NCBI GenBank assembly: GCA_947498625.1 | Contig: CANMKR010000002.1 | Location: 434,001-498,000 of the forward strand | Length of the DNA stretch: 64,000 nt | Direction: 5' to 3' | From: an uncultured Kangiella sp. | GTDB lineage: Bacteria; Pseudomonadota; Gammaproteobacteria; Enterobacterales; Kangiellaceae | Part shown: positions 1 through 64,000 of the stretch, piece after piece | How the letters are laid out: every line of letters starts with the position of its first letter | How positions within the stretch are numbered: the first letter of the stretch is position 1 | The notes under the pieces: generated by a model | Told to the model about the DNA's origin: nothing | Database searches by the model: none | Seen by the model: only the letters and a program-made list of their open reading frames with translations | Made by a program: the position numbers and the translations under genes

Positions 1-862
1 AGACTTCTTCCATATCTTTCACGCCGTTCCATAAACGCTCGCGTAATTTAATAATACGCGCATTATCTTTTTCCATATCCAACTTAGCGATACGAGCAGC
101 TTCACCCATGCCAACAATTTGGTGGGTCGCTAGAGTACCGGAACGCATACCACGCTCATGACCGCCACCATGCATTTGCGCTTCTAAGCGAACGCGTGGC
201 TTACGACGAACATATAAAGTACCAATGCCTTTTGGCCCATACATTTTATGGCCAGACATAGATAATAAATCGACTTTGGTCTTAGTAATATCGATTGGCA
301 ATTTACCCGCCGATTGTGCAGCATCTACATGAAACATGATTTTGCGAGAGCGACACATTTCGCCTATCGCATCTATGTCTTGAACCACGCCAGTTTCATT
401 GTTTACATGCATCACGCTCACTAAAACTGTATCATCGCGCATAGCCGCTTCCAAAGCTGCTAAATCCAACAAACCGTCTTCTTGCACATCCATATAGGTA
501 ACTTCATAACCTTCGCGCTCAAGCTGACGGGCCGTATCTAAAACCGCTTTATGTTCAGTTTTAACGGTAATGATGTGCTTACCTTTCTTGTGATAGAAAT
601 GAGCTACGCCTTTAATCGCCAAATTGTTTGATTCAGTTGCGCCCGAAGTCCAAACGATTTCACGTGGATCAGCATTAATAAGATCGGCAACATGCGCACG
701 CGCATCATCCACAGCTTCTTCTGCTGCCCAACCAAATTTATGCGAACGCGATGCAGGATTTCCATAAATCCCCTCGACGCCCATAAACTGAACCATCTTC
801 TCTACAACTCGCGGATCAATTGGCGTAGTAGCAGCATAATCAAAATAGATGGGTAACTTCAT
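1..862 (-). CDS. iscS: Cysteine desulfurase IscS (3' end cut by window)
   Basis: PLP enzyme that takes sulfur from L-cysteine and passes it to IscU for Fe-S cluster assembly and to tRNA-thiolating enzymes. Reading the minus strand from the ATG at 862 gives [20 protein letters not shown], then the motifs ATESNN, HVNNETG, HVDAAQS and [10 protein letters not shown], whose lysine is the PLP Schiff base. About 287 of the usual ~404 residues are present. The active-site cysteine loop lies past the window edge and cannot be checked. It sits 30 bp downstream of iscR on the same strand, so it is the second gene of the isc operon and should be controlled from the IscR box at 1437-1461. Confidence 0.97.
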
Positions 863-892
863 TTTCTTCTCTTCACTTTAAATAGAATAAAT

Positions 893-1372
893 TCAACTTA
901 AGAAAATCAGCTCTTCTTCGCTAATTTTCATCTCGTTCGCAGCATCTTGTCTTCCCGCGACTTTCTTTACGAAACGGCGCTCAACAACTTGTTCAAGACT
1001 AATGCCACTTAAAAACTGATAAATTTGGTCGGATAATTCCGCCCATAATTGATGAGACAAACAATGCTCACCATCCTGACAGCCACCCTTACCTTTACAA
1101 CGAGTCGCATCAATAGGTTCATCAACCGCCAAAACCACATCAACAATAGTAATTCTATTGGACGGGCGCTGCAGCTCATAACCGCCACCAGGGCCGCGAA
1201 TACTATCGACTAAATTCGCTTTTCGCAACTTAGAAAACAGCTGTTCTAAGTAAGATAAGGAAATATCTTGGCGTCCCGAAATCTCAGACAAACTAATAGG
1301 TCCACTTCCAGAATGAAGTGCCAAATCAAGCATCGCTGTCACCGCATAACGGCCTTTTGTACTTAATTTCAT
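893..1372 (-). CDS. iscR: Fe-S cluster regulator IscR
   Basis: Rrf2-family transcription factor that senses Fe-S status and represses the isc operon in its [2Fe-2S] form. The 159-aa protein opens with [20 protein letters not shown], the typical Rrf2 winged-helix start. It carries the three cluster cysteines as C-x5-C-x5-C ([13 protein letters not shown]), followed by the histidine of LSH that completes ligation in E. coli IscR. Length and motifs are normal. It is the first gene of the isc operon, and a 25-bp type 1 IscR operator overlaps its predicted -35 element. In relatives cysE lies directly upstream; here about 15 kb separates them. Confidence 0.97.
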
Positions 1373-1428
1373 GATTAGATATCGTTCGGGTTAGAAAAAC
1401 TACGTTTAAGGAATATCTCAATGATTAT

Positions 1429-1461
1429 ATTGTCTCAATTCCGACTAAATTAGTCAAGAAT
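1429..1461 (-). promoter_or_regulatory. iscR promoter with type 1 IscR operator
   Basis: The 25-bp site at 1437-1461 fits the E. coli type 1 IscR consensus (ATASYYGACTRWWWYAGTC followed by RRSTAT) at all but a few outer positions. Its core is CCGACTAAATTAGTC. On the minus strand a -35 TTGACT (1452-1457) and a -10 GACAAT (1429-1434) are 17 bp apart, so the operator covers the -35 and spacer. That is the arrangement expected for IscR repression of iscRS. The site is about 65 bp upstream of the iscR start codon. Confidence 0.85.
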
Positions 1462-1697
1462 TATAGAGCCTATGTTTTTCTATCAATGAAGCTTAATTAG
1501 TACTGCTAGCTGGTTACCCAACTAAACTATTAGAATATTTGCAACTAATGGACTAGAAATACAAGTAGACTGCTAGAATTGGAAATCATACAGAATATCA
1601 ATAGGTTAGCTTTCTGGCTAATTTTAGCAATTTATCGGCTGAATATACCCTTTCGGTAAGTAACAGCTTTCAAAAAATGATTAGAAGCGAACTAACG

Positions 1698-1721
1698 TCC
1701 ATTTATATGAATGCGTACAAA
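1698..1721 (+). repeat. 24-bp dispersed repeat, copy 1
   Basis: TCCATTTATATGAATGCG plus TACAAA; it matches 7104-7127 at 23 of 24 positions. The core is a near-palindrome (CATTTATATGAATG) that is perfect in copy 2. It is intergenic, 54 bp from a copy of the GTCCGC palindrome. Confidence 0.7.
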
Positions 1722-1774
1722 TATATTTCTTTAATTAAGTCGTATTAAAATGAAGCTATTTAGATTTGGCTCAG

Positions 1775-1800
1775 TGTCTGCTTGGTTCGAAAAGCGGACA
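1775..1800 (+). repeat. GTCCGC...CGGAC imperfect palindrome, divergent copy
   Basis: GTCTGCTTGGTTCG followed by AAAAGCGGACA. It aligns with the copies at 7075-7100 and 11167-11192 and can form the same stem between GTCYGC and the CGGAC arm. It looks like a decayed member of a short interspersed palindromic family. Confidence 0.55.
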
Positions 1801-2068
1801 TTAAAGTATAAGCTTCTAAAAGGATTTATGTTTGGACTAATCTAACCAAACCACCTCAATCGGATTCAATAAACCTATACATCTTGTTCAAATCTGTAAT
1901 ATGGCTTTCCCAGATATCAGGCTCTTTTATTAAAAAGCCCTACAGCCTAAAACATCAAATCCCTATGAGTATGTATTGACTGTAGAGTATGTCAAAAAAC
2001 TATTGAAGTGCACACATTGGGGTAATAATATGAAACTGGTAGCTAAGACATAAATTCAGGTTGGGTAT

Positions 2069-2476
2069 TTAATTACACTCACCCTTTACTTGCATAACCC
2101 CTCTACCGAAATATTGGTCGATGATGTCAAATCCATTTGCACAGTATTGATTCTCAGCAAGCTTATCTTCCAATCGAGCCATAAGCCGCTCTTCAGCTTT
2201 TGCTTTGCGCTCAGCGATTCTTTCCTGTAAATCCTGTTTATTTGGCATTCCTCCTCTGCCCATCCCTCGGCCCTGACCTCTGCCCATTCCTTTACCTGAG
2301 CCTCTACCCCCACGCTCATTCACTTCAAACTTCAAACTATAACTAAATTGCTTAGCACCACTTTCAGTGACATGGGTAACAAAGTTCTCTTCGGATACAG
2401 GTAAAGAAGAATTGGTATTCGAGGCACATGCCGACAATAGAAATAGGGCTGCGGATAAACTGATCACCATTTTCAT
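2069..2476 (-). CDS. Small Gly/Arg-rich lipoprotein of unknown function
   Basis: A protein of 135 aa. I chose the ATG at 2476 because GCGAGAAGAAG lies just upstream and the N-terminus then reads MKMVISLSAALFLLSAC, a clean lipoprotein signal with lipobox LSAC. A longer frame starts at 2524 but would place 16 odd residues before the signal. The middle is rich in Gly, Arg and Met (RGSGKGMGRGQGRGMGRGG), followed by a charged Lys/Glu/Ala helix and two C-terminal cysteines. It sits 76 bp downstream of the Spy-like gene on the same strand and is probably co-transcribed with it, suggesting an envelope-stress role. I do not recognise the family. Confidence 0.7.
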   Translation of the reverse strand: MKMVISLSAALFLLSACASNTNSSLPVSEENFVTHVTESGAKQFSYSLKFEVNERGGRGSGKGMGRGQGRGMGRGGMPNKQDLQERIAERKAKAEERLMARLEDKLAENQYCANGFDIIDQYFGRGVMQVKGECN

Positions 2477-2551
2477 CTTCTTCTCGCTGATTAATTTTCT
2501 AAAAGAACCGCTATGGATAGCCATAGCGGCTTTATTGGTTCTATTCGATTA

Positions 2552-3214
2552 TTAGCTTCTAAACTTAGGTTTAGTGTTTTTTAACTTCTGTAGTTGTTCT
2601 TCAGTTAGAACACCTTTTAACTGCTGAAATAATTCGGCACGTTTATAAACCATAGCTCTTGCATTATCAGCAGCTAAGTTAGCAGCACTATCAATATTCC
2701 CTGCTTTAGCCAAGTTTATTACCTCTTTACGTTTAGCTTTTGCTGCTTCTTTTCCAGCTTTAAGCTGAGGTTTTAGGGCTTTTAACTGTGCTTTTTGAGC
2801 TTCAGTTAAATCCAAGGCTCTTAACTTTTTGAAGATGTTTTTAGCATGGTGCTTTGTTCTCTCTCCTTTACCTTCTTTCAAAGTAGCTAATTGCTCTGGA
2901 GATAAAATTGATTTAATTTCATTCATTCGCTCTGAACGCTTGTAAACTCTATCGCTTGCCATTGAGGCGGCTAACTCTGCTGCTGCATCAATATTTCCTG
3001 CTTGCATCAAGTTCTTTATCTCTACACGCTTTGCTTTGATTAGGCTTCTATTTTCTTTTGAGTCAGCACGCATCGCTTTTAAACTGTGCTTCTGGCTTTC
3101 CGATAGATTTAACTCTTCAAATAACGGCATACTCGGATGAGCATTTACTGATGAAATCAAAAGACCCGATAACACCACTAAGCTTAATGTCGATTTTAAT
3201 TTAAACTTTTTCAT
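2552..3214 (-). CDS. Spy/CpxP-like periplasmic protein with two tandem LTxxQ domains
   Basis: Probable periplasmic chaperone or stress sensor of the Spy/CpxP type (LTxxQ family). The 220-aa product has a signal peptide (MKKFKLKSTLSLVVLSGLLI, cleavage after VNA). Two homologous all-helical repeats follow, each running from LSESQK or LTEAQK through AGNIDAAAELAA or AGNIDSAANLAA and VYKR to LSPEQL or LTEEQL. Spy and CpxP normally carry one such unit, so this is an internal duplication. RBS AGGAG precedes the ATG. The nearby regulators at 4932-6976 resemble BaeRS, which induces spy in E. coli, so a chaperone controlled by its neighbour is likely. Confidence 0.82.
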   Translation of the reverse strand: MKKFKLKSTLSLVVLSGLLISSVNAHPSMPLFEELNLSESQKHSLKAMRADSKENRSLIKAKRVEIKNLMQAGNIDAAAELAASMASDRVYKRSERMNEIKSILSPEQLATLKEGKGERTKHHAKNIFKKLRALDLTEAQKAQLKALKPQLKAGKEAAKAKRKEVINLAKAGNIDSAANLAADNARAMVYKRAELFQQLKGVLTEEQLQKLKNTKPKFRS

Positions 3215-3252
3215 AAGTTTCTCCTGTTCATTCAGTATTTAATCTAAGTTAA

Positions 3253-3283
3253 TAGCATCAATTATTACCTTTTATTGATGCTA
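3253..3283 (-). promoter_or_regulatory. Perfect 10-bp inverted repeat in the spy-like leader
   Basis: TAGCATCAAT (3253-3262) and ATTGATGCTA (3274-3283) are perfect inverted arms around an 11-nt loop, 39-69 bp upstream of the spy-like start codon. It could be a 5' mRNA hairpin or a protein-binding operator. No U-tract follows it on either strand, so it is not a terminator. Confidence 0.6.
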
Positions 3284-3331
3284 CGAATTAATAATAAATT
3301 TGAAATAAGGAGTAAATAACTGAGAATTGTT

Positions 3332-3413
3332 AAGAAAGTAACAAGCTGTTCATCCCTTGATAATCCATTATAAGCAAGAATGAACTGGCAATAATTTATC
3401 TTGTTACTTTCTT
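3332..3413. promoter_or_regulatory. Widely spaced 14-bp inverted repeat between divergent envelope genes
   Basis: AAGAAAGTAACAAG (3332-3345) is perfectly inverted as CTTGTTACTTTCTT (3400-3413), between the spy-like and DUF4397 genes. Each arm sits inside a TGTYAAGAAA or TGACAAGAAA word that recurs upstream of baeS at 7024-7040. This is a candidate pair of binding sites for the BaeR-like regulator; the binding itself is inference. Confidence 0.5.
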
Positions 3414-3499
3414 GTCATTTCAACTAGAACTTTAGAGCGCCAATTTGTATCTGAAGTTGTTAGAAATACCATCTTAATAAATTTATTTTGGAGGAATTA

Positions 3500-4882
3500 A
3501 TGCGTATTTTTAACAAGCTGCTAGCTATATCAGTTGGATTGGTAAGTATATCTTATTTAACTGGTTGCGGTGACAGCAGTACTTCTGACACCACCACAAG
3601 TTACTTTAAATTTTATAATGCATCACTTAATGCGGGCAGGCATGAGTTACATACGAGAGAATCAGGCGTTGATGAGGATTTCGCTATGCAAGCAAATATC
3701 GATTTTGCAGATGTGTCATCGCCAATATCCCAATATACTGCTAATTACGATATTGAAATTAAACGACAAGACGCCAGTAGCGACGACCCACTGACGGTAA
3801 TTAGCTCAGATTTTACCTTAACCGAGAACCGCACTTCACTCATTGCCTTAGTTGGCGATACAAAACAGCCAGAGTTAGTTGAGCTTAAGTACGATAACTC
3901 AAGCTTAGAAGATCTAGATCCCGGTGATGAACAATTTGAGCTCTATGTCGCCAACTTTGCATCACAAAATAATAGCCTTGATATCTATTACTCATTGGAT
4001 GATAAATCATTTAGTAGCGCGACCTTTCTAAGTAGTATTCAATACAAGCAACTATCAGATTTAATTCTCTTAAACCAAGACGATTACAAATTTTACTTAA
4101 CCCTTTCGGGTAGCAATGAAGTGATTTTTGAAACCAATAGCGTGGCACTGGATTATTTAGAAACCTTTGTCCTCATTATAAGAGATGATTTTGGCATCAA
4201 TGGCTTAGCTATCGACAAAGTTACTAACTCAAGTGTTGTCACTAGTTACGCTGATGAGCATACACAAAGCAACCTCGAGTTTTATACGAGCAAAGAAAGC
4301 GATATTAATTATGATGTCTATTTAGATACCACTGAATCAGAAGCGATCGTTACCGATGGTACGTCAGGTTTAGTCATGACTACATCCACATTAGATGCTG
4401 ACATCTATACTTTGCAAAGCACCGTTGCTGGAGACAAGACACAGCCGTTACTGACTAATTTAATTTTAGATCTTGGCAGTGATGAGTCTAAAGTGGTCAT
4501 AATGTATCAAGATAAGAATTCTGAGTATCAAGGTATTGTTGTCGATAAGCTAGCACGCCAGCTAGTGTATGAAAATTCTATTAGACTGGTTAACATTGGC
4601 CAAGAAGAGCAAGAGATTAATGCTTACTTTATAGCTCCAGACGAAAGTTTAGATACGGCAGGCTATGATATGGAAGATATCGACTATGCTGAGCATAGAA
4701 AAGTTACGGTCTTAAATCAAATGTATCAAATCGTCATTGCCACCGAAGATGATAATGATAATTTACGTTCGCTGTATCAATCAGAATTTATTTCCTTTAA
4801 AGAAAATACTAACTATTTGATGATACTAGAAACTGATGCTACATCATCAAGCGGTTATACTTTGACAATTCTAGAAGAGTGA
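3500..4882 (+). CDS. DUF4397-type lipoprotein
   Basis: Predicted cell-surface or periplasmic lipoprotein of 460 aa. The ATG at 3500 is favoured by GGAGG five bases upstream and gives MRIFNKLLAISVGLVSISYL followed by lipobox LTGC. The mature part shows repeated beta-rich units starting FKFYNASLNAG, FELYVANFASQNNSLDIYYS and a later SNLEFYTSKESDINYDVYLD. This is the N..S..LD.Y pattern of DUF4397 domains, so roughly four units seem present. It is transcribed divergently from the spy-like gene and ends in a strong terminator. The function is unknown; position suggests it belongs to the same envelope-stress group. Confidence 0.72.
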   Translation: MRIFNKLLAISVGLVSISYLTGCGDSSTSDTTTSYFKFYNASLNAGRHELHTRESGVDEDFAMQANIDFADVSSPISQYTANYDIEIKRQDASSDDPLTVISSDFTLTENRTSLIALVGDTKQPELVELKYDNSSLEDLDPGDEQFELYVANFASQNNSLDIYYSLDDKSFSSATFLSSIQYKQLSDLILLNQDDYKFYLTLSGSNEVIFETNSVALDYLETFVLIIRDDFGINGLAIDKVTNSSVVTSYADEHTQSNLEFYTSKESDINYDVYLDTTESEAIVTDGTSGLVMTTSTLDADIYTLQSTVAGDKTQPLLTNLILDLGSDESKVVIMYQDKNSEYQGIVVDKLARQLVYENSIRLVNIGQEEQEINAYFIAPDESLDTAGYDMEDIDYAEHRKVTVLNQMYQIVIATEDDNDNLRSLYQSEFISFKENTNYLMILETDATSSSGYTLTILEE

Positions 4883-4890
4883 TGGCTAAC

Positions 4891-4930
4891 GTACTCTGCT
4901 CATAATGTTTTTAGAGCAGAGTACTTTTTT
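4891..4930 (+). terminator. Rho-independent terminator of the DUF4397 gene
   Basis: A perfect 11-bp stem, GTACTCTGCTC (4891-4901) with GAGCAGAGTAC (4914-4924), is followed directly by six Ts. It lies just after the stop at 4882 and just before the convergent baeR-like stop. Confidence 0.9.
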
Positions 4931-4931
4931 A

Positions 4932-5606
4932 TTAAAGTTCTAACTTATAACCGACACCATAAATCGAATGAATACAATCCGAGTCACTGCGCACCGCTTC
5001 TAATTTTTTCCTCAAATTAGTCACATGGCTATCAACGGTTCTATCGCCAACAGCTCTTTGATCATCATACATTCGATCGAGCAGCTTATCTCTAGACCAA
5101 ACACTTCCCATAGGATTAGCTAACGCCTTTAGAATGCGAAACTCGACAGGGGTTAGTTCAAGCATTTGTCCGTCCAACAAGGCTTGATATCGCTCTTCAT
5201 CTATCGCTAAACCTGAATCTTTACTAGCATCAACATTGGAATATTCTTGGGTTCTACGCAAGTTTGCTTTTACACGAGCAACAACTTCTCGAGGACTAAA
5301 TGGTTTGCAAATGTAATCATCGGCACCAAACTCTAGACCTAACAATCGGTCAATCTCATCAACTCTAGCTGTTATCATAATAATCGGCAAAGAAGAAAAC
5401 TCTCTTACTTCTTTACAAATATCGATGCCATCTTTATTAGGAAGGTTAAGGTCTAACAAAATTAGTGTTGGCTCATTTGCTTTAACCCAATCAACCACCT
5501 CTGAACCATCAGAAATCACTTTGTTATCGTAGCCAGCCTTATCAAGATATAAGGCTAATACTTCCGATATTTTTTCTTCGTCCTCTACTATTAAAACTTG
5601 CTTCAC
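4932..5606 (-). CDS. baeR: BaeR-like OmpR-family response regulator
   Basis: DNA-binding response regulator of 224 aa. The receiver domain has the acidic pair in VEDEE, phospho-acceptor D52 in LLDLNLP, and the strongly BaeR-like stretch DEIDRLLGLEFGADDYICKP. The C-terminal winged helix carries WSRDKLLDRMYDD and DRTVDSHVTNLRKKLE, again close to E. coli BaeR, and ends GVGYKLEL. The gene overlaps baeS by four bases, so the pair is translationally coupled. Targets probably include the spy-like and DUF4397 genes next door. It could be another CpxR/BaeR-group regulator, but the shared motifs favour BaeR. Confidence 0.85.
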   Translation of the reverse strand: MKQVLIVEDEEKISEVLALYLDKAGYDNKVISDGSEVVDWVKANEPTLILLDLNLPNKDGIDICKEVREFSSLPIIMITARVDEIDRLLGLEFGADDYICKPFSPREVVARVKANLRRTQEYSNVDASKDSGLAIDEERYQALLDGQMLELTPVEFRILKALANPMGSVWSRDKLLDRMYDDQRAVGDRTVDSHVTNLRKKLEAVRSDSDCIHSIYGVGYKLEL

Positions 5607-6976
5607 TTATTGGCCTCTCCTATTGGCAGCTCAATTTTCACCTGAATACCTCCTAGAGAGGAGTGATCGGCGGAAATAGTTCCTTGATGAGCTTCAACTA
5701 TACCTTTGCATATGGCTAAGCCTAGCCCTGAAGAGCCAGTAATTCGATTACGTGAGGGGTCTACCCGATAGAGCCGATTGAATAGCATGGAAAGAGACTC
5801 CGTTGGCACCCCAGGTTCAGAGTCTTTAATAATGACCTGAATGGTTTTGTCATATACTTTATGACTAATTTCAATTCGCCCTCCAACATCGGTGTAACGT
5901 AAGGAATTTTCAAGTAAATTAGCGAATAACTGCTTTAACCGGTTTTCATCGGCATAGATACAAATCGCTTTAGAACCATTATATGCCACAGCTAATGAAC
6001 GCTCTTCAAAGCGCTCACAAAACTGACTCAAGCCCTCTTTAATAAGCTGGTTCATATCCAAATGTTCTTTATTGAGACTTAATGTGCCAGAGTCAGATTG
6101 AGTTAGTTGATAGAGATCATCAGTTAGCAACTCGAGCCTTTGAACTTCTGAACTAAGAGACTTTATGGAGTCAGTTGTTATAGGCCGATAGCCGTCTTCC
6201 AAGGCCTCTAATTCAGCCTTTAAAGCTGCTAAAGGTGTTCGTAATTCATGCGAAATATCTGCCACCCATTGCTCTCTATCAGCTTTTGCTTTTCGTAGAG
6301 CCTCAGCTAAGTCATTAAAACGCCAACCTAGTTCACCAAGCTCATCTTGACGACTAACATCAAGCTCAACATCAAAATTACCAAGCTCCAACTTTTGCGT
6401 TGCTGAGCTCAGCTGCTTAATGGGCTTCACCATACTTCTAGCCAATAGCCAAGCAATAATAACTGCAAATCCTAGAACAGCTAACCCCACTAATAACAAG
6501 GAATCAAACTGTCTTCTAGCAAATCTTAGCTCCTGTCTACTTAATGAGGGCTGTGAAATTGCCAAAGAGATATAGCCAATTAATCGACCATTAGCAACCA
6601 GCTCAGATTCAACAACCTCCTCTTTTTCTTGGCTAGTACCAGCGACCCAATCTCGATTTTTATCATAGATAACTAAATCTATGGCTCTTCTAGCTATTGG
6701 ATTACTTCTGACTCCACCCTTATCAGACTCAAGGTTTAGAAAAAAACGTGCGGGAATATTTTTGCGATTTTGGACAAACTCCCAACCACCAGCTTGCTCA
6801 TAGCGGCGAGCCAACTCTTTGGAAATATCACCTATCCGCTGCTCAACCGTTTCTTTGCCTAATAAACGTACCCCTTTCATAAAAGTATATCTTTGAGCAA
6901 CAACTACGGTGATGATACTTATGGCTGCTACCCCTATTGCAAATAAAAATAGCCTTGTGCCTATCTTAACTTTCAT
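5603..6976 (-). CDS. baeS: BaeS-like envelope-stress sensor histidine kinase
   Basis: Inner-membrane sensor kinase of 457 aa. It has an N-terminal membrane segment (residues ~8-28), a periplasmic domain of about 130 residues, a second segment (~160-180), and a HAMP domain starting SMVKPIKQLS. The DHp motif is WVADISHELRTPLAALKAEL with H243. The ATPase domain shows FANLLENSLRYTD (N box), DSEPGVP and SSGLGLAICKGIVEAHQG (G boxes). The DHp and ATPase stretches resemble E. coli BaeS closely. It is first in the baeSR pair, and a TTGTCAAGAAATTGTCC repeat lies about 50 bp upstream of its start. Confidence 0.85.
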   Translation of the reverse strand: MKVKIGTRLFLFAIGVAAISIITVVVAQRYTFMKGVRLLGKETVEQRIGDISKELARRYEQAGGWEFVQNRKNIPARFFLNLESDKGGVRSNPIARRAIDLVIYDKNRDWVAGTSQEKEEVVESELVANGRLIGYISLAISQPSLSRQELRFARRQFDSLLLVGLAVLGFAVIIAWLLARSMVKPIKQLSSATQKLELGNFDVELDVSRQDELGELGWRFNDLAEALRKAKADREQWVADISHELRTPLAALKAELEALEDGYRPITTDSIKSLSSEVQRLELLTDDLYQLTQSDSGTLSLNKEHLDMNQLIKEGLSQFCERFEERSLAVAYNGSKAICIYADENRLKQLFANLLENSLRYTDVGGRIEISHKVYDKTIQVIIKDSEPGVPTESLSMLFNRLYRVDPSRNRITGSSGLGLAICKGIVEAHQGTISADHSSLGGIQVKIELPIGEANK

Positions 6977-7023
6977 ACCGATATTTTATGTCTTTTAGTT
7001 TCACAGGCTAGTTTACATCAAAA

Positions 7024-7040
7024 TTGTCAAGAAATTGTCC
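7024..7040. promoter_or_regulatory. TTGTC direct repeat upstream of baeS
   Basis: TTGTCAAGAAATTGTCC contains two TTGTC units 11 bp apart, the spacing used by OmpR-family regulators. The same TGTYAAGAAA word occurs twice between the spy-like and DUF4397 genes, so autoregulation by the BaeR-like protein is plausible. Confidence 0.45.
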
Positions 7041-7074
7041 AATGCCTAATATTGATACTATTTGACTTTTTAAT

Positions 7075-7100
7075 GTCCGCTTTGTGACGAAAACGGACAA
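7075..7100 (+). repeat. GTCCGC...CGGAC palindromic repeat
   Basis: GTCCGCTTTGTGACG followed by AAAACGGACAA; it differs from 11167-11192 at one position. GTCCG and CGGAC can pair, with TTT/AAA extending the stem. It is intergenic, immediately before a copy of the 24-bp repeat. Confidence 0.75.
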
Positions 7101-7103
7101 AAC

Positions 7104-7127
7104 TCCATTCATATGAATGCGTACAAA
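7104..7127 (+). repeat. 24-bp dispersed repeat, copy 2
   Basis: TCCATTCATATGAATGCG plus TACAAA; it matches 1698-1721 at 23 of 24 positions. It contains the perfect palindrome CATTCATATGAATG. It starts four bases after the GTCCGC palindrome ends, suggesting the two form one composite element. Confidence 0.7.
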
Positions 7128-7221
7128 ACCTATATATTTTATATTCGATTCGCCCAGCTTTATTGATTTTTTAAACGAATTCTATCCTAGCTTTTAACTT
7201 GATGCTCCATTGAAAACAAAT

Positions 7222-7254
7222 GGGACAGAATAAAATAAATATTTACTCTGCCCC
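7222..7254 (-). terminator. Possible weak terminator of the Ig-domain lipoprotein gene
   Basis: On the minus strand GGGGCAGAGTAAA can pair imperfectly with TTTATTCTGTCCC, followed by an ATTTGTTTTC tail. The stem has mismatches and the U-tract is broken, so this is tentative. Confidence 0.35.
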
Positions 7255-7270
7255 TCCAAAATTAATAGAG

Positions 7271-8887
7271 CTAATTACTTTGACTCGGGGTGTAATTGAT
7301 TCGCATTGGGTCATCTAGAGCAATAATTACCGGCTCCAAATCTGCTGGACCAGGTGATGTATATGTTACACCTTCAAATGGCGTTCTTCCTGGGCCACCT
7401 GGGTTATAGAACGCTGAGTATCCGCCTTCTTGGCTTGGGATCTCCACATGGGTAATGTTTCTAGCTGCACCTTCGTCACCAACTAGGATGATATCAATAT
7501 AATTATCGCGGTCTTCGCTGTAACAATCATCGTAAGTCGTTAAACCGCCTTCAGCTTGCCCCAAGTCAGATAATCCAACCACTCTAAGGGTTCCACCTTG
7601 GGCTTGAAATTCTTCATTAACCTTATCGATAACGACAGTTTCTCCATCTTCACCAATTGCATGGATTCGAAAAAATCTTTCGAAGTCTGTGGGTTTTACG
7701 CCGCTAACACCGTCGGGAGAAAATCCGCCTGATGTTAAAACTCTGATCATGAAATCGCCCTCATTATATAAAACCGACGCATCGTTATTCGGAAGCAGCA
7801 TCTGGCGCACCATAGGGTTAGGAATGCCGCTGACTGACTCTCCAGCCATTGGACCATCTATTCGGTTAAGCTTGGCACCGACAAGTCTTGGACCATTGTT
7901 TTCATCATAGGGGCTGGTGGAAGTCTCCCAGGTCATACCCGAAGCTATTACCCGCTGATTATTAGGACCTACTAAAAGCAAAGGTGTGTCATCTTCAACG
8001 ATTAGAAGCCTTATAGGGAAGCGTGTGTCCGGATCGTCACTAGGTAAACGGTTTGCGAATTCACCAAACACAACCACAACGTTTCTCTCATTATCTTCAA
8101 CGTTAGGAGCGGTACTAGCTGCTAAAGGACGGACGATGTCCCCCGTATTCAAAGTGAATTGAAAGTCAGTAAGGCTGATGGTTCTGGTATCAACAGGCCA
8201 ACTAAATACAATGGGCAAGCCATCGATGCCTAGTGCATCATCCTTGAGTTCTCCGTATGGAGTTTGTTGAATAAAAGCTCGTGCAATTTGCTCTTGCGTT
8301 GTAACAGTTGTGTAGCTGCCAATATTCGTGCCGCAATTGATATCTGAGGACCAGGCGCCTCCAACCTCTCTGGCTAGGCTTTCAGTTACCTCAGTAGCCT
8401 CTACCCCTAAAATATCAGAAAACCCAACGCCGGCAGAGAGTATTTCTGGTTGTTCAGACCAATAATCAGCACTGATAAGCACACCATCAAAAAAGAAGGA
8501 AATTGGAGGAGCAGGAAAGCTCACGGTGGCATTCAAAAGTGGGTCATCCAACACTTCGACAGTTCTGGTTACTTCAGAAGTATTACCGTTGGCATCGCTT
8601 GCACTGTATGTGAGTTCGTAGATACCGGGAGTGGTCGTATCGACATTACCTTCAACTAACACGGTTAACTCACCACCGGTATCGTCTATGGCTTTAGCCC
8701 CGATATCATCAAAGACGGCGTTAAACACCACCTGAATGCTGGGATTACCGTTTAAGCTAATAACTGGTGCTGTGCTGCTGTTAACTGGTGCTGTGACGTC
8801 GTTGTTGTCACCTTCCTTACACCCCACCAGTGGCCAAGTCATTAACAGTACTGCGCAATATAAAAAAAACTTCGTCTTAACTTTCAT
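7271..8887 (-). CDS. Lipoprotein with a DUF5011-type Ig-like domain
   Basis: Exported lipoprotein of 538 aa. The ATG at 8887 is preferred over one 12 bases upstream because GAGGTGT, its RBS, lies between the two. The N-terminus MKVKTKFFLYCAVLLMTWPL leads to lipobox LVGC. Residues ~35-115 form an Ig-like domain of the DUF5011 type (PVISLNGNPSIQVVFNAVFD ... PGIYELTYSASDANGNTSEV). The remaining ~400 residues, with many Asp/Asn-Gly turns, are not recognised. It is divergent from the LytS/LytTR pair with a shared 240-bp promoter region, so it is a plausible target of that system. Confidence 0.75.
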   Translation of the reverse strand: MKVKTKFFLYCAVLLMTWPLVGCKEGDNNDVTAPVNSSTAPVISLNGNPSIQVVFNAVFDDIGAKAIDDTGGELTVLVEGNVDTTTPGIYELTYSASDANGNTSEVTRTVEVLDDPLLNATVSFPAPPISFFFDGVLISADYWSEQPEILSAGVGFSDILGVEATEVTESLAREVGGAWSSDINCGTNIGSYTTVTTQEQIARAFIQQTPYGELKDDALGIDGLPIVFSWPVDTRTISLTDFQFTLNTGDIVRPLAASTAPNVEDNERNVVVVFGEFANRLPSDDPDTRFPIRLLIVEDDTPLLLVGPNNQRVIASGMTWETSTSPYDENNGPRLVGAKLNRIDGPMAGESVSGIPNPMVRQMLLPNNDASVLYNEGDFMIRVLTSGGFSPDGVSGVKPTDFERFFRIHAIGEDGETVVIDKVNEEFQAQGGTLRVVGLSDLGQAEGGLTTYDDCYSEDRDNYIDIILVGDEGAARNITHVEIPSQEGGYSAFYNPGGPGRTPFEGVTYTSPGPADLEPVIIALDDPMRINYTPSQSN

Positions 8888-9024
8888 CTGACACCTCAAT
8901 TCATCAATAAAGGAATAAAGCTAGGTTATTTCGGTAACCCAAAACCTAGTGTATAAATTATCAGCTGCAGGGAGGCTTACTAGGACTGGGGGTATGAGGT
9001 GTGCAAATAGCTGTATGGATGGTA

Positions 9025-9084
9025 CTGATCCCTGTATCAGGTGTACGGGGCGCACCTTTCATTCAATCAAACCAACTGTATAAT
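9025..9084 (+). promoter_or_regulatory. Promoter region of the lytS-like gene with inverted repeat
   Basis: A -10 TATAAT at 9079-9084 has TTTCAT as a possible -35 (9057-9062, 16-bp spacer). Just upstream, CTGAT-N6-ATCAG (9025-9040) is a perfect inverted repeat flanked by GGTA and GGTGTAC, a candidate operator shared with the divergent lipoprotein gene. Confidence 0.45.
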
Positions 9085-9128
9085 GAAATTATCTACCGTT
9101 GGTGTGATATAACCATTATTAAGAAGTT

Positions 9129-10175
9129 ATGGCTTTAAGTGATACAAAACCTATAAACCAGCCTTATCGGTTTGATCAGAAAAAGTTTCAGCGCTGGGTT
9201 TTCCTGCTGGTCTGGCCTTTAGCCAATGTGCTGTTAGTGGCCACCATCCTGATTGATCTTGACTTTGCAACTGCCGAGACATTATTGTTCGTCGCGATAA
9301 ATTTTTGGCTGCTATTTGGATTGTCATTCTTAGTTTTACAGATTCTGGATAGGTACTTTCCGAAAATCATGTCGACAGAAGTGTTTTGGCGTCAGCTCTT
9401 TGTGCATGTGGTGGTTATTGTTGGCATTGCCGCTATCTTCTCGCCATTGTTTTCCAGGCCGGTGGAACTAAAGCTTCCACAAACACTCATAGGACCGCGT
9501 ATTTTTTTTATACTAGAAATTATAATTTATCTCATCGTTTTTCGTATATTCACTCAACAGGAACGTTCATTTACTACGGCATTAGCGCTGAGGGAAACAG
9601 AATTAAATATGTTGCGCTCGCAAAGCAACCCTCACTTTTTATTTAATACACTTAATCTAATCAATGCACAAATATCTAATAACCCAGATAATGCCAAGGA
9701 AATAGTGTATGACCTTGCTGACTTGTTGCGCAAAAATATTAATATGGCGCAACAAAGCTTTACCACACTGGCCAAGGAGATGAAGCTAGTAAGCTTGTAT
9801 TTAACGCTACAAGAAAAACGCTTTAAAGATCGTTTGAGCTTTAATATAAAACTGGTTCCAGGTACTAAACTTCTACAAATCCCAGCGCTGTTGTTACAAC
9901 CGGTTATCGAGAATACGGTTAAATACGCGGTAGCACCCTATGCTTCAAAAGCCCATATACTCGTGGAAACCAGTTTGGGGAATGGGCGGCTGGTTATTGT
10001 GGTGAAGGATTCTGGGCCAGCCTTTGATGAGACTCAAATTGTGGAAGGCAATGGCATGAGAATCTTGCGGAATACCTTGGCTTTACATTATGAGGATGAT
10101 TATGATATTCAGTTAAAGTCTACAACCTCAGGTGGTGTTTTCACATTAAGCTTGCCTGTTCGGGCAGTGCAGTGA
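9129..10175 (+). CDS. LytS/YehU-type sensor histidine kinase
   Basis: Membrane sensor kinase of the LytS/AlgZ group (His_kinase family PF06580), 348 aa. Four hydrophobic segments lie at about residues 23-42, 50-71, 90-105 and 122-142. They are followed by the phospho-acceptor motif LRSQSNPHFLFNTLNLIN with H169. The ATPase part shows IPALLLQPVIENTVKYAV (N box) and GNGMRILRNTLALHY. There is no large extracytoplasmic domain, so the ligand is probably sensed in the membrane. It is followed 14 bp later by a LytTR regulator. Confidence 0.85.
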   Translation: MALSDTKPINQPYRFDQKKFQRWVFLLVWPLANVLLVATILIDLDFATAETLLFVAINFWLLFGLSFLVLQILDRYFPKIMSTEVFWRQLFVHVVVIVGIAAIFSPLFSRPVELKLPQTLIGPRIFFILEIIIYLIVFRIFTQQERSFTTALALRETELNMLRSQSNPHFLFNTLNLINAQISNNPDNAKEIVYDLADLLRKNINMAQQSFTTLAKEMKLVSLYLTLQEKRFKDRLSFNIKLVPGTKLLQIPALLLQPVIENTVKYAVAPYASKAHILVETSLGNGRLVIVVKDSGPAFDETQIVEGNGMRILRNTLALHYEDDYDIQLKSTTSGGVFTLSLPVRAVQ

Positions 10176-10189
10176 GGGTTGGGTAAAGC

Positions 10190-10948
10190 ATGACTGATTT
10201 AAATATACCCTCCAAGAAAGTCATGATCATCGACGATGAACCTGCTGCAAGGGCTCATCTACGCTTTGTCATTGAAACATTTGAAGAGCTAAGCATTATT
10301 GATGAAATAGGGGATGGAGCAACCGCTATCAATGCAATCGTTGATGAACAACCAGACATTGTTTTTCTCGATATAGAAATGCCTGAAGTGAATGGGTTTG
10401 ACGTGGCATCAGCAACTGTAGATGTTAACTATCAATTGGTTTTTGTAACAGCTTACGATCAATATGCCTTGGATGCCTTTGGCACTAATGCAATTGACTA
10501 CCTGTTAAAGCCAGTGCGACCTTCGTTGCTTGATAAATGTATTAGAAAAATTCTGTATCAGGAGGGTTTGGTACTTGAAAGGTTAGAGCAGCAAAAAAAG
10601 GACAGTGATAACCTGTTGTTATCAGATGGCAATGCCAAACGCGTGCTAAACCATCAGCATATTTGTTACATCGAAGGCATTGGACGCTATCGTCGGATTC
10701 ACCTGACTCAGGTGGGAGAAGAAATACACCGGATGCAAACCATTGTTTCTGACACTACCTTGGATGATTTTGAATCCCAGCTTACAAAATATGGTTTTAT
10801 CCGTTTGCACCGAAGTTATATTGTGAACTTACAGAAAGTAATTGGCCTTTCCACCGAGTCTCGAAGACACTTTGTAGCAATGGCAGATATTGGCATCAAG
10901 ATCCCAGTTTCCCGAAAAAAACTATCAAAATTAAAAGCAATGCTTTGA
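10190..10948 (+). CDS. LytTR-family response regulator
   Basis: Response regulator of 252 aa. The receiver domain has IIDDEP and D61 in VFLDIEMPEVNGFD, with the conserved lysine in DYLLKPV. After a linker, the C-terminal ~100 residues form a LytTR DNA-binding domain (HICYIEGIGRYRRIHL ... YGFIRLHRSYIVNL ... IPVSRKKLSKLK). It pairs with the LytS-like kinase upstream. The likely targets are its own operon and the divergent Ig-domain lipoprotein gene, but I could not identify a clear LytTR box. Confidence 0.87.
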   Translation: MTDLNIPSKKVMIIDDEPAARAHLRFVIETFEELSIIDEIGDGATAINAIVDEQPDIVFLDIEMPEVNGFDVASATVDVNYQLVFVTAYDQYALDAFGTNAIDYLLKPVRPSLLDKCIRKILYQEGLVLERLEQQKKDSDNLLLSDGNAKRVLNHQHICYIEGIGRYRRIHLTQVGEEIHRMQTIVSDTTLDDFESQLTKYGFIRLHRSYIVNLQKVIGLSTESRRHFVAMADIGIKIPVSRKKLSKLKAML

Positions 10949-11116
10949 TATCTGATTTTTAATTTAGAGTCAGAATCGTAATTGATTATTTGTTTTCTTT
11001 AAAGCCAGACCAAATTATAGTTTGAATGTCTGCTATGGAGAGATTATTTTAAATCGAATTTAATGGCCGCTAAGGAACACAAGCGTAATAAGAAATTTTC
11101 ATAACTGAGCTTACAA

Positions 11117-11145
11117 ATACATTTACCGCTAAATGTATCTTTTTT
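11117..11145 (+). terminator. Rho-independent terminator after the lytTR gene
   Basis: ATACATTTA (11117-11125), loop CCGC, TAAATGTAT (11130-11138), then C and six Ts. The stem is perfect but AT-rich. It is 169 bp after the response-regulator stop, so the mRNA would have a long 3' tail. Confidence 0.75.
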
Positions 11146-11166
11146 AGTGATTACATCTTTTATGAC

Positions 11167-11192
11167 GTCCGCTTTGTGACGGAAACGGACAA
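11167..11192 (+). repeat. GTCCGC...CGGAC palindromic repeat
   Basis: GTCCGCTTTGTGACG followed by GAAACGGACAA, one mismatch from 7075-7100 and in the same orientation. It is intergenic, just after a terminator. Confidence 0.75.
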
Positions 11193-11507
11193 TTATGTAA
11201 TCATTAGTACCTAGCGAAGCTCCACATGCCCTTTTGCGGCAATTAAGTCATTCTAATTAAATGTACACTCTTTTAAGTACTTTTCTTGTCGGCTATTTAT
11301 TTATGATTTAATAAGGGTAGAATACAACTAAATTACTTAAACTGGTGTGATTTGAACGTTTTTAATCAATCACTTAAATTGGCTGGGATTCAACTAAATT
11401 TGTTGGGTGTCCACTGCTAGCGAAAAGCTTTATAGATACTCTATGGCATTACTTTGATACAATATCGGCAAATAATCGCCCTAAACCTATAAACCAGGCT
11501 ATTTCCT

Positions 11508-11978
11508 TTGAATAACGAACTCAACTACAAAAGCAACCCTCTCAATGGCGTCGGCCTTAAGCAATTAATCAGCGAAATCGTTGAGCACTATGGTTATGAG
11601 ATGCTTTATGCCTATTTGAATCTTAATTGTTTTAAATCGAACCCTAGCATTCCTTCTAGTGTTAACTTTCTGAAAAAGACTGAATGGGCTCGTGAAAAGG
11701 TGGAAGGTTTTTATTTATATCAATATAAGAATTTACCGAGTCCTTCATACAAGCAACAACAAGTACCACCAAGAGATCGCATCATTCCAGATGATCAAAT
11801 ACCCGGCGAACCAGTAGAATTAACGCTAGAAGACGCCGAACTCTTTCGCGAACAAAACGCTCAAAAAGCTGCTGAATTTGACAAAAGTCCAGCTATTAAG
11901 AAGAGAACTCTAAGCCAGATAGAACAAAGCGCAGGGCAAAAGAACAACCCTTGGGCTAAATATAAACACAAGCAATAG
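11508..11978 (+). CDS. VF530 family (DUF2132) DNA-binding-like protein
   Basis: A protein of 156 aa. Residues ~9-70 match the VF530 fold: SNPLNGVGLKQLISEIVEHY, LNCFKSNPSI and VNFLKKTEWAREKVEGFYLY. This small helical domain is typical of marine gammaproteobacteria and was reported as DNA-binding in its structural description. The C-terminal half is Gln/Pro/Lys-rich and probably disordered. No ATG exists in the right place, so the start is a TTG at 11508, with CCAGG about 10 bases upstream. The role is unknown. Confidence 0.75.
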   Translation: MNNELNYKSNPLNGVGLKQLISEIVEHYGYEMLYAYLNLNCFKSNPSIPSSVNFLKKTEWAREKVEGFYLYQYKNLPSPSYKQQQVPPRDRIIPDDQIPGEPVELTLEDAELFREQNAQKAAEFDKSPAIKKRTLSQIEQSAGQKNNPWAKYKHKQ

Positions 11979-11995
11979 GATTACAATAACTCCTA

Positions 11996-13117
11996 TTAGA
12001 ATTCTTTAATAAAGTTAGCTAGTTTAATCTCTAAGAAAAATGAAGTGGTTGAGTTAGAACCACTATCAAGAAAAATGGCTAACGTATTGTTATCTAAATC
12101 TTGTCGTAAATAGCTTGAAAAACCGACCCAGCTACCATTATGCCAATAGACGTTGTTATCTTCGATAACCCAACCTAATCCGTAATCCGTTTGTTCTCCC
12201 GAGTTTAATACTCCTGCTGTATAAGCAGTTTTTAATGACTCTTTTGAGATTAATCCCCCTTCATTTAGTGCCTGCACCCATTTCAATAAATCAAGAGTAG
12301 TAGAGTAGATACCGCCATCCCCTGCAACTCCATCTAAAAAAATTAAATCATTTAATTTATCGCCATCCATACCCCAGACTCTATGGCTCAGCTTATTTTC
12401 ATCGGATAACAAGTTAAACACTGAGGTATTCTTCATGTCTAATGGCTTGAACACCTTTTGATCCATATAAGCTTCAAAAGACATTTTCGAAACACTTTCA
12501 ATTAAAGCTGCTAAAACCACATAACCGGTATTGCTGTATTCGTATTTATCGCCCGGAGTAAATAGTAATTTTGGTGTGTATTTATTATATAAATCCAATA
12601 AATCTGAATTTTTAAACGCCAAGTTCTCATCTTCCCAGTGCTCAAGAACAAGGTTCATATAGTCAGGCAAACCTGAGGTGTGATTCAAAAGATGTCTAAC
12701 CTTGACCTCTGGATAATCCAAAAGAGGCAAATAGTTAGATATGGGTTCATCTAAGTTAATCTTGCCTTGCTCGACAAGCATTAATACCCCTAATGCAGTA
12801 AAAGGCTTAGACAATGAGGCTAAGTTAAAAGATGATTCTTCGCTGAGGGGTTGCTTCTTTGCTAAATCTGCATAGCCGTATGATTTATCGAGAATGATTT
12901 TGCCATCTTTTGCTAACAATACCGAGCCATTAAACTGATTAGTGACCTGTAAACCAGCAAGCCACTTGTCTAAAATTTCGATTTTTTCTTCTCTAGTAGC
13001 TTTCTTTGGAATTTTTATATTGGGCGGAGCTATAAACTTTAAATAAGCAAGTCCAACAATAACAATTAATAGCGCAACAGCAAAAAAACCAATAAGGAAT
13101 TTGAATATAAAGTGCAT
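11996..13117 (-). CDS. Membrane-anchored serine hydrolase, class C beta-lactamase family
   Basis: Serine hydrolase of the class C beta-lactamase / D-aminopeptidase / esterase family, 373 aa. An N-terminal hydrophobic segment (residues ~3-28) anchors it with the catalytic part in the periplasm. S101-L-S-K104 is the SxxK nucleophile motif, Y194-S-N196 the YxN motif, and HNGSWVGF supplies the third (HxG) motif. Such proteins are more often peptidases or esterases than true beta-lactamases, so no resistance phenotype should be assumed. No clear RBS precedes the ATG. A TTTGTAACAAGG motif shared with the metallopeptidase gene lies about 70 bp upstream. Confidence 0.85.
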   Translation of the reverse strand: MHFIFKFLIGFFAVALLIVIVGLAYLKFIAPPNIKIPKKATREEKIEILDKWLAGLQVTNQFNGSVLLAKDGKIILDKSYGYADLAKKQPLSEESSFNLASLSKPFTALGVLMLVEQGKINLDEPISNYLPLLDYPEVKVRHLLNHTSGLPDYMNLVLEHWEDENLAFKNSDLLDLYNKYTPKLLFTPGDKYEYSNTGYVVLAALIESVSKMSFEAYMDQKVFKPLDMKNTSVFNLLSDENKLSHRVWGMDGDKLNDLIFLDGVAGDGGIYSTTLDLLKWVQALNEGGLISKESLKTAYTAGVLNSGEQTDYGLGWVIEDNNVYWHNGSWVGFSSYLRQDLDNNTLAIFLDSGSNSTTSFFLEIKLANFIKEF

Positions 13118-13183
13118 TTTTAGATTTTTTATTCATCAGGGTTGGAGCTATTGTACTCATAAAAGAGCTAAAATTTAGTTAGC

Positions 13184-13230
13184 TTTTGTAACAAGGTGAT
13201 TCTTTGGCAGAAATTTGTAATAGTTACTGT
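13184..13230 (-). promoter_or_regulatory. Conserved upstream motif, copy A
   Basis: TTTGTAACAAGG, then GATT and GGCAGAAA, ending in ACTG. It aligns with 16286-16332 at the same distance (about 70 bp) upstream of another exported hydrolase gene on the same strand. The core TTGTAACAA is palindromic. The regulator is unknown. Confidence 0.5.
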
Positions 13231-13357
13231 AAAAATTAGCTAAGCTCTGGAAAATACCATATTCGAACGATAATCTTAGAGAAGATATTATAAATAAAAC
13301 TAGCCTTAGTAAAACTAAGGCTAGTGAATATAAAACATATTTTATAAAGGCGTTAAA

Positions 13358-14623
13358 TTATTTTTGCTCAATATTCTTCAAGTCTAATCCGCCTAAAGTG
13401 GACTTGCTGATTTTGACTTTTCCTTTACCTGCATCTTCTTGCTCAATTTTTAGTAGCTCATCGTCGCCACCAATCATTAAGCTTTTGATAACTTGGACAT
13501 CGACATTGCCCGCATCGGCCTCTTCTAATTCAATGCCTTCTTTAGAGCCATTATTGTCGAAAGTAGATATTTTCTTGAGCCTTACATTCAAATGGCCATT
13601 ACCTTCTTCAGACATTTTGAATGCTTCGTCCTGATTTCCAAACCCAACCGTATCAACGACGATAGATTTTAAGTTGCCATTATCTTCTTCGTCGAAGTCC
13701 AAACCTTCATCGAAGTTGTTATTGACTTGGCTATTGGTCACGCGACTAATTAAATGTCCATCACCCGCTTCATCAATATCAAAACCGTCATCGACATCTC
13801 GCTGACCATCATCATCACAAGGACCGCCTGCAAAATTCCCAACTAGGTTGCAATATTCACCATTTCGAATAAACATACTGCCGCTGACATTACTAATAAC
13901 ATCACCTTGATTGCCTTCATCTAACTCCACACCATCCGCGCCAACATTGGTAAAAGTAGAATCTTTTGCGGTGAAATAGATACTCCCTAAACCGCGCTCA
14001 TCGACTCTAACGCCATCTGCATCCGCGCGACCGAAACCAACATTATTAATTTCACTATTAATGATCTTCACTTTTACAGAAGCAGCAGAGCCGTTGCCAC
14101 CGCCACCGCTACCACCGCCACAATTATCACCAAAGCTGCAATCAGAAACATGGATGCCATGATGTCCAACTTTGGTTAAAAATATATTCTTAAACTCGAC
14201 ATTAACAGAGCCAGTAGCATTCGCAGGAACATTGATTTCAATGCCCTTGCCACCGGCTGGAATCGCAGGGTTTTGATTAACAGTATCGTAACTACCGATA
14301 AATTTCAGGTTTGTAATCAATAAATCCCCAGCACCGTTGATACTTAAAATATCAGCGTTAGGCTCTAGCGCTATGGCATTTATCGTTTGACCCTTACCTA
14401 CAATTTGTAGTTTATACGGATTCTCATAACTCAAAGGCTGAGTAAGGTTGATCATTTGCACATTGGGATTAATACGAATGACATTGGCACCACTTTCTAA
14501 AGCCGCTCTTAATGAACCAGCACCATTATCATTTCCATTAGACACTATTGCAGTGGAGGCCGATGCTGCGTTTGCAGAAACTAAAATGCCAAAACCTATT
14601 GCGAATAAATTTACAGATTTCAT
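13358..14623 (-). CDS. Secreted acidic beta-helix protein
   Basis: Exported protein of 421 aa with signal peptide (MKSVNLFAIGFGILVSANAA, cleavage near SAS). The start of the mature part (NDNGAGSLRAALE ... VIRINPNVQMINLTQPLSYE) resembles the entry segment of CSLREA/pectate-lyase-like right-handed beta-helix proteins. The rest is a series of coils with a repeated acidic tag: DGVRVDERGLGS, DGVELDEGNQGD, DGFDIDEAGDGH, EGLDFDEEDNGN, EAFKMSEEGNGH, EGIELEEADAGN. The regular Asp/Glu at each turn suggests a calcium-binding or strongly charged face. RBS GAGAGG precedes the ATG. Partners and substrate are unknown. Confidence 0.75.
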   Translation of the reverse strand: MKSVNLFAIGFGILVSANAASASTAIVSNGNDNGAGSLRAALESGANVIRINPNVQMINLTQPLSYENPYKLQIVGKGQTINAIALEPNADILSINGAGDLLITNLKFIGSYDTVNQNPAIPAGGKGIEINVPANATGSVNVEFKNIFLTKVGHHGIHVSDCSFGDNCGGGSGGGGNGSAASVKVKIINSEINNVGFGRADADGVRVDERGLGSIYFTAKDSTFTNVGADGVELDEGNQGDVISNVSGSMFIRNGEYCNLVGNFAGGPCDDDGQRDVDDGFDIDEAGDGHLISRVTNSQVNNNFDEGLDFDEEDNGNLKSIVVDTVGFGNQDEAFKMSEEGNGHLNVRLKKISTFDNNGSKEGIELEEADAGNVDVQVIKSLMIGGDDELLKIEQEDAGKGKVKISKSTLGGLDLKNIEQK

Positions 14624-14739
14624 CTTATTCCTCTCAACAAGAACTTATTAAAGTAAATTTATAGTAATGATGCAATATGACAGCTTGATTAACCCTAAGT
14701 TAAAAACAGGTTACAGGTAACCAGCTACGAAAGCCCATG

Positions 14740-16218
14740 CTAAAGTTCAATAACCCGAATATATTCATCCAACACTTCTTTATCGGTAAGCGCTTTCATA
14801 GCCTTTCCAAAAGAGTCCAAGTTATTAATACTCACTATCAATAACATGGTGCCATCTGGAATTAAACTATGCAAAACAAACTCACCATCAGGCAGCTTGG
14901 CTTTTTCTAGCCCTGGGTAGTACTCGATGAACTTAGTAAAATTTTCTTTATGCTTGTCAGTGATAAGAATCATCTTGGCATTAATAGCGCCATTAAACTT
15001 ACTCATGGCCTCTTGATTAAAGAAAGGCGTTTGGACATTTAAACTTCTGACAGTTCGCTGGTGCTCAAAAAACAACTGAAACAACTTATTGTGTTCGTGA
15101 AAATCTTTATCTGCTAAGAAGGAAACGTTGGCTAAAAAACTTTCTGGCTGCAAATAACCTTTCGGAAAATTCTTGGCATATTGATCGATATAGTCGTCAA
15201 CGAAATCAGCATCAATTGATTTGCCAGACAAAAGATATTTCTCTACTAAAGGGTAAATAGCTTTTGCCTGTTGATTGATATATTTAGAGTGGTACCATTC
15301 TTTTTTATCTAAGCTCCCATTGGTTTCTTTGTAGAACCAACCATTACCTATAGCCGTCGCTAAAGCTTCATTCAACAGTTGGTAAGAATGTGCTTTATGG
15401 TAAGAGTCATGTTTCAAAAAGCTCTCTTCAAGTTGTGCTTGAAGCTCGATGGATTGACTAGAGTATAAAAGGTGCGCCAATTCATGGAATACGACCGCTA
15501 ATACTCCATCAGCATCATCAAAATCACTAATGATGTAAGAAATGATATTGCCCTGAGGAGTGGCTGTAGTAAAGCCACCCTTTTGCGGTATCGGTGCTAG
15601 ATAAACCTTAAATGGTATCTCAGCTTTCCAATTTGCATTATAAAATTTGGAAGCCTTAGCGAACCTTCCACCGAAGTCTACCTGCTTAGCACGGTCAGTT
15701 AAAACTCGAATATTTCTTTTAAGTTGAGACTGGGATTTGTCCCAAATTAACTCTTTGTAAATAGGACTAAAAGCATTCAAAGTTTCCACTAAAACCATTA
15801 AATCTGAATTAGTTAACAAGCCCATAATACGTTGCGCGAAGTCATCAATATCCGATGCTTGAGTAGAAGCCATCACCAATAGCTGTGTCACTTGACGTTT
15901 ATTGTGTCGATGGGCCACTTCTTCCGAAAACGCATAATCATAAGAAACATTGATCTTTCTATAACGTTCAATCAGTACTTGGTTTTTATCGTTATTGTAA
16001 TCGCTATTTTCGAACAGCTCGGTCAAAGTTGGAGAGGTGCCGCCAGGACCACCAGCGATGCCTTGGACGAAATTATAAAGCCCATGAACTTCATTTGTTT
16101 TAAACTCGACTTCTAGTTGAGTAGCTGGTGATGATAAAGCTGTTTTGGCGGATGCGGTGTACGTAGAAAATACTATAAAAAGGAATGGTAAAAAGACTTT
16201 CAAAACTAAATGTTTCAT
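14740..16218 (-). CDS. Exported HExxH zinc metallopeptidase-like protein
   Basis: A protein of 492 aa with signal peptide (MKHLVLKVFLPFLFIVFSTY, cleavage near ASA). The zinc motif is H245-E-L-A-H249 (VVFHELAHLLY), and about 35 residues later comes LLNEALATAIG, whose E284 is well placed as the third ligand in the gluzincin manner. I do not recognise a named peptidase family, and the substrate is unknown. The upstream region shares a TTTGTAACAAGG motif with the serine hydrolase gene at 11996-13117, hinting at common control of exported hydrolases. Confidence 0.75.
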   Translation of the reverse strand: MKHLVLKVFLPFLFIVFSTYTASAKTALSSPATQLEVEFKTNEVHGLYNFVQGIAGGPGGTSPTLTELFENSDYNNDKNQVLIERYRKINVSYDYAFSEEVAHRHNKRQVTQLLVMASTQASDIDDFAQRIMGLLTNSDLMVLVETLNAFSPIYKELIWDKSQSQLKRNIRVLTDRAKQVDFGGRFAKASKFYNANWKAEIPFKVYLAPIPQKGGFTTATPQGNIISYIISDFDDADGVLAVVFHELAHLLYSSQSIELQAQLEESFLKHDSYHKAHSYQLLNEALATAIGNGWFYKETNGSLDKKEWYHSKYINQQAKAIYPLVEKYLLSGKSIDADFVDDYIDQYAKNFPKGYLQPESFLANVSFLADKDFHEHNKLFQLFFEHQRTVRSLNVQTPFFNQEAMSKFNGAINAKMILITDKHKENFTKFIEYYPGLEKAKLPDGEFVLHSLIPDGTMLLIVSINNLDSFGKAMKALTDKEVLDEYIRVIEL

Positions 16219-16285
16219 TACTTATAAATCCCTTCTGTGATGCGTAGATACATCATACAAAACAAGCATGTAAAGAATTAGAACT

Positions 16286-16332
16286 AGTTTGTAACAAGGG
16301 ATTTAATCGGCAGAAACTACTATACAATCACT
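16286..16332 (-). promoter_or_regulatory. Conserved upstream motif, copy B
   Basis: GTTTGTAACAAGGGATTT, then CGGCAGAAA and ending CACTG. It aligns with copy A at 13184-13230. It is the second of two such motifs, each about 70 bp upstream of an exported hydrolase gene. Confidence 0.5.
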
Positions 16333-16341
16333 GCGCTACTC

Positions 16342-17079
16342 TTAACTTTTCTCTGACTCTCCATTCAATACACCAGAACAATCCAGCTCCGGAATATCGA
16401 CATCTTTTGTTTCTATGCCCTTTTCTTTTAATTGGTCTTTAAGGCCCTTTAATTCATGCTCTAAAGCATTCGAATGTTCGAACATATTTTGCAGAGCAAC
16501 TACTAGTGGATCAATTTGATCAGAAGTAACACCAAATGCTTGGAAATTATGCTTGCCCTTAGGATCGGTTTCCGAAGCTTCGCGAGCAGGAATACCTATG
16601 ACGGTAGCATTTTCAGCTACATCTTTAACGACCACCGCATTGCCGCCCACCTTGGCATTATCATTTAAAATAACGGGGCCTAGAATTTTTGCTCCAGCAC
16701 CAATCACTACATTGTTTTTCAAAGTTGGATGGCGCTTGCCTTTAGCTAGACTGGTACCGCCGAGAGTAACACCATGGTATAGCATGCAATCATCGCCTAT
16801 TTCCGCGGTTTCTCCAATCACGACACCTAAGCCATGATCGATAAAAAACCGGCGGCCGATAGTTGCGCCAGGATGAATTTCGATACCCGTTAAAAAGCGA
16901 GCAAAAGTCATAATAGCGCGAGCCAGCCATTTCCAATTTTTACGCCATAACTTATTAGTCAGGCGGTACCACCAGATAGCATGCAAACCAGGATAAAGTG
17001 TTAACACTTCAAAGTTGTTTCTCGCCGACGGATCGCGATGATAAACACTTTTGATATCTTCTTTAATTCGTTCAAACAT
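16342..17079 (-). CDS. cysE: Serine O-acetyltransferase CysE
   Basis: Acetylates L-serine with acetyl-CoA to O-acetylserine, the first committed step of cysteine synthesis. The 245-aa protein has the helical N-terminal domain and a left-handed beta-helix of hexapeptides ([41 protein letters not shown]). The catalytic histidines are in DHG and YHGVTLGG, and the helix ends [20 protein letters not shown]. At 245 aa it is shorter at the N-terminus than E. coli CysE (273 aa). It follows trmJ by 52 bp. In relatives iscR would be the next gene; here it is about 15 kb away. Confidence 0.96.
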
Positions 17080-17131
17080 TCAGTTATGGTTCCATTCTTT
17101 AATTGTGACTCTCTAAATAGCGAAAGTAACA

Positions 17132-17875
17132 TCAAGACGTTTTGCGTTTAATGTATTTTTCTATTGAAGCCAAAAACCCTCGAAGTATATTCACTTCGCC
17201 TTGATTCAATTGGCTTTTGGCAAAAAGCCTGCGTATTCTAGCAGAAAGCAATTTTGGATTTTCCGGATCAAAAAAATCAGTAGTCATCATAGTTTGCTCT
17301 AGATGTTGATAAAGACCTTCTACTTGCTCAGATGTTGCAGTTGTTTCTGAATCTTTTTGCTCAAACGCTTCTTCTTTTAAAGGGCTTTCATTTAAAAATT
17401 GAAGCCGTAACTCGTAGCTGACAATTTGGACTGCTGAAGCTAAGTTAAGCGACATATACTCAGGATTAGCTGGAATATTAACGTGATAGTTACAAAGCTG
17501 TAGCTCTTCATTTAATAAACCCACGCTTTCTCGACCAAATAAGATCGCAACAGGCCTTGCTTGCGGCTTTTCGTTAATGATTTGCACCATTTCACGAGGC
17601 TCAACCAGTGGCCAAGGTAGCGCTCTATTGCGCGAGCTGGTACCAATCACTAGCTTACAATCTTTAATCGCCTCTTCGACCGAATCTACCACAGTAGCAT
17701 TGTCTAAAATATCCAGCGCACCAGAAGAGCGTGCTGAAGCTTCCTCAGAAGGGAAATCTTTCGGGCTCACCAAAACCAATTGACTTAAGCCCATAGTTTT
17801 CATAGCTCGCGCAGCCGCACCAATGTTTCCTGGATGGCTGGTGAAGCATAAGACAATTTTAATTTGATCGAGCAT
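17132..17875 (-). CDS. trmJ: tRNA (cytidine/uridine-2'-O-)-methyltransferase TrmJ
   Basis: SPOUT-class methyltransferase that 2'-O-methylates position 32 of several tRNAs. The 247-aa protein opens IKIVLCFTSHPGNIGAAARA with the SpoU motif 1 (HPGNIGAAARAMKTMGL). Motif 2 is VAILFGRESVGLLNEEL, and motif 3 is IPANPEYMSLNLASAVQIVS, together forming the SAM-binding knot. The C-terminal ~80 residues form the helical domain typical of the bacterial family. It is divergent from suhB, as in other gammaproteobacteria, and heads the trmJ-cysE pair. Confidence 0.95.
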   Translation of the reverse strand: MLDQIKIVLCFTSHPGNIGAAARAMKTMGLSQLVLVSPKDFPSEEASARSSGALDILDNATVVDSVEEAIKDCKLVIGTSSRNRALPWPLVEPREMVQIINEKPQARPVAILFGRESVGLLNEELQLCNYHVNIPANPEYMSLNLASAVQIVSYELRLQFLNESPLKEEAFEQKDSETTATSEQVEGLYQHLEQTMMTTDFFDPENPKLLSARIRRLFAKSQLNQGEVNILRGFLASIEKYIKRKTS

Positions 17876-18015
17876 TTGCGTGATTAAGTAACTGAATCAA
17901 TAAGTTATGCTGATCATATCAAAGCTTAACTAATAACCCCAGTAATAAAGCAGATGACAGATTTAAGCGGTTGACTAGTGACTTGTTGTAGGAGAAGAAA
18001 GACAGAATAAAGACT

Positions 18016-18044
18016 TTTAACTTATAGGGAGTTTTTGGTAGAAT
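18016..18044 (+). promoter_or_regulatory. Likely suhB promoter
   Basis: A -10 TAGAAT (18039-18044) is followed by a GC-rich GCGCGC discriminator. The best -35 is the weak TTTAAC (18016-18021, 17-bp spacer). The leader before suhB would be about 55 nt. Confidence 0.45.
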
Positions 18045-18105
18045 GCGCGCATTCGACGACTAGCTTGTTCGCTGGCGTCTTGTTCTTTGATAATTGGTGA
18101 TTAAT

Positions 18106-18888
18106 ATGAATGCGTACCGTACTATTGCGATCCGCGCGGCTAACCTTGCCGGCGATTTTATTGTTAAGGCGTTTAACGACCGTGATCGAGTGATCTCGCG
18201 TAAAAAAGATCTAAACGATTATGTTACTAACGTTGACCAACAATCTGAATATTTAATCATTGATACCATCAAAGCAGCCTACCCTGATCATTCCATTCTT
18301 GGCGAAGAATCTGGCCTTAAAGAAGGTGCGGACAAAGACACCGTTTGGGTTATTGACCCGCTAGACGGCACTCGCAACTTTATTGATGGCAATCCGCACT
18401 TTTCTATATCCATTGCAGTAAAACAAAAAGGCAAAACCGTAGCTGCGGTTATTTTTGATCCTATGCGCGACGAAATGTTCAGCGCTGCCAACGGCTCTGG
18501 CGCTCAGTTAAACCAATCACGCATTCGTGTTGCAGCAGAAAAAAAGCTGGAAAAGTCTATCCTAGCGACAGGCTTTCCATTCCGCGCTAAAGATAATGTT
18601 GATACTTATCTTGAGTATTTTGGCCGGCTATTGCCAGAATGCAGCGATATGCGTCGTGCTGGCTCTGCGGCTTTAGATTTGGCTTATCTTGCCTGTGGCC
18701 GAGTCAATGGCTTCTGGGAATTTGGTTTATCTGAATGGGATACTGCCGCAGGTGTATTAATTGTCAAAGAAGCAGGCGGCTTAGTAGGTGATGTTAAAGG
18801 GAATCCTTTTACCGCTAAAGCGAAAAGCATTATGGCGGCTAATCCATATGTCTTTAAGCAGTTCATGCAGCTTGTAAAAGATCTTTAA
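18106..18888 (+). CDS. suhB: Inositol-1-monophosphatase family protein SuhB
   Basis: Mg-dependent phosphatase of the inositol monophosphatase family; in E. coli SuhB also binds RNA polymerase with Nus factors in rRNA antitermination. The product is 260 aa from the ATG at 18106 (GGTGA five bases upstream); an upstream TTG frame is not needed. Metal and substrate motifs are GEESG, WVIDPLDGTRNF (DPLDGT motif) and GLSEWDTAAGVLIVKEAGG. The N-terminus matches the family's usual start (IAIRAANLAGDFI). Its divergent pairing with trmJ is conserved in gammaproteobacteria. Confidence 0.95.
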   Translation: MNAYRTIAIRAANLAGDFIVKAFNDRDRVISRKKDLNDYVTNVDQQSEYLIIDTIKAAYPDHSILGEESGLKEGADKDTVWVIDPLDGTRNFIDGNPHFSISIAVKQKGKTVAAVIFDPMRDEMFSAANGSGAQLNQSRIRVAAEKKLEKSILATGFPFRAKDNVDTYLEYFGRLLPECSDMRRAGSAALDLAYLACGRVNGFWEFGLSEWDTAAGVLIVKEAGGLVGDVKGNPFTAKAKSIMAANPYVFKQFMQLVKDL

Positions 18889-18921
18889 ATCTTACTCTGT
18901 ACGTCAAATTTTGTAGATATT

Positions 18922-18953
18922 AGGACAAACCTTTGAGATAATTGGTTTGTCCT
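18922..18953 (+). other. Perfect 10-bp stem-loop between suhB and the DUF1338 gene
   Basis: AGGACAAACC (18922-18931) pairs perfectly with GGTTTGTCCT (18944-18953) around a 12-nt loop. Only CTTACC follows, so it lacks a proper U-tract. It ends 32 bp before the next start codon and may be a weak terminator or a leader hairpin. Confidence 0.6.
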
Positions 18954-18985
18954 CTTACCAGTTAAGTGCTACTTAGGCAGATATC

Positions 18986-19783
18986 ATGACAACTCTTTTC
19001 GAAAACTTATGGAATGATTATGTTGCAATCACTCCTGATGCTTTAACTATTCATAACGAATTCAGTAACTTATCTAACAAACCTATCGTTAATGATCATA
19101 TCGCATTAAGAACCTTTAATGACGGCTTGATTAGTTTAAAGCACATAGGCGAATACTTAGCTAAGCATGGTTATGCAGAAGCTGGCGAATACCATTTCGA
19201 AGAAAAGAAGCTGTATGCAAAACATTTTGCACATACCACAGACAAAGATGCTCCTAAGATTTTTGTCAGCGAGCTACTATTAGAAGAATTTTCTGCTGAA
19301 CTGCAAATGTTTTGCCGGGGCTTAATTGCTCAAGCAAACTGGAAAATTAAGAACAATGGTCTACAGTTGCCAGAACGTCATTGGGGAAAGATCAGTCGTG
19401 AAGCTTATGAGCGATTGTTAGAAGAGAGTGAGTATGCCGCTTGGTTAGCCGCTTTTGGATTAAGAGCAAATCACTTCACCGTATCTATTAACCATCTAGA
19501 AACCTTAAACTCGATTGAGTCGGTTAACCAGTTTGTAAAAGATGCAGGCTTTGAGTTAAATACTAGCGGCTCTGAAATTAAAGGCTCTGAAGAGGTTTGC
19601 TTAAAGCAGAGTTCTACTATGGCAAACATCGTAGAATGGGCATTTGAAGATGGTAGCTACCCTATTCGTTCTTGCTTCTATGAATTTGCAGAGCGTTTTG
19701 CAATGGAAAATGGTGAGCTGTACCAAGGTTTTGTGGCCGCTAGCGCTGATAAAATCTTTGAATCGACTAATGTAGCAGCCTAA
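18986..19783 (+). CDS. DUF1338 / HglS-family oxygenase-like protein
   Basis: A protein of 265 aa of the DUF1338 family, which includes HglS (YdcJ), an Fe(II) enzyme converting 2-oxoadipate to D-2-hydroxyglutarate in lysine breakdown. Visible candidates for the metal site are the histidine of NDHIALRTF, the histidine of RANHFTVSIN and the glutamate of SCFYEFAERF. It is much shorter than E. coli YdcJ (~450 aa), matching the compact version seen in many marine bacteria, whose substrate is less certain. The gene end overlaps the convergent phoQ-like stop by four bases. Confidence 0.78.
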   Translation: MTTLFENLWNDYVAITPDALTIHNEFSNLSNKPIVNDHIALRTFNDGLISLKHIGEYLAKHGYAEAGEYHFEEKKLYAKHFAHTTDKDAPKIFVSELLLEEFSAELQMFCRGLIAQANWKIKNNGLQLPERHWGKISREAYERLLEESEYAAWLAAFGLRANHFTVSINHLETLNSIESVNQFVKDAGFELNTSGSEIKGSEEVCLKQSSTMANIVEWAFEDGSYPIRSCFYEFAERFAMENGELYQGFVAASADKIFESTNVAA

Positions 19784-21126
19784 TCAGCAAATAGAAGATT
19801 AATTTGAGCGCCGCCTAATATGGCGCTTTTTTCTATCTCGATTTCGGCATTGTAGGCTTCTATTATTTCTTTAACCACCGACATACCAATACCTTGACCT
19901 TCCACGGTTTCATCAAGGCGCTTGCCGCGACTTAATACCGCTTCTTGCACATGCTTAGGGATGCCAGGCCCATCATCCTCAATTGAGATCTTGGTTTTAC
20001 CATTAGTGGATACAGCTGAAATCTTTACTTGTGATTTGGCCCACTTACAGGCGTTGTCGGTTAAATTGCCGCAAATTTCATACAAGTCACCTTCGCTAAG
20101 GTTGATGCTGAGCCGCTCATCAATATCGTAAGTTATAGCAATTCCTTTTCCGGAATAAACCTTAGATAAACCTGATGCTAATTTTTTTATTGCTGGGGCT
20201 ATCAATATTCGCTCTGCCATTACTTTAGGTCCGCTAGTAGCTCGTTGCAATTGATAGCTCACAATTTGGTTCATTCGTTCAAGTTGCTCTTCACTAATTC
20301 TCTCTAACTCACTAGCTTCAACTTTATTTTGCAATGCCGACTGCATAACAGCTAAAGGGGTTTTTAAACTATGAGCGAGATTGGCAAGAGTCTCTTTATA
20401 ACGTTTCGACTGATCTCGCTCATTAACAATAAAGCGATTAATGCTCTCGGTTAAACCCTGGATTTCACGTGGATAATTATCGTCTAGCTTTTCGGCTAGT
20501 CCCTGTTTAACATTTGAAAGTTCACTAGTGATTTTACGCATAGGTTTAAAAGTCCAACGCAGAATCAAAAACAAAACTAATAGCAAAGAAATAGCCAGAA
20601 TGCTAAGCCACATCAACAATTTATTTCGATAGGCCGAAACTACTTGTTTATAAGCTCTTTTATTTTCGAGAATCATAAAGTGATAAAGTGCAATATCACC
20701 TTCTTGCGATTCCCACTCGGTAACAAAGTGAAACTGAAAATATTCTTTTTCCGGCAAAGATAAATTGTAGAGTTTAGGTTCGCCAGGCAAGCTCAAGGGT
20801 ACTTTTAGATCTGTTTCTTCAGCTGAAATAGAGTTCCAAACTAAAGTCTCTGTTTCATCAAAGACTAATGCTGATAAGCCGCTTGCATACTGGTTAAAAC
20901 GCTGATCGATTTGTGGCTCCTCTGGAATATAAAGCTGATCTTTTTCTTCCAGTTCTGCTGCTGATAAAACCCCATAAAACTGAGCCGTTAAACGCTCAAA
21001 AGTGGCTTGTCGAATACCTGATTCATAAGCCTTTAATAACACTGCACTCATTGCCAATATAAAAAATACCAGCACTATACTGGTGTTAATTAAAAGTCTT
21101 TTTTGTAATGAGTAAGAGTAAGACAA
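19780..21126 (-). CDS. PhoQ-like sensor histidine kinase
   Basis: Inner-membrane sensor kinase of 448 aa. There are two membrane segments (residues ~12-32 and ~170-192) around a periplasmic domain of about 135 residues. A HAMP-like linker (FKPMRKITSELSNVKQGLAE) follows, with H242 in ETLANLAHSLKTPLAVMQSA, which is the PhoQ-type H box. The ATPase domain has GNLTDNACKWAK, DDGPGIP and GQGIGMSVVKEIIEAYN. It is downstream of the PhoP-like gene (36-bp gap). Whether it senses Mg2+, acidity or peptides is not visible; the periplasmic part is less acidic than in enteric PhoQ. Confidence 0.83.
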   Translation of the reverse strand: MSYSYSLQKRLLINTSIVLVFFILAMSAVLLKAYESGIRQATFERLTAQFYGVLSAAELEEKDQLYIPEEPQIDQRFNQYASGLSALVFDETETLVWNSISAEETDLKVPLSLPGEPKLYNLSLPEKEYFQFHFVTEWESQEGDIALYHFMILENKRAYKQVVSAYRNKLLMWLSILAISLLLVLFLILRWTFKPMRKITSELSNVKQGLAEKLDDNYPREIQGLTESINRFIVNERDQSKRYKETLANLAHSLKTPLAVMQSALQNKVEASELERISEEQLERMNQIVSYQLQRATSGPKVMAERILIAPAIKKLASGLSKVYSGKGIAITYDIDERLSINLSEGDLYEICGNLTDNACKWAKSQVKISAVSTNGKTKISIEDDGPGIPKHVQEAVLSRGKRLDETVEGQGIGMSVVKEIIEAYNAEIEIEKSAILGGAQINLLFAD

Positions 21127-21162
21127 AAATCGTTTTCTCTAAATTTAAATTATAAATCTAGG

Positions 21163-21837
21163 TTATAAATCTGAATTTAATCGATAACCACGGCCGCGTA
21201 GAGTTTCGATTGGCTTAATAGCTCCGTCGGGATCTATTTTCTTACGAAGTCTACCAACAAATACTTCCAACACATTCGAGTCGCGATCGTAATCTTGCGC
21301 ATATAAATGTTCTGTTAGTTCTGTTTTTGAGACCACCTTATCAGGATTTAACATGAGATATTCCAAAACCATATACTCATAAGCGGTTAAATCCATGGTG
21401 ACGCCATTAACTTTAACTTCTTGCTTCATACTATTAAGGCTAATTGGCCCCTTTATTATTTCGGGACTGGCATAACCAGAAGAGCGCCTTAACAAAGCGT
21501 TGATACGTGCTAATAACTCCTCATTTTGAAACGGTTTGGTTAAATAATCATCCGCTCCTGCCGCTAAACCATCCACTTTATCTTGCCAATGCTCGCGGGC
21601 AGTTAATATCAAAATTGGGAAATTAACATTTTCTTTGCGCAAAGTTTTAATCGCTTCAATGCCAGAAATACCCGGTAGACCTAGATCGAAAATACCTAAA
21701 TCAAACTCATATTCTCGAGCAAAATATAAAGCTTCTTCACCATCAGGCGCAGCTTCAACCGCGTAATTCTGTTTCTTTAAAGCTTCAACAAGCTGTTCTC
21801 TTAAAGCTTGATCATCTTCTACTAATAATAATTTCAT
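21163..21837 (-). CDS. PhoP-like response regulator
   Basis: OmpR-family regulator of 224 aa. The receiver has VEDDQ, D51 in IFDLGLPGISG and LTAREHWQDKVDGLAAGADDYLTKPF, very close to E. coli PhoP (TARESWQDKVEVLSAGADDY). The winged helix shows LTAYEYMVLEYLMLNPDKVV and NVLEVFVGRLRKKI, ending LRGRGYRLNSDL. It is followed by its kinase. A PhoP-box-like direct repeat lies ahead of the glycine-zipper gene about 1 kb upstream, so the four genes (22862 down to 19780) may form one autoregulated operon. Confidence 0.85.
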   Translation of the reverse strand: MKLLLVEDDQALREQLVEALKKQNYAVEAAPDGEEALYFAREYEFDLGIFDLGLPGISGIEAIKTLRKENVNFPILILTAREHWQDKVDGLAAGADDYLTKPFQNEELLARINALLRRSSGYASPEIIKGPISLNSMKQEVKVNGVTMDLTAYEYMVLEYLMLNPDKVVSKTELTEHLYAQDYDRDSNVLEVFVGRLRKKIDPDGAIKPIETLRGRGYRLNSDL

Positions 21838-21914
21838 GCTGAACCTTTTGTATGATTTTTCTATACGATCTTATTCTAAGAATTATTTATCAAGACTATT
21901 TTGTTCTTGAAAGA

Positions 21915-22208
21915 TTAACCATAAACCTGACCATTACAGGCATTAACACTAATGCTTCTAACACGTCCCGATTTGGAAAGCGTTTTTACTCGATACATGG
22001 GTGGGTTTCCACGGCTTAAGTAAGCAGAAACCACTTTACTACCCGTTCTACTGGCAACTGCACGCATAGCACTAGATTTGCTGATCATTTTGCAATGAGC
22101 ATCACGATCTCTTCTTGGCTCTCTTTGCGAAGCAGCCTCTGCAGAACTTGTATAAAGCCCTGCAAAACTGCTTATCAGAATTAATAACAAAAATAGTGCT
22201 TTTTTCAT
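21915..22208 (-). CDS. Small periplasmic PepSY-like protein
   Basis: A protein of 97 aa with a clear signal peptide (MKKALFLLLILISSFAGLYT, cleavage near AEA). The mature part of ~70 residues (ISKSSAMRAVASRTGSKVVS ... YRVKTLSKSGRVRSISVNA) has the A-x-x-A helix plus two-strand layout of PepSY domains, and carries two cysteines that could form a disulfide. Small PepSY proteins next to two-component systems often modulate the kinase or are its targets. It lies between the glycine-zipper gene and phoP on the same strand. Confidence 0.68.
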   Translation of the reverse strand: MKKALFLLLILISSFAGLYTSSAEAASQREPRRDRDAHCKMISKSSAMRAVASRTGSKVVSAYLSRGNPPMYRVKTLSKSGRVRSISVNACNGQVYG

Positions 22209-22235
22209 TGCTTAACCTAAAGTTAATAGTATTTC

Positions 22236-22862
22236 TTAACGACGAACTGGAACTGCAGATAGTCTAACGTCAATATAGCGTCCAGGTCTATAATCCATAA
22301 AGGTTTCAAAGCGCTGACCTTTATATTTGTATTTTACATTATAACCGACTAACTCTTGACGCTGATAACCGCCGCTATAAACCGTTTCGCAATATTCTCT
22401 TGAATGGCGTTTATTCTTTGCTGCTTCACCACCAATCACTGATCCAAGAACTGCGCCAACAGCTGCGCCAGAACGCTTGTTGTGTCTGTGCTTACCGCCA
22501 GCGTTATAACCAATCACACCGCCGATCACTGCTCCCAAAACCTTACCTGCTTTACGATCTGAGCGGCTATAACTTCTTGGCTCACGATAACATTGTTGCT
22601 CAGCAACCGGCTCACCACGAACCGAGCGGTAAATTGGATCGACATCAGTTACTTTAGCTTTAACGATTCGACTGTATTCTGGTCGATATTGATTATATCT
22701 TCGGTCACTTTGATAATCATCATAACGACTATCGCGGTTTTCATAACGGTCATATCGATCGCTATAATGTTTATCTGTACCATCAGCCATGGCACCAGCA
22801 CTGAATGCTAATGCCAAAGATAGGCTAAGGGTGCTTAACGTAGTTTTTGCTAGTGTCTTCAT
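22236..22862 (-). CDS. Glycine-zipper outer-membrane protein (Rick_17kDa_Anti type)
   Basis: A protein of 208 aa. The ATG at 22862 is chosen because AAGGAG lies eight bases upstream and the signal peptide (MKTLAKTTLSTLSLSLALAF, cleavage near AMA) then starts directly. After a Tyr/Arg/Asp-rich stretch (residues ~35-70), the protein has the glycine-zipper core VLGAVIGGVIGYNAGGKHRH and AAVGAVLGSVIGGEAAKNKR. Such 2TM zippers insert in the outer membrane or form surface antigens. It is the first gene after the PhoP-box-like repeat at 22944-22963, so it is the likeliest direct target of the PhoP-like regulator. Confidence 0.8.
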   Translation of the reverse strand: MKTLAKTTLSTLSLSLALAFSAGAMADGTDKHYSDRYDRYENRDSRYDDYQSDRRYNQYRPEYSRIVKAKVTDVDPIYRSVRGEPVAEQQCYREPRSYSRSDRKAGKVLGAVIGGVIGYNAGGKHRHNKRSGAAVGAVLGSVIGGEAAKNKRHSREYCETVYSGGYQRQELVGYNVKYKYKGQRFETFMDYRPGRYIDVRLSAVPVRR

Positions 22863-22926
22863 GGTCTTTCTCCTTTGGGACAAAATATTTTGAAAAGCTG
22901 CATTAGCTTTTTCATACTATGGAGAA

Positions 22927-22963
22927 ATTCTACAAAAACTTAACTGAACCCTATCTGAACCCT
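22927..22963 (-). promoter_or_regulatory. PhoP-box-like direct repeat with -10 element
   Basis: On the minus strand GGTTCA-N5-GGTTCA (plus coordinates 22956-22961 and 22945-22950) matches the enteric PhoP box layout (G/T)GTTTA-N5-(G/T)GTTTA. It ends 12 bp before a -10 TAGAAT (22927-22932), the spacing of PhoP-activated promoters in enterics. It drives the glycine-zipper gene. Confidence 0.7.
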
Positions 22964-22992
22964 AATTAGATAAAATACTGTCTTGTATTCAG

Positions 22993-23247
22993 CTACTTTT
23001 CAGCGAATAGACGCTGCATTATCAGTACCAACAGAGCACCCAAAGTGGCGGTTATGATTGAATATTGATTAAAGCCTGTGAGTTCACCACCAAAACCAAA
23101 TCTTTGTCCTAAATAACCACCGAGCAAACCACCAATAACACCTAGTAACAGGGTTCTAAAAAATCCTTTATGACGCTTGGAAGGAATAATAAACTTGGCT
23201 AAAAAACCTGCAAACAAACCTACTAGAATCCAACTTAATATACCCAT
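22993..23247 (-). CDS. GlsB/YeaQ/YmgE family membrane protein
   Basis: Small inner-membrane protein of 84 aa (the old name transglycosylase-associated protein is misleading). It has three hydrophobic segments: MGILSWILVGLFAGFLAKFI, LLLGVIGGLLGGYLGQ and YSIITATLGALLVLIMQRLF. The Gly-rich middle segment is diagnostic for the family. Members are induced by stress, but their molecular role is unknown. It is 33 bp downstream of the acyl-CoA synthetase gene on the same strand and may be read through from it. Confidence 0.85.
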   Translation of the reverse strand: MGILSWILVGLFAGFLAKFIIPSKRHKGFFRTLLLGVIGGLLGGYLGQRFGFGGELTGFNQYSIITATLGALLVLIMQRLFAEK

Positions 23248-23280
23248 TAACTACTTACCTGTTTACTAAGCCTCAATAAT

Positions 23281-24921
23281 CTAAGCCCAAATGACTTTGT
23301 TATCCGATTTACGATGCTTTTCTATTAGCGGCATATATTTTTCTTCTAATTGGGGACGTCTGATTTTCAAAGTTGGGGTAATAAGTCCGTTATCCGGGTT
23401 CCATTCGTCATTCACTAGCAATATATGTGAAATACGCTCATGCTTTTCCAAACCGCCATTAAGTTTTTGGAAAATAACTTCAGCTTCTTTTAGGTAAGCA
23501 TTTTTATCTTTAAACTCTTTGCCAAAGACAGAAGCTACTGCAACAGGTGCTGGTAAACCATCGCCAATGACACACAAGTTTTCAACCCCAAGTTCTGGCT
23601 CAAGCTTGGATTCAATTGGAATTGGAGAAACGTACTTACCTTTTGAGGTCTTAAAAATATCTTTAACTCGACCGGTTATAAACAAAAATCCGTTTTCATC
23701 CACAGTTCCTAGATCCCCTGTTTTTAAATAACCTTCCGAGGTCATTACTTCTGCGGTTTTTAGAGGCTCTTTGTAATAGCCTTGCATGATACTGGGACTT
23801 TTTAATAAAACTTCGCCTGACTCTTCATCAATAACTACCTCTGAAGAGATTACAGCTTTACCAACAGAGCCGGATTGACGAATATTAGGAATATTAGCAG
23901 TACCAAATGCCATCGACTCAGTTAAACCGTAGGCTTCGCAAATGTTAATACCCAATTTTTCAAAGAACTTAATAGTAGCTTCTGGCAAAGCGGCCGCACC
24001 AGAAAGCGCCACTTTGACATTATTTAGACCTAAACCAGCAACAATTTTCTTTCTAATAATATTTTTAATAACAGGCAACTTTAACAAAAGTGCTAACTTG
24101 GATTTGCCCACTTTAGATTCAATTCCTTGTTGGAATTTAAGCCAAATTCTAGGTACACCCAAGAAAATAGAGGGTCTTACTGATAGGATATTTTGCTGGA
24201 AGGTATCCAATGATTCGGTAAATGAAACAACGCTGCCACTATGGATACTGATAATTTCTACTAGCTCTCTTTCCGCACAATGAGCCAATGGTAAATAGGA
24301 AAAGAAAGACTCTTGTTGCATTTGCACATATTCGATGCCTGCGTTAGCAGCATTTGCTAAAGCTCTAAAGTCGATCATCACACCCTTTGGCATACCGGTG
24401 GTTCCAGAGGTGTAAATAATACTCGCTATCTCGTCGAGATCTCGATCAGGTTTATCGGTCATTGCTTCGTTGCTGGCAATGATTTGGTCCCAAGATTCAA
24501 AATCTGGGTACTCATGGAAAAAACCAATTTTTTTCAGCTCTTTCGGGATCGCTTCTTTTTTTGCCGCCCAGTCCCACAATTTACCAACAAACAACATTTC
24601 AGCTTCGCTATGCTCTAAGATAGTCGCAATGGTATTTTTACCCGCTGTTGGATAGATTGGTACCGAAATATGTCCTGCCATCATGATGGCTAAATCAGCC
24701 ATAAACCAATGTGAACAATTCAACGAAAGGATCCCGACCTTAGATTTTTCAGGTAGATTGGCTTTCAAATATGTCGCCATTTTCCTGACTTGTTCGCCAA
24801 CTTGTCCCCAGGTGTACTCTTTCCAGTCTTTTCCAAAAGGCTGTCGCAAAAAGACCTCATTGGCCTTAGATTCTTCGTGACGATAAAAAGCACTAATGGT
24901 TGTTTCTAGTTCATGACTCAT
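23281..24921 (-). CDS. Long-chain acyl-CoA synthetase (AMP-forming)
   Basis: Activates fatty acids to acyl-CoA through an acyl-adenylate. The 546-aa protein has the P-loop motif IIYTSGTTGMPKGVMID, SGAAALPEATIKFF, the motif EAYGLTES, GYLKTGDLGTVDENGFLFIT, and GRVKDIFKTSKGKYVSPIPI with the hinge and catalytic lysine region. It resembles the FadD15/ACSBG branch more than E. coli FadD. It is 15 bp downstream of the GNAT gene. Substrate length cannot be read from sequence. Confidence 0.87.
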   Translation of the reverse strand: MSHELETTISAFYRHEESKANEVFLRQPFGKDWKEYTWGQVGEQVRKMATYLKANLPEKSKVGILSLNCSHWFMADLAIMMAGHISVPIYPTAGKNTIATILEHSEAEMLFVGKLWDWAAKKEAIPKELKKIGFFHEYPDFESWDQIIASNEAMTDKPDRDLDEIASIIYTSGTTGMPKGVMIDFRALANAANAGIEYVQMQQESFFSYLPLAHCAERELVEIISIHSGSVVSFTESLDTFQQNILSVRPSIFLGVPRIWLKFQQGIESKVGKSKLALLLKLPVIKNIIRKKIVAGLGLNNVKVALSGAAALPEATIKFFEKLGINICEAYGLTESMAFGTANIPNIRQSGSVGKAVISSEVVIDEESGEVLLKSPSIMQGYYKEPLKTAEVMTSEGYLKTGDLGTVDENGFLFITGRVKDIFKTSKGKYVSPIPIESKLEPELGVENLCVIGDGLPAPVAVASVFGKEFKDKNAYLKEAEVIFQKLNGGLEKHERISHILLVNDEWNPDNGLITPTLKIRRPQLEEKYMPLIEKHRKSDNKVIWA

Positions 24922-24936
24922 ATTTGATATCTCTTT

Positions 24937-25380
24937 TTATATTAGCTCGCGATACATTAGATAATGCTCGCCGATCCCATCAAGATTAAAAGATCCCCCA
25001 ACGGCCTTAAAACCTATTCTCTGATAAAAATTCTTCGCGTCCACACGCGCATTGCACCATAATAGATCAGCGCCAGCTTTCTTACAAATATCAATAGCTT
25101 GTGTTAGTAAATTAGTTCCAATTCCATGGCTCTGTAAACTGGGTTCAATGGCCATTCCCCTAAGCCTAAAAGCTATCCCTTCAGGAAGGCTGTCATTAGA
25201 TTCGCAATAAAACGAACTGATACCTACAACATCTTTACCATTTAGAGCAGCAAAATGAAATGCAGAGTCTTCTTTGTCTTCATTATAGTAACAACTGGTT
25301 AAAGGTTGACCAGGTCTTAAGACCTGATGGCGTAATGAATAAACCGAATCTACTGGTACTATTTTGTAATTTAAATTCAT
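24937..25380 (-). CDS. GNAT family N-acetyltransferase
   Basis: A protein of 147 aa from the ATG at 25380. An upstream frame reaches 25449 and would overlap the previous lipoprotein gene, but the extra 23 residues (MISKAGLMLPCRFECANADW...) do not look like part of a GNAT fold. The acetyl-CoA site is visible as RLRGMAIEPSLQSHGIGTNLL (motif A; the loop is Q-S-H-G-I-G), followed by LLWCNARVDAKNFYQRIGFK (motif B). The substrate is unknown. It precedes the acyl-CoA synthetase in the same direction with 15 bp between them. Confidence 0.82.
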   Translation of the reverse strand: MNLNYKIVPVDSVYSLRHQVLRPGQPLTSCYYNEDKEDSAFHFAALNGKDVVGISSFYCESNDSLPEGIAFRLRGMAIEPSLQSHGIGTNLLTQAIDICKKAGADLLWCNARVDAKNFYQRIGFKAVGGSFNLDGIGEHYLMYRELI

Positions 25381-25438
25381 AATCAATTCCCAATCAGCAT
25401 TAGCGCATTCAAACCTGCATGGCAGCATCAAGCCAGCT

Positions 25439-25702
25439 TTACTGATCACCTAAATCTTTGTTCTTCAGGTCTTTCAATTTGTTCTTAGACTCTTGTAACG
25501 ACTCAATGGCCTTCTGTCTTTGAGCTTCCATCTTCGCTTCAACTTCTTTTCTTTGCTTTTCCATGGCTTCTAAAGCTTCTTTAGAAATACCATCATCAAG
25601 ATCTTTAACGACTATCTTTGCTTCTTCTTTAGTCTCTTTCTTATCTTCACCACAAGCCATCACAGTTGTGGCGGCCAATAGAATAAATAATAGTTTGTAC
25701 AT
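25439..25702 (-). CDS. Small coiled-coil lipoprotein
   Basis: A protein of 87 aa with lipoprotein signal MYKLLFILLAATTVMAC (lipobox VMAC), then a Lys/Glu-rich chain (EAMEKQRKEVEAKMEAQRQK ...) predicted as one long coiled coil. There is no catalytic motif. A second lipoprotein gene of similar style (25784-26209) lies upstream on the same strand, with a terminator between them. The function is unknown; an outer-membrane spacer or stress role is only a guess. Confidence 0.72.
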   Translation of the reverse strand: MYKLLFILLAATTVMACGEDKKETKEEAKIVVKDLDDGISKEALEAMEKQRKEVEAKMEAQRQKAIESLQESKNKLKDLKNKDLGDQ

Positions 25703-25723
25703 AATCCTTTCTTTTTTATAAGC

Positions 25724-25749
25724 AAAAAAAACCGCACTAAATAGCGCGG
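25724..25749 (-). terminator. Terminator of the LEA-like lipoprotein gene
   Basis: On the minus strand CCGCGC-TATTTA-GTGCGG (25749 to 25732) is followed by eight Ts (25731-25724). It lies 35 bp after the stop at 25784. Confidence 0.8.
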
Positions 25750-25783
25750 CTTCTATATATTACCCAGAAAGCTAAACTGCTCA

Positions 25784-26209
25784 CTACTGATCGCCATCAC
25801 GCTTCTTTTTATAATCTTCAATTTTTTTCTTAGTTTCTTCAGATAGCTCTTTGCTCTTTTCTGTAGCTAGCTCAGACACGTCCGTTGCTACTTTCTTAGA
25901 AGCGTCAATAGCATCAGCAGTCACTTCTTTTGCCTCAGTAACAACTTTGCTAGCAGCGTCTTTAGTGCTATCAACTGCATCAGATGCCATAGCTTTTGCT
26001 GAATCAACTGCATCAGAAGTAGCTTCTTTTACATTTTGCGCTGCTTCTTTAGCTTTATCAGCGGTAGTATCAACCATCTCTTTAGTGGCATCTTTGACAG
26101 CAGCTACAGCTTCAGAAGTTTCCTTTTCTACCACTTCTTTTTTCTCATCACTACAGGCCATTAATACTGTCGCGCTTGTTAACATTGTAATTATTACTAA
26201 TTTATTCAT
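25784..26209 (-). CDS. LEA-like lipoprotein with Ala/Lys/Asp helical repeats
   Basis: A protein of 141 aa with signal MNKLVIITMLTSATVLMAC (lipobox LMAC). The mature part is a low-complexity amphipathic helix built from repeats such as KDATKEMVDTTADKAKEAAQ, ATSDAVDSAKAMASDAVDS and TKDAASKVVTEAKEVTADAI, with the roughly 11-residue period of LEA and apolipoprotein-like helices, and an EDYKKKRDGDQ tail. Proteins of this kind are linked to desiccation or osmotic protection or to membrane-surface binding. It has its own terminator. The function is not known. Confidence 0.72.
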   Translation of the reverse strand: MNKLVIITMLTSATVLMACSDEKKEVVEKETSEAVAAVKDATKEMVDTTADKAKEAAQNVKEATSDAVDSAKAMASDAVDSTKDAASKVVTEAKEVTADAIDASKKVATDVSELATEKSKELSEETKKKIEDYKKKRDGDQ

Positions 26210-26280
26210 TTAAAGCTCCTCCTCATATAAAAAGCCCATTCAGTATCTCACGACATCAAACAGGCTTTAAACTAGATTTT

Positions 26281-26333
26281 GTGAAATTAGCGACTTTTAT
26301 CATGTTTTACACTAAATTAGCGACTAGTTTCAC
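26281..26333. repeat. Nested direct and inverted repeat downstream of ppsA
   Basis: AAATTAGCGACT occurs at 26284-26295 and 26314-26325 (30-bp period). GTGAAATTAG (26281-26290) and CTAGTTTCAC (26324-26333) form an inverted repeat with one mismatch. It lies 28 bp after the ppsA stop and could end ppsA mRNA or bind a regulator of the lipoprotein gene. Confidence 0.5.
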
Positions 26334-26361
26334 GATTTTAATAATCTTCTTATCAAATAAA

Positions 26362-28785
26362 TTACTTTTTACCTAAGAATAACCACGTTTCCAATACCGT
26401 ATCAGGATTTAAGGAAACACTATCAATTCCCTGCTCCATCAACCATTTGGCAAAATCAGGATGATCAGACGGCCCTTGACCACAAATACCAATGTATTTA
26501 TTCGCTTTCTTACAGGCTTTAATAGCGTTAGATAGCAACACTTTGACGGTTGGATCACGCTCATCAAATAGATGAGAAATAATGCCTGAATCTCGGTCTA
26601 AGCCTAGCGATAACTGAGTTAAGTCATTAGAGCCCACTGAAAATCCATCAAAGTATTTCAAAAACTCCGTGGCTAAAATTGCATTCGACGGTAACTCACA
26701 CATCATGATGACACGTAAACCATTATCACCACGCTTAAGACCGTTAGCTTCTAACAGTTCAGTCACTTTCTTAGCTTCACCTAAGGTACGTACGAATGGG
26801 ATCATAACTTCAACATTGGTTAAGCCCATTTTATTGCGTACACGTTTAATGGCTTCACACTCCATCTCAAAACACTCACGGAATTCTTCGGAGATATAAC
26901 GCGAAGCACCACGGAAACCAATCATTGGGTTTTCTTCTTTTGGCTCGTATAAATCGCCACCAATTAAGTTTGCGTATTCGTTTGATTTAAAATCAGACAT
27001 ACGCACAATAACTTTCTCGGGCGCAAATGAACAAGCGATAGTTGAAATACCTTCAACTAGCTTGCTGATATAGAATTCTTTTGGATTAGCATAACCCGCC
27101 ATCTGCATGGCAATGGTTTTCTTTAAAGACTCGTCTTCAAGGTTGTTGTAATCCAATAAAGCTTTCGGATGCACGCCAATCATACGATTGATAATAAACT
27201 CTAAACGAGCTAGGCCAACACCTGCGTGCGGTAAACGAGCAAAATCAAAAGCACGATCAGGATTACCCACATTCATCATGACTTTGAATGGTAATTTTGG
27301 CATATCTGAAACAGAATCTTTATTGATTTCAAAATCTAATAAACCTGAGTAGATATTACCGGTCTCGCCTTCTGAGCAAGAAACCGTGACTTCCATACCA
27401 TCTTTAATCAAGTCAGTAGCGTTACCACAACCGACCACCGCAGGAATACCTAGTTCACGCGCAATAATCGCAGCATGACAAGTACGACCGCCACGATTAG
27501 TTACGATTGCAGCAGCGCGCTTCATGATTGGCTCCCAATCAGGATCAGTCATATCAGTCACCAATACATCGCCAGGCTTAACCGAGGCCATTTCGTCGAT
27601 AGAGCTGATAACTTTGGCGGTACCTTTGCCAATGCGCTGACCAATAGCACGACCGGTAGCTACTAAATCAGAAGTGGCTTTTAACTGATAACGTTCGATA
27701 ACGTTCTTATCAGCACGACTTTGAACCGTCTCTGGGCGCGCCTGAACAATATAAAGCTTGCCGTCAGCACCATCTTTAGCCCACTCAATGTCCATAGGAC
27801 GCTGGTAGTGCTTTTCAATAATCAAAGCTTGTTTAGCTAACTCTTGAATCTCAGCATTGGAAATACAGAAGTTCATGCGCTCTTTAGCATCAACTTTTAC
27901 CGTTTCGATAGACTTATCGTGATCAGTATCATCCGTATAAACCATTTTGATCGCTTTACCGCCAAGGGTTTTACGAACGATGGCTTGTCTGCCCTGCTCT
28001 AAAGTTGGCTTATGAACGTAAAACTCATCAGGATTCACCGCGCCTTGCACAACCGTTTCACCCAAACCATAAGCACCAGTAATAAAGACCACATCATTAA
28101 AGCCAGATTCGGTATCCATAGTGAACATAACACCTGAAGCGGCAATATCAGAACGTACCATCTTTTGAACGCCAGCGGATAATGCTACTAACGAATGTTC
28201 AAAGCCTTGATGCACACGATAAGCAATTGCTCGATCGTTAAATAGTGAAGCAAAAACCTCTTTTAAGGCCTTCATGACGTTATCAATACCGCGAACGTTT
28301 AAGAAAGTTTCTTGTTGACCGGCAAAAGAAGCATCAGGCAAATCTTCAGCAGTCGCTGATGAACGAACCGCCACTGCGAAGTCTTCATTCGAGTTAGCTT
28401 TTAGTGCTACATAAGCCTGACGAATGGCTTGCTCCATCGCAGGTAAGAATGGCGTGTCCATAACCCATTGACGGATTTTAGCGCCAGACTCCATTAATTT
28501 TTCTACATCATCAACGTCCAACTCTTTTAACTCATCGTTGATTTTTTTATTTAAACCCGATTGCTCTAGGAAAGCACGAAAAGCATCGGCAGTAGTGGCA
28601 AAACCACCAGGAACACTCACGCCCACATTGCTTAAATTACTGATCATTTCGCCCAGTGAAGCATTCTTGCCGCCTACTCGCTCAACATCATTCATGCCCA
28701 GCTCTTCATACCAAATTACAAATTCATTCGAATGGCGGTTATCAAAATTAGGTGTTACGTGCGTTTCTTTAGGTGTATTTTCCAT
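26362..28785 (-). CDS. ppsA: Phosphoenolpyruvate synthase
   Basis: Makes PEP from pyruvate and ATP (giving AMP and phosphate) for gluconeogenesis. The 807-aa length is normal. The N-terminal ATP-grasp domain starts [18 protein letters not shown]; the swivelling domain has [20 protein letters not shown] with the phospho-carrier histidine of TCHAA. The C-terminal PEP/pyruvate domain shows [37 protein letters not shown] and [10 protein letters not shown]. The active-site Cys sits in the latter. RBS AGGAG precedes the ATG. It is divergent from its regulator ppsR. Confidence 0.97.
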
Positions 28786-28977
28786 CAGAGTTCTCCTCTT
28801 TATTGCTCAATAGTTTACAATCAGCAATTGAAGTCATGCTTTAACTTTTACGATTATCTTATAGAAAAGAAAATCGTAAAATAAATCAAATGACAACTTG
28901 CTGAAAGCAGTTCTAAATGCTTAAATTTACTGACTTTTTCAAACCAGTGGCGCTATTCTACTGAAGATTGGAGCAAT

Positions 28978-29799
28978 ATGAAACGAACAGTTTTTTTTAT
29001 TTCTGACCGAACCGGAATTACCGCCGAAATGCTTGGCCATTCCCTAATGGCACAGTTTGAAGATGATGTGGATTTTGAATACCACACGATTCCTTTTGTT
29101 GATGATGAGGAAAAAGCAAATAACGCCGTAACGCGAATTAATCAAACCGCCTTACGCGATGCCAATAAACCCATTGTATTTGAAACCATCGTAAAGCCGG
29201 TCATTCGCGAAATTATTCGCAATGCTAACGCGATGCTTCTAGACTTTTTCCATACCTATATCGATCCACTCGAAGAAGAACTTGGCGTGCACAGCTCCTT
29301 TCGCGTCGGTAAGTCTCACTCGACAGATGATTTGCAGGCATACGATACTCGCATGAGCGCCATTAATTTTGCACTCAATAATGATGACGGTATGACGACT
29401 CAACAATACGACCAAGCCGATATTATTCTAGTGGGCGCCTCTCGCTGCGGAAAAACCCCGACTTCCCTGTATATGGCGATGCAGTTCGGTATTTTTGCCG
29501 CTAACTACCCTTTCACCGAAGAAGATATACCTAATATCAAGTTGAATCAGGGCTTAGCGCAAAACAAAGATAAAATTTATGGACTAACTATCGATCCGAT
29601 GCGCCTGCACGAAATTAGAAATGAACGCCGCCCTAACTCCAAATACTCTTCCATGCCACAGTGCATGTTAGAGGTGCGCGAAGTGGAAGCCTTGTATAGG
29701 CGTGAAGGGATTCCCTTTATCAATACCACATCGCGTTCTGTCGAAGAGCTTGCCGTAAAAATCATGTCTGATACGGAAATTGAGCGAAGGATTTATTAA
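28978..29799 (+). CDS. ppsR: PEP synthase regulatory protein (kinase/pyrophosphorylase)
   Basis: Bifunctional DUF299 protein that inactivates PEP synthase by ADP-dependent phosphorylation of its catalytic-domain threonine and reactivates it by Pi-dependent dephosphorylation. The 273-aa product opens FFISDRTGITAEMLGHSLMA and carries the nucleotide-binding loop VGASRCGKTPTSLYMAMQFG, as in E. coli PpsR (YdiA). The target threonine next to the catalytic histidine is present in the neighbouring ppsA product (GRTCHAA). The head-to-head layout with ppsA gives matched control. Confidence 0.95.
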   Translation: MKRTVFFISDRTGITAEMLGHSLMAQFEDDVDFEYHTIPFVDDEEKANNAVTRINQTALRDANKPIVFETIVKPVIREIIRNANAMLLDFFHTYIDPLEEELGVHSSFRVGKSHSTDDLQAYDTRMSAINFALNNDDGMTTQQYDQADIILVGASRCGKTPTSLYMAMQFGIFAANYPFTEEDIPNIKLNQGLAQNKDKIYGLTIDPMRLHEIRNERRPNSKYSSMPQCMLEVREVEALYRREGIPFINTTSRSVEELAVKIMSDTEIERRIY

Positions 29800-29929
29800 T
29801 TAAAAATAAAATCCATAAGAAAACATTTGGCACTCTGAGCGATAATGCACTTTTATAACTTTGATGTTTTATCTATCAAACCAATAGCTTGCATAAGAAT
29901 ACCGATATTTCTACGTAAACCGAAAAAAT

Positions 29930-30370
29930 ATGAGAGCACATAAACCCTTACTTGAAGATTTAGTAAAAAGAGGTAAGCCACTGGCTGAAATAGTTGTACT
30001 TCTTTCTGAAGGAGAGCAACCGGATAAGATTTGCACTATTTTTAACGAACTAGCTCTAGATGTATCAGCAGAAGTGCTCCCCGCCTACTTTCAATCTGAT
30101 GAAAGGAATTTACGATATCAGTTGCGCTTAGATACCACTAAAGAGTTTCTCTTAAGGGAGTTTGGATGGAGTCTAGAGCGAGTGAAAATTTACGATAGCA
30201 GTGAGGACAATGGTCAATTTCAAGATGGGTATGCATGGCGTGAGATCAATAAACCTAAATTTTATCCATCTAATCTCCAAGGAAAAATAGAAACCATGGG
30301 GCTGACTCAGCCTGGAAAAGGTGACAACGGACTAATTGATAATGTATTTTATGAACTTAAACAAAGTTAG
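29930..30370 (+). CDS. Hypothetical protein
   Basis: A soluble 146-aa protein I do not recognise. It has no signal peptide or membrane segment. The N-terminal third (HKPLLEDLVKRGKPLAEIVV) is helical; then comes LRLDTTKEFLLREFGWSLER and a Gly/Pro/Asn-rich tail ending NGLIDNVFYELKQS. No SD sequence is visible before the ATG (ACCGAAAAAAT), so translation may be weak or start elsewhere. It stands between ppsR and the SRPBCC gene in the same direction, with 130 and 69 bp gaps. Confidence 0.55.
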   Translation: MRAHKPLLEDLVKRGKPLAEIVVLLSEGEQPDKICTIFNELALDVSAEVLPAYFQSDERNLRYQLRLDTTKEFLLREFGWSLERVKIYDSSEDNGQFQDGYAWREINKPKFYPSNLQGKIETMGLTQPGKGDNGLIDNVFYELKQS

Positions 30371-30439
30371 CTAGTTGCTTGAACGAGCAAATATTCAACA
30401 AAACGTTAGCTACACAAGGAGTAAATTATCAAAACTACA

Positions 30440-30892
30440 ATGAAAACAGTTATCGATGCGCCTGCAGATATTGTGTTTCTGTGGCTCGAAGATAATAACA
30501 GACTCAAGCAATGGGTACCAAATCTAGTCTCCGATGAAACTATTGTAGAGACTCCTGAAAAAATCGGCACTAAATTTCAACAGGTCTTCCTAGAAAATGG
30601 TAGAAACATGGAGATGATTGGAGAGATAACAGAATACGTCGAAAACAAATTCATGCGCGTTATGATGCAAGGCGACAAGTTCGAGCTTGATGTAAGTTAT
30701 CGGTTGGAATCTCTAGCGGATGCTCAGACGGAAGTCACACAAGATACCCAGCTAAAGTTCAAAGGGTTTATGAAAATTTTAACTCCAATTTTCTTTCTGG
30801 TATCCAAATTGAGTAAAAATAATCCTCAAACTGCCGCCCATGCCAAACTCAAACAAATGGCCGAACAGGAATATCAATCTCGAACAAGTTAG
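30440..30892 (+). CDS. SRPBCC-fold protein; true start may be a non-ATG codon upstream
   Basis: Small ligand-binding START/Bet v1-like protein (polyketide cyclase family), 150 aa from the ATG. The opening TVIDAPADIVFLWLEDNNRL and LKQWVPNLVS are the usual first strand, helix and loop. The ATG has no RBS in range. AAGGAG (30416-30421) lies three bases before an in-frame ATT (30425) and six before an in-frame ATC (30428). Starting there would add (I)IKTT and complete the first beta strand, so a rare ATC or ATT start is possible. The ligand is unknown. Confidence 0.75.
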   Translation: MKTVIDAPADIVFLWLEDNNRLKQWVPNLVSDETIVETPEKIGTKFQQVFLENGRNMEMIGEITEYVENKFMRVMMQGDKFELDVSYRLESLADAQTEVTQDTQLKFKGFMKILTPIFFLVSKLSKNNPQTAAHAKLKQMAEQEYQSRTS

Positions 30893-30919
30893 CCTTGCGC
30901 TTATAACAACGAAAACTAG

Positions 30920-31975
30920 TCAGGGTTTGACTACCACCAAACCCATTCGCTGGCCTACTGGTACTTTGTTGTTTGGGAAAACAATGGCTTCGCCATCTTG
31001 CTCCACTAGATAAGAATTTTTCCCAGCATCGAGCAACAAATCCCCTTTATTAAACTGGGTAAAGTTTGCAGTATTAGCAGAGTCAAAACCAAGCTCATCC
31101 ATTTCAGATGTTTTGATTAATTCTTTTTTTACCATAAACACATTGGCGTCATGAATATCGCAATTGGATTGAAACTCATACTGCCCTGATACTTGTGCGA
31201 TTAATAAATTTTCAAACTGTGAAAAATCTTCTCGATTGTTTTCGCCAAAAGGTCTTACTTTGCCTAACTCTAGAGTAAAAGCATGAGCATTGAATTGATA
31301 AGAACTAAAGTAAGAAAAAGTTGTGCTGGGTTTATGATAAAGCAAAACGGTTTCAATTCCCGCATCGACAAGAAATTTTATTTGTGCTTTGGAATGACTC
31401 CGTTCATGAAGATAAGGATAAATTGCAAATTTTTGATGTAAGGAGGGTTTTATTGCAGTATGTAAGTCATAATGAATTCTTACCTGCCCTAGGCCATCAG
31501 GAATTTCCTCATCATTAACATTATAGTTCGCTTGCTGATAAAAAGTTTGTACTTGTTGCTCTAACTCTTGAGCTCTTACCGCCTCTTCCACTGCAACTGG
31601 ATCATCTAGATAGTCTTTCCAGGCGCCATTAAATAAACGATTTAAATTAAAGCCTGTAAAACGCTCTTGGATCAGCATCGCTTTAGGGTTACCAATGATA
31701 ATTAATAAATTATGAGCCAGAGAAATTTCTTCTCTAAAGATTTTACTGACTAGATCGGAGAGAATTTCTATTGGCGCAGTTTCATTACCGTGGATCCCAG
31801 CCGATAAAACCAAATTAACATTGGAGTTATGTTTAGGCGTTATTTCGATAATTCCAACTTCTTTAAATTTGACTCTAAACTTATCAAGACTTAAGGCAAA
31901 TGGATCTAAGGACTCAGCATTGTCTTTAACAAACTCAATTAAGTTAAACTCTTGGCAAAACTCTTTTGCATTCAT
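30920..31975 (-). CDS. astE: Succinylglutamate desuccinylase AstE
   Basis: Zinc enzyme that splits N-succinylglutamate to succinate and glutamate, the last step of the arginine succinyltransferase pathway. The 351-aa product carries the carboxypeptidase-like zinc motif SAGIHGNETAPIEIL (His and Glu), the third ligand region RIHYDLHTAIKPS, and GFNLNRLFNGAW for substrate carboxylate binding. The catalytic glutamate is likely in AFTLELGKVRPFGEN. No astABD genes are in the window; here it follows the M23 peptidase gene by 6 bp. Confidence 0.92.
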   Translation of the reverse strand: MNAKEFCQEFNLIEFVKDNAESLDPFALSLDKFRVKFKEVGIIEITPKHNSNVNLVLSAGIHGNETAPIEILSDLVSKIFREEISLAHNLLIIIGNPKAMLIQERFTGFNLNRLFNGAWKDYLDDPVAVEEAVRAQELEQQVQTFYQQANYNVNDEEIPDGLGQVRIHYDLHTAIKPSLHQKFAIYPYLHERSHSKAQIKFLVDAGIETVLLYHKPSTTFSYFSSYQFNAHAFTLELGKVRPFGENNREDFSQFENLLIAQVSGQYEFQSNCDIHDANVFMVKKELIKTSEMDELGFDSANTANFTQFNKGDLLLDAGKNSYLVEQDGEAIVFPNNKVPVGQRMGLVVVKP

Positions 31976-31981
31976 AGTTTA

Positions 31982-32830
31982 TTAACCTTCAGATTTCTCA
32001 AGCACTGAAGCAGTTTCAAAAGGTGGCACCAACAATTGCGGATCGAGCCTAGACTTAAACCAATTGATTCGCCAGTCTAAATGCGGACCTGTAGCGCGCC
32101 CCGTAGCACCGATAGTGGCAATCAAATCGCCTTGCTTTATAGTTTGCCCTTCTTCAACTTCGATAGAGTTCAGGTGAATAAAAGTCGAACTAACACCAAA
32201 ACCATGATCGACAATTAGGGTTCCACCTGAATAAAACATATTGTCATGCGCTAACCGAACGATGCCATCAGCAGGCGCCACTACTGGCGTGCCCGTTGGC
32301 GCAGCAACGTCAACACCATAATGAGGTCGTTTAGGATCACCGTTCAAAACTCTTTGACTGCCGTAAAAGCCACTTAAGCGCCCTTTTGCTGGCCAGATAA
32401 AATCTTGCATAAAGTGTTTTAGGCCTGATGTCTTAGCTCTGGCAGAAGCCACCATAGCGCCTTCTTCACGAATACGTTTTAACACTTCTGGTTTTATCGG
32501 ATTGACTTTACTTGGCGGTAAACCATTCACACGTTCGATATTATATTGACGTTTACGGATCTGAATAGGTTGAGTTTCTTTGGTAGCACCTTTAGTTAAA
32601 ATTAAAGTGGCCGTTGCTTCATGATCGCGATGGAAACCAAACACGAAAAAACCGTCATCAGACACTTTTAATTGAGTGCCGTTAAATTCCACTTGGGTCT
32701 TAGGTGCCGCTTGGCCAATAACTAAACCACCTTGTGCAAAATCGCCTTTCAAGGATAAAAGTAACGGCTCTTTCGCTGCTACTGAACTAGTTATCAATAA
32801 TGTTAAAACGAATAACAATCTATTGCGCAT
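31982..32830 (-). CDS. M23-family (LytM) peptidase with altered third zinc motif
   Basis: Exported protein of 282 aa with signal peptide (MRNRLLFVLTLLITSSVAAK). The N-terminal ~130 residues are beta-rich and unrecognised; the C-terminal half is a LytM domain with HYGVDVAAPTGTPVVAPADG (HxxxD motif) and FIHLNSIEVEEGQTIKQGD. The last motif reads TGPHLDWRINWF where most active members have HLHxE/W, so a zinc-ligand histidine is an aspartate. It may still bind zinc or be a non-enzymatic amidase activator. It overlaps the end of rmuC by 11 bp. Confidence 0.85.
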   Translation of the reverse strand: MRNRLLFVLTLLITSSVAAKEPLLLSLKGDFAQGGLVIGQAAPKTQVEFNGTQLKVSDDGFFVFGFHRDHEATATLILTKGATKETQPIQIRKRQYNIERVNGLPPSKVNPIKPEVLKRIREEGAMVASARAKTSGLKHFMQDFIWPAKGRLSGFYGSQRVLNGDPKRPHYGVDVAAPTGTPVVAPADGIVRLAHDNMFYSGGTLIVDHGFGVSSTFIHLNSIEVEEGQTIKQGDLIATIGATGRATGPHLDWRINWFKSRLDPQLLVPPFETASVLEKSEG

Positions 32831-34316
32831 TTTTTCCTTCCAATTGCTTAACGGTTTCTACTTCAAGTTTTGGCTCGGCTTCTTCATCAGGCAATTGAAC
32901 CTGTTCAATTTTTTCGAAGCGGCTACTAATTTTATCAGCCGATGTGGTGATATCTTTAACATCCTTAGTCACATTATCGATATGTCGAGATAAATTAGTC
33001 ATACGAGTTTTAAAACGACCAAAGTCTTTTGAGAGCATTGCTAGGTGCTCTTGAATAATGTGCACTTGCTTACGGGTGGCTTCATCTTTTAAAACAGCAC
33101 TTGCAGTTGTTAATAAGGCCATCATAGTTGTTGGCGACACCATCCAAACTTTTGACTGTTGTGCATACTCAACTATCGCAGGATGATGCGCATGAATTTC
33201 TGCAAAAATTGCTTCAGCAGGAATAAACATTACTGCTCCTGGCGCTGTTTCTCTTTCAATAATATACTTTGAAGCTATGTCATTAACGTGCTTTTTTACG
33301 TCTTTAACAAATTGGCTTTGCGCTTGTCGACGTTCAATTTCAGATGAATCATGATCCATCATCCGCTGAAAGTTCTCTAATGGAAACTTAGCATCGACAC
33401 CAATAGTTCCTGTTGGCTCTGGCAAGAACAACGCACAGTCCACCATCTTCTTGTTACTGAATGCATACTGAAATTTATAACTGTTTGCTGGCATAACATT
33501 TCTCACTAAAGACTCAAGCTGTACTTCGCCAAAAGCACCACGTGAGCGTTTGTCTGCCAGAATTTCTTGCAAGCTCACTACGTTACTGGAAAGCTCGGTA
33601 ATTTTCTTTTGTGCATCATCAATTAATGCCAAGCGCTTTAACACGTCTTGGAAGGTCTGAGTCGTTTTTTCAAAGCCATCAGCCAAACGTTTTTCAACTT
33701 GCCCACTAATTTCTTTTAACCGCTCGTCAGTCGTTTGAGTTAGACCAGACATATTTTTATCGAACGATTCGGCTTGAGTTTTTAAGGAAATCGTTAGTTC
33801 TTCACGCACATCTTTAATTCCTCGGCGGAATTGCGTATGCATAACTTCTTGAGATTCTTTTTGATTGTGAGCGATCTGCTCTTTTAAAACCTGAATAGTC
33901 TGTTGCAGCTGTTCCTTGAATTGGAAAAGCTCTTTTTGTTGCTTTTCGGTCGCTTGCCCTACTTTGCCACTAAGCTGTTCATTGAATATGTTAAAACCGG
34001 ATTGAACACTATTTTCAAACTTTCCAAAAGACTCGGTTAATTTGTTTTGGTTTGCACCTAACTTCTCAATTAAATTTTCAGAAACCTTATATTGTTGCTC
34101 TCCAATTCTTGTAAACTCAGAATGTTGCTGACTGGCAATATTATCTTGCTTTTGCCCGTATTGATTAAGTAGAACATTAGCTTCCGTAAAGTGTGCTTGC
34201 TGCGCTTTTAGTTGTTTACCAGAGCGTGCAATAATAATAAACAGAAACAAGAAAATACCACTGAGCAATACAATCACAGCAGTTTCGAATGGATGGTTTT
34301 GAATGAATTCGAGCAA
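32820..34316 (-). CDS. rmuC: DNA recombination protein RmuC
   Basis: Membrane-anchored coiled-coil protein with a nuclease-like domain that limits inversions between short repeats in E. coli. The 498-aa product has an N-terminal membrane segment (residues ~13-30) and a long coiled coil to about residue 240. The RmuC domain follows, with SRGAFGEVQLESLVRNVMPA, DCALFLPEPTGTIGVDAKFP (PD-(D/E)xK-like Asp and Lys), and VMFIPAEAIFAEIHAHHPAI. It heads an rmuC-M23-astE run in which each gene abuts or overlaps the next. Confidence 0.93.
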   Translation of the reverse strand: MLEFIQNHPFETAVIVLLSGIFLFLFIIIARSGKQLKAQQAHFTEANVLLNQYGQKQDNIASQQHSEFTRIGEQQYKVSENLIEKLGANQNKLTESFGKFENSVQSGFNIFNEQLSGKVGQATEKQQKELFQFKEQLQQTIQVLKEQIAHNQKESQEVMHTQFRRGIKDVREELTISLKTQAESFDKNMSGLTQTTDERLKEISGQVEKRLADGFEKTTQTFQDVLKRLALIDDAQKKITELSSNVVSLQEILADKRSRGAFGEVQLESLVRNVMPANSYKFQYAFSNKKMVDCALFLPEPTGTIGVDAKFPLENFQRMMDHDSSEIERRQAQSQFVKDVKKHVNDIASKYIIERETAPGAVMFIPAEAIFAEIHAHHPAIVEYAQQSKVWMVSPTTMMALLTTASAVLKDEATRKQVHIIQEHLAMLSKDFGRFKTRMTNLSRHIDNVTKDVKDITTSADKISSRFEKIEQVQLPDEEAEPKLEVETVKQLEGKNAQ

Positions 34317-34425
34317 AGTCTTATTTATTAGTCGTTAGTATAGACTGAGTGTAACAAATATAAGGAGTTATCGCTCTGATTTGTAAGGTAAAACTGTTTT
34401 TTTTAAACTAGCGTTTTTGTTAGGC

Positions 34426-34456
34426 AAAAAAAAGCCTGCAACAAAGCAGGCTTTTT
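34426..34456 (-). terminator. Terminator of tRNA-Glu
   Basis: AAAGCCTGC (34431-34439) pairs with GCAGGCTTT (34446-34454) around AACAAA; on the minus strand eight Us follow the stem. It lies just past the tRNA 3' end. Confidence 0.9.
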
Positions 34457-34461
34457 AAATA

Positions 34462-34537
34462 TGGCATCCCGTAGGGGAGTCGAACCCCTGTTACCGCCGT
34501 GAAAGGGCGGTGTCCTAGGCCTCTAGACGAACGGGAC
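34462..34537 (-). tRNA. tRNA-Glu (TTC)
   Basis: A 76-nt cloverleaf ending in encoded CCA. On the minus strand it starts GTCCCGTTCGTCTAGAGGCC, with anticodon arm CCGCC-CTTTCAC-GGCGG (anticodon complement at 34501-34503) and T loop GGTTCGACTCC. It closely matches E. coli tRNA-Glu. Confidence 0.98.
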
Positions 34538-34596
34538 ACAGTGCTAATTTGTGGTATCTTGAAAACTTTTCAGGCTTTCCCTCAAACGCGGGCGCA

Positions 34597-34625
34597 ATAT
34601 TAATGGCAGAATGGTTCTTTGTCAA
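34597..34625 (-). promoter_or_regulatory. Promoter of tRNA-Glu
   Basis: On the minus strand a perfect -35 TTGACA (34625-34620) and a -10 TAATAT (34602-34597) are separated by exactly 17 bp. They are followed by the discriminator TGCGCCCGCG, the GC-rich type seen at stringently controlled tRNA promoters. The leader before the mature tRNA is about 50 nt. Confidence 0.85.
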
Positions 34626-34681
34626 AAGATAATTGCACTTTTTTATTTATTTTTAAGGAAAAACTAAGGATCGATGAGATT

Positions 34682-35125
34682 ATGAGCAAAAACATGAGTT
34701 TTAAACAGAAGCTAGCCCATCATAGCCTTTCGATTATAAGTTTATTCATTGCGATTATTGCTTTGACCTACAATACATGGCGCTCAGATACCACTGAAGA
34801 TAATCGTAATATTCGAGTGGCAGGATTTGAGCTCATAAAGCAACTCGGTAGCTTGCAAAATACCACACACAAACTGCATTTTTTTGATAATACAGAACAA
34901 GAACATAATCAATTAGTTATCGGTGGTTGGGGCAATATGGCCTTGATGGAAGACTTAAGTGCCCTACTTCCTGAAAGTATCAGAGTTTCTGTGCAGCTGT
35001 TAAAACAAAGCTGGCAACAAAATTCTGAGTTATTAGCTGTTGATCAAAATGCTGAAATAGCAGTTTCCAAAAAAATTGCTGAGACCAGAACTTTAGTTCG
35101 TAAGCTACTGATTTCGCTTGATTAG
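34682..35125 (+). CDS. Hypothetical single-pass membrane protein
   Basis: A protein of 147 aa from the ATG at 34682; a longer frame begins at a TTG inside the tRNA-Glu promoter and is unlikely. After a short basic N-terminus (MSKNMSFKQKLAHHS) comes one membrane segment (LSIISLFIAIIALTYNTW), then a soluble, mostly helical domain (IRVAGFELIKQLGSLQNTTH ... ETRTLVRKLLISLD). I do not recognise the family. It is convergent with the DUF2884 gene. Confidence 0.6.
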   Translation: MSKNMSFKQKLAHHSLSIISLFIAIIALTYNTWRSDTTEDNRNIRVAGFELIKQLGSLQNTTHKLHFFDNTEQEHNQLVIGGWGNMALMEDLSALLPESIRVSVQLLKQSWQQNSELLAVDQNAEIAVSKKIAETRTLVRKLLISLD

Positions 35126-35171
35126 CCTGATAAATCAGTAACTTACGAATGGTCTTAGAGTAAACTACTGA

Positions 35172-35945
35172 TTAGTCAGAATTTCGAACCAATTGATATG
35201 GTTTATATTCACTGAAGTTCTCAATAAACCGATCTTCTTTCTCATCCATCTTTTCGACAAGATCACACAGCTTCTCAGCTTTACGCTCGATTTCTTCAGC
35301 TCGTCGCTCATACTTGTCTTCCATCTCGCTGCCAAAGGCTTCCATACGCTTTTCAAAAGCTTCAATTTCAGCTTCATCACCGCGAATGGCTGCAGCGATC
35401 ATGGTTCCAATATTCCCTTCGACCATATCGGCTACCACTTCTCTGACCACGGCTTCAATCTCTTCCTCAAACTGGCTATCTTCAATATAGTCTTCCAGCT
35501 TTTGTGAATACAGGTGATTTTCACTGACGTAAGAACGAAGCTCAGAACTAATGCTCTCTACCCTAGCCTGGATCTTTTGTGCGACATCTGGCGAGTTTAC
35601 AAGTAATGTGGTTGATACATCTGATACAGCTTCTAAAGCTAAGGTTGATGCTTCTACAGCTATGTCATTCACGACCGGTATTAAAGCGCGCATATCCGCT
35701 GCATAATCAGAGAGCAACTCTTTTTGATTAGCGGTCAGGTTTTGCTTAGTTCCTTTGAGATATAAATTGTTAGCATTATCAATCCTAACTTTCTCTTGAT
35801 CATTTTCCGACAAAGTTATCGAAGTTTTATCCAGATAAACGTCATAGTTCATATCCACATCGCAACTACCCGAATGAGCGATTGCACTGCTGGCTCCTAG
35901 AGCTAACGCTACCGATAAAGCAACATTTTTAAGATTCAATTTCAT
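35172..35945 (-). CDS. YggN-like DUF2884 periplasmic protein
   Basis: A protein of 257 aa with signal peptide (MKLNLKNVALSVALALGASS, cleavage near AIA). The mature part shows the DUF2884 (YggN) pattern: CDVDMNYDVYLDKTSITL with the first cysteine, LYLKGTKQNLTANQKELLSD, then a long helical region with an acidic heptad-rich C-terminus (EDKYERRAEEIERKAEKLCD). The function is unknown in all members. The 290-bp upstream region carries GTAAC repeats like those of other exported-protein genes in this window. Confidence 0.82.
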   Translation of the reverse strand: MKLNLKNVALSVALALGASSAIAHSGSCDVDMNYDVYLDKTSITLSENDQEKVRIDNANNLYLKGTKQNLTANQKELLSDYAADMRALIPVVNDIAVEASTLALEAVSDVSTTLLVNSPDVAQKIQARVESISSELRSYVSENHLYSQKLEDYIEDSQFEEEIEAVVREVVADMVEGNIGTMIAAAIRGDEAEIEAFEKRMEAFGSEMEDKYERRAEEIERKAEKLCDLVEKMDEKEDRFIENFSEYKPYQLVRNSD

Positions 35946-36141
35946 AGACTCCTCCTCTAAAGTGTTAATTGAACATTAATAAGATGCGCTTTTTAATCCA
36001 AAAGGTTTAGTCATTATCTGTAACTTGTTGCGGGAATAAGTAACAAAGGGTGTACAAAGTGCTAATTTCGAAACAATTGCTAATATGCACCAAAATGAAA
36101 CATTTATTTACGCTTTTGTACGCTATGACACATCATTTCAA

Positions 36142-36170
36142 TTGGTCTTCTTGCTACTATTGCCTATAAT
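36142..36170 (+). promoter_or_regulatory. Sigma70 promoter of the 591-aa envelope protein gene
   Basis: -35 TTGGTC (36142-36147), 17-bp spacer, -10 TATAAT (36165-36170), about 68 bp upstream of the ATG at 36238. Confidence 0.7.
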
Positions 36171-36237
36171 TTATAAGGTTATAACAGTTCGTATTTTTAG
36201 AGGTTACTGAGTAACCCACAACAAAAGAGAAGGAAAC

Positions 36238-38013
36238 ATGAAAAAGTTTATTATCATTGCATTAGCTTTGATTGCTGTTGCAGTTGGAGTTTATCTATAC
36301 AAAAACAAATCTTCCGATGGAGATATTGTTTCATCTATTACTAACAAGTTATCTGGCTCATCTAGTCAGGTTTTAGACTATGTCCCTGCCGATACTATTT
36401 TCTTTGGCGGTAACCTAGAAGCAATGGATTATGACAAGTTAATGGCCTTCAGCCGTAACTTTGGTCTTAATTTTGAAGTCATGGGCGAACTTTTCAATAA
36501 AGAAGAGTTTGACATGGGTGACGCACCAGACGGTGCAAAGTTCGTATTTGGTTTCGCCAAAAAGATGATGGGAGCTGTTTCTAGTGACTATCCTAAAACT
36601 ATGGGCGTTCCAAGTGAAACTGATGGCGCCATCTACACAGTTGGCGCTTTACCGGTATTCCGTTTTTCTTTAGATGGCTCTAACACTTTCCAATCAATGG
36701 TCGAAACTATTGAAAAAGAAAACCAAATCACTGCTAAAGTTGCTTCTTTAGATGGTGTTGAATATAGAGAATATTCTTTTGGTGAAGAGGTACCTGTAAC
36801 TCTAGTAGTTTCTACTCATAACAACCAAGCGGTTATGACTTTAAATACTTTGTTAGACGATGCGAAAGATTTGAAATTAGCATTGGGTATCGAAAAGCCA
36901 GCCAAATCTTTCTCTGATTCTCCGCGTCTAGCTGGCTTAGTAAATAAGTTTGGTTATGAAGGCCACCAGTTATTCTTAATGGATAACTTAGGTATTGTTG
37001 AAGGTATTACCAATCCTAAGGCTAATCACTTTGGTGGCATGCTAGATGATCTTCTAGTTGCTTACAATGTTAACAATGGTCCTGGAGTATCAGTTTTAGC
37101 AGAATACAGAACACCTGAGTGTCAATCAGAGCTTACCGCCTTTGTAGGAAACTGGCCTACTATTTCTGCTGGCTACACTAACTATGAAGCTAAATCAGCT
37201 AGCTACAAAATGGTTGTAGAAGGTAGCAACGCAGGTTTATTAGAATCTTTACAAAAGTTACACGGTCACTTGTCTCCAGCTATGGCTAACAAAGATATGT
37301 TATTCAGTATGGGCATGGGTTTTAATATGGCAGAAATGACTGGAGTATTAACCGATGTTTGGAAGCGTTTAACTAAAGATGCATACAACTGCTCTAGCTT
37401 AGCTGACATGCAAAATGCATTAAAAGGTAACAACCCGGTTATGCAGCTAGGCATGGTTAGCGGAATGTTAGGCGGTATTAAAGGCTTTGGCTTTGGTTTG
37501 GTTGATATGGATGTAAACGCCATGGAACAAGCACAAAACAATCCAATGGCTGCAGCTGATTCAGTAAGCTTAATCATGACTTTAAGTGCTGATGACCCAA
37601 TGGCTTTAGTTCAATTAGCCGGTCAATTCCAACCTATGTTAGGTGGCATCGAACTTGAAGAAGGTGCGGCACCAAAAGCATTACCATTACCTTTACCTGT
37701 TGAAGTTAACGGTTCATTGCGGGGACATGACTTAGTACTTTCTTTCGGCGATAAAGCTAATGCAATGGCTGCTGATTTAGATACTAATTCTTCTATCGAT
37801 TACAATGGTTTGTTCAGCGTTAATTACGATATGGGCAGATACTTTGGAATGATTAATCAAGCAATGGCAATGGATCCGAGCCAAGATGCTGATGCTGAAG
37901 AATTCCAGCGTGTATTTAACGAGATGTTTAAAAACGTTAAAGGCCGTTATACAGACAAAACAAGCTTCACTAAAAATGGCTTGGAAGTAACTATGGAATT
38001 TGACTTAAACTAA
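36238..38013 (+). CDS. Membrane-anchored periplasmic protein of unknown function
   Basis: A protein of 591 aa with one N-terminal membrane segment (MKKFIIIALALIAVAVGVYL) and a large exported domain beginning SQVLDYVPADTIFFGGNLEA, a phrase seen in DUF3352-like proteins. The region is rich in Met and Gly (MGMGFNMAEMTGVL, LGMVSGMLGGIKGFGFGLVD) with paired beta-strand segments. There is no catalytic motif. It has its own sigma70 promoter and a strong terminator, so it is a single-gene unit, likely well expressed. Function is unknown. Confidence 0.7.
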   Translation: MKKFIIIALALIAVAVGVYLYKNKSSDGDIVSSITNKLSGSSSQVLDYVPADTIFFGGNLEAMDYDKLMAFSRNFGLNFEVMGELFNKEEFDMGDAPDGAKFVFGFAKKMMGAVSSDYPKTMGVPSETDGAIYTVGALPVFRFSLDGSNTFQSMVETIEKENQITAKVASLDGVEYREYSFGEEVPVTLVVSTHNNQAVMTLNTLLDDAKDLKLALGIEKPAKSFSDSPRLAGLVNKFGYEGHQLFLMDNLGIVEGITNPKANHFGGMLDDLLVAYNVNNGPGVSVLAEYRTPECQSELTAFVGNWPTISAGYTNYEAKSASYKMVVEGSNAGLLESLQKLHGHLSPAMANKDMLFSMGMGFNMAEMTGVLTDVWKRLTKDAYNCSSLADMQNALKGNNPVMQLGMVSGMLGGIKGFGFGLVDMDVNAMEQAQNNPMAAADSVSLIMTLSADDPMALVQLAGQFQPMLGGIELEEGAAPKALPLPLPVEVNGSLRGHDLVLSFGDKANAMAADLDTNSSIDYNGLFSVNYDMGRYFGMINQAMAMDPSQDADAEEFQRVFNEMFKNVKGRYTDKTSFTKNGLEVTMEFDLN

Positions 38014-38031
38014 AATTTAAGTCGGTTCATT

Positions 38032-38061
38032 AAAAAGCCCTGCATTTGCAGGGCTTTTTTA
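38032..38061 (+). terminator. Terminator of the 591-aa protein gene
   Basis: AAAAAGCCCTGCA (38032-38044) pairs with TGCAGGGCTTTTT (38047-38059) and runs into six Ts. The A-tract on the other side also lets it serve the convergent methionine gamma-lyase gene. Confidence 0.9.
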
Positions 38062-38099
38062 TATATCTTTTTACTTTTGGTGCATTTTTACTTTTTAGA

Positions 38100-39302
38100 T
38101 TAGGCAACTTTCAACTGCAAAACCTGTAAAGCCTGCTCTAAGTCTTCAATGATATCGTCAACATGCTCTAAGCCAACAGAAATACGAATAAGCGTTTCTG
38201 AAATACCTGCCGCAGCCCTTTCCTCTTCAGTATAAGGTGAATGAGTCATAGAGGCAGGATGTTGAATTAAAGTTTCAGCGTCACCTAAACTTACCGCAAT
38301 ATGACACATTTTTAATTGATTCATAAAACGCACCGCATCATCAAAAGAGCCTTCAACTTCGAATGCAATAACCCCTCCAGCACGTTTCATTTGAGTGCCT
38401 ACTAAGTGATTAGCAGGATGATGTTTTAAGCCAGGATAATAGACTTCTTTAACCTCAGAATGGGTATCTAAAAACTGTGCAACTTTTTCTGCATTATCAC
38501 AATGCCTTTCAATACGAACCGATAAAGTCTTCAAACCACGGGTAATTAGCCAAGCATCATTTGGGCTCATAACAGCGCCCATATCCTTTAGAGTCGTTAA
38601 CTTGATGTTTTCAATTTGCTCAGCGCTGCCACAACAAATACCAGCAACTACATCACCATGACCATTTAAATATTTTGTCGCACTATGAATGACTAAATCC
38701 ATACCATAATCTGTTGGTTGCTGTAACAAGGGCGACATAAAAGTATTATCAATTACGGTTAATAGACCATGTTTTTTGGCCACTCGGTTTATCTCTGTTA
38801 AATCCGCGCAAACCAAGTTGGGATTAATTGGGGTTTCAAAAAAGATTAGTTGGGTATTGTCTTGGATAGCAGCTTCTACAGCCTCTATATCAGTAATATC
38901 GACAAAGGTTGCTTCAATGCCTAACTCGGCAAACTTATGATTAATCAAAGCAAATGAACAGCCGTATAAAGCCGCTGAGGCTACTAGGTGATCACCTTTT
39001 TTAAGGTTTGCTAATAAAGTCGCTGAAACAGCGCCCATACCAGAGCCAAAAGCTGCCGCAGCTTCAGTATTTTCTAGCGAAGCCATACGCTGCTCTAATT
39101 CCATTACGGTTGGATTACCTAAGCGTGAATAGATAAAGCCCGCCTCTTCACCGGCAAAACGATTAGCGCCCTGCTGAACACTATCAAAGACAAAAGTTGA
39201 AGTTTGATGAATTGGCGTGGATAAGGAACCAAAAGAAGGATCACCAACGCGACCGGCATGAATTGCTTTGGTTTCTGGGTGTTTAAATTGTTTTGATGAC
39301 AT
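38100..39302 (-). CDS. Methionine gamma-lyase
   Basis: PLP enzyme splitting L-methionine to methanethiol, 2-oxobutyrate and ammonia. The 400-aa frame is taken from the ATG at 39302, which has GAGAAG just upstream; an ATG 12 bases earlier has no RBS. The PLP lysine is in HSATKYLNGHGD. The tell-tale cysteine of true methionine gamma-lyases is present in ASAALYGCSFAL (Cys116 in the Pseudomonas enzyme), and SLGDAETLIQHPASMTHSPY matches that group. Cystathionine gamma-synthases and lyases usually lack that cysteine. It is 21 bp downstream of an Lrp-type regulator. Confidence 0.88.
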   Translation of the reverse strand: MSSKQFKHPETKAIHAGRVGDPSFGSLSTPIHQTSTFVFDSVQQGANRFAGEEAGFIYSRLGNPTVMELEQRMASLENTEAAAAFGSGMGAVSATLLANLKKGDHLVASAALYGCSFALINHKFAELGIEATFVDITDIEAVEAAIQDNTQLIFFETPINPNLVCADLTEINRVAKKHGLLTVIDNTFMSPLLQQPTDYGMDLVIHSATKYLNGHGDVVAGICCGSAEQIENIKLTTLKDMGAVMSPNDAWLITRGLKTLSVRIERHCDNAEKVAQFLDTHSEVKEVYYPGLKHHPANHLVGTQMKRAGGVIAFEVEGSFDDAVRFMNQLKMCHIAVSLGDAETLIQHPASMTHSPYTEEERAAAGISETLIRISVGLEHVDDIIEDLEQALQVLQLKVA

Positions 39303-39323
39303 ACGGCTTCTCATAAATTTAAG

Positions 39324-39803
39324 TTAAACTTTGATAGCCGTCGTGGCTTTTACCTCCTTCAACACTAAACTGGTATGAAGTTTGGCAATCCCTTCCAATG
39401 GGATCATTTTTTTAGAAATAAAATGCTCAAGAGCTTGGGTATTTTTCACCGCTACTTTAAGCAAATAATCATACGAACCCGTTACGTTGTGACACTCTAA
39501 AACTTCCGGCCATGAGGTAATGGTTTCTAAAATCTGTTGGATTTTTTCGTGCTTATGCAACTCAAGACTTAACTCAATAAAACACAAGTTATCGCATCTC
39601 ATTTTGTGCCTATCCAACAAGGCAACATAACCACGAATATAGCCATCTTGCTCTAAGCGTTTAACTCGACCATGCGTAGCTGGAGCTGAGAGATGAATTT
39701 TTTTGGCTAAATCCGAATTACTGATGCGACCTTCATTTTGCAAAATCTCTAAGATTTTTTGATCAGTGGCATCAAGTTCAGTTTCTACAAAAGATTTTAT
39801 CAT
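39324..39803 (-). CDS. Lrp/AsnC-family regulator
   Basis: Feast-famine transcription factor of 159 aa. The N-terminal HTH reads LDATDQKILEILQNEGRISN and HLSAPATHGRVKRLEQDGYI; the C-terminal RAM ligand-binding domain includes VLECHNVTGSYDYLLKVAVK. The gene precedes and probably controls the methionine gamma-lyase gene, as MdeR does in Pseudomonas putida. The effector would then be methionine or a related amino acid; this is inference from position. Confidence 0.9.
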   Translation of the reverse strand: MIKSFVETELDATDQKILEILQNEGRISNSDLAKKIHLSAPATHGRVKRLEQDGYIRGYVALLDRHKMRCDNLCFIELSLELHKHEKIQQILETITSWPEVLECHNVTGSYDYLLKVAVKNTQALEHFISKKMIPLEGIAKLHTSLVLKEVKATTAIKV

Positions 39804-39998
39804 TATTTAACCCATTGGCTGAATATCATTAAGCATTTTTGCGCTAATAAATAACAATATCATAATTTTGATAGAAAAGACTAAGATAATTAATTCGAAG
39901 GTGATTTCAAGCTATTGTTTATTAAGATTATTAAGCAAAATATTGGTGGTCTGACCAAAATTGGCTACACTAAAGCCATATTAATAATTATTACCCCT

Positions 39999-40646
39999 AT
40001 GTCAGAAGCAGTTATTTTAATTCACGGTTTAGGCAGAACTCAGTGGTCGTTAAAGCGTCTTGAGAAGCGTTTACAACAGTTAGGTTACGTGACTTATAAT
40101 GAGTCCTACCCTTCAACCAAACAAACAGTAGATAAGTCAGCCAATGACTACATTTCTAAGGCTTTAGAAACTCTTGAAGCTGAAAAATTCGATAAAATTC
40201 ATTTTGTGACTCATTCTTTAGGTGGCATTCTGGTTCGTTACTACTTATCCAATCACAAAATAGCTAATTTAGGCCGAGTTTTGATGCTGGCGCCGCCAAA
40301 TCATGGCAGCAAGATTGCTGATACATTTAAAGATAAATGGTGGTACAAGATGGCTACAGGGCCTTCTGGCCAGCAACTTACCGAATCCAGTCCGCTTTAT
40401 TCGCAACTTAAACCTTTACAAACGGAAATTGGAGTTATCATCGGTAACCGCTCCTCCGATCCTTGGTTTAACTTCTTATTCGATGGCGAGCATGATGGAA
40501 AGGTTTCAGTGAAAAGTGCTAAATTGGAAGAGCAGCATCAACTGCAAGTGGTGAATTGCGGTCATACTTTGTTGATGGAAAACAGACTAGTCTCAGATGC
40601 CATTGTTAAATTCCTACAAACAGGTGAATTAAAAAAGGCTTCCTAA
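39999..40646 (+). CDS. Alpha/beta hydrolase, lipase/esterase-like
   Basis: A protein of 215 aa from the ATG at 39999; a longer frame would start at a TTG and add residues unlike the fold. The first strand is AVILIHGLGRTQWSLKRL (oxyanion HGLG), the nucleophile elbow is HFVTHSLGGILVRYYL (Ser in GHSLG-like THSLGG), and Asp and His are probably in FDGEHDGKVSV and VVNCGHTLLM. It lacks a signal peptide, so it is cytoplasmic. No SD is visible. The stop codon is within the loop of the terminator hairpin. Confidence 0.82.
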   Translation: MSEAVILIHGLGRTQWSLKRLEKRLQQLGYVTYNESYPSTKQTVDKSANDYISKALETLEAEKFDKIHFVTHSLGGILVRYYLSNHKIANLGRVLMLAPPNHGSKIADTFKDKWWYKMATGPSGQQLTESSPLYSQLKPLQTEIGVIIGNRSSDPWFNFLFDGEHDGKVSVKSAKLEEQHQLQVVNCGHTLLMENRLVSDAIVKFLQTGELKKAS

Positions 40647-40659
40647 GAAGCCTTTTATT
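40631..40659. terminator. Bidirectional terminator overlapping a stop codon
   Basis: AAAAGGCTTC (40633-40642) pairs with GAAGCCTTTT (40647-40656); the loop holds the TAA stop of the hydrolase gene. There is an A-tract before and T-rich tail after, so it can also end the convergent S9 peptidase mRNA. Confidence 0.85.
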
Positions 40660-40668
40660 TTACCTAAA

Positions 40669-42699
40669 CTATTTGTCTTTCTTGTCGCTTTCTAATTTCT
40701 TTTCGTGCTCAAGATCATAGTTAGGTGGATTGCCACCCTTACCTTTCAAGTAATGATCCATCCAGCGCATTAGACGCATTGAATAATCCATTTGCGCGGC
40801 TGCTTTACGGTTACCATGGCCTTCGCCCGGATATAAGACCAGACGTACTGGCGCTTGCGCTAAGGTCTTTAAATAACGATACAGCTCCATAGATTGTGAT
40901 GGATGAACTCGAGTATCGTTCTCACCGTGCATAATCAACAAAGGCGTCTTAGATTTTTTCACGTGGAAAATAGGACTACGCTCTAGCATCCATTGGAAAT
41001 CATCCCATGGCCATACACGAGAATGCACCGCATGCATTTCATTAGGTATATCCGTAGTACCAAATTTAGATAGTTGGTTAGAAATACCTACAAACATTAC
41101 GCCGGCTGCATAATGCTCAGAAAGCGCTGTGGCTGACCAAGCCGTAGCGTAACCACCATAAGAACCACCAGTAATACCAACCTTATCTTTATCCACAATA
41201 CCCTTTTCTACTAAAGCATTTTTACCATCAACAATATCGGTAAACTCAGGATCGGCGTAGCCACGCTGATCAGCTCTAGCAAACTCATCGCCTCGACCAG
41301 TAGAGCCTCGATAATTTGGAATAAAAGAAACGTAGCCGTTAGCTGCAGCGACCTGAATTGGATCAGCATAACGGGTATTCCAACCATTTGAGCGATGCGC
41401 TTCAGGCCCACCATGCACAAAGGCGATCATTGGATAATCTTTGCCCTTTTTATAATTAATCGGATAAACCAAAACACCTTGCAAATCTAAACCATCTTGA
41501 GCACGGTAATTAAACACTTCTTGCTTACCAAAAGCGATATCAGCGAACCAAGGGTTTGAGTCGGTAATGCGCTTGCTACCTGAGTTTGAAGCCAAATAGA
41601 CTTCACTTGGATGAGTCGCAGTGTTGGTTTTTAATGCTAGCTGTCCGTTGCCAGCTAAAGACATAGAAGTTTGAATGCCATTACCATAAGTTACTAAGGT
41701 AGCGTTGGTCGAGCCATCTGATTTAACAACTCGTGATTCAGCGTCTTTATGCTCAATATAGTAAACGTCGTTACCTAACCAAGCGATATCCATAATATGA
41801 CTGTCCTTATTATTTTTACGCTTAGCAATTTTGCCATTACGAGCATTCGCGACGTATAAAGCTCCAGCCGTTGGATCGTTATAGTCATTAGCACCCAAAA
41901 AAGCGACTAGCTTGCCATCAGTCGACCAGATAGCTTTACCCTGCTTACCTTCCGTTTTAAATTTGGTTTTGGTTCGCCCTTTTAAATCAATGATTTGAAG
42001 CGTTTGCAACATTAAGACATCATCAATTAAAGACGTAGGACTTGATTGAACTAACACCTGGTCATTTACTGGACTAAATTTCGCAGATACCAGATGCTCT
42101 TCAAATTTAATTTTTTCTGCTTTAGGCTCTTCTTGAGTTAAATCCGCTAACCACAAATGATTGGTTTGGATATCCTCTTCATACACTTTAGCTTTAAAGC
42201 CTTTCTTCGATAGCGTTTCTAGATGCTTAGGCTTTTTGGTTTTTGCTATAAAAACAACCTTAGTACCATCGTGATTTACGCTATAAGAGCCCACGCCATT
42301 GTCATAAGAAAGGATGCGTTGCGATTCGCCGCCGTCGATAGGTAAAGCGTATAGCGCTGGCTTTTTATCATCATGACGTTTCGCCGTGTAGTAGATTTTT
42401 TTCGAATCGTGCGACCAGCTTATGCGACTGATATTCACCTTGCCTGTAATAAATGGTCTTGGCTGGGCTCCATCTTCTGTAGCAATTAAATATAACTCAG
42501 ACCAAGCATTGCCATCTTCATCTTTATAAGGCGTTCTCGGTTTTGATTTTGTAAAGGCAACCCAGGCACCGTCAGGAGAAATCTGCATGCCGCCAACGGC
42601 GCGAACCTTGCTGATGTCTTCTAAGGTCATACCTTCTTTGGCGTCAACCCCGGTGATTGACAGCGCTAAAAAAGTAATAAATATCAATAATTTGTTCAT
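40669..42699 (-). CDS. S9-family prolyl oligopeptidase (acylaminoacyl-peptidase-like)
   Basis: Exported serine peptidase of 676 aa from the ATG at 42699 (the frame extends to a TTG at 42711 that is not needed). The signal peptide is MNKLLIFITFLALSITGVDA. The N-terminal half is a TolB-like beta-propeller (WVAFTKSKPRT, ISWSHDSKKIYYTAKR, AIWSTDGKLVAFLG). The catalytic half has VGITGGSYGGYATAW (Ser), LLIMHGENDTRVHP (Asp) and YPGEGHGNRK (His). It acts on short peptides in the periplasm. A TGTAAC-N5-GTTACA palindrome lies about 100 bp upstream. Confidence 0.9.
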   Translation of the reverse strand: MNKLLIFITFLALSITGVDAKEGMTLEDISKVRAVGGMQISPDGAWVAFTKSKPRTPYKDEDGNAWSELYLIATEDGAQPRPFITGKVNISRISWSHDSKKIYYTAKRHDDKKPALYALPIDGGESQRILSYDNGVGSYSVNHDGTKVVFIAKTKKPKHLETLSKKGFKAKVYEEDIQTNHLWLADLTQEEPKAEKIKFEEHLVSAKFSPVNDQVLVQSSPTSLIDDVLMLQTLQIIDLKGRTKTKFKTEGKQGKAIWSTDGKLVAFLGANDYNDPTAGALYVANARNGKIAKRKNNKDSHIMDIAWLGNDVYYIEHKDAESRVVKSDGSTNATLVTYGNGIQTSMSLAGNGQLALKTNTATHPSEVYLASNSGSKRITDSNPWFADIAFGKQEVFNYRAQDGLDLQGVLVYPINYKKGKDYPMIAFVHGGPEAHRSNGWNTRYADPIQVAAANGYVSFIPNYRGSTGRGDEFARADQRGYADPEFTDIVDGKNALVEKGIVDKDKVGITGGSYGGYATAWSATALSEHYAAGVMFVGISNQLSKFGTTDIPNEMHAVHSRVWPWDDFQWMLERSPIFHVKKSKTPLLIMHGENDTRVHPSQSMELYRYLKTLAQAPVRLVLYPGEGHGNRKAAAQMDYSMRLMRWMDHYLKGKGGNPPNYDLEHEKKLESDKKDK

Positions 42700-42801
42700 T
42701 AATGTTCTCAATATCGCAAATAAGGAGGATTAGAATAATAAAATTAACCACTAACTTCCAGTCCATTCATATAATATTAAACAGCTCCGATAAGTGTAAT
42801 C

Positions 42802-42818
42802 TGTAACTGTTTGTTACA
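42802..42818 (-). promoter_or_regulatory. TGTAAC-N5-GTTACA palindrome
   Basis: A perfect 6-5-6 inverted repeat about 103 bp upstream of the S9 peptidase start and 14 bp upstream of the putative small-RNA -35. GTAAC-type words also precede the DUF2884, serine hydrolase, HExxH peptidase and spy-like genes. Confidence 0.5.
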
Positions 42819-42831
42819 TTTGCTCAATAGC

Positions 42832-42860
42832 CTGCAATCACATATTTGTTAAAGTATAAG
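42832..42860 (+). promoter_or_regulatory. Predicted promoter of the candidate small RNA
   Basis: -35 CTGCAA (42832-42837), 17-bp spacer, -10 TATAAG (42855-42860). The -10 is good, the -35 modest. The predicted start is near 42866-42868. Confidence 0.45.
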
Positions 42861-42865
42861 TGGGT

Positions 42866-42960
42866 TTGGGTGCTTGCCATTACAGACCCAATTCTCAAAA
42901 TACCTCCTTCTCATTTTGAGAGTGTTAAGGGCTTCCAGTTTTTAGCTGGAAGCCTTTTTT
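42866..42960 (+). ncRNA. Candidate small RNA with anti-Shine-Dalgarno loop
   Basis: About 95 nt with three consecutive stem-loops and no ORF. Stem 1 is TTGGGT/ACCCAA (42866-42871 with 42886-42891). Stem 2 is a perfect 9-bp TCTCAAAAT/ATTTTGAGA (42893-42901 with 42913-42921) whose 11-nt loop ACCTCCTTCTC exposes CCUCCUU, the exact complement of AAGGAGG. Stem 3 is a perfect terminator with six Us. The terminator follows no coding gene on this strand, which argues for a trans-acting small RNA. An attenuator in the cmoA leader is the main alternative. Confidence 0.55.
42930..42960 (+). terminator. Orphan rho-independent terminator
   Basis: GGCTTCCAG (42930-42938), loop TTTTTAG, CTGGAAGCC (42946-42954), then TTTTTT. 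It is a textbook terminator with no upstream CDS on the plus strand; the nearest plus-strand gene ends more than 2 kb away. Confidence 0.9.
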
Positions 42961-43030
42961 ATTAGATGATGATTTAGTCCAGCCAGTAGATAGTGTAAAC
43001 TTACAACCAATTAAAGAAACTCCAGTCATT

Positions 43031-43759
43031 ATGAGCGGCAAAGATACAATTTTCTCAGATCCTTTAGATAGCGTGAAAGCGTTTGAATTCGATCAAACAG
43101 TGGTTGAAGTTTTTCCTGATATGATCGAACGCTCGGTTCCCGGTTATAAGACTATCATTCAAGGAATTTCCGAGTTAGCAGAAAAGTTTATTCAAATCGA
43201 TAGCAATATCTATGATCTTGGTTGTTCCTTAGGGGCTGCGTCTTTCTCCATTCGACAAAAAGTCCCTGAGCCCTCTTGTAAGATTTATGCGATTGATAAC
43301 TCTTCTGCCATGGTTGAGCGCTGTCGTTTGATTCAAGCCAGTTACAACTTTGATATGCCGATAGAAGTTATCGAAGGCGATATTAATCAGTGTGACATGC
43401 ATAATGCCAGTATAGTAGTTTTAAATTTTACCTTACAATTCTTACCGCTTGAAGACAGGCTTCCACTCATAGAAAAAATATATGACTCGCTAAGACCAGG
43501 TGGTATTTTAATACTTTCTGAAAAGCTGCAAATGCAATCAGAAGAAATAGATGAAGCCATTATTGACTTACACCATAAATTTAAAAAGCGTAACGGCTAT
43601 AGTGATATGGAGATTGCACAAAAACGTGCTGCTATTGAAAATGTATTAATTCCTGATACTCGTGAAACACATATTAAAAGATTTGAATCAGCAGGTTTTT
43701 CATCATTTGAAACCTGGTTTCAACATTATAACTTTGTCTCATTCTTGGCTATAAAATAA
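43031..43759 (+). CDS. cmoA: Carboxy-S-adenosyl-L-methionine synthase CmoA
   Basis: Converts SAM and prephenate to carboxy-SAM, the donor for 5-oxyacetyl-uridine at tRNA position 34. The 242-aa product has DTIFSDPLDSVKAFEFDQTV and VFPDMIERSVPGY at the N-terminus, the SAM motif IYDLGCSLGAASFSI, and YAIDNSSAMVERCR. Length and motifs match E. coli CmoA. It is followed by cmoB with a 3-bp gap. The candidate small RNA and terminator end 70 bp upstream, so cmoA may depend on readthrough or on a promoter within that 70 bp. Confidence 0.95.
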   Translation: MSGKDTIFSDPLDSVKAFEFDQTVVEVFPDMIERSVPGYKTIIQGISELAEKFIQIDSNIYDLGCSLGAASFSIRQKVPEPSCKIYAIDNSSAMVERCRLIQASYNFDMPIEVIEGDINQCDMHNASIVVLNFTLQFLPLEDRLPLIEKIYDSLRPGGILILSEKLQMQSEEIDEAIIDLHHKFKKRNGYSDMEIAQKRAAIENVLIPDTRETHIKRFESAGFSSFETWFQHYNFVSFLAIK

Positions 43760-43762
43760 AAG

Positions 43763-44764
43763 ATGTTCGATATTCATCAATTTTTAGCACCTAGTTATCA
43801 AGCTATTTCCGATACCAGGCTAGCACCATATCTTTCAAATTTTAAAGATGGTGTTAATGCCCGCATGAGTGATTACACTCATGGCAAAATCGACGAATGG
43901 GCAATGCTACAGGAACAACTACCAAACATCGAAGCTGAAGGTTTTGATTTAATAGACTCAGTGACCATCGGAAATTCCAATCAGTTGACCCAACAACAAA
44001 GATTGGACTTAGAAGCTACATTAAGACAATTTCATCCGTGGCGAAAAGGACCTTTCAATTTATTTGGCACTGACATCAATACCGAATGGCGTTCAGATTG
44101 GAAATGGGATCGCTTAAAAGATCATATCTCAAGTTTACAAGATAAAATTGTTTTAGATGTCGGCTGTGGTAATGGGTATCATTGCTGGCGTATGGCTAGC
44201 CAAAATCCAAAAATGATTTTAGGCATTGACCCCTCTCAACTTTTCTTGATGCAGTTTGCTATCATGAAAAAATATCTGCCAAAGGTTCCAGTACATTTTT
44301 TACCGATTGGTATTGAGTATTTGCCAAATGAAATTCCTAAGCAAGGCTTTGACACCATTTTTTCAATGGGTGTTTTGTATCACAGGCGATCGCCCATCGA
44401 TCACATTATGCACTTAAAAAAATTGCTTAAGCACGATGGTGAGTTAATTTTAGAGACTCTGGTCATTGATGGTGATGAGGTTTCACATCCTGATCAAGTA
44501 TTAATTCCAGATAGCCGTTATGCCCAGATGAACAATGTGTGGTTTATTCCGACAGTAGCGATGCTAATGAAATGGATGGAGCGTTGTAATTTAAAGAATA
44601 TTCAATGCGTTGATGTCAATCAAACTACGATTGATGAGCAAAGGGCCACAGACTGGATGAGCTTTCAGTCATTGAATGACTTTTTGGACCCGAAAGATAC
44701 CAATAAAACTATCGAAGGTCACCCTGCTCCTAAACGCGCTATTATGATTGCTACAAGGAAATAA
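43763..44764 (+). CDS. cmoB: tRNA U34 carboxymethyltransferase CmoB
   Basis: Transfers the carboxymethyl group from carboxy-SAM to 5-hydroxyuridine-34 of tRNA, giving cmo5U. The 333-aa product shows the family signature WRKGPFNLFGTDINTEWRSD followed by WKWDRL, the methyltransferase motif VLDVGCGNGYHCWRM, GIDPSQLFLMQFA and FSMGVLYHRRSPIDHI. It is the middle gene of the cmoA-cmoB-rluA run. Confidence 0.96.
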   Translation: MFDIHQFLAPSYQAISDTRLAPYLSNFKDGVNARMSDYTHGKIDEWAMLQEQLPNIEAEGFDLIDSVTIGNSNQLTQQQRLDLEATLRQFHPWRKGPFNLFGTDINTEWRSDWKWDRLKDHISSLQDKIVLDVGCGNGYHCWRMASQNPKMILGIDPSQLFLMQFAIMKKYLPKVPVHFLPIGIEYLPNEIPKQGFDTIFSMGVLYHRRSPIDHIMHLKKLLKHDGELILETLVIDGDEVSHPDQVLIPDSRYAQMNNVWFIPTVAMLMKWMERCNLKNIQCVDVNQTTIDEQRATDWMSFQSLNDFLDPKDTNKTIEGHPAPKRAIMIATRK

Positions 44765-44767
44765 TCA

Positions 44768-45439
44768 GTGTCTAAAGACTATCATCTGGTTCCCTTTTGC
44801 CCTGAACCAGTACGCATCATAAAGCCGAATAAAAATTTTTTGCTGGTACATAAACCTGCTGGTTTGTTGACTATTCCCGGCCGACATGAAGAAAACAAAG
44901 ATTGCCTAATCACTCGGCTACAAAATCATCCAAAGTCGCCAACAGCTACCGTTGTTCATCGTTTGGATATGGCTACTTCTGGAATTATGGTTGTGGCTTT
45001 AACTAAAGCTGCACACCGAGACATTAGCAAGCAGTTTGAACTTCGCCAGACTGAAAAGCACTATATTGCGGTAGTAGATGGCCTAGTTAAAGAAGATCAA
45101 GGTTCTATAGATAAACCCATGATTGCTGATTGGCCTAACCGACCTAAACAAAAAATTTGCTATGAAACAGGTAAAAAAGCAATTACTGAATGGCAGGTTC
45201 TATCGCGTGATTTAAAAAAGCAAACAACTCGGCTTAAACTCAAACCTATTACAGGTAGGAGTCATCAGCTTAGATTGCATTGTTTTGAGTTAGGCCACCC
45301 TATTCTTGGTTGCCACTTATATTCTGCCAATGGCTCTGAGCAAAAAGCTAATCGATTATTGCTGCATGCAGAGCAGCTTTCTTTAACTGATCCAAAAAGC
45401 GGCCAAACAATTACTGCAAATGCTGTTTGCAGCTTTTAA
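44768..45439 (+). CDS. rluA: Pseudouridine synthase RluA
   Basis: RluA-type enzyme, in E. coli making pseudouridine at 23S rRNA 746 and tRNA position 32. The 223-aa product has the catalytic aspartate in [20 protein letters not shown] and the RluA-specific phrases [19 protein letters not shown] and [20 protein letters not shown]. No S4 domain is present, which fits RluA and not RluC/D. The start codon is GTG, with AAGGAA seven bases upstream. It forms an RNA-modification operon with cmoAB, 3 bp after cmoB. Confidence 0.9.
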
Positions 45440-45446
45440 ATTTTGG

Positions 45447-45475
45447 TTGAATCTATTCTTTAGAATTGACACAAT
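45447..45475 (+). promoter_or_regulatory. Likely promoter of tRNA-Arg
   Basis: -35 TTGAAT (45447-45452), 17-bp spacer, -10 CACAAT (45470-45475), then the GC-containing discriminator ACCGCG. It is 22 bp upstream of the tRNA. Confidence 0.5.
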
Positions 45476-45494
45476 ACCGCGAAATTTCGTAGCA

Positions 45495-45573
<79 letters not shown>

Positions 45574-45604
45574 ATAACCAATTTTTAATAAGCAGTTAGT
45601 TTTT

Positions 45605-46120
45605 ATGAAAAAAATCGAAAATACATTTGAAAAAGGGATCTTTGTCAGTCGCTGGTTATTAGCGCCTTTCTTCGTTGGCTTGATATTTGGAATTATCATT
45701 CTCTTAACGACATTTGGCAAAGAGCTATGGCATTTGGTAACTCATTTTTCTGAGTTAGATGAAATGAATACGATTTTGGGTATTCTTGCTTTAGTGGATA
45801 TGACCCTTTTAGCCAATTTATTGATCATTATTATTTTTAGCGGTTACGAGAGTTTTGTCTCTAAAATAGACGTGGCAGAACATGAAGATCGTCCCGGCTG
45901 GATGGGGAAAGTTGGATTTTCCAGCCTTAAGGTAAAGCTAATTAGCTCTATTGTTGCTATTTCCGCAATAGATTTATTGAGAAGTTATATGCAATTAGCA
46001 ACTGGAGATGATTTAAGTGTGATTTGGGCAAAACTTTCAATACATTCGGTGTTTGTGATTTCAGGCTTACTCTTTGCCATCATGGACTACTTAACCAGTA
46101 AAAGTAGTCACCAACACTAA
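45605..46120 (+). CDS. YqhA/UPF0114 family membrane protein
   Basis: Inner-membrane protein of 171 aa. Four membrane segments are visible: WLLAPFFVGLIFGIIILLTT, MTLLANLLIIIIFSGYESFV, LISSIVAISAIDLLRSY and IHSVFVISGLLFAIMDYL. The phrases EKGIFVSRWLLAPFFVGL and SGYESFVSKID are characteristic of UPF0114. The function is unknown. It begins 31 bp after the tRNA-Arg gene and could share its transcript; it ends in a strong terminator. Confidence 0.85.
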   Translation: MKKIENTFEKGIFVSRWLLAPFFVGLIFGIIILLTTFGKELWHLVTHFSELDEMNTILGILALVDMTLLANLLIIIIFSGYESFVSKIDVAEHEDRPGWMGKVGFSSLKVKLISSIVAISAIDLLRSYMQLATGDDLSVIWAKLSIHSVFVISGLLFAIMDYLTSKSSHQH

Positions 46121-46135
46121 TTGATAAATAATCAT

Positions 46136-46164
46136 AAAAAACCGCCAAAAGGCGGTTTTTTTTT
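46136..46164. terminator. Bidirectional terminator after the yqhA-like gene
   Basis: ACCGCC (46141-46146), loop AAAA, GGCGGT (46151-46156), with As before and nine Ts in total after. It is shared with the convergent DUF1508 gene. Confidence 0.9.
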
Positions 46165-46176
46165 AATAAAGAAATA

Positions 46177-46506
46177 TTATTCTTCAACCACTTTGGCGTC
46201 AGCAGCATTTTTCATCACAGACTTAATGCCGTTGTTACGACCGCTTTCTGATTTATACATTTGGCTTTTGCCAATTTGCTGGCCATTTGATGCGTTCAAA
46301 CCCCAATAGAAACGACCATCTTTTGCGGTTTTCTTTTCAAAGTTTGATTCATCTTTAGCATTTTTACGAACTGAATCAATGCCATTTTCACAACCAGAGC
46401 GTGAAGAATAACCTTGAGATTGCATAATTACTTCGCCATTACCTGCTTTTAATACAAAATAATCTTTTCCATCTTTTCCTTTTGAAATTACAAATTTACC
46501 AGCCAT
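46177..46506 (-). CDS. YegP/DUF1508 family protein (two tandem repeats)
   Basis: Small cytoplasmic protein of 109 aa built of two DUF1508 units: GKFVISKGKDGKDYFVLKAG ... GYSSRSGCENGIDSVRKNA and NFEKKTAKDGRFYWGLNASN ... MYKSESGRNNGIKSVMKNA. This matches the two-unit layout of E. coli YegP. Its biochemical role is unknown. It stands alone on the minus strand with a shared terminator. Confidence 0.9.
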   Translation of the reverse strand: MAGKFVISKGKDGKDYFVLKAGNGEVIMQSQGYSSRSGCENGIDSVRKNAKDESNFEKKTAKDGRFYWGLNASNGQQIGKSQMYKSESGRNNGIKSVMKNAADAKVVEE

Positions 46507-46761
46507 TGTTTATACCTCTTTGATGTTTATATTAAGCTGTGTCCAGCCCCTGTAGAGAAATACTCACTTATTTCATTCAAAAATTCAAGTCAGATAAGTC
46601 AATTTTAGGAGAATATTCACTTTTTTACATTCTAGTTAACTTTTTGATATTTCTTCACATTTTGCTAATCTTTTACATTTGACCTATTCCGTTCTAAGAT
46701 GATGGTGGTACTATTTTATGGGCTTAATTATTGAACACGGAAAATCTGAAGGAGAACAACC

Positions 46762-47874
46762 ATGAAAAAACTTCCATTAGCAATTGCAATTGCTAGCTCC
46801 CTAGCTATCTTAGGTGGCTGTGCGTCGCAACAATCAACTACTGCCTCATCTGGTGATACTGCAAGTTTACAAGCAGAATTAGACCGCGTTAACGCTGAAA
46901 AAGCACGTTTAGCTACTCGTGCTGCAGAAGCAGATCGTTTACGCCGCGAGTTAGCTGCCGCACAAAGTTCTAGCGGTTCTACATCAACAGCTTATACTGC
47001 CTCTGGTGACTTATTACCACCAAATGCACAACCAGGTGAATGTTATTCGCGCGTATTAGTACCAGCTGTATATGAAAATTCAACTGAGCAAGTATTAGCT
47101 AAAGCTGCTTCAGAACGCGTTGAAATTACTCCAGCTCAATATGAAATGGTTGAAGAAACTGTATTAGTACAAGAAGAATCTACTCGTTTAGAAGTAATCC
47201 CGGCAACTTATAGAAAAGTTACAGAAGAGATTATGGTAGAGCCTGAAAAAACTATCCTGCGTGAAGTTGCTGCAGAGTACGGCACAGAAACAGAGCAAAT
47301 TTTAGTTAAACCTGCTTACACTACTTGGAAAAAAGGTCGAGGACCAATTGAAAAAGTAGATGCATCTACTGGTGAAATCATGTGTTTGGTGGAGGTTCCA
47401 GCTGAATACAGAACAGTTAGCAAGCGTGTAGTCATTAGTCCTGCAACAACTGTATCAGATGTTATTCCAGCTAAATTTAAAACAGTAACTCGTACCGTTA
47501 TCGACACGCCGGCAACAACTCGTGAAATTGTTATCCCTGCAAAATACGATACGGTAAAAGTACGCAAGTTAGTAACACCTGCAAGAGAAAACCGCATTGC
47601 GATCCCTGAAGAGTATTCAACAGTTTCGAAAAGCAAATTGGTTACCGACTCTTACTTAGAGTGGAGACCAATCCTTTGTGAAACTAACACTACTCCAGGT
47701 TTAATCTCTCGTTTACAAAGAGCTTTAAATGGCGAAGGTTATGATGCTGGCTCAGTTGATGGTGTTTTAGGCTCTCGCACTATGAGCGCTGTAAACAAGT
47801 ATCAATTAGATAATGGCTTGGCTTCTGGTCAACTCACTATTGCAACTCTAGAAAAGCTAGGTGTATCTTTATAA
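46762..47874 (+). CDS. Lipoprotein with repeated PAxYxTV units and a peptidoglycan-binding domain
   Basis: Lipoprotein of 370 aa; signal MKKLPLAIAIASSLAILGGC with lipobox LGGC. A coiled coil (residues ~30-75) is followed by about eight beta-strand pairs of the form V.VPA.Y.TV.K.V (PAVYENSTEQVL, PAQYEMVEETVL, PATYRKVTEEIM, PAEYRTVSKRVV, PAKFKTVTRTVI, PAKYDTVKVRKL). The C-terminus is a PG_binding_1 domain (LISRLQRALNGEGYDAGSVD, GVLGSRTMSAVNKYQ). It probably links the outer membrane to the cell wall. RBS GGAG precedes the ATG, and a strong terminator follows. Confidence 0.83.
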   Translation: MKKLPLAIAIASSLAILGGCASQQSTTASSGDTASLQAELDRVNAEKARLATRAAEADRLRRELAAAQSSSGSTSTAYTASGDLLPPNAQPGECYSRVLVPAVYENSTEQVLAKAASERVEITPAQYEMVEETVLVQEESTRLEVIPATYRKVTEEIMVEPEKTILREVAAEYGTETEQILVKPAYTTWKKGRGPIEKVDASTGEIMCLVEVPAEYRTVSKRVVISPATTVSDVIPAKFKTVTRTVIDTPATTREIVIPAKYDTVKVRKLVTPARENRIAIPEEYSTVSKSKLVTDSYLEWRPILCETNTTPGLISRLQRALNGEGYDAGSVDGVLGSRTMSAVNKYQLDNGLASGQLTIATLEKLGVSL

Positions 47875-47888
47875 TCTACACCACCTTT

Positions 47889-47920
47889 AAAAAAGAAGCC
47901 CTTCTGGGCTTCTTTTTTTT
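47889..47920 (+). terminator. Terminator of the peptidoglycan-binding lipoprotein gene
   Basis: GAAGCCC (47895-47901), loop TTCT, GGGCTTC (47906-47912), then eight Ts, with As before the stem. Confidence 0.92.
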
Positions 47921-47943
47921 GCCAATTATTTTTCTAAACATAC

Positions 47944-48408
47944 ATGAATAAATCTAAATCAAAAGTTATACAAATAGCTACGCTTTTATTGTTAAGCGCT
48001 TTATACTGGTACTTTAATCAAGCTCCTGTTAACTATAGTAACTCTATCGAAACCAATACGGTAGAAGCTAAAAATCAAGTTCAAATACTTGAGCAGTATT
48101 ATAAAAACAAAACATCAAAAACAATGATACAAATCACTGGCACGGTCATAAAACTTTTATCTGACGATTTGATAGAACCTCGACATCAAAAATTTATCAT
48201 TAAAACCAGTAACAAAATGTCACTATTAGTAACCCACAATATTGACTTGGCTCCTCGTATCAACAGCCTAAATGAAGGCGATGAAGTGCTAATTTACGGT
48301 CAATATGAATGGAACGACAAAGGTGGCTTGCTTCATTGGACTCATCACGATCCCAAAAAAAGAAGAGCTGGTGGTTGGATTATCCACAATGGAAAGAAGT
48401 ACGAGTAA
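47944..48408 (+). CDS. DUF3465 family protein
   Basis: A protein of 154 aa with one N-terminal hydrophobic segment (VIQIATLLLLSALYWYF) that is either an anchor or a signal. The conserved DUF3465 phrases are all present: GTVIKLLSDD, PRHQKFIIKT, LLVTHNIDLAPRINSLNEGD, YGQYEWNDKGGLLHWTHHDP and GGWIIHNGKKYE. The fold is OB-like; the function is unknown. It follows the previous terminator closely, so it needs its own promoter within about 25 bp or readthrough. Confidence 0.88.
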   Translation: MNKSKSKVIQIATLLLLSALYWYFNQAPVNYSNSIETNTVEAKNQVQILEQYYKNKTSKTMIQITGTVIKLLSDDLIEPRHQKFIIKTSNKMSLLVTHNIDLAPRINSLNEGDEVLIYGQYEWNDKGGLLHWTHHDPKKRRAGGWIIHNGKKYE

Positions 48409-48440
48409 AGGTTAAATCGATTATAAGTTTTTTCTTTAAT

Positions 48441-48480
48441 GACAAGACCTGAGCTCTCTTACATCTCAGCTTATTTTGTC
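48441..48480 (+). other. Nested inverted repeat after the DUF3465 gene
   Basis: GACAA (48441) pairs with TTGTC (48476-48480) and inside it CTGAG (48449-48453) with CTCAG (48465-48469). There is no U-tract; possibly a weak terminator or mRNA 3' hairpin. Confidence 0.4.
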
Positions 48481-48612
48481 AAATCACTACAACTGAAAAT
48501 CAAATTTAAATTTATACTTTTTATGAAAAACAAGGCATAAAGAGTTTTTTGCGCCGGAATTTACATTTTGTTGTAAACATTTAGGTACTGGATTTTTGGC
48601 TTAAGACGAGGC

Positions 48613-48674
48613 GGAGAATAATTTTAAATTGGGCGTTTACAATAAGTAAATAACTAACTTTTAAATTATTCTCC
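48613..48674. repeat. Inverted repeat, 16-bp arms
   Basis: GGAGAATAATTTTAAA (48613-48628) is inverted as TTTTAAATTATTCTCC (48659-48674), with 12 bp exact from the outer end, around 30 bp. It is intergenic, 29 bp from the AhpD-like stop codon. It could be a hairpin end of the minus-strand mRNA or a small mobile-element remnant. Confidence 0.6.
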
Positions 48675-48702
48675 AACAAAGTATTAACGCAAAAAGACAA
48701 GC

Positions 48703-49293
48703 CTAAACGTGTTTACCGCCAGTCCAACCACCTGAAGCCAAAACCCTATCTCCCATAGATTTAGGAGACTCTTCTAAGTCAGTAGCCATTGAGTCATTCC
48801 AGCGATTTAAGAAACCATACAAGCAAACCACGCCTAAGATTTCTACAATCTGATTTTCGCTCCAATGCTCTTTCATGCGATCAACTAACTCTTGATCAAC
48901 TGCATTAGGAACAGAGCCAGCGGCTAAAGCATAATCCAGCGCAACTCTTTCAGCATCAGAATACAAATCTGAAGTTTGATACTCCCAAATTTGGTCCAGT
49001 TTTTCTTGGCTAATTCCATGAATTTTTGCTGCCACTAAAGAATGGGCTTCACAATACTGACAGCCCACAGCACGACTAGCGAAATGCGCAATCAAGCGCT
49101 TGAACCCCAAATGCACTTCACCATCTTTTGGCATAACTGCTTTAGTTAATTCGCCAAAACCTTTCACGATTTCTGGACGACGCTGCATCGTCAACAAACT
49201 GTTTGGAACAAAGCCTAAAATCTCTTCAAAGATTTGAAAATCAGCGGCTAAATCTGGATGTAAATTTTTATCTAATGGTTTTAAATAGGCCAT
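48703..49293 (-). CDS. AhpD-like carboxymuconolactone decarboxylase family protein
   Basis: A protein of 196 aa of the peroxidase-related AhpD-like group. The redox motif is AVGCQYCEAHSLVAAKIHG (C-x2-C with the following His), preceded by the helix HLGFKRLIAHFASR. The C-terminal ~90 residues (ERVALDYALAAGSVPNAVDQ ... NQIVEILGVVCLYGFLNRWN) repeat the helical fold. It may reduce peroxides with a small-molecule or thioredoxin-like donor; no ahpC is nearby. It stands alone. Confidence 0.85.
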   Translation of the reverse strand: MAYLKPLDKNLHPDLAADFQIFEEILGFVPNSLLTMQRRPEIVKGFGELTKAVMPKDGEVHLGFKRLIAHFASRAVGCQYCEAHSLVAAKIHGISQEKLDQIWEYQTSDLYSDAERVALDYALAAGSVPNAVDQELVDRMKEHWSENQIVEILGVVCLYGFLNRWNDSMATDLEESPKSMGDRVLASGGWTGGKHV

Positions 49294-49328
49294 TAAGTTT
49301 TCCTCTCAATGTAATATCAAAAATAATA

Positions 49329-49356
49329 TAAAAAAGGCTTTCCGAAGAAAGCCTTT
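49329..49356 (-). terminator. Terminator of the M1 peptidase gene
   Basis: AAAGGCTTTC (49333-49342), loop CGAA, GAAAGCCTTT (49347-49356); on the minus strand the T-run lies at 49335-49331. It is 27 bp after the peptidase stop. Confidence 0.88.
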
Positions 49357-49383
49357 GCTCAAAGTCTTACCCGTAGTCTAAAA

Positions 49384-51381
49384 TTATTCTTCAGTTGTTT
49401 TTACCGGATTAACAATTGCATCAACAGTACCTTGCGCTAGCGGATGGTAACCTGGACGTGCAATTGCATATACGCGTTTTGCAAAATCATCTTGCTTAGT
49501 ATCCATAAGGGCTTTATACAGTGGCACTATCAACTTGCGACGACCAATACTAATTAAGTAATCTTCCAATCGTTTATTAACTACAACATAACCACGATTA
49601 ATCGCTAATTTCAACCAAGCATGCGCAACTTCATTATTAGTTGTAATTGTTAGCTTGAAGGCTTTATCTAACTCAGTCATTTTATCCAAACTGATATCCT
49701 GCGGTAAATTATTAATAAAATGCAACCACTCATGAATTGACCATTTATCGGTTGGCATATCACTTAAAGCTAGCTCGTTAGATATAAAATTAATAGATGC
49801 CGCATCGACTTTGGCAAAAGCATTTGATTGCGGGTTTGGCATAAACTCTGGAAGCATTGGAGAATGTAACCATTCATCGATTTCAGCTTGAGTCACTTTT
49901 CCTGGATACTTTGCAATTAAATGTTTATCTAAATACTTTTCAAACTCTGGAGTAGTTAAACTCTTGAAAGCGAAATCGCCAAAATATTGGTTCAGAAATT
50001 TATCAAAAATTTCCCGACCAAAACGCTGCTCTAAAAATACTAAGAACATCTGGCCTTTAGTATAAGGGACGCCAGAAAAGGCATCATCAGGATCGCGTCC
50101 ATCAAGAGTAATGTGCAAAATGGTATCACCTTCAGGCAAGCTTTTTACCTGTTCGCGCAAGCCTTGAACGGACAAAGCGTTTTCCATTTCAGAACGGTTT
50201 TTATCAAACAATTCTTCCATGATGCGATTCTCAACATAGGAAGTGAAACCTTCGTTTAACCACAGATCGCGCCAAGTCGCATTGGTTACTAAATTGCCTG
50301 ACCAAGAATGCGCTAGCTCATGCGCAATCAAATTAATTAAACTTTTATCACCTGCGATAACTGTCGGCGTGATGAAGGATAAACGTGGATTTTCCATACC
50401 ACCAAACGGGAAACTTGGAGGTAATATCAGCAAATCATAACGCCCCCATAAATAAGGCCCATACATAGCTTCTGTGATATCAATCATCTGCTCAGTATCT
50501 TCAAACTCTTTGGCCGAAGAATCTAAATAGGCAGCTTCAGAGTAAACACCAGTTCTAGGACCCATCGATTTGAACTGCAAATCTCCAACCCCTATAGCGA
50601 TCAAGTAAGGTGGGATGGCTTGTGGCATATCGAACTGATAATCACCGTCTAAAGGCGTGTTTGGTTCGTTATAAGCACTCATCACTGCCAGTAGTTGCTT
50701 TGGCGTTTTAATATTGGCTTTATATGTTACTCGTACATCAGGCGAATCTTGGACTGGAATAAAGCTTCGAGCATGAATCGCTTGTGCTTGCGAGAACATG
50801 AACGGCTCTTTTTTGCCGGCTGTTTGCACAGGCGTTAACCATTGCAAGCCTGAAGCCTGCGGGTTGGAGTTGTAATAGACACGAACTTTCTCTTCGCCAT
50901 CTTTTAGGTCAACCGTTAATTTTGAACCTAATACGGCATCCTTATCGGCTAACACGAATTGGGTTTCAGTTTCATTGCCATCATTATCAATAGAAGTCAC
51001 TCTATCGATGGTTAAATCTCGCGTATCAAGAATCAATTGCTTAGCATTCGGTTGCAGACGCTCAAAACTTAAATCCACATGCCCTTTTAATTGCTTCTTA
51101 TCAAACAGCACCTCAAGATCTAAATCTAGATGAGTTAATAAAACTTCATCCTTATTGGCATAAGAGTGCTCATCAATAAGATAGGATAAATCTTCAGCTT
51201 CTAACTTAGGCATTTCCTTTTTGACTGCTTGTTGAGATTTTTCTGAAATGTTCTCTGTAACTGTAGTCGTAATCTTTGTCGCATCCGGCTCGGTCGTTTG
51301 TGAATTTTCAGACTGTTGGCATGCAACTAAAGTCATCGCTAATGCCGCTGAAACAAGCATCGTTGGTAATCTTTTATTCAT
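49384..51381 (-). CDS. M1-family aminopeptidase lipoprotein (LTA4 hydrolase-like)
   Basis: Zinc aminopeptidase of 665 aa from the ATG at 51381, which directly opens a lipoprotein signal (MNKRLPTMLVSAALAMTLVAC, lipobox LVAC). The exopeptidase motif is PFGGMENPRL (GxMEN), and the zinc site is LIAHELAHSWSGNLVTNATW followed by LWLNEGFTSYVE, giving HExxH-x18-E. The C-terminal helical domain is of the leukotriene A4 hydrolase type. The lipid anchor places it in the envelope, where it would trim peptides entering the cell. Confidence 0.92.
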   Translation of the reverse strand: MNKRLPTMLVSAALAMTLVACQQSENSQTTEPDATKITTTVTENISEKSQQAVKKEMPKLEAEDLSYLIDEHSYANKDEVLLTHLDLDLEVLFDKKQLKGHVDLSFERLQPNAKQLILDTRDLTIDRVTSIDNDGNETETQFVLADKDAVLGSKLTVDLKDGEEKVRVYYNSNPQASGLQWLTPVQTAGKKEPFMFSQAQAIHARSFIPVQDSPDVRVTYKANIKTPKQLLAVMSAYNEPNTPLDGDYQFDMPQAIPPYLIAIGVGDLQFKSMGPRTGVYSEAAYLDSSAKEFEDTEQMIDITEAMYGPYLWGRYDLLILPPSFPFGGMENPRLSFITPTVIAGDKSLINLIAHELAHSWSGNLVTNATWRDLWLNEGFTSYVENRIMEELFDKNRSEMENALSVQGLREQVKSLPEGDTILHITLDGRDPDDAFSGVPYTKGQMFLVFLEQRFGREIFDKFLNQYFGDFAFKSLTTPEFEKYLDKHLIAKYPGKVTQAEIDEWLHSPMLPEFMPNPQSNAFAKVDAASINFISNELALSDMPTDKWSIHEWLHFINNLPQDISLDKMTELDKAFKLTITTNNEVAHAWLKLAINRGYVVVNKRLEDYLISIGRRKLIVPLYKALMDTKQDDFAKRVYAIARPGYHPLAQGTVDAIVNPVKTTEE

Positions 51382-51514
51382 TTTTAATTCGTACTCACCC
51401 AATAAAATAGCGCTATATTAGAGCATATTTTTAAACACAACTAAAGATGCTAAACACTTATATGCACTTGCCAAAAAGATACTGAGATGACAGAATAAAT
51501 CTTGAGGTATACTA

Positions 51515-52261
51515 ATGAAATCATATAGTTACGAAGAGAATTTAAATCTCTTTCCCGTTCGGGATGGTTTTAGGATCCGCGGCGAAAATATGTCTAGGGT
51601 AGAGGTTTTCACAGACGCTGCATTTGCTTTTGCGATTACCCTGCTCGTTTTTTCTACTGACGGGCTCCCTAAAACTTTTGCAGAGTTCACCCTGCTTTTA
51701 AAAGACATACCAGCTTTTGCCATTAGCTTTAGTCAACTGGTATTTTTTTGGTATGCGCACCGAGTATGGAGCCAGCGATATGGCCTGGAAGACATTAAAA
51801 CCATACTGATAAGTTGCTTATTAGTATTTTCTGTCATGACTTTTGTGGTGCCGCTAAAAATCAGTTTTGCCGGTTTTTTGCATTGGGCATCCAATGGCTA
51901 CTTCCCCTCTCCTATGCCATTTACACCTGAAGATATTAAAATCTTCTTTACTGTATTCCATATAGCTTTTTTAAGCATGTGTTTGATTATGCTTTGGTTA
52001 TATCAACACGCTTTAAGTAAAAGGAGCAGTTTAATGCTCAATGAATTTGAATTATTCGAAACTCAAACCCATAAAACCTCTTGGGCTATCATGAGCTGTA
52101 CTAGCGCATTAACATTGCTACTCACTCTAATTTTACCGAACGAAATAAGTCCGTTTAGTGGCATGTTATATGGTACTCTTGGCATTAGCATGAGCTTATA
52201 TAACAATAAACGAGAAAAGCTTAAAATCGCTTTGAACCCTAATTACAAAACACATTTATAG
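51515..52261 (+). CDS. TMEM175/DUF1211-like membrane protein
   Basis: A protein of 248 aa resembling prokaryotic TMEM175 potassium channels. The first membrane helix reads RVEVFTDAAFAFAITLLVFS, matching the family filter helix (FSDAVFAIAxT). Five more segments follow (e.g. IPAFAISFSQLVFFWYAH, ILISCLLVFSVMTFVVPLKI, FHIAFLSMCLIMLWLYQHAL). The first residue of the FSD motif region is FTD, a small variation. Whether it conducts K+ is unknown. It ends 9 bp before the cyanophycinase-like gene, so the two are likely co-transcribed. Confidence 0.75.
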   Translation: MKSYSYEENLNLFPVRDGFRIRGENMSRVEVFTDAAFAFAITLLVFSTDGLPKTFAEFTLLLKDIPAFAISFSQLVFFWYAHRVWSQRYGLEDIKTILISCLLVFSVMTFVVPLKISFAGFLHWASNGYFPSPMPFTPEDIKIFFTVFHIAFLSMCLIMLWLYQHALSKRSSLMLNEFELFETQTHKTSWAIMSCTSALTLLLTLILPNEISPFSGMLYGTLGISMSLYNNKREKLKIALNPNYKTHL

Positions 52262-52270
52262 GAATTTATA

Positions 52271-53086
52271 ATGCCCTCAAAAGGTAGCGGAGAATTTGAA
52301 CGTGGTTATATTGTCCCTATTGGGGGCTGTGAAAACTGGATAAGCCCGGAGGTTTGCGAGCAACTCAGAGGCTTATGCCTTAGCGCCCAAGCTAAAGCTT
52401 CAATTCTAAATATTTCTGAGCAAGAGTTAGAGCATCAAATAGCCCCCGTTCTTACCGATAATGGTTTTGCGGAATGTTCAGTTATCAATATTCAAAGTCG
52501 TCAAGATGCGCAAAACCCTGATAATCTAGATAAAATGCAGGCAGCCGATATTTTAATTATCGCTGGAGAAAGGCCACTACAAATTTCTACTTTGATTGGC
52601 GGCACTCTTATTGCCAAACAAATTAGAAAACTAAACGCTGATGGGGTGCATGTAGTAGGAACTTTTGGCGCCGCCACCATTTTAAGTGAACACATGATTG
52701 CTGGCGGGCAAGATGGTACAACCCCAACTCAAAATGGCGTGACTATGGCGCCGGGCATCGGTTTAACGAACCGTTTTATGGTGGATTATCACTTTGAGCA
52801 GCAAGGCCGCTTAGGCCGATTATTAACCGCTTTATCATACAACCCCTTCACTTTAGGTATAGGAATTGACGATGGCACCGCACTTTTCATCAGTCCAAAG
52901 GATGAATTAGTGGTTTTTGGGACAGGTGCCGCAACATTAATAGACCCAAGTAATCTACAATATTCATCGATGGGTTCAGCAGGAAGCGGCGATCCAATCT
53001 CTCTTTTTGGACTACAAATGCATATATTAGCGCAAGGAGCTCGTTTCACTTGCGAAAATCATAGTTATGATGAACACTGGGCTTAA
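52271..53086 (+). CDS. Cyanophycinase-like protein lacking the catalytic serine
   Basis: A cytoplasmic 271-aa protein with the S51/cyanophycinase layout: YIVPIGGCENW, IIAGERPLQISTLIGGT (Q-containing pocket loop), HVVGTFGAATILSEHMIAGG, APGIGLTNRFMVDYHFEQQG followed by RLGRLL, and LGIGIDDGTALFIS. In active enzymes the nucleophile elbow is GTSAG; here it is G130-T-F-G-A, with Phe at the serine position. H174, D172, R180 and R183 are kept. It is therefore a probable pseudo-enzyme or altered-function member. No cyanophycin synthetase is in the window. It follows the TMEM175-like gene by 9 bp. Confidence 0.78.
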   Translation: MPSKGSGEFERGYIVPIGGCENWISPEVCEQLRGLCLSAQAKASILNISEQELEHQIAPVLTDNGFAECSVINIQSRQDAQNPDNLDKMQAADILIIAGERPLQISTLIGGTLIAKQIRKLNADGVHVVGTFGAATILSEHMIAGGQDGTTPTQNGVTMAPGIGLTNRFMVDYHFEQQGRLGRLLTALSYNPFTLGIGIDDGTALFISPKDELVVFGTGAATLIDPSNLQYSSMGSAGSGDPISLFGLQMHILAQGARFTCENHSYDEHWA

Positions 53087-53169
53087 GACCTAGGTTTGAC
53101 TATCTAATATTCATTAGCACTTAGACAAAATATAGCGATTAATTCAAGTAACACATTAAGGTGTAATAA

Positions 53170-53805
53170 ATGACAACAGAGAAATCCTTTATGCAAAATT
53201 TCGGAAAAAGTTCTAAAAAAGTGACAAAGCTGGGTTTGCTACTTTCCTCCACTTTACTGGTGCTTGCCGCTTGTAAGACCGCTCCAGTAGCTCCCGTCGA
53301 AAAGGCAAAACCAGCACCGCCGCCAAAGCCTGTTAAAACTTATAAAAGTATTAATGTCGGTAGTAACAACTATATGACGGTTCCAAGTAGTTGGACTTTA
53401 AAATCTGGCTTTATGCCTAAGGGCTATGTTCGTTATACCGTTAAAAAGAATGACGTTCATATGGTTATAACGGGTTTCCAATCTGCGAAAAGCCAATTTT
53501 CCAGTAGCAAGAACCGTAAAGAGATAGATTCTAAAACCTTGCTTTATTGGTCATCGGCTTTAGATCGTAAAAAAGTTTATATCCCTATTACGGATCAATT
53601 TAAAACTGGTGAATATGTTCAATATGAATGTAAAACCCGTACTAAGTGTTACCAAGTCTTCCCATTATCTAAATGGGATTCAGTCATTGTGTCAGAATTT
53701 CAAGCCGGTGGCATGAAGTACAATATCACTGCAGGTGTAAATGGCCTAACTAAAGAAGCAGCACAAGATGTTCTTAAAGGCATCAAAAGTATTCAAGCCC
53801 AATAG
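53170..53805 (+). CDS. Lipoprotein of unknown function
   Basis: A protein of 211 aa. The signal region (KLGLLLSSTLLVLAAC, lipobox LAAC) sits behind an unusually long 20-residue N-terminal extension (MTTEKSFMQNFGKSSKKVTK). AAGGTG is six bases before the ATG, so this start is supported. A Pro-rich linker (PVEKAKPAPPPKPVK) leads to a compact beta domain (MTVPSSWTLKSGFMPKGYVR ... YVQYECKTRTKCYQVFPLSK) with two cysteines. I do not recognise it. Confidence 0.7.
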   Translation: MTTEKSFMQNFGKSSKKVTKLGLLLSSTLLVLAACKTAPVAPVEKAKPAPPPKPVKTYKSINVGSNNYMTVPSSWTLKSGFMPKGYVRYTVKKNDVHMVITGFQSAKSQFSSSKNRKEIDSKTLLYWSSALDRKKVYIPITDQFKTGEYVQYECKTRTKCYQVFPLSKWDSVIVSEFQAGGMKYNITAGVNGLTKEAAQDVLKGIKSIQAQ

Positions 53806-53826
53806 TAAGACATTTTGAAACCAATC

Positions 53827-53855
53827 AAAAAAGCCTGCTGATGCAGGCTTTGTTA
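53827..53855. terminator. Bidirectional terminator between the lipoprotein and gltX genes
   Basis: AAAGCCTGC (53830-53838), loop TGAT, GCAGGCTTT (53843-53851). On the minus strand six Us follow (for gltX); on the plus strand the tail is TTTGTTAT. Confidence 0.88.
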
Positions 53856-53880
53856 TATTAGCAATAGAGTACGAACTAAA

Positions 53881-55311
53881 CTAAGAATTTGCTTCACGTT
53901 CAGCAATAAATTCTAAAGCCTTATCAATTCTTCTTAACACCGCATCTTTGCCAATCCACTCAAGGGTGACACCTAAATCAGGCGACATTCCAGCTCCTGT
54001 GATGGCTACACGCAATGGCATCCCTACTTTGCCCATACCAACTTCTAGTTCGCTCGCTGTATCACTGACGATTTGATGCAGGGTTTCTGCTGACCAATCA
54101 GCTATTCCAGCTAGCTTTTCTTTGGCTAATTCTAACGGTTGTCGAGCGACAGGACGTAAATGCTTTTTAGCAGCATTCGGATCAAACTCTTGGTAATCCT
54201 CATAAAAATAACGAATCGCCGAAGCAAGTTCTTTCAAAGTTTTAACTCGCTCAGCCATTTCTGGAATCAATAATTCAACCGCGACGCCGTTGCTGGTATT
54301 TACATTTTGCTGATCTAGGTGCCACTGCAAATGGTTAACCACTTCAGCCGCTGGTAAAGACTTCATATATTGCTGATTGAGCCAATTTAATTTGTCGGTG
54401 TTAAACGCTGAAGGCGCTCTATTGACATCTTCTAGCGCAAACAAATCAATCATTTCTTGTAAGGAGAAAATTTCTTGATCGCCATGAGACCAACCCAATC
54501 TAACTAAGTAATTCAGCAATGCTTGCGGCAAATAACCATCATCACGATATTGCATCACACTCACAGCACCATGACGTTTAGATAAGCGCTTGCCATCATC
54601 ACCTAAAATCATAGGCACATGAGCAAATAGTGGTCGCTCTTTATTTTGAGCGCCACCAATAGCTTCAATCATATTAATTTGACGTGGGGTATTATTCACA
54701 TGGTCATCGCCACGAATCACATGAGTGATTTGCATATCTAAATCATCAACCACCACGGTAAAATTATAGGTTGGTGTGCCATCGGTTCGAGCAATGATCA
54801 AGTCATCAAGCTCTGAATTACTAACTGAAATTTCGCCTTTAATTAAATCATCAAAGACCACCGCACCATCCAACGGGTTCTTAAAACGGATTACGTGCGG
54901 CTGGGATAAATCTTGCTCAGCTGGGGTTAAATTGCGGCAATGACCATCGTAGCCAATATTTTGCTTATTCTGCATTTGCTCTTCACGCAAAGTATCTAAA
55001 CGCTCTTTTGAGCAAAAGCATGGGTATGCCTTTCCTTCTGCTAGCAACTGTTCTTTAACTTCAGCATACCGATCAAAACGCTTTGTCTGATAATAAGGCC
55101 CCTCATCATGAGATAAACCTAGCCACTCCATTCCGTCTAAAATCGCTTGAACCGACTCATCGGTCGAACGTTCGCGATCCGTATCTTCAATTCTCAGGAC
55201 AAAATCGCCAGATGTTTTCTTTGCATGTAAATAGCAATAAAGAGCAGTACGAGCACCGCCAACGTGCAAATAACCAGTTGGGCTGGGCGCGAATCGTGTT
55301 TTAACAGACAT
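53881..55311 (-). CDS. gltX: Glutamyl-tRNA synthetase
   Basis: Class I synthetase charging tRNA-Glu, 476 aa (E. coli 471). The HIGH-type motif is [20 protein letters not shown] and the KMSKS-type motif is [13 protein letters not shown] zinc-binding C-F-C ... YDGHC arrangement is present ([20 protein letters not shown] ... GYDGHCRNL). The C-terminal anticodon-binding domain ends with [20 protein letters not shown]. The discriminating bacterial form is assumed. It is divergent from tRNA-Val. Confidence 0.98.
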
Positions 55312-55412
55312 AATATTGAGCTTGATTGAGTGAATTGCGGCTATTTTAACAAGGGGATTTTTATTACTAAAGTACTATCTCAACTTATCGCAAAAATAAT
55401 TCCAATAAATGC

Positions 55413-55441
55413 TTGACCATAGATAAAAGCCGCCTTAAAAT
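55413..55441 (+). promoter_or_regulatory. Promoter of tRNA-Val
   Basis: -35 TTGACC (55413-55418), exactly 17 bp, -10 TAAAAT (55436-55441), followed by the discriminator GCGCGCC. It is a strong sigma70 promoter with the GC-rich discriminator of stringently controlled stable-RNA genes. Confidence 0.88.
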
Positions 55442-55486
55442 GCGCGCCGTTCTCTAGAGAAGCATAAGCTTAATAGATAACTTTCT

Positions 55487-55562
55487 GGGTGGTTAGCTCA
55501 GTTGGGAGAGCATCGCCCTTACAAGGCGAGGGTCACTGGTTCGAGCCCAGTACCACCCACCA
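55487..55562 (+). tRNA. tRNA-Val (TAC)
   Basis: A 76-nt cloverleaf with encoded CCA. It starts GGGTGGTTAGCTCAGTTGGG, has anticodon TAC at 55520-55522 in TCGCC-CTTACAA-GGCGA, T loop GGTTCGAGCCC, and acceptor stem GGGTGGT/ACCACCC. Confidence 0.98.
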
Positions 55563-55584
55563 GATTCTGGTCTTATTATAGGCC

Positions 55585-55617
55585 AAAAAAAGCCCTAGCA
55601 TTGCTAGGGCTTTTTTT
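55585..55617 (+). terminator. Terminator of tRNA-Val
   Basis: AGCCCTAGCA (55591-55600) pairs with TGCTAGGGCT (55602-55611), flanked by six As and seven Ts. It begins about 22 bp past the tRNA. Confidence 0.92.
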
Positions 55618-55651
55618 GTATTGAGGGGAAACTCTCTCTTTTAAAGTATTA

Positions 55652-56191
55652 TTAGTTTTTTCTAACTAACTTCAAATTAGAATCTAGCATCTTCTCTATA
55701 CGGAAAAACAACTCATAGCGGGAAAAAGGCTTTTTCAAAAAATCATCCGCGCCGATTCTTGATGCATAAAAAATCTCAGTGGCTTGATGGTTACCGCTCA
55801 TCATCATTATAGGGATGTCTTTGGTTCTAGGATCTCGGCGTAATTTCCTAAGAGCTGCAAATCCATCCATTTCTGGCAGAACTATATCTAAAAAGATCAA
55901 ATCGGGTAGCACTTTAAATGCTGTTTCTAAGCCTTCTTCCGCCGAAAGCGCTGTGTAGGCTTTATAATCATTTTGCAGCATCATCTTCTTTAGCATCGAG
56001 CAAATGGTTTTAGAATCATCAATGATTAGAATCTTTGAACCAGCAACTGCATTTACACGCTGCTTTGCTCGACGCTCGGAAGTTTTTGATGATTCTTCTG
56101 TCTGAAACTTATTCGCAAACTGCTTATCTAGTTTTGCTTCTTCAGATGAGGATTTATTTAATAGCGACTTTACTTTAGTAAAAAGTCCCAT
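55652..56191 (-). CDS. CheY-like response regulator with N-terminal extension
   Basis: A protein of 179 aa. The ATG at 56191 has GGAG five bases upstream; the frame extends further but without an RBS. An N-terminal basic, Lys/Ser/Glu-rich tail (residues ~1-50) precedes a single receiver domain: ILIIDDSKTICSMLKKMMLQ, LIFLDIVLPEMDGFAAL with the phospho-acceptor Asp, MMMSG and DDFLKKPFSRYELF. It has no output domain. It resembles the PilG/PilH type of twitching-motility regulators, but no kinase is nearby, so it is an orphan. Confidence 0.82.
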   Translation of the reverse strand: MGLFTKVKSLLNKSSSEEAKLDKQFANKFQTEESSKTSERRAKQRVNAVAGSKILIIDDSKTICSMLKKMMLQNDYKAYTALSAEEGLETAFKVLPDLIFLDIVLPEMDGFAALRKLRRDPRTKDIPIMMMSGNHQATEIFYASRIGADDFLKKPFSRYELFFRIEKMLDSNLKLVRKN

Positions 56192-56374
56192 CAAGGCTCC
56201 AAAATTATTGTTAATTCGATTATATTTCGAGCAGTATAAACTTTGCAAAAATCAGTGTCTAACAAAGCTGTGTGAAAGATTGTTAATTGTATATTAATTC
56301 ACAATTTAATTTAAAATCTGCCCTAGCTCTGGCAAAATAGCTACAGAATTTCAAGATGCAGCCTCGCAACTATT

Positions 56375-57757
56375 ATGTCGTTAGACTTAACTTCATTACA
56401 AATACTGTTAGATTCTGATTGCTTACTCATTGATAGTGATTCTTTACAGCATTATGGCAAAGATTGGACTAACTTTTATACAGTAGCTCCAATCGCCATT
56501 GCCTTCCCAAAAACCACCGAGCAGGTTCAGGCAATAGTTCATTGGTGCGCTCAAAATCAGGTAGCCATAGTCCCTTCTGGTGGTCGCACAGGTTTAAGCG
56601 GAGGCGCGGTTGCCAGTAATGGTGAACTGGTGGTTGCATTAGACAAAATGAATAAAATTTTAGACTTTAATGCAGCAGCTAAGCGCCTGCATTGTCAGGC
56701 TGGCGTGATTACTGAGCAAATACAGCAGTTCGCAGAAGATAAAAGTCTTTATTATCCCGTAGATTTTGCCTCTACCGGGTCAAGTCAAATAGGCGGTAAC
56801 ATCGCAACCAATGCCGGTGGTATCAAAGTGATTAAATATGGTATGACCCGCGATTGGGTGTTGGGCCTAAAAGTCGTCACTGGTTCTGGCGAGGTTCTCG
56901 AGTTAAACCAAGGGCTTATTAAGAATGCTACTGGCTATGATTTTAGGCATTTATTTATCGGTAGCGAAGGAACCCTTGGAATAATAACTGAAGCCACCAT
57001 TGGTTTAGCAAGAAAACCTGAAAACTTAACTGTATTATTACTGGCTATACCTGATTTAAATAGCTTAATGCCCATCCTCGAGGCCTTTCAGCAACAAGTT
57101 GATTTGACTGCTTATGAATTCTTTTCAGATGTGGCGCTGAGCAAAGTCATGGATATCCATAAAATGCCAGCTCCGCTGGAAACTGAAGCGCCCTTTTATT
57201 GTTTGTTAGAGTTAGATGCGACCTCTGAGACTGAGCTTGATAAAGCCTTTGCGGTATTTGAAACCTGTATGGAACAGGGCTTGCTATTAGACGGTGCCAT
57301 CAGTCAAAGTGAACAACAAGCCCAAGATTTATGGAAATATCGTGAGTATATTTCAGAAAGTATTTCCCACTATAAGCCATATAAAAATGATATAGCGGTT
57401 ACCCCTGAGAAAATTTCTGAGTTTTTAGAAGCGGTCGATGCTATTGTTAAATCCGAATACCCTGAATTTGAGGTGGTATGGTTTGGTCATATCGGCGATG
57501 GTAACTTGCATTTAAATATTTTAAAGCCCGATGCCCTATCGGTTGATGACTTTAAAGCTCAATGTGAGACGGTAAGCCCTAAGATATTCCAGCGCTTGCA
57601 AGCAATGAAAGGTACTATTTCTGCTGAGCATGGTGTGGGGTTGTTAAAAAAGCCTTATCTTAATTACAGTCGCAGTGATGCGGAAATCAAATTAATGCAA
57701 GCTGTTAAAAAAGCTTTCGACCCTAACGGCATCATGAACCCAGGAAAACTGATTTAG
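56375..57757 (+). CDS. FAD-binding D-2-hydroxyacid dehydrogenase (D-2-hydroxyglutarate dehydrogenase-like)
   Basis: VAO/GlcD-family flavoenzyme of 460 aa. The FAD-binding half shows AIVPSGGRTGLSGGAVASNG, FASTGSSQIGGNIATNAGGI and LFIGSEGTLGIITEATIGLA. The C-terminal FAD-oxidase domain has VVWFGHIGDGNLHLNIL and TISAEHGVGLLKKPYLNYSR, typical of D-lactate and D-2-hydroxyglutarate dehydrogenases. The substrate is probably D-2-hydroxyglutarate or D-lactate; sequence alone does not decide. It overlaps the following ZIP-like gene at one base (TAGTG). Confidence 0.85.
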   Translation: MSLDLTSLQILLDSDCLLIDSDSLQHYGKDWTNFYTVAPIAIAFPKTTEQVQAIVHWCAQNQVAIVPSGGRTGLSGGAVASNGELVVALDKMNKILDFNAAAKRLHCQAGVITEQIQQFAEDKSLYYPVDFASTGSSQIGGNIATNAGGIKVIKYGMTRDWVLGLKVVTGSGEVLELNQGLIKNATGYDFRHLFIGSEGTLGIITEATIGLARKPENLTVLLLAIPDLNSLMPILEAFQQQVDLTAYEFFSDVALSKVMDIHKMPAPLETEAPFYCLLELDATSETELDKAFAVFETCMEQGLLLDGAISQSEQQAQDLWKYREYISESISHYKPYKNDIAVTPEKISEFLEAVDAIVKSEYPEFEVVWFGHIGDGNLHLNILKPDALSVDDFKAQCETVSPKIFQRLQAMKGTISAEHGVGLLKKPYLNYSRSDAEIKLMQAVKKAFDPNGIMNPGKLI

Positions 57758-58509
57758 TGACTTACTTAATTCTCAGTATTATCTCCATCTTAATTGGGCC
57801 ATTAGTTTTATCTTTGTTTCCGCACAGTAGACGCCTTGATAACTTCCTTTTCTCATTCGTCTTAATCTCAGTCGGCGGTATTTTACTGACAGAGCTATTG
57901 CCTTCACTCTGGCAAACCATGGGGTTAATGTTAATACCCGCTGTGGCTTTAGGTTTTTTTGGACCAGGTTTAGTTGAAGTCAGCTTTCGCAAAGCAGCTG
58001 ATAAAGCCCATAAGTTTGCGCTACTTTTGGGTATCTTTGGATTGGTATTACATTCAGCCCTAGATGGCATGGCCGTTGTCGAGCAACAAAACACTCAAAT
58101 GCTTTCTTATGCGGTGATAATACATCGTCTTATCGTGGGTTTAAGTATTTGGTGGCTGGTAGAACCTATTTGGGGTAAATCCAAAAGCTCCTTAGTTTTT
58201 GCCCTATTGATAGCCTCTACTGTAACCGGATTTTATATGGCAACAGCCATGATTGGTGAAGATTGGATCAATAGCGATCAAACTTGGATTCTCTACTTTC
58301 AAGCCATTGTTGCTGGCACCCTTTTGCATGTCATCATCCATAGGCCGCATATTGATGATGAAGGCCATCATCATGATCATGCTAGTGCGATAGAAGATGA
58401 TCCTGACCATTCTCATTCACACGGTATCGTTATAAAGCATATGGGCTATTTTAGCCTTGGGGCTGTTGCAGCGGTTTTATTATTGATCTTGATTTATCAT
58501 TACCACTAA
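57757..58509 (+). CDS. ZIP-like membrane protein with His-rich loop
   Basis: Inner-membrane protein of 250 aa with about seven hydrophobic segments. The helix LHSALDGMAVVEQQ and the segment YAVIIHRLIVGLSIWWLV resemble the metal-binding helices of ZIP transporters, but with altered HxxPE-type signatures (HSALDG, HRLIVG). A loop near the C-terminus reads HIDDEGHHHDHASAIEDDPD followed by HSHSHG, a likely metal-binding stretch. It starts with GTG at the last base of the preceding stop, so the genes are coupled. Zinc or another divalent metal is the probable substrate. Confidence 0.65.
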   Translation: MTYLILSIISILIGPLVLSLFPHSRRLDNFLFSFVLISVGGILLTELLPSLWQTMGLMLIPAVALGFFGPGLVEVSFRKAADKAHKFALLLGIFGLVLHSALDGMAVVEQQNTQMLSYAVIIHRLIVGLSIWWLVEPIWGKSKSSLVFALLIASTVTGFYMATAMIGEDWINSDQTWILYFQAIVAGTLLHVIIHRPHIDDEGHHHDHASAIEDDPDHSHSHGIVIKHMGYFSLGAVAAVLLLILIYHYH

Positions 58510-58532
58510 TTCTTAAAGTCGTGCCATTCATT

Positions 58533-58548
58533 TGGCACGCTTCTTGCT
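58533..58548 (+). promoter_or_regulatory. Sigma54 promoter of the kinase/regulator operon
   Basis: TGGCACGCTTCTTGCT fits the -24/-12 consensus TGGCACRN4TTGCW perfectly, with GG at 58534-58535 and GC at 58546-58547 (GG-N10-GC). It is 40 bp upstream of the kinase GTG. GTGCCA at 58521-58526 makes an inverted repeat with the TGGCAC element. Confidence 0.9.
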
Positions 58549-58587
58549 TAATTAATCATATTATCCTACATTAATCAGGACTAAAGT

Positions 58588-59883
58588 GTGATCAATCAAA
58601 TGAGCATAAGAACCAAATTACTAACTCTTTTTATTTCGCTATTAGCTATTTTACTAGCGCTTCAAGGATTTCTTTATTATCAGTACAATGACAAGTTATC
58701 TGAGCGGCTCGGTGAAGCTGCTTTTGAGGTATCTAAAGATACCGCCGGTGTTTTAATTCGAAACCAAAATATTTTATTCAAATCACAAGTTTACTCGGTT
58801 GATAGTAATGGGCGAATTACTAGAGAATTAATCCAGATCCCTAGTAACACCAATATTCAAATCACCCTTGCCGACGATACCAAAGATCAAGCCATCAAAC
58901 TGCGCAATAAAAACACAGAATATAAAATTCCCATTCCACGATTGGAAGTTCAAGATACCATTGCCGAACTGCGCCAACAGAATCTTTGGATAACCTTTTT
59001 ACTCTTTGCTTTTGCGATTGTCATAGTCGGCTTTTTAACTTACAGCATTACTAAACCCTTATTGGCACTCAATCAGGCGGCAAAAAAAATTAGCGCTGGC
59101 GAGCTTGGCACACAGGTTGAAGTTCCCCAGTATAAATATGGCCAAGACGTTGCAGATACCATAGAACAATTTAATAAGATGTCGAAAGATTTAGTTGAAT
59201 ATCAAAAGCAACAATTGAATAAACAAGAACTTGAACATTTTAAAGAGCTAGGCAGTATTTCTCGAGGACTGGCTCATAACCTGCGTAATCCTCTAAACAC
59301 TCTTCAATTAAGTTTAGAGCAACTTGAAACTAAACACCCTGAGCTAACCTCCAGTCATTTATCTTGTACTGCCAAAGAGCAAGTTAATCGTATCGAACAA
59401 TGGTTAAAGTCATTCACCTTAATCATGGAGCAAGGGATAGAAAAGCAGTCCATTCCAATTCAACATATTATCAACAGCGCCATATCCATTTACTCCAAAG
59501 ATGAGGTAAAAGTATTGCATGAAGAAGACTTTAATATTTATTGCGTCGAAACCGAGTTGGTGATGATTTTACAGATCTTGATTCAAAATGCTTTGGAAGC
59601 ATACGATGACGTTGTTAGCCATAACAAACTAGTCACATTAGAAATCAAGAAACATGATGATAAGATTTCGATACAAGTCTCAGATCAAGGTAAAGGTATT
59701 TCAGATTCCATTAAGAGTTCGATCTTTAAACCTTATAACACTGACAAAACCTACGGCTCTGGAATGGGGCTTTTTATCGCAAGAAGACTGATAAAACACC
59801 GTTATGGCGGCGATATCCAGCTAGAAGACAACAAACCTCATGGCACAATAATCACGCTACAGATAATCTCAGAGACAAGATAG
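58588..59883 (+). CDS. Sensor histidine kinase of a sigma54 system
   Basis: Membrane sensor kinase of 431 aa. The GTG start at 58588 has AGGA seven bases upstream; an in-frame ATG 12 bases later lacks a well-placed RBS. Two membrane segments (residues ~11-31 and ~133-152) enclose a ~100-residue periplasmic domain. HAMP follows (ITKPLLALNQAAKKISAGEL), then the H box ELGSISRGLAHNLRNPLNTL with H230. The N box is LIQNALEAYDDV, and the G boxes are DQGKGIS and GSGMGLFIARRLIKHRYGG. It is followed directly by its NtrC-type partner. Confidence 0.87.
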   Translation: MINQMSIRTKLLTLFISLLAILLALQGFLYYQYNDKLSERLGEAAFEVSKDTAGVLIRNQNILFKSQVYSVDSNGRITRELIQIPSNTNIQITLADDTKDQAIKLRNKNTEYKIPIPRLEVQDTIAELRQQNLWITFLLFAFAIVIVGFLTYSITKPLLALNQAAKKISAGELGTQVEVPQYKYGQDVADTIEQFNKMSKDLVEYQKQQLNKQELEHFKELGSISRGLAHNLRNPLNTLQLSLEQLETKHPELTSSHLSCTAKEQVNRIEQWLKSFTLIMEQGIEKQSIPIQHIINSAISIYSKDEVKVLHEEDFNIYCVETELVMILQILIQNALEAYDDVVSHNKLVTLEIKKHDDKISIQVSDQGKGISDSIKSSIFKPYNTDKTYGSGMGLFIARRLIKHRYGGDIQLEDNKPHGTIITLQIISETR

Positions 59884-61236
59884 ATGACTAAAGCAAAAAT
59901 ACTAATAGTAGAAGATGAAGTTTCTCAAGGTAAACTCATCCAGGAAATATTATCTGAGCAAGGCTATATCACTAGCTACTTAGAAACTGCCGAAGATGCC
60001 CTTGAATTATTGCAGGCTGAGAGTTTTGATATCATCATCTCCGATTGGAGATTAACTGGTAAGGATGGTCTTTGGCTATTAGAAGAAGCGCAGAAAATTA
60101 AACCTAATATCTATTTTGTTCTGGCGACTGCCTATGGCTCCATTCAACATGCGGTTGAAGCAGTAAAAAAAGGTGCCAGTGATTATTTAACTAAGCCTTA
60201 CAGTCGAGACCAATTAATTTTTTGTGTAGAAAGAGCTTGCGAAAAGATTTTACTAACAAAAGAAAATAGCTCCTTACAGCAGGAATTACAGCAGCGAAGC
60301 CAACTTATCGATATGATTGGCAACTCTAAACCAATGCAACAAATTTTTCATCAGTTACAAAAGTTGGCCCCAACTGATGCCACCATACACATCAATGGAG
60401 AAAGTGGTACAGGCAAAGAGTTGGCTGCTCGAGCTCTACATAAATTATCGCCACGATCAAAAAAGCCGTTCATTGTTGTTAATTGTGGAGCTATACCAGA
60501 AGGGTTAGCTGAAGCTGAATTATTCGGTGCTGAAAAAGGTGCTTTCACAGGAGCAGTACACACTAAAATGGGCTGCTTTGAAGCAGCAAATGGTGGCACA
60601 TTATTCTTGGACGAAGTAGCCGAGTTAACACCTGCTATTCAAACCAAATTATTACGAGTATTGCAAGATTCAACACTCACCAGAGTTGGCTCACAACAAA
60701 CTGTTGCGATCGATGTTAGGATTATTTCTGCCACCCATAAGTGCCTGAAAGATTTAGTTAGCCAAAATTTATTTAGAGAAGATTTATTGTATCGATTAAA
60801 CGTGATCCCTATTTCGATGCCAGCCTTAAGAGAACGCATCAGTGATCTGCCTGCCTTAATTACTTTCTTTAATCATAAACATGCATCCCAACACCAAGTA
60901 CCCCCGTTAAAGATTAATCAGCCATTGCTGCAAACTTTCGAAGGATATAGCTGGCCCGGTAATATCCGCGAACTTTCGCATACAATCGAGCGGTTGATGC
61001 TGCTTTCTGATGATGGCAACATTACTAAAGGCGATCTAAGTTTCTTAGAATCACCGAAAGAAGCAGAAACTTTGTCGCTTCCACAATCAGGTATTAGCTG
61101 GGAAAAGATGGAACACACCTTCTACAAACAAGCGCTAGAATATGCAAATGGCAATAAGAGGAAAGCTGCAGATTTACTCGGTTTAAGTTACAAAACCTTT
61201 TTATATCGTCTAGAAAAATTCCTTATCTCAGGCTAA
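59884..61236 (+). CDS. NtrC-family sigma54-dependent response regulator
   Basis: Enhancer-binding protein of 450 aa. The receiver domain has VEDE and D54 in ISDWRLTGKDG. The AAA+ domain shows Walker A GESGTGKE (172-179), the sigma54-contact loop GAFTGA (219-224), Walker B TLFLDEVAEL and the arginine-finger region FREDLLYRLNVIPISMPALR. The Fis-type HTH at the end reads NGNKRKAADLLGLSYKTFLY. All parts needed to activate sigma54 RNA polymerase are present. It starts at the base after the kinase stop. Likely targets are its own operon and the gene at 61372-62001, both with sigma54 promoters. Confidence 0.93.
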   Translation: MTKAKILIVEDEVSQGKLIQEILSEQGYITSYLETAEDALELLQAESFDIIISDWRLTGKDGLWLLEEAQKIKPNIYFVLATAYGSIQHAVEAVKKGASDYLTKPYSRDQLIFCVERACEKILLTKENSSLQQELQQRSQLIDMIGNSKPMQQIFHQLQKLAPTDATIHINGESGTGKELAARALHKLSPRSKKPFIVVNCGAIPEGLAEAELFGAEKGAFTGAVHTKMGCFEAANGGTLFLDEVAELTPAIQTKLLRVLQDSTLTRVGSQQTVAIDVRIISATHKCLKDLVSQNLFREDLLYRLNVIPISMPALRERISDLPALITFFNHKHASQHQVPPLKINQPLLQTFEGYSWPGNIRELSHTIERLMLLSDDGNITKGDLSFLESPKEAETLSLPQSGISWEKMEHTFYKQALEYANGNKRKAADLLGLSYKTFLYRLEKFLISG

Positions 61237-61254
61237 TATCCTCAAATAAGGAAT
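61218..61254. promoter_or_regulatory. 9-bp inverted repeat upstream of the second sigma54 promoter
   Basis: ATTCCTTAT (61218-61226) is perfectly inverted as ATAAGGAAT (61246-61254), spanning the regulator stop codon and ending about 50 bp before the -24 element. It could be the enhancer site of the NtrC-type regulator; a weak terminator (tail CTTTCT) is the alternative. Confidence 0.5.
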
Positions 61255-61304
61255 CTTTCTCGCATTATTACTAGCCTAATCTTATTTTCAAGGTGATATA
61301 AGGT

Positions 61305-61320
61305 TGGCACACTTTTTGCT
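61305..61320 (+). promoter_or_regulatory. Sigma54 promoter of the exported-protein gene
   Basis: TGGCACACTTTTTGCT is a perfect -24/-12 element with GG at 61306-61307 and GC at 61318-61319 (GG-N10-GC), 51 bp upstream of the ATG at 61372. Confidence 0.9.
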
Positions 61321-61327
61321 TATATTC

Positions 61328-61350
61328 ATACGTAAGATTCATTTACGTAT
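61328..61350. promoter_or_regulatory. Perfect 8-bp palindrome at the predicted transcription start
   Basis: ATACGTAA (61328-61335), GATTCAT, TTACGTAT (61343-61350). It begins about 9 bp after the -12 element, so it overlaps or directly follows the +1 site. It is either an operator or a 5' mRNA hairpin. Confidence 0.55.
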
Positions 61351-61371
61351 TATTAATAAGAGGAAAATATA

Positions 61372-62001
61372 ATGAACATTAGAGACATAACCTTACTTCT
61401 ATCCATTCTAGTCTTTTCACTAAGCACATTATTGGTGAGCAGCAAAATCACGGCTGAAGAGGAAGTCCAAACAATCGAGGTTCACATTGATCAAGAGAAT
61501 GACAAAGATGCAATGGTTGAACTAATTGTAGATGGTGCAAAAGAAAAGTTTGTCCTTGCAGACTTATCCAAAGGTGAAACTCGTAGCATAGTGACCGAAT
61601 CAGGAAAGACTATAACTGCCAGTAAAGATCAAAATGGCAACACCACAGTTAATATTGACGGTAAAGACATCAAATTATTTAACTTTAGTGGTGATATAGG
61701 CGCTGATTTTAATTTCGTACACGGCGATGAGCTAATGCTTTTTGATGATATTTCAGCTACTCACTCACTTGATAATAAAATCATGATTCTCGGTGGTAAT
61801 TTATCTGCAGAGGTTAAAGAAGCACTAAAAGCTACCCTTGCTTCTTATAATGTCACAACTGAAGTTATATTCCCAGATGAAGGAAATACTAGAACCATGT
61901 TTATCAGCAGTGACGAGTTACATAAATCTGGCAAAGATATCGATTTAAAACTTGAAGGCAATAAATCAATTCGTGTTATAAAAAAAGTGGAAACTAAGTA
62001 G
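61372..62001 (+). CDS. Exported protein of unknown function in the sigma54 module
   Basis: A protein of 209 aa I do not recognise. The N-terminus (MNIRDITLLLSILVFSLSTL, LVSSKITAEE) is a signal peptide or anchor. The mature part is acidic and beta-rich, with AMVELIVDGAKEKFVLADLS and ETRSIVTESGKTITASKDQN followed by GNTTVNIDGKDIKLFN, then a helical turn (LSAEVKEALKATLASYNVTT). RBS AGAGG precedes the ATG. It has a private sigma54 promoter directly after the kinase/regulator pair, so it is the best candidate for the system's main target. The convergent GGDEF-like gene ends 4 bp away. Confidence 0.72.
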   Translation: MNIRDITLLLSILVFSLSTLLVSSKITAEEEVQTIEVHIDQENDKDAMVELIVDGAKEKFVLADLSKGETRSIVTESGKTITASKDQNGNTTVNIDGKDIKLFNFSGDIGADFNFVHGDELMLFDDISATHSLDNKIMILGGNLSAEVKEALKATLASYNVTTEVIFPDEGNTRTMFISSDELHKSGKDIDLKLEGNKSIRVIKKVETK

Positions 62002-62005
62002 TCTA

Positions 62006-64000
62006 CTAATTCCACTCGATTTTTTTAGATTTAGGGATCGAAGAAACATAATCAAGCTGTCCGCTGTTAATCAACTCGGGCAGCTTATTGAGCAAATCAT
62101 TATCAACTGCATCTAAATCTGTAAATTGATTTGAATAGATACCAATCCACGCATTCAAACTGTTCTTCTGTGCACTTGCTAATGCCGTTTCAGCTAAAAA
62201 TATCAGTTTTGACCAATTGATACCTTGTTCATTATTTTTAGTTTTAACAAATGGATAACGCCCAAAACCTAAGCTAACGGTTATATCGATAGTTGTACCA
62301 TTGGCGAGATCAAATTTTCTAGACGCAATAATGTTACGGATCCGTTCAGCCAACACCATCTGTTCACGTTTAGAAATACCGCGACTTAAAATTAGCATAG
62401 AGGCACCCTGCCATCGAGCAATAATGTCGCTGCCATAGCAAATATTTATTATAGACTCAGCAACCTGAACTAAAACATGGTTAGCCGCAATATGTCCATA
62501 TTGATCACGTAACGAATTAAAATTGTCAATTTCTAAACAGAAGAACCCGAGATAAATCCCCTTGTCATTATCATTAGTCCAAGTCAAATCAATGTTACTA
62601 ATTTCGCTTTGAATATTTTTTAAAATATAACCTCGACTAAATAAACCAGTTAATTCATCTTTAACTTTACTTTGCTTAATTTCACTTTCCATTTTATCAA
62701 CTTGATAACGCTGTTCTGATAAAGAATAATGCAAATCTTCAACTTGATGCAGCAAAGATAGTTTTTCTTCCATAAGCAAAGATTGCTTAGCTTTCTCTCT
62801 CTTTAAGAGCAAATTCTTTTCATTACTCTGCCTGTTTAAACTGCTATATAACCAATACATCCAAAAAACCAACCCTACTAGTATAAGACTCAGGATAATT
62901 GGCCATAGTATGTGATAGCTAAATAAACTTAGTTTTGGTTTGATTATTAAGTCAATTCCTGGTTCTATCCAAACACCTGATGGTGAGAGCTGCTGAACTT
63001 TTAAGCTTGTCTTTTCGTCCACTCTATTTAGAATGATGTCAGCTTGCTCAACAGTTACCCAATTTGAAGTTCCCGATAGTCGATAGCGTAGAAGTAATTT
63101 TCGGTTATTTAAATAGTCAAAATTAGAAACTCTTATTCTGACTGGCTCATCATTAATAAGATTAATTTCTCCAACGTCCTCAAACAATAACCTTTCCTGA
63201 CCTTGAGAGGCTCCTGAAAAGCTTATGGGCTGAACATTTGAAGTGACTGTCATATCTTTGGGATTAAATACTGTTACACCATTTACACCGCCAAAATATA
63301 GATTGCCACTTTTATCTTTGTAGCTCGACTTTGCAAAAAACTCATTATCTTGAAGCCCTTGCTCACGATAATAATTAACCACTTTATTGCTTTTCCCTGG
63401 GTGGTAGCGAGTAATGCCCTTTATAGTGGAGATCCACAAGTAACCATCTGAATCTTCCTGGATAGCGCTAATATAGTTAGTTGCGAACCCGTCTTTTACA
63501 CCTATTCTTTTAAATCGAATTTTTCCGTTATTATCATAATAAACACGATTAAGCCCTTTAGTTGTCCCAATCCACAGAACTCCATTACTATCTTCATAAA
63601 TAGTATTAATATCAGAACCAGATAAACTACTCGAATTACTTTCTTCATGAACATAATGATCAACGGATAAGCTACTCGGATCTAACCGGATAAGGCCATT
63701 CGAACCTCCTGCCCAAATATAACCTTGTAGATCTTCAAATAAAACATATATCCCATAATCCCCGCTTAAGAAGTTTGGGGGAAGTTCGTCAACATAATTT
63801 ATTGCCGAGATAGTGCGCAGATTTAGGCGTTTAGTATCGGAATCAAATAGAATCTTCACTTTAAATAGCCCATCCGAACTACCCAGCCAATAGTTTTGAT
63901 ACCTATCTTCTATTACGTCAAATACATTATTTGTTGCATATTTTTTTTTATTGATGATTATATTTTCAATAGTTTTAAATTCATCGTCGTTTATAGCCTT
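62006..64000 (-). CDS. Reg_prop / Y_Y_Y / degenerate GGDEF signalling protein (5' end cut by window)
   Basis: The frame stays open to the window edge: upstream of a GTG at 63859 it reads IEDRYQNYWLGSSDGLFKVK, another propeller repeat, so the gene starts outside. In order: periplasmic two-component-regulator propeller repeats (LQGYIWAGGSNGLIRLD, SNGVLWIGTTKGLNRV, SDGYLWISTIKGITRY), a Y_Y_Y domain (NYRKLLLRYRLSG-like), a membrane helix (HILWPIILSLILVGLVFWMY), a coiled coil, then a diguanylate-cyclase fold (DELTGLFSRGYI). The signature loop is IARWQGASMLIL where GGDEF should be, so cyclase activity is very unlikely. Confidence 0.87.
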   Translation of the reverse strand, partial: KAINDDEFKTIENIIINKKKYATNNVFDVIEDRYQNYWLGSSDGLFKVKILFDSDTKRLNLRTISAINYVDELPPNFLSGDYGIYVLFEDLQGYIWAGGSNGLIRLDPSSLSVDHYVHEESNSSSLSGSDINTIYEDSNGVLWIGTTKGLNRVYYDNNGKIRFKRIGVKDGFATNYISAIQEDSDGYLWISTIKGITRYHPGKSNKVVNYYREQGLQDNEFFAKSSYKDKSGNLYFGGVNGVTVFNPKDMTVTSNVQPISFSGASQGQERLLFEDVGEINLINDEPVRIRVSNFDYLNNRKLLLRYRLSGTSNWVTVEQADIILNRVDEKTSLKVQQLSPSGVWIEPGIDLIIKPKLSLFSYHILWPIILSLILVGLVFWMYWLYSSLNRQSNEKNLLLKREKAKQSLLMEEKLSLLHQVEDLHYSLSEQRYQVDKMESEIKQSKVKDELTGLFSRGYILKNIQSEISNIDLTWTNDNDKGIYLGFFCLEIDNFNSLRDQYGHIAANHVLVQVAESIINICYGSDIIARWQGASMLILSRGISKREQMVLAERIRNIIASRKFDLANGTTIDITVSLGFGRYPFVKTKNNEQGINWSKLIFLAETALASAQKNSLNAWIGIYSNQFTDLDAVDNDLLNKLPELINSGQLDYVSSIPKSKKIEWN

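Follow-up and report, generated by a model that had tools for sequence, protein, structure and literature searches.

A putative stand-alone small RNA gene with a conserved anti-Shine-Dalgarno loop upstream of cmoA in Kangiella

Introduction

What is encoded between an S9 peptidase gene and cmoA in Kangiella? In the window, by which we mean the whole 64,000-nucleotide stretch of DNA that was analysed, the S9 peptidase gene (40669-42699, minus strand) is the divergent neighbor of cmoA (43031-43759, plus strand; the name is that of the initial annotation, and Pfam identifies a methyltransferase followed by a PF08003 gene). The initial annotation saw here a candidate small RNA with an anti-Shine-Dalgarno loop and offered two functions for it, a trans-acting repressor of many mRNAs or a new attenuator of the cmoA operon. 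No evident sRNA work and no report of this RNA was found in the accessible part of the literature on Kangiella small RNAs.

Structure of the locus

The region 42861-42960 on the plus strand is predicted to fold into three hairpins, the last one an intrinsic terminator. The predicted free energy is -41.6 kcal/mol (z -5.0), and 0/200 dinucleotide shuffles were equally stable. Three stem-loops had been described at this position, and three are recovered in the fold. Stem-loop 1 (42861-42890, plus strand) is variable in sequence and is kept by compensatory changes. The middle hairpin (42893-42921, plus strand), TCTCAAAAT-ACCTCCTTCTC-ATTTTGAGA, is 29 nt long and near-invariant in 20 genomes. Its stem has the 9 core pairs originally reported, with 2 more pairs in the window's own fold. 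The loop ACCTCCTTCTC (42902-42912, plus strand; ACCUCCUUCUC in RNA) contains the anti-Shine-Dalgarno string CCTCCTT at 42903-42909 and the invariant CUCCUUCUC at 42904-42912.

The terminator occupies 42927-42960 on the plus strand, with the stem at 42927-42957 and the T-run at 42955-42960. As claimed, it is recognizable as a terminator: it passes a pattern scan, in which 2 were found per 1 kb vs 0.7 +/- 0.8 in shuffles, and the last hairpin and T-run are present in 20/20 Kangiella genomes. No ORF of at least 80 aa was found ahead of it on the plus strand, in agreement with the statement that no coding sequence precedes it there. The feature at 42861-42960 is thus confirmed as real. We annotate it as a putative small RNA gene of about 100 nt on the plus strand, its start placed from the -10 and its end from the terminator.

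Just upstream of the S9 peptidase start, window positions 42721-42730 (plus strand) read TAAGGAGGAT. The S9 peptidase leader strand reads ATCCTCCTTA, which resembles the sRNA loop.

Conservation and covariation within the genus

The locus is present and syntenic in 20/20 Kangiella genomes, always between the S9 peptidase gene and cmoA, so the link with cmoA seen in the window is kept throughout. A blastn search was carried out with 41 genomes, 20 Kangiella and 21 others, and all 20 Kangiella genomes (the window's own included) match at E <= 4.7e-7. A covariance model built from 6 relatives found the other 14, the window copy among them, in their loci. When whole genomes were searched with the model, the window copy scored 43.2 bits (E 4.6e-6); the weakest true copy (genome G004, E 0.0036) does not rank above matches that are presumably due to chance, the best of which reaches 9.5e-4 in G010.

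Covariation was examined in a model-fitted alignment of 20 rows, 17 of them distinct. Standard pairs fill 98.4% of the pair cells vs 82.9% in shuffles, counts that lean towards structure because the alignment is fitted to it, and slid controls of the alignment were at most 50.7% paired. Two-sided changes occur in 9/13 pairs of stem 1 and in 5/7 aligned pairs of the terminator stem. In the middle stem the 9 core pairs never vary and variation is confined to the two outer pairs. Compensatory changes, which the initial annotation named as a test for the middle stem, are therefore found on either side of it but not in its core, where nothing varies.

Across the genus the middle hairpin reads TCTCAAAAT-A[C/T/A]CTCCTTCTC-ATTTTGAGA, with a single variable loop position that is C in 12, T in 7 and A in 1 of the 20 genomes. 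Two genomes have one inserted A in this hairpin, and the loop is 11 or 12 nt long. The exact complement of AAGGAGG attributed to the loop is consequently present in 12/20 genomes (CCUCCUU) and replaced by UCUCCUU in 7 and ACUCCUU in 1. The part of the loop that never changes is CUCCUUCUC, which is found in 20/20; in this form the conservation of the loop in relatives is borne out. For comparison, 0/31 usable fourfold sites of cmoA are invariant in the same 20 genomes, with a median pairwise fourfold identity of 0.31. A near-invariant hairpin beside saturated cmoA sites argues for strong selection on the hairpin at the sequence level.

A coding role of the core was considered and rejected. There is no reading frame across the core that has a start and stays open in every one of the 20 genomes (locus L016 has none at all), and two relatives carry the 1-nt insertion. 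The conserved element could in principle lie on the minus strand, where AGAAGGAG followed by ATG would mark a tiny ORF or an antisense leader. The arrangement AGAAGGAG-N-TATTTTGAGATG can be read in 12/14 genomes of the group L007-L020, but the ATG is missing in the six window-type genomes and in L013/L014, and the promoter elements and terminator point the opposite way. We regard this reading as scarcely credible.

Promoter elements and a possible regulator

A -10-like hexamer, TAAAGT (42850-42855, plus strand), is kept in 20/20 genomes, as TACAGT in two relatives. Upstream of it lies an activator-like box resembling those of OmpR and RstA, a 10-bp repeat TGTAACTGTT/TGTTACATTT (42802-42821, plus strand) whose spacing to the -10 is conserved. 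GTTACA is found in 20/20 genomes, its start 37 nt upstream of the -10 in 12 of them and 38 nt upstream in the other 8. The distance from the box to the S9 peptidase start is more variable, 73-142 nt with 113 in six genomes, the starts having been picked mechanically. For TGTWACNNNNTGTTACAWTT, the upstream box is the sole exact match in its own genome; at two mismatches or fewer there are 8 matches vs 6 for the control. A promoter pattern scan returned 3 promoter-like sites vs 2.7 expected and none at 42850. The plausible promoter proposed for this locus is thus upheld by the -10 and the GTTACA box, conserved in 20/20, and receives nothing from the scan; we call a promoter because these elements are conserved.

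The box itself differs among genomes. In 8 genomes GTTACA stands in both 10-bp halves; in 7 the first half reads TGTAA(C/T), and in 5 it is unrecognizable. The element TTTGTTACAT, given as the E. coli OmpR repeat in the accessible part of PMC5438342, occurs upstream with no mismatch in 11/20 genomes and with one mismatch in one more (L008). TGTWACAW, from an excerpt of PMC3586657, served as a further motif for comparison with the box. The other 8 genomes give no fit to the OmpR motif within 2 mismatches. They resemble instead, at 2 mismatches, an RstA-type TACA tandem, the RstA box TACATNTNGTTACA as it appears in the available text of PMC4117788.

RstA-like regulators were found in sampled stretches of three genomes. 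Two RstA-like proteins scored 233 and 236 bits, below the RstA cut-off of 330, and a third regulator protein was nearest CpxR. An OmpR/RstA-type regulator probably acts on the sRNA promoter, judging from these motifs. MicF and OmrA/B are OmpR-controlled sRNAs. The Kangiella gene resembles them in having the OmpR-like TTTGTTACAT upstream, at one mismatch or fewer in 12/20 genomes.

Relation to cmoA

Because synteny with cmoA is kept in 20/20 genomes, the RNA might act in cis on the cmoA-cmoB operon, as its leader or as a transcription attenuator. This would suit 6/20 genomes, in which no more than 138-206 nt separate the start of the core hairpin from that of cmoA. In the other 14 (L007-L020) the distance is 420-485 nt, and a chorismate-mutase-type ORF on the minus strand intervenes between the terminator and cmoA. 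Three of these 14 ORFs were taken from an internal Met onwards (51-68 aa), and Pfam CM_2 (PF01817) was confirmed on one of the 14. No such ORF was found between the core and cmoA in the window's clade of six. A same-strand terminator lies directly upstream of cmoA in 6/20 genomes, the window included, and is not found there in 14/20.

Furthermore, cmoA carries a conserved -10-like sequence of its own, TATTATAGTA, in the 14 genomes with the ORF, and 5 of the remaining 6 have AGTGTAAACT or TATAGTAAACT. The window also folds as three separate hairpins. Finally, in 10 of the 20 family genomes from other genera, which were read up to 1.5 kb upstream of cmoA, no [CT]CTCCTT was found. With an opposite-strand ORF in between in 14/20 genomes and a separate cmoA -10-like TATTATAGTA in the same 14, the proposal of a new cmoA attenuator was rejected as very improbable. 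Very probably the element is an independent RNA gene, and there is good support for describing it as a stand-alone small RNA whose anti-Shine-Dalgarno loop is conserved.

Search beyond Kangiella

With blastn, 11 of the 21 non-Kangiella genomes gave matches, all at E > 0.2. Of 40 family genomes searched with the covariance model, 20 belong to other genera; 16 of these 20 contain matches at E <= 1, the best at E 0.0075. Ten of these family loci (L076-L085) were read, and the hairpin is missing in 9. The tenth, L078 (genome G041, E 0.017; positions 1548-1620), has a perfect 8-bp hairpin with the loop UCUCCUCAU ahead of a terminator. This hairpin starts within the last codons of a permease-like ORF, so that it lacks both a separate promoter region and a stem 1. 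L078, from another Kangiellaceae genus, was treated as a lookalike and not counted as a relative; it may reflect chance or be a 3'-UTR relative.

The search was extended to the order (247 genomes, 16 Kangiella and 231 others) under stricter filters that lose weak matches. There, 28 non-Kangiella genomes matched at E 0.0026 or worse, with 31 matches listed. None of the 14 listed matches that were read has a closed CUCCUU hairpin with a terminator; L170, L172 and L173 are like the core in their letters alone. When 44 loci from outside the genus were scanned for a perfect 7-bp stem that closes a CTCCT loop ahead of a T-run, L078 was the sole hit. Pattern searching of genome contigs returned 15 stretches, 13 from Kangiella or Kangiellaceae and 2 unrelated ones that do not form this hairpin. 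The RNA has so far been seen in Kangiella only, with no convincing relative in the searched non-Kangiella genomes.

Neither the window nor the 6 of 20 relatives that were scanned matched an Rfam family at threshold. The window RNA gave no match up to E 10 to ar14 (RF02344), anti-hemB (RF02837) or suhB/mmgR (RF00519); we take the latter two to belong with ar14 among the 'cuckoo' RNAs. Below threshold, relatives scored 32.9 bits for anti-hemB (L012; cut-off 49.5), 27.2 for ar14 (L008; cut-off 58.8) and 24.9 for suhB (L012; cut-off 41). AniS (RF02274) scored 20.1 bits, below its gathering cut-off of 50. The leader families Phe_leader and ylbH score about as high in relatives as the anti-Shine-Dalgarno-type families, and we treat the latter as possible analogs.

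Predicted pairing of the loop with ribosome-binding sites

The invariant loop sequence CUCCUUCUC is complementary to GAGAAGGAG, and its CUCCUU is shared with the 3' end of 16S rRNA (read as GGATCACCTCCTTA in one Kangiella genome). Target prediction against Shine-Dalgarno regions was carried out on 409 ortholog triples. They come from three species whose genomes were partly sampled, and start codons were set by a simple rule that places some gene starts wrongly. Conserved loop pairing at -8 kcal/mol or below was found at 22/409 gene starts vs 7.9 +/- 4.6 for permuted loops, a number reached by 3/150 permutations. In these 22 genes 51/66 duplex midpoints lie between 20 and 6 nt upstream of the start codon. 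At -10 kcal/mol or below there was no excess over permuted loops (1 vs 0.7).

The excess also vanished when the controls kept CUCCUU and only the rest of the loop was permuted (22 vs 19.4 +/- 4.3, with 39/150 reaching it). A 16S-tail-like string paired at more conserved gene starts than the loop did, 28 vs 22. Perfect 5-, 6- or 7-nt complements in the three species were no commoner than in CUCCUU-keeping controls. In 20 genomes the 8-nt complement AGAAGGAG matched 202 ribosome-binding sites vs 150 for the reversed control, self-matches included; the full 9-nt complement before ATG was found 2 times vs 2 for the control in the window's own genome. Pairing of the whole hairpin at <= -11 involved 20 gene starts vs 30.5 for its shuffles. 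Because the pairing falls on ribosome-binding sites and does not exceed that of other CUCCUU-keeping strings, these results show an anti-Shine-Dalgarno capacity in silico but not a specific regulon.

AAGGAG precedes 15/515, 13/516 and 15/409 sampled starts in the three genomes, about 3%. With so few strong Shine-Dalgarno sequences among the sampled genes, a regulon would be expected to be small, and masking to be selective rather than global. Of the original proposal, the stand-alone gene and the conserved loop stand, and repression of many mRNAs gains no support: the loop pairs no better than other strings containing CUCCUU, and few starts have AAGGAG. By a separate count Shine-Dalgarno use looks weak in Kangiella, with GGAG before 54/515, 67/516 and 60/409 starts in the sampled stretches of genomes G000, G016 and G007.

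One gene in the window is a candidate target. Its putative pairing site GAGAAGGA (36227-36234, plus strand) lies in the ribosome-binding site of a gene for a 591-aa protein (36238-38013). Before the start of this gene AGAAGGA is kept in 20/20 genomes and GAGAAGGA in 12; for the ortholog L302 an internal Met was taken as the start. The protein has a hydrophobic N-terminus, is present in 20/20 Kangiella genomes and has no match in Pfam or NCBIfam. In two triples the three species share a perfect 7-nt complement, AGAAGGA both times, a number that is statistically weak (control mean 1.37; 185/500 controls reach 2). sppA has AGAAGGA in the three sampled genomes but keeps it in only 13/20 overall. 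The 36238-38013 gene may be a target, and we offer it as a weak lead rather than a demonstration.

Discussion

With a probability of about 0.6, we read the element as a trans-acting sRNA specific to the genus, probably dependent on Hfq, with a CUCCUUCUC loop that would pair with selected ribosome-binding sites. A conserved -10, box and terminator are found in 20/20 genomes, as is the conserved unpaired seed CUCCUUCUC. The hfq gene is likewise present in 20/20. Conservation of the gene, structure, loop, promoter elements and hfq is what this reading draws on at the sequence level. As a free-standing gene the sRNA would have its own promoter, with an OmpR/RstA-type response regulator as the probable switch, and its transcription would end at the intrinsic terminator. 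The middle hairpin would then present CUCCUUCUC to a limited number of mRNAs, at their ribosome-binding sites. Hfq may help the sRNA and mRNA to pair, and pairing would block translation of the targets.

The most puzzling feature of the RNA is its frozen stem arms, which loop pairing alone leaves unexplained. For this reason we keep a second explanation as a less probable one, in which an RNA-binding protein or the translation machinery recognizes the invariant stem and loop together. The RNA would then be titrating or guiding its partner, and mRNA pairing would be secondary. Such joint recognition would fit three observations: the 9 core pairs are all invariant next to stems that covary freely, extended mRNA complementarity was not found, and CUCCUU is likewise present at the end of 16S rRNA. 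Conversely, the loop varies at one position and in length (11 or 12 nt), no protein partner is known for this reading, and, according to the available part of PMC5362039, pairing is the mode of action of a Neisseria RNA that has a loop of this kind.

More speculatively, the hairpin may be a mimic of the 16S rRNA tail. The translation machinery, or a protein that handles anti-Shine-Dalgarno tails, would recognize the CUCCUU loop and its invariant stem together, and the hairpin would tune initiation on the few strong-Shine-Dalgarno mRNAs of Kangiella under an OmpR/RstA-type envelope signal. The RNA would then differ from a conventional seed-pairing sRNA. We hold this to be improbable. For the sRNA reading that we prefer, the locus adds to Kangiella a family well delimited by promoter elements, structure, loop and synteny. 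It also raises the question why a whole hairpin is frozen while its neighbors drift to saturation, in a genus where a maskable Shine-Dalgarno sequence is rare in the sampled genes.

A close parallel in architecture is offered by NmsRA and NmsRB of Neisseria, of which NmsRA has demonstrated anti-Shine-Dalgarno repression by pairing. As described in the accessible portion of PMC5362039, these RNAs have three stem-loops, a UC-rich anti-Shine-Dalgarno loop in stem-loop 2 and short stand-alone genes, and their anti-Shine-Dalgarno segments are completely conserved within the species. They differ from the Kangiella RNA in having two gene copies rather than a single gene, a second anti-Shine-Dalgarno sequence in the linker between stem-loops 1 and 2, and targets among the TCA-cycle enzymes. 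The likeness is drawn from architecture, and sequence kinship was assessed via Rfam only.

The alphaproteobacterial ar14 or 'cuckoo' RNAs are similar in that hairpins expose ultraconserved anti-Shine-Dalgarno motifs, as stated in the part of PMC10746234 that was available. The stems of ar14 vary and the motif alone is conserved, whereas in the Kangiella RNA the stem is invariant too. Their motif is CCUCCUCCC, that of Kangiella CUCCUUCUC. Membership is not indicated: scores fall below the Rfam gathering cut-offs, and a single CUCCUUCUC loop takes the place of several CCUCCUCCC copies. The ar14 RNAs have three anti-Shine-Dalgarno loops and the Kangiella RNA one, together with a TACCCC motif near stem 1 in 14/20 genomes. 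This second C-rich motif is missing from the window's clade of six; in L007-L020 it lies in the first hairpin region, at most 45 nt before the core.
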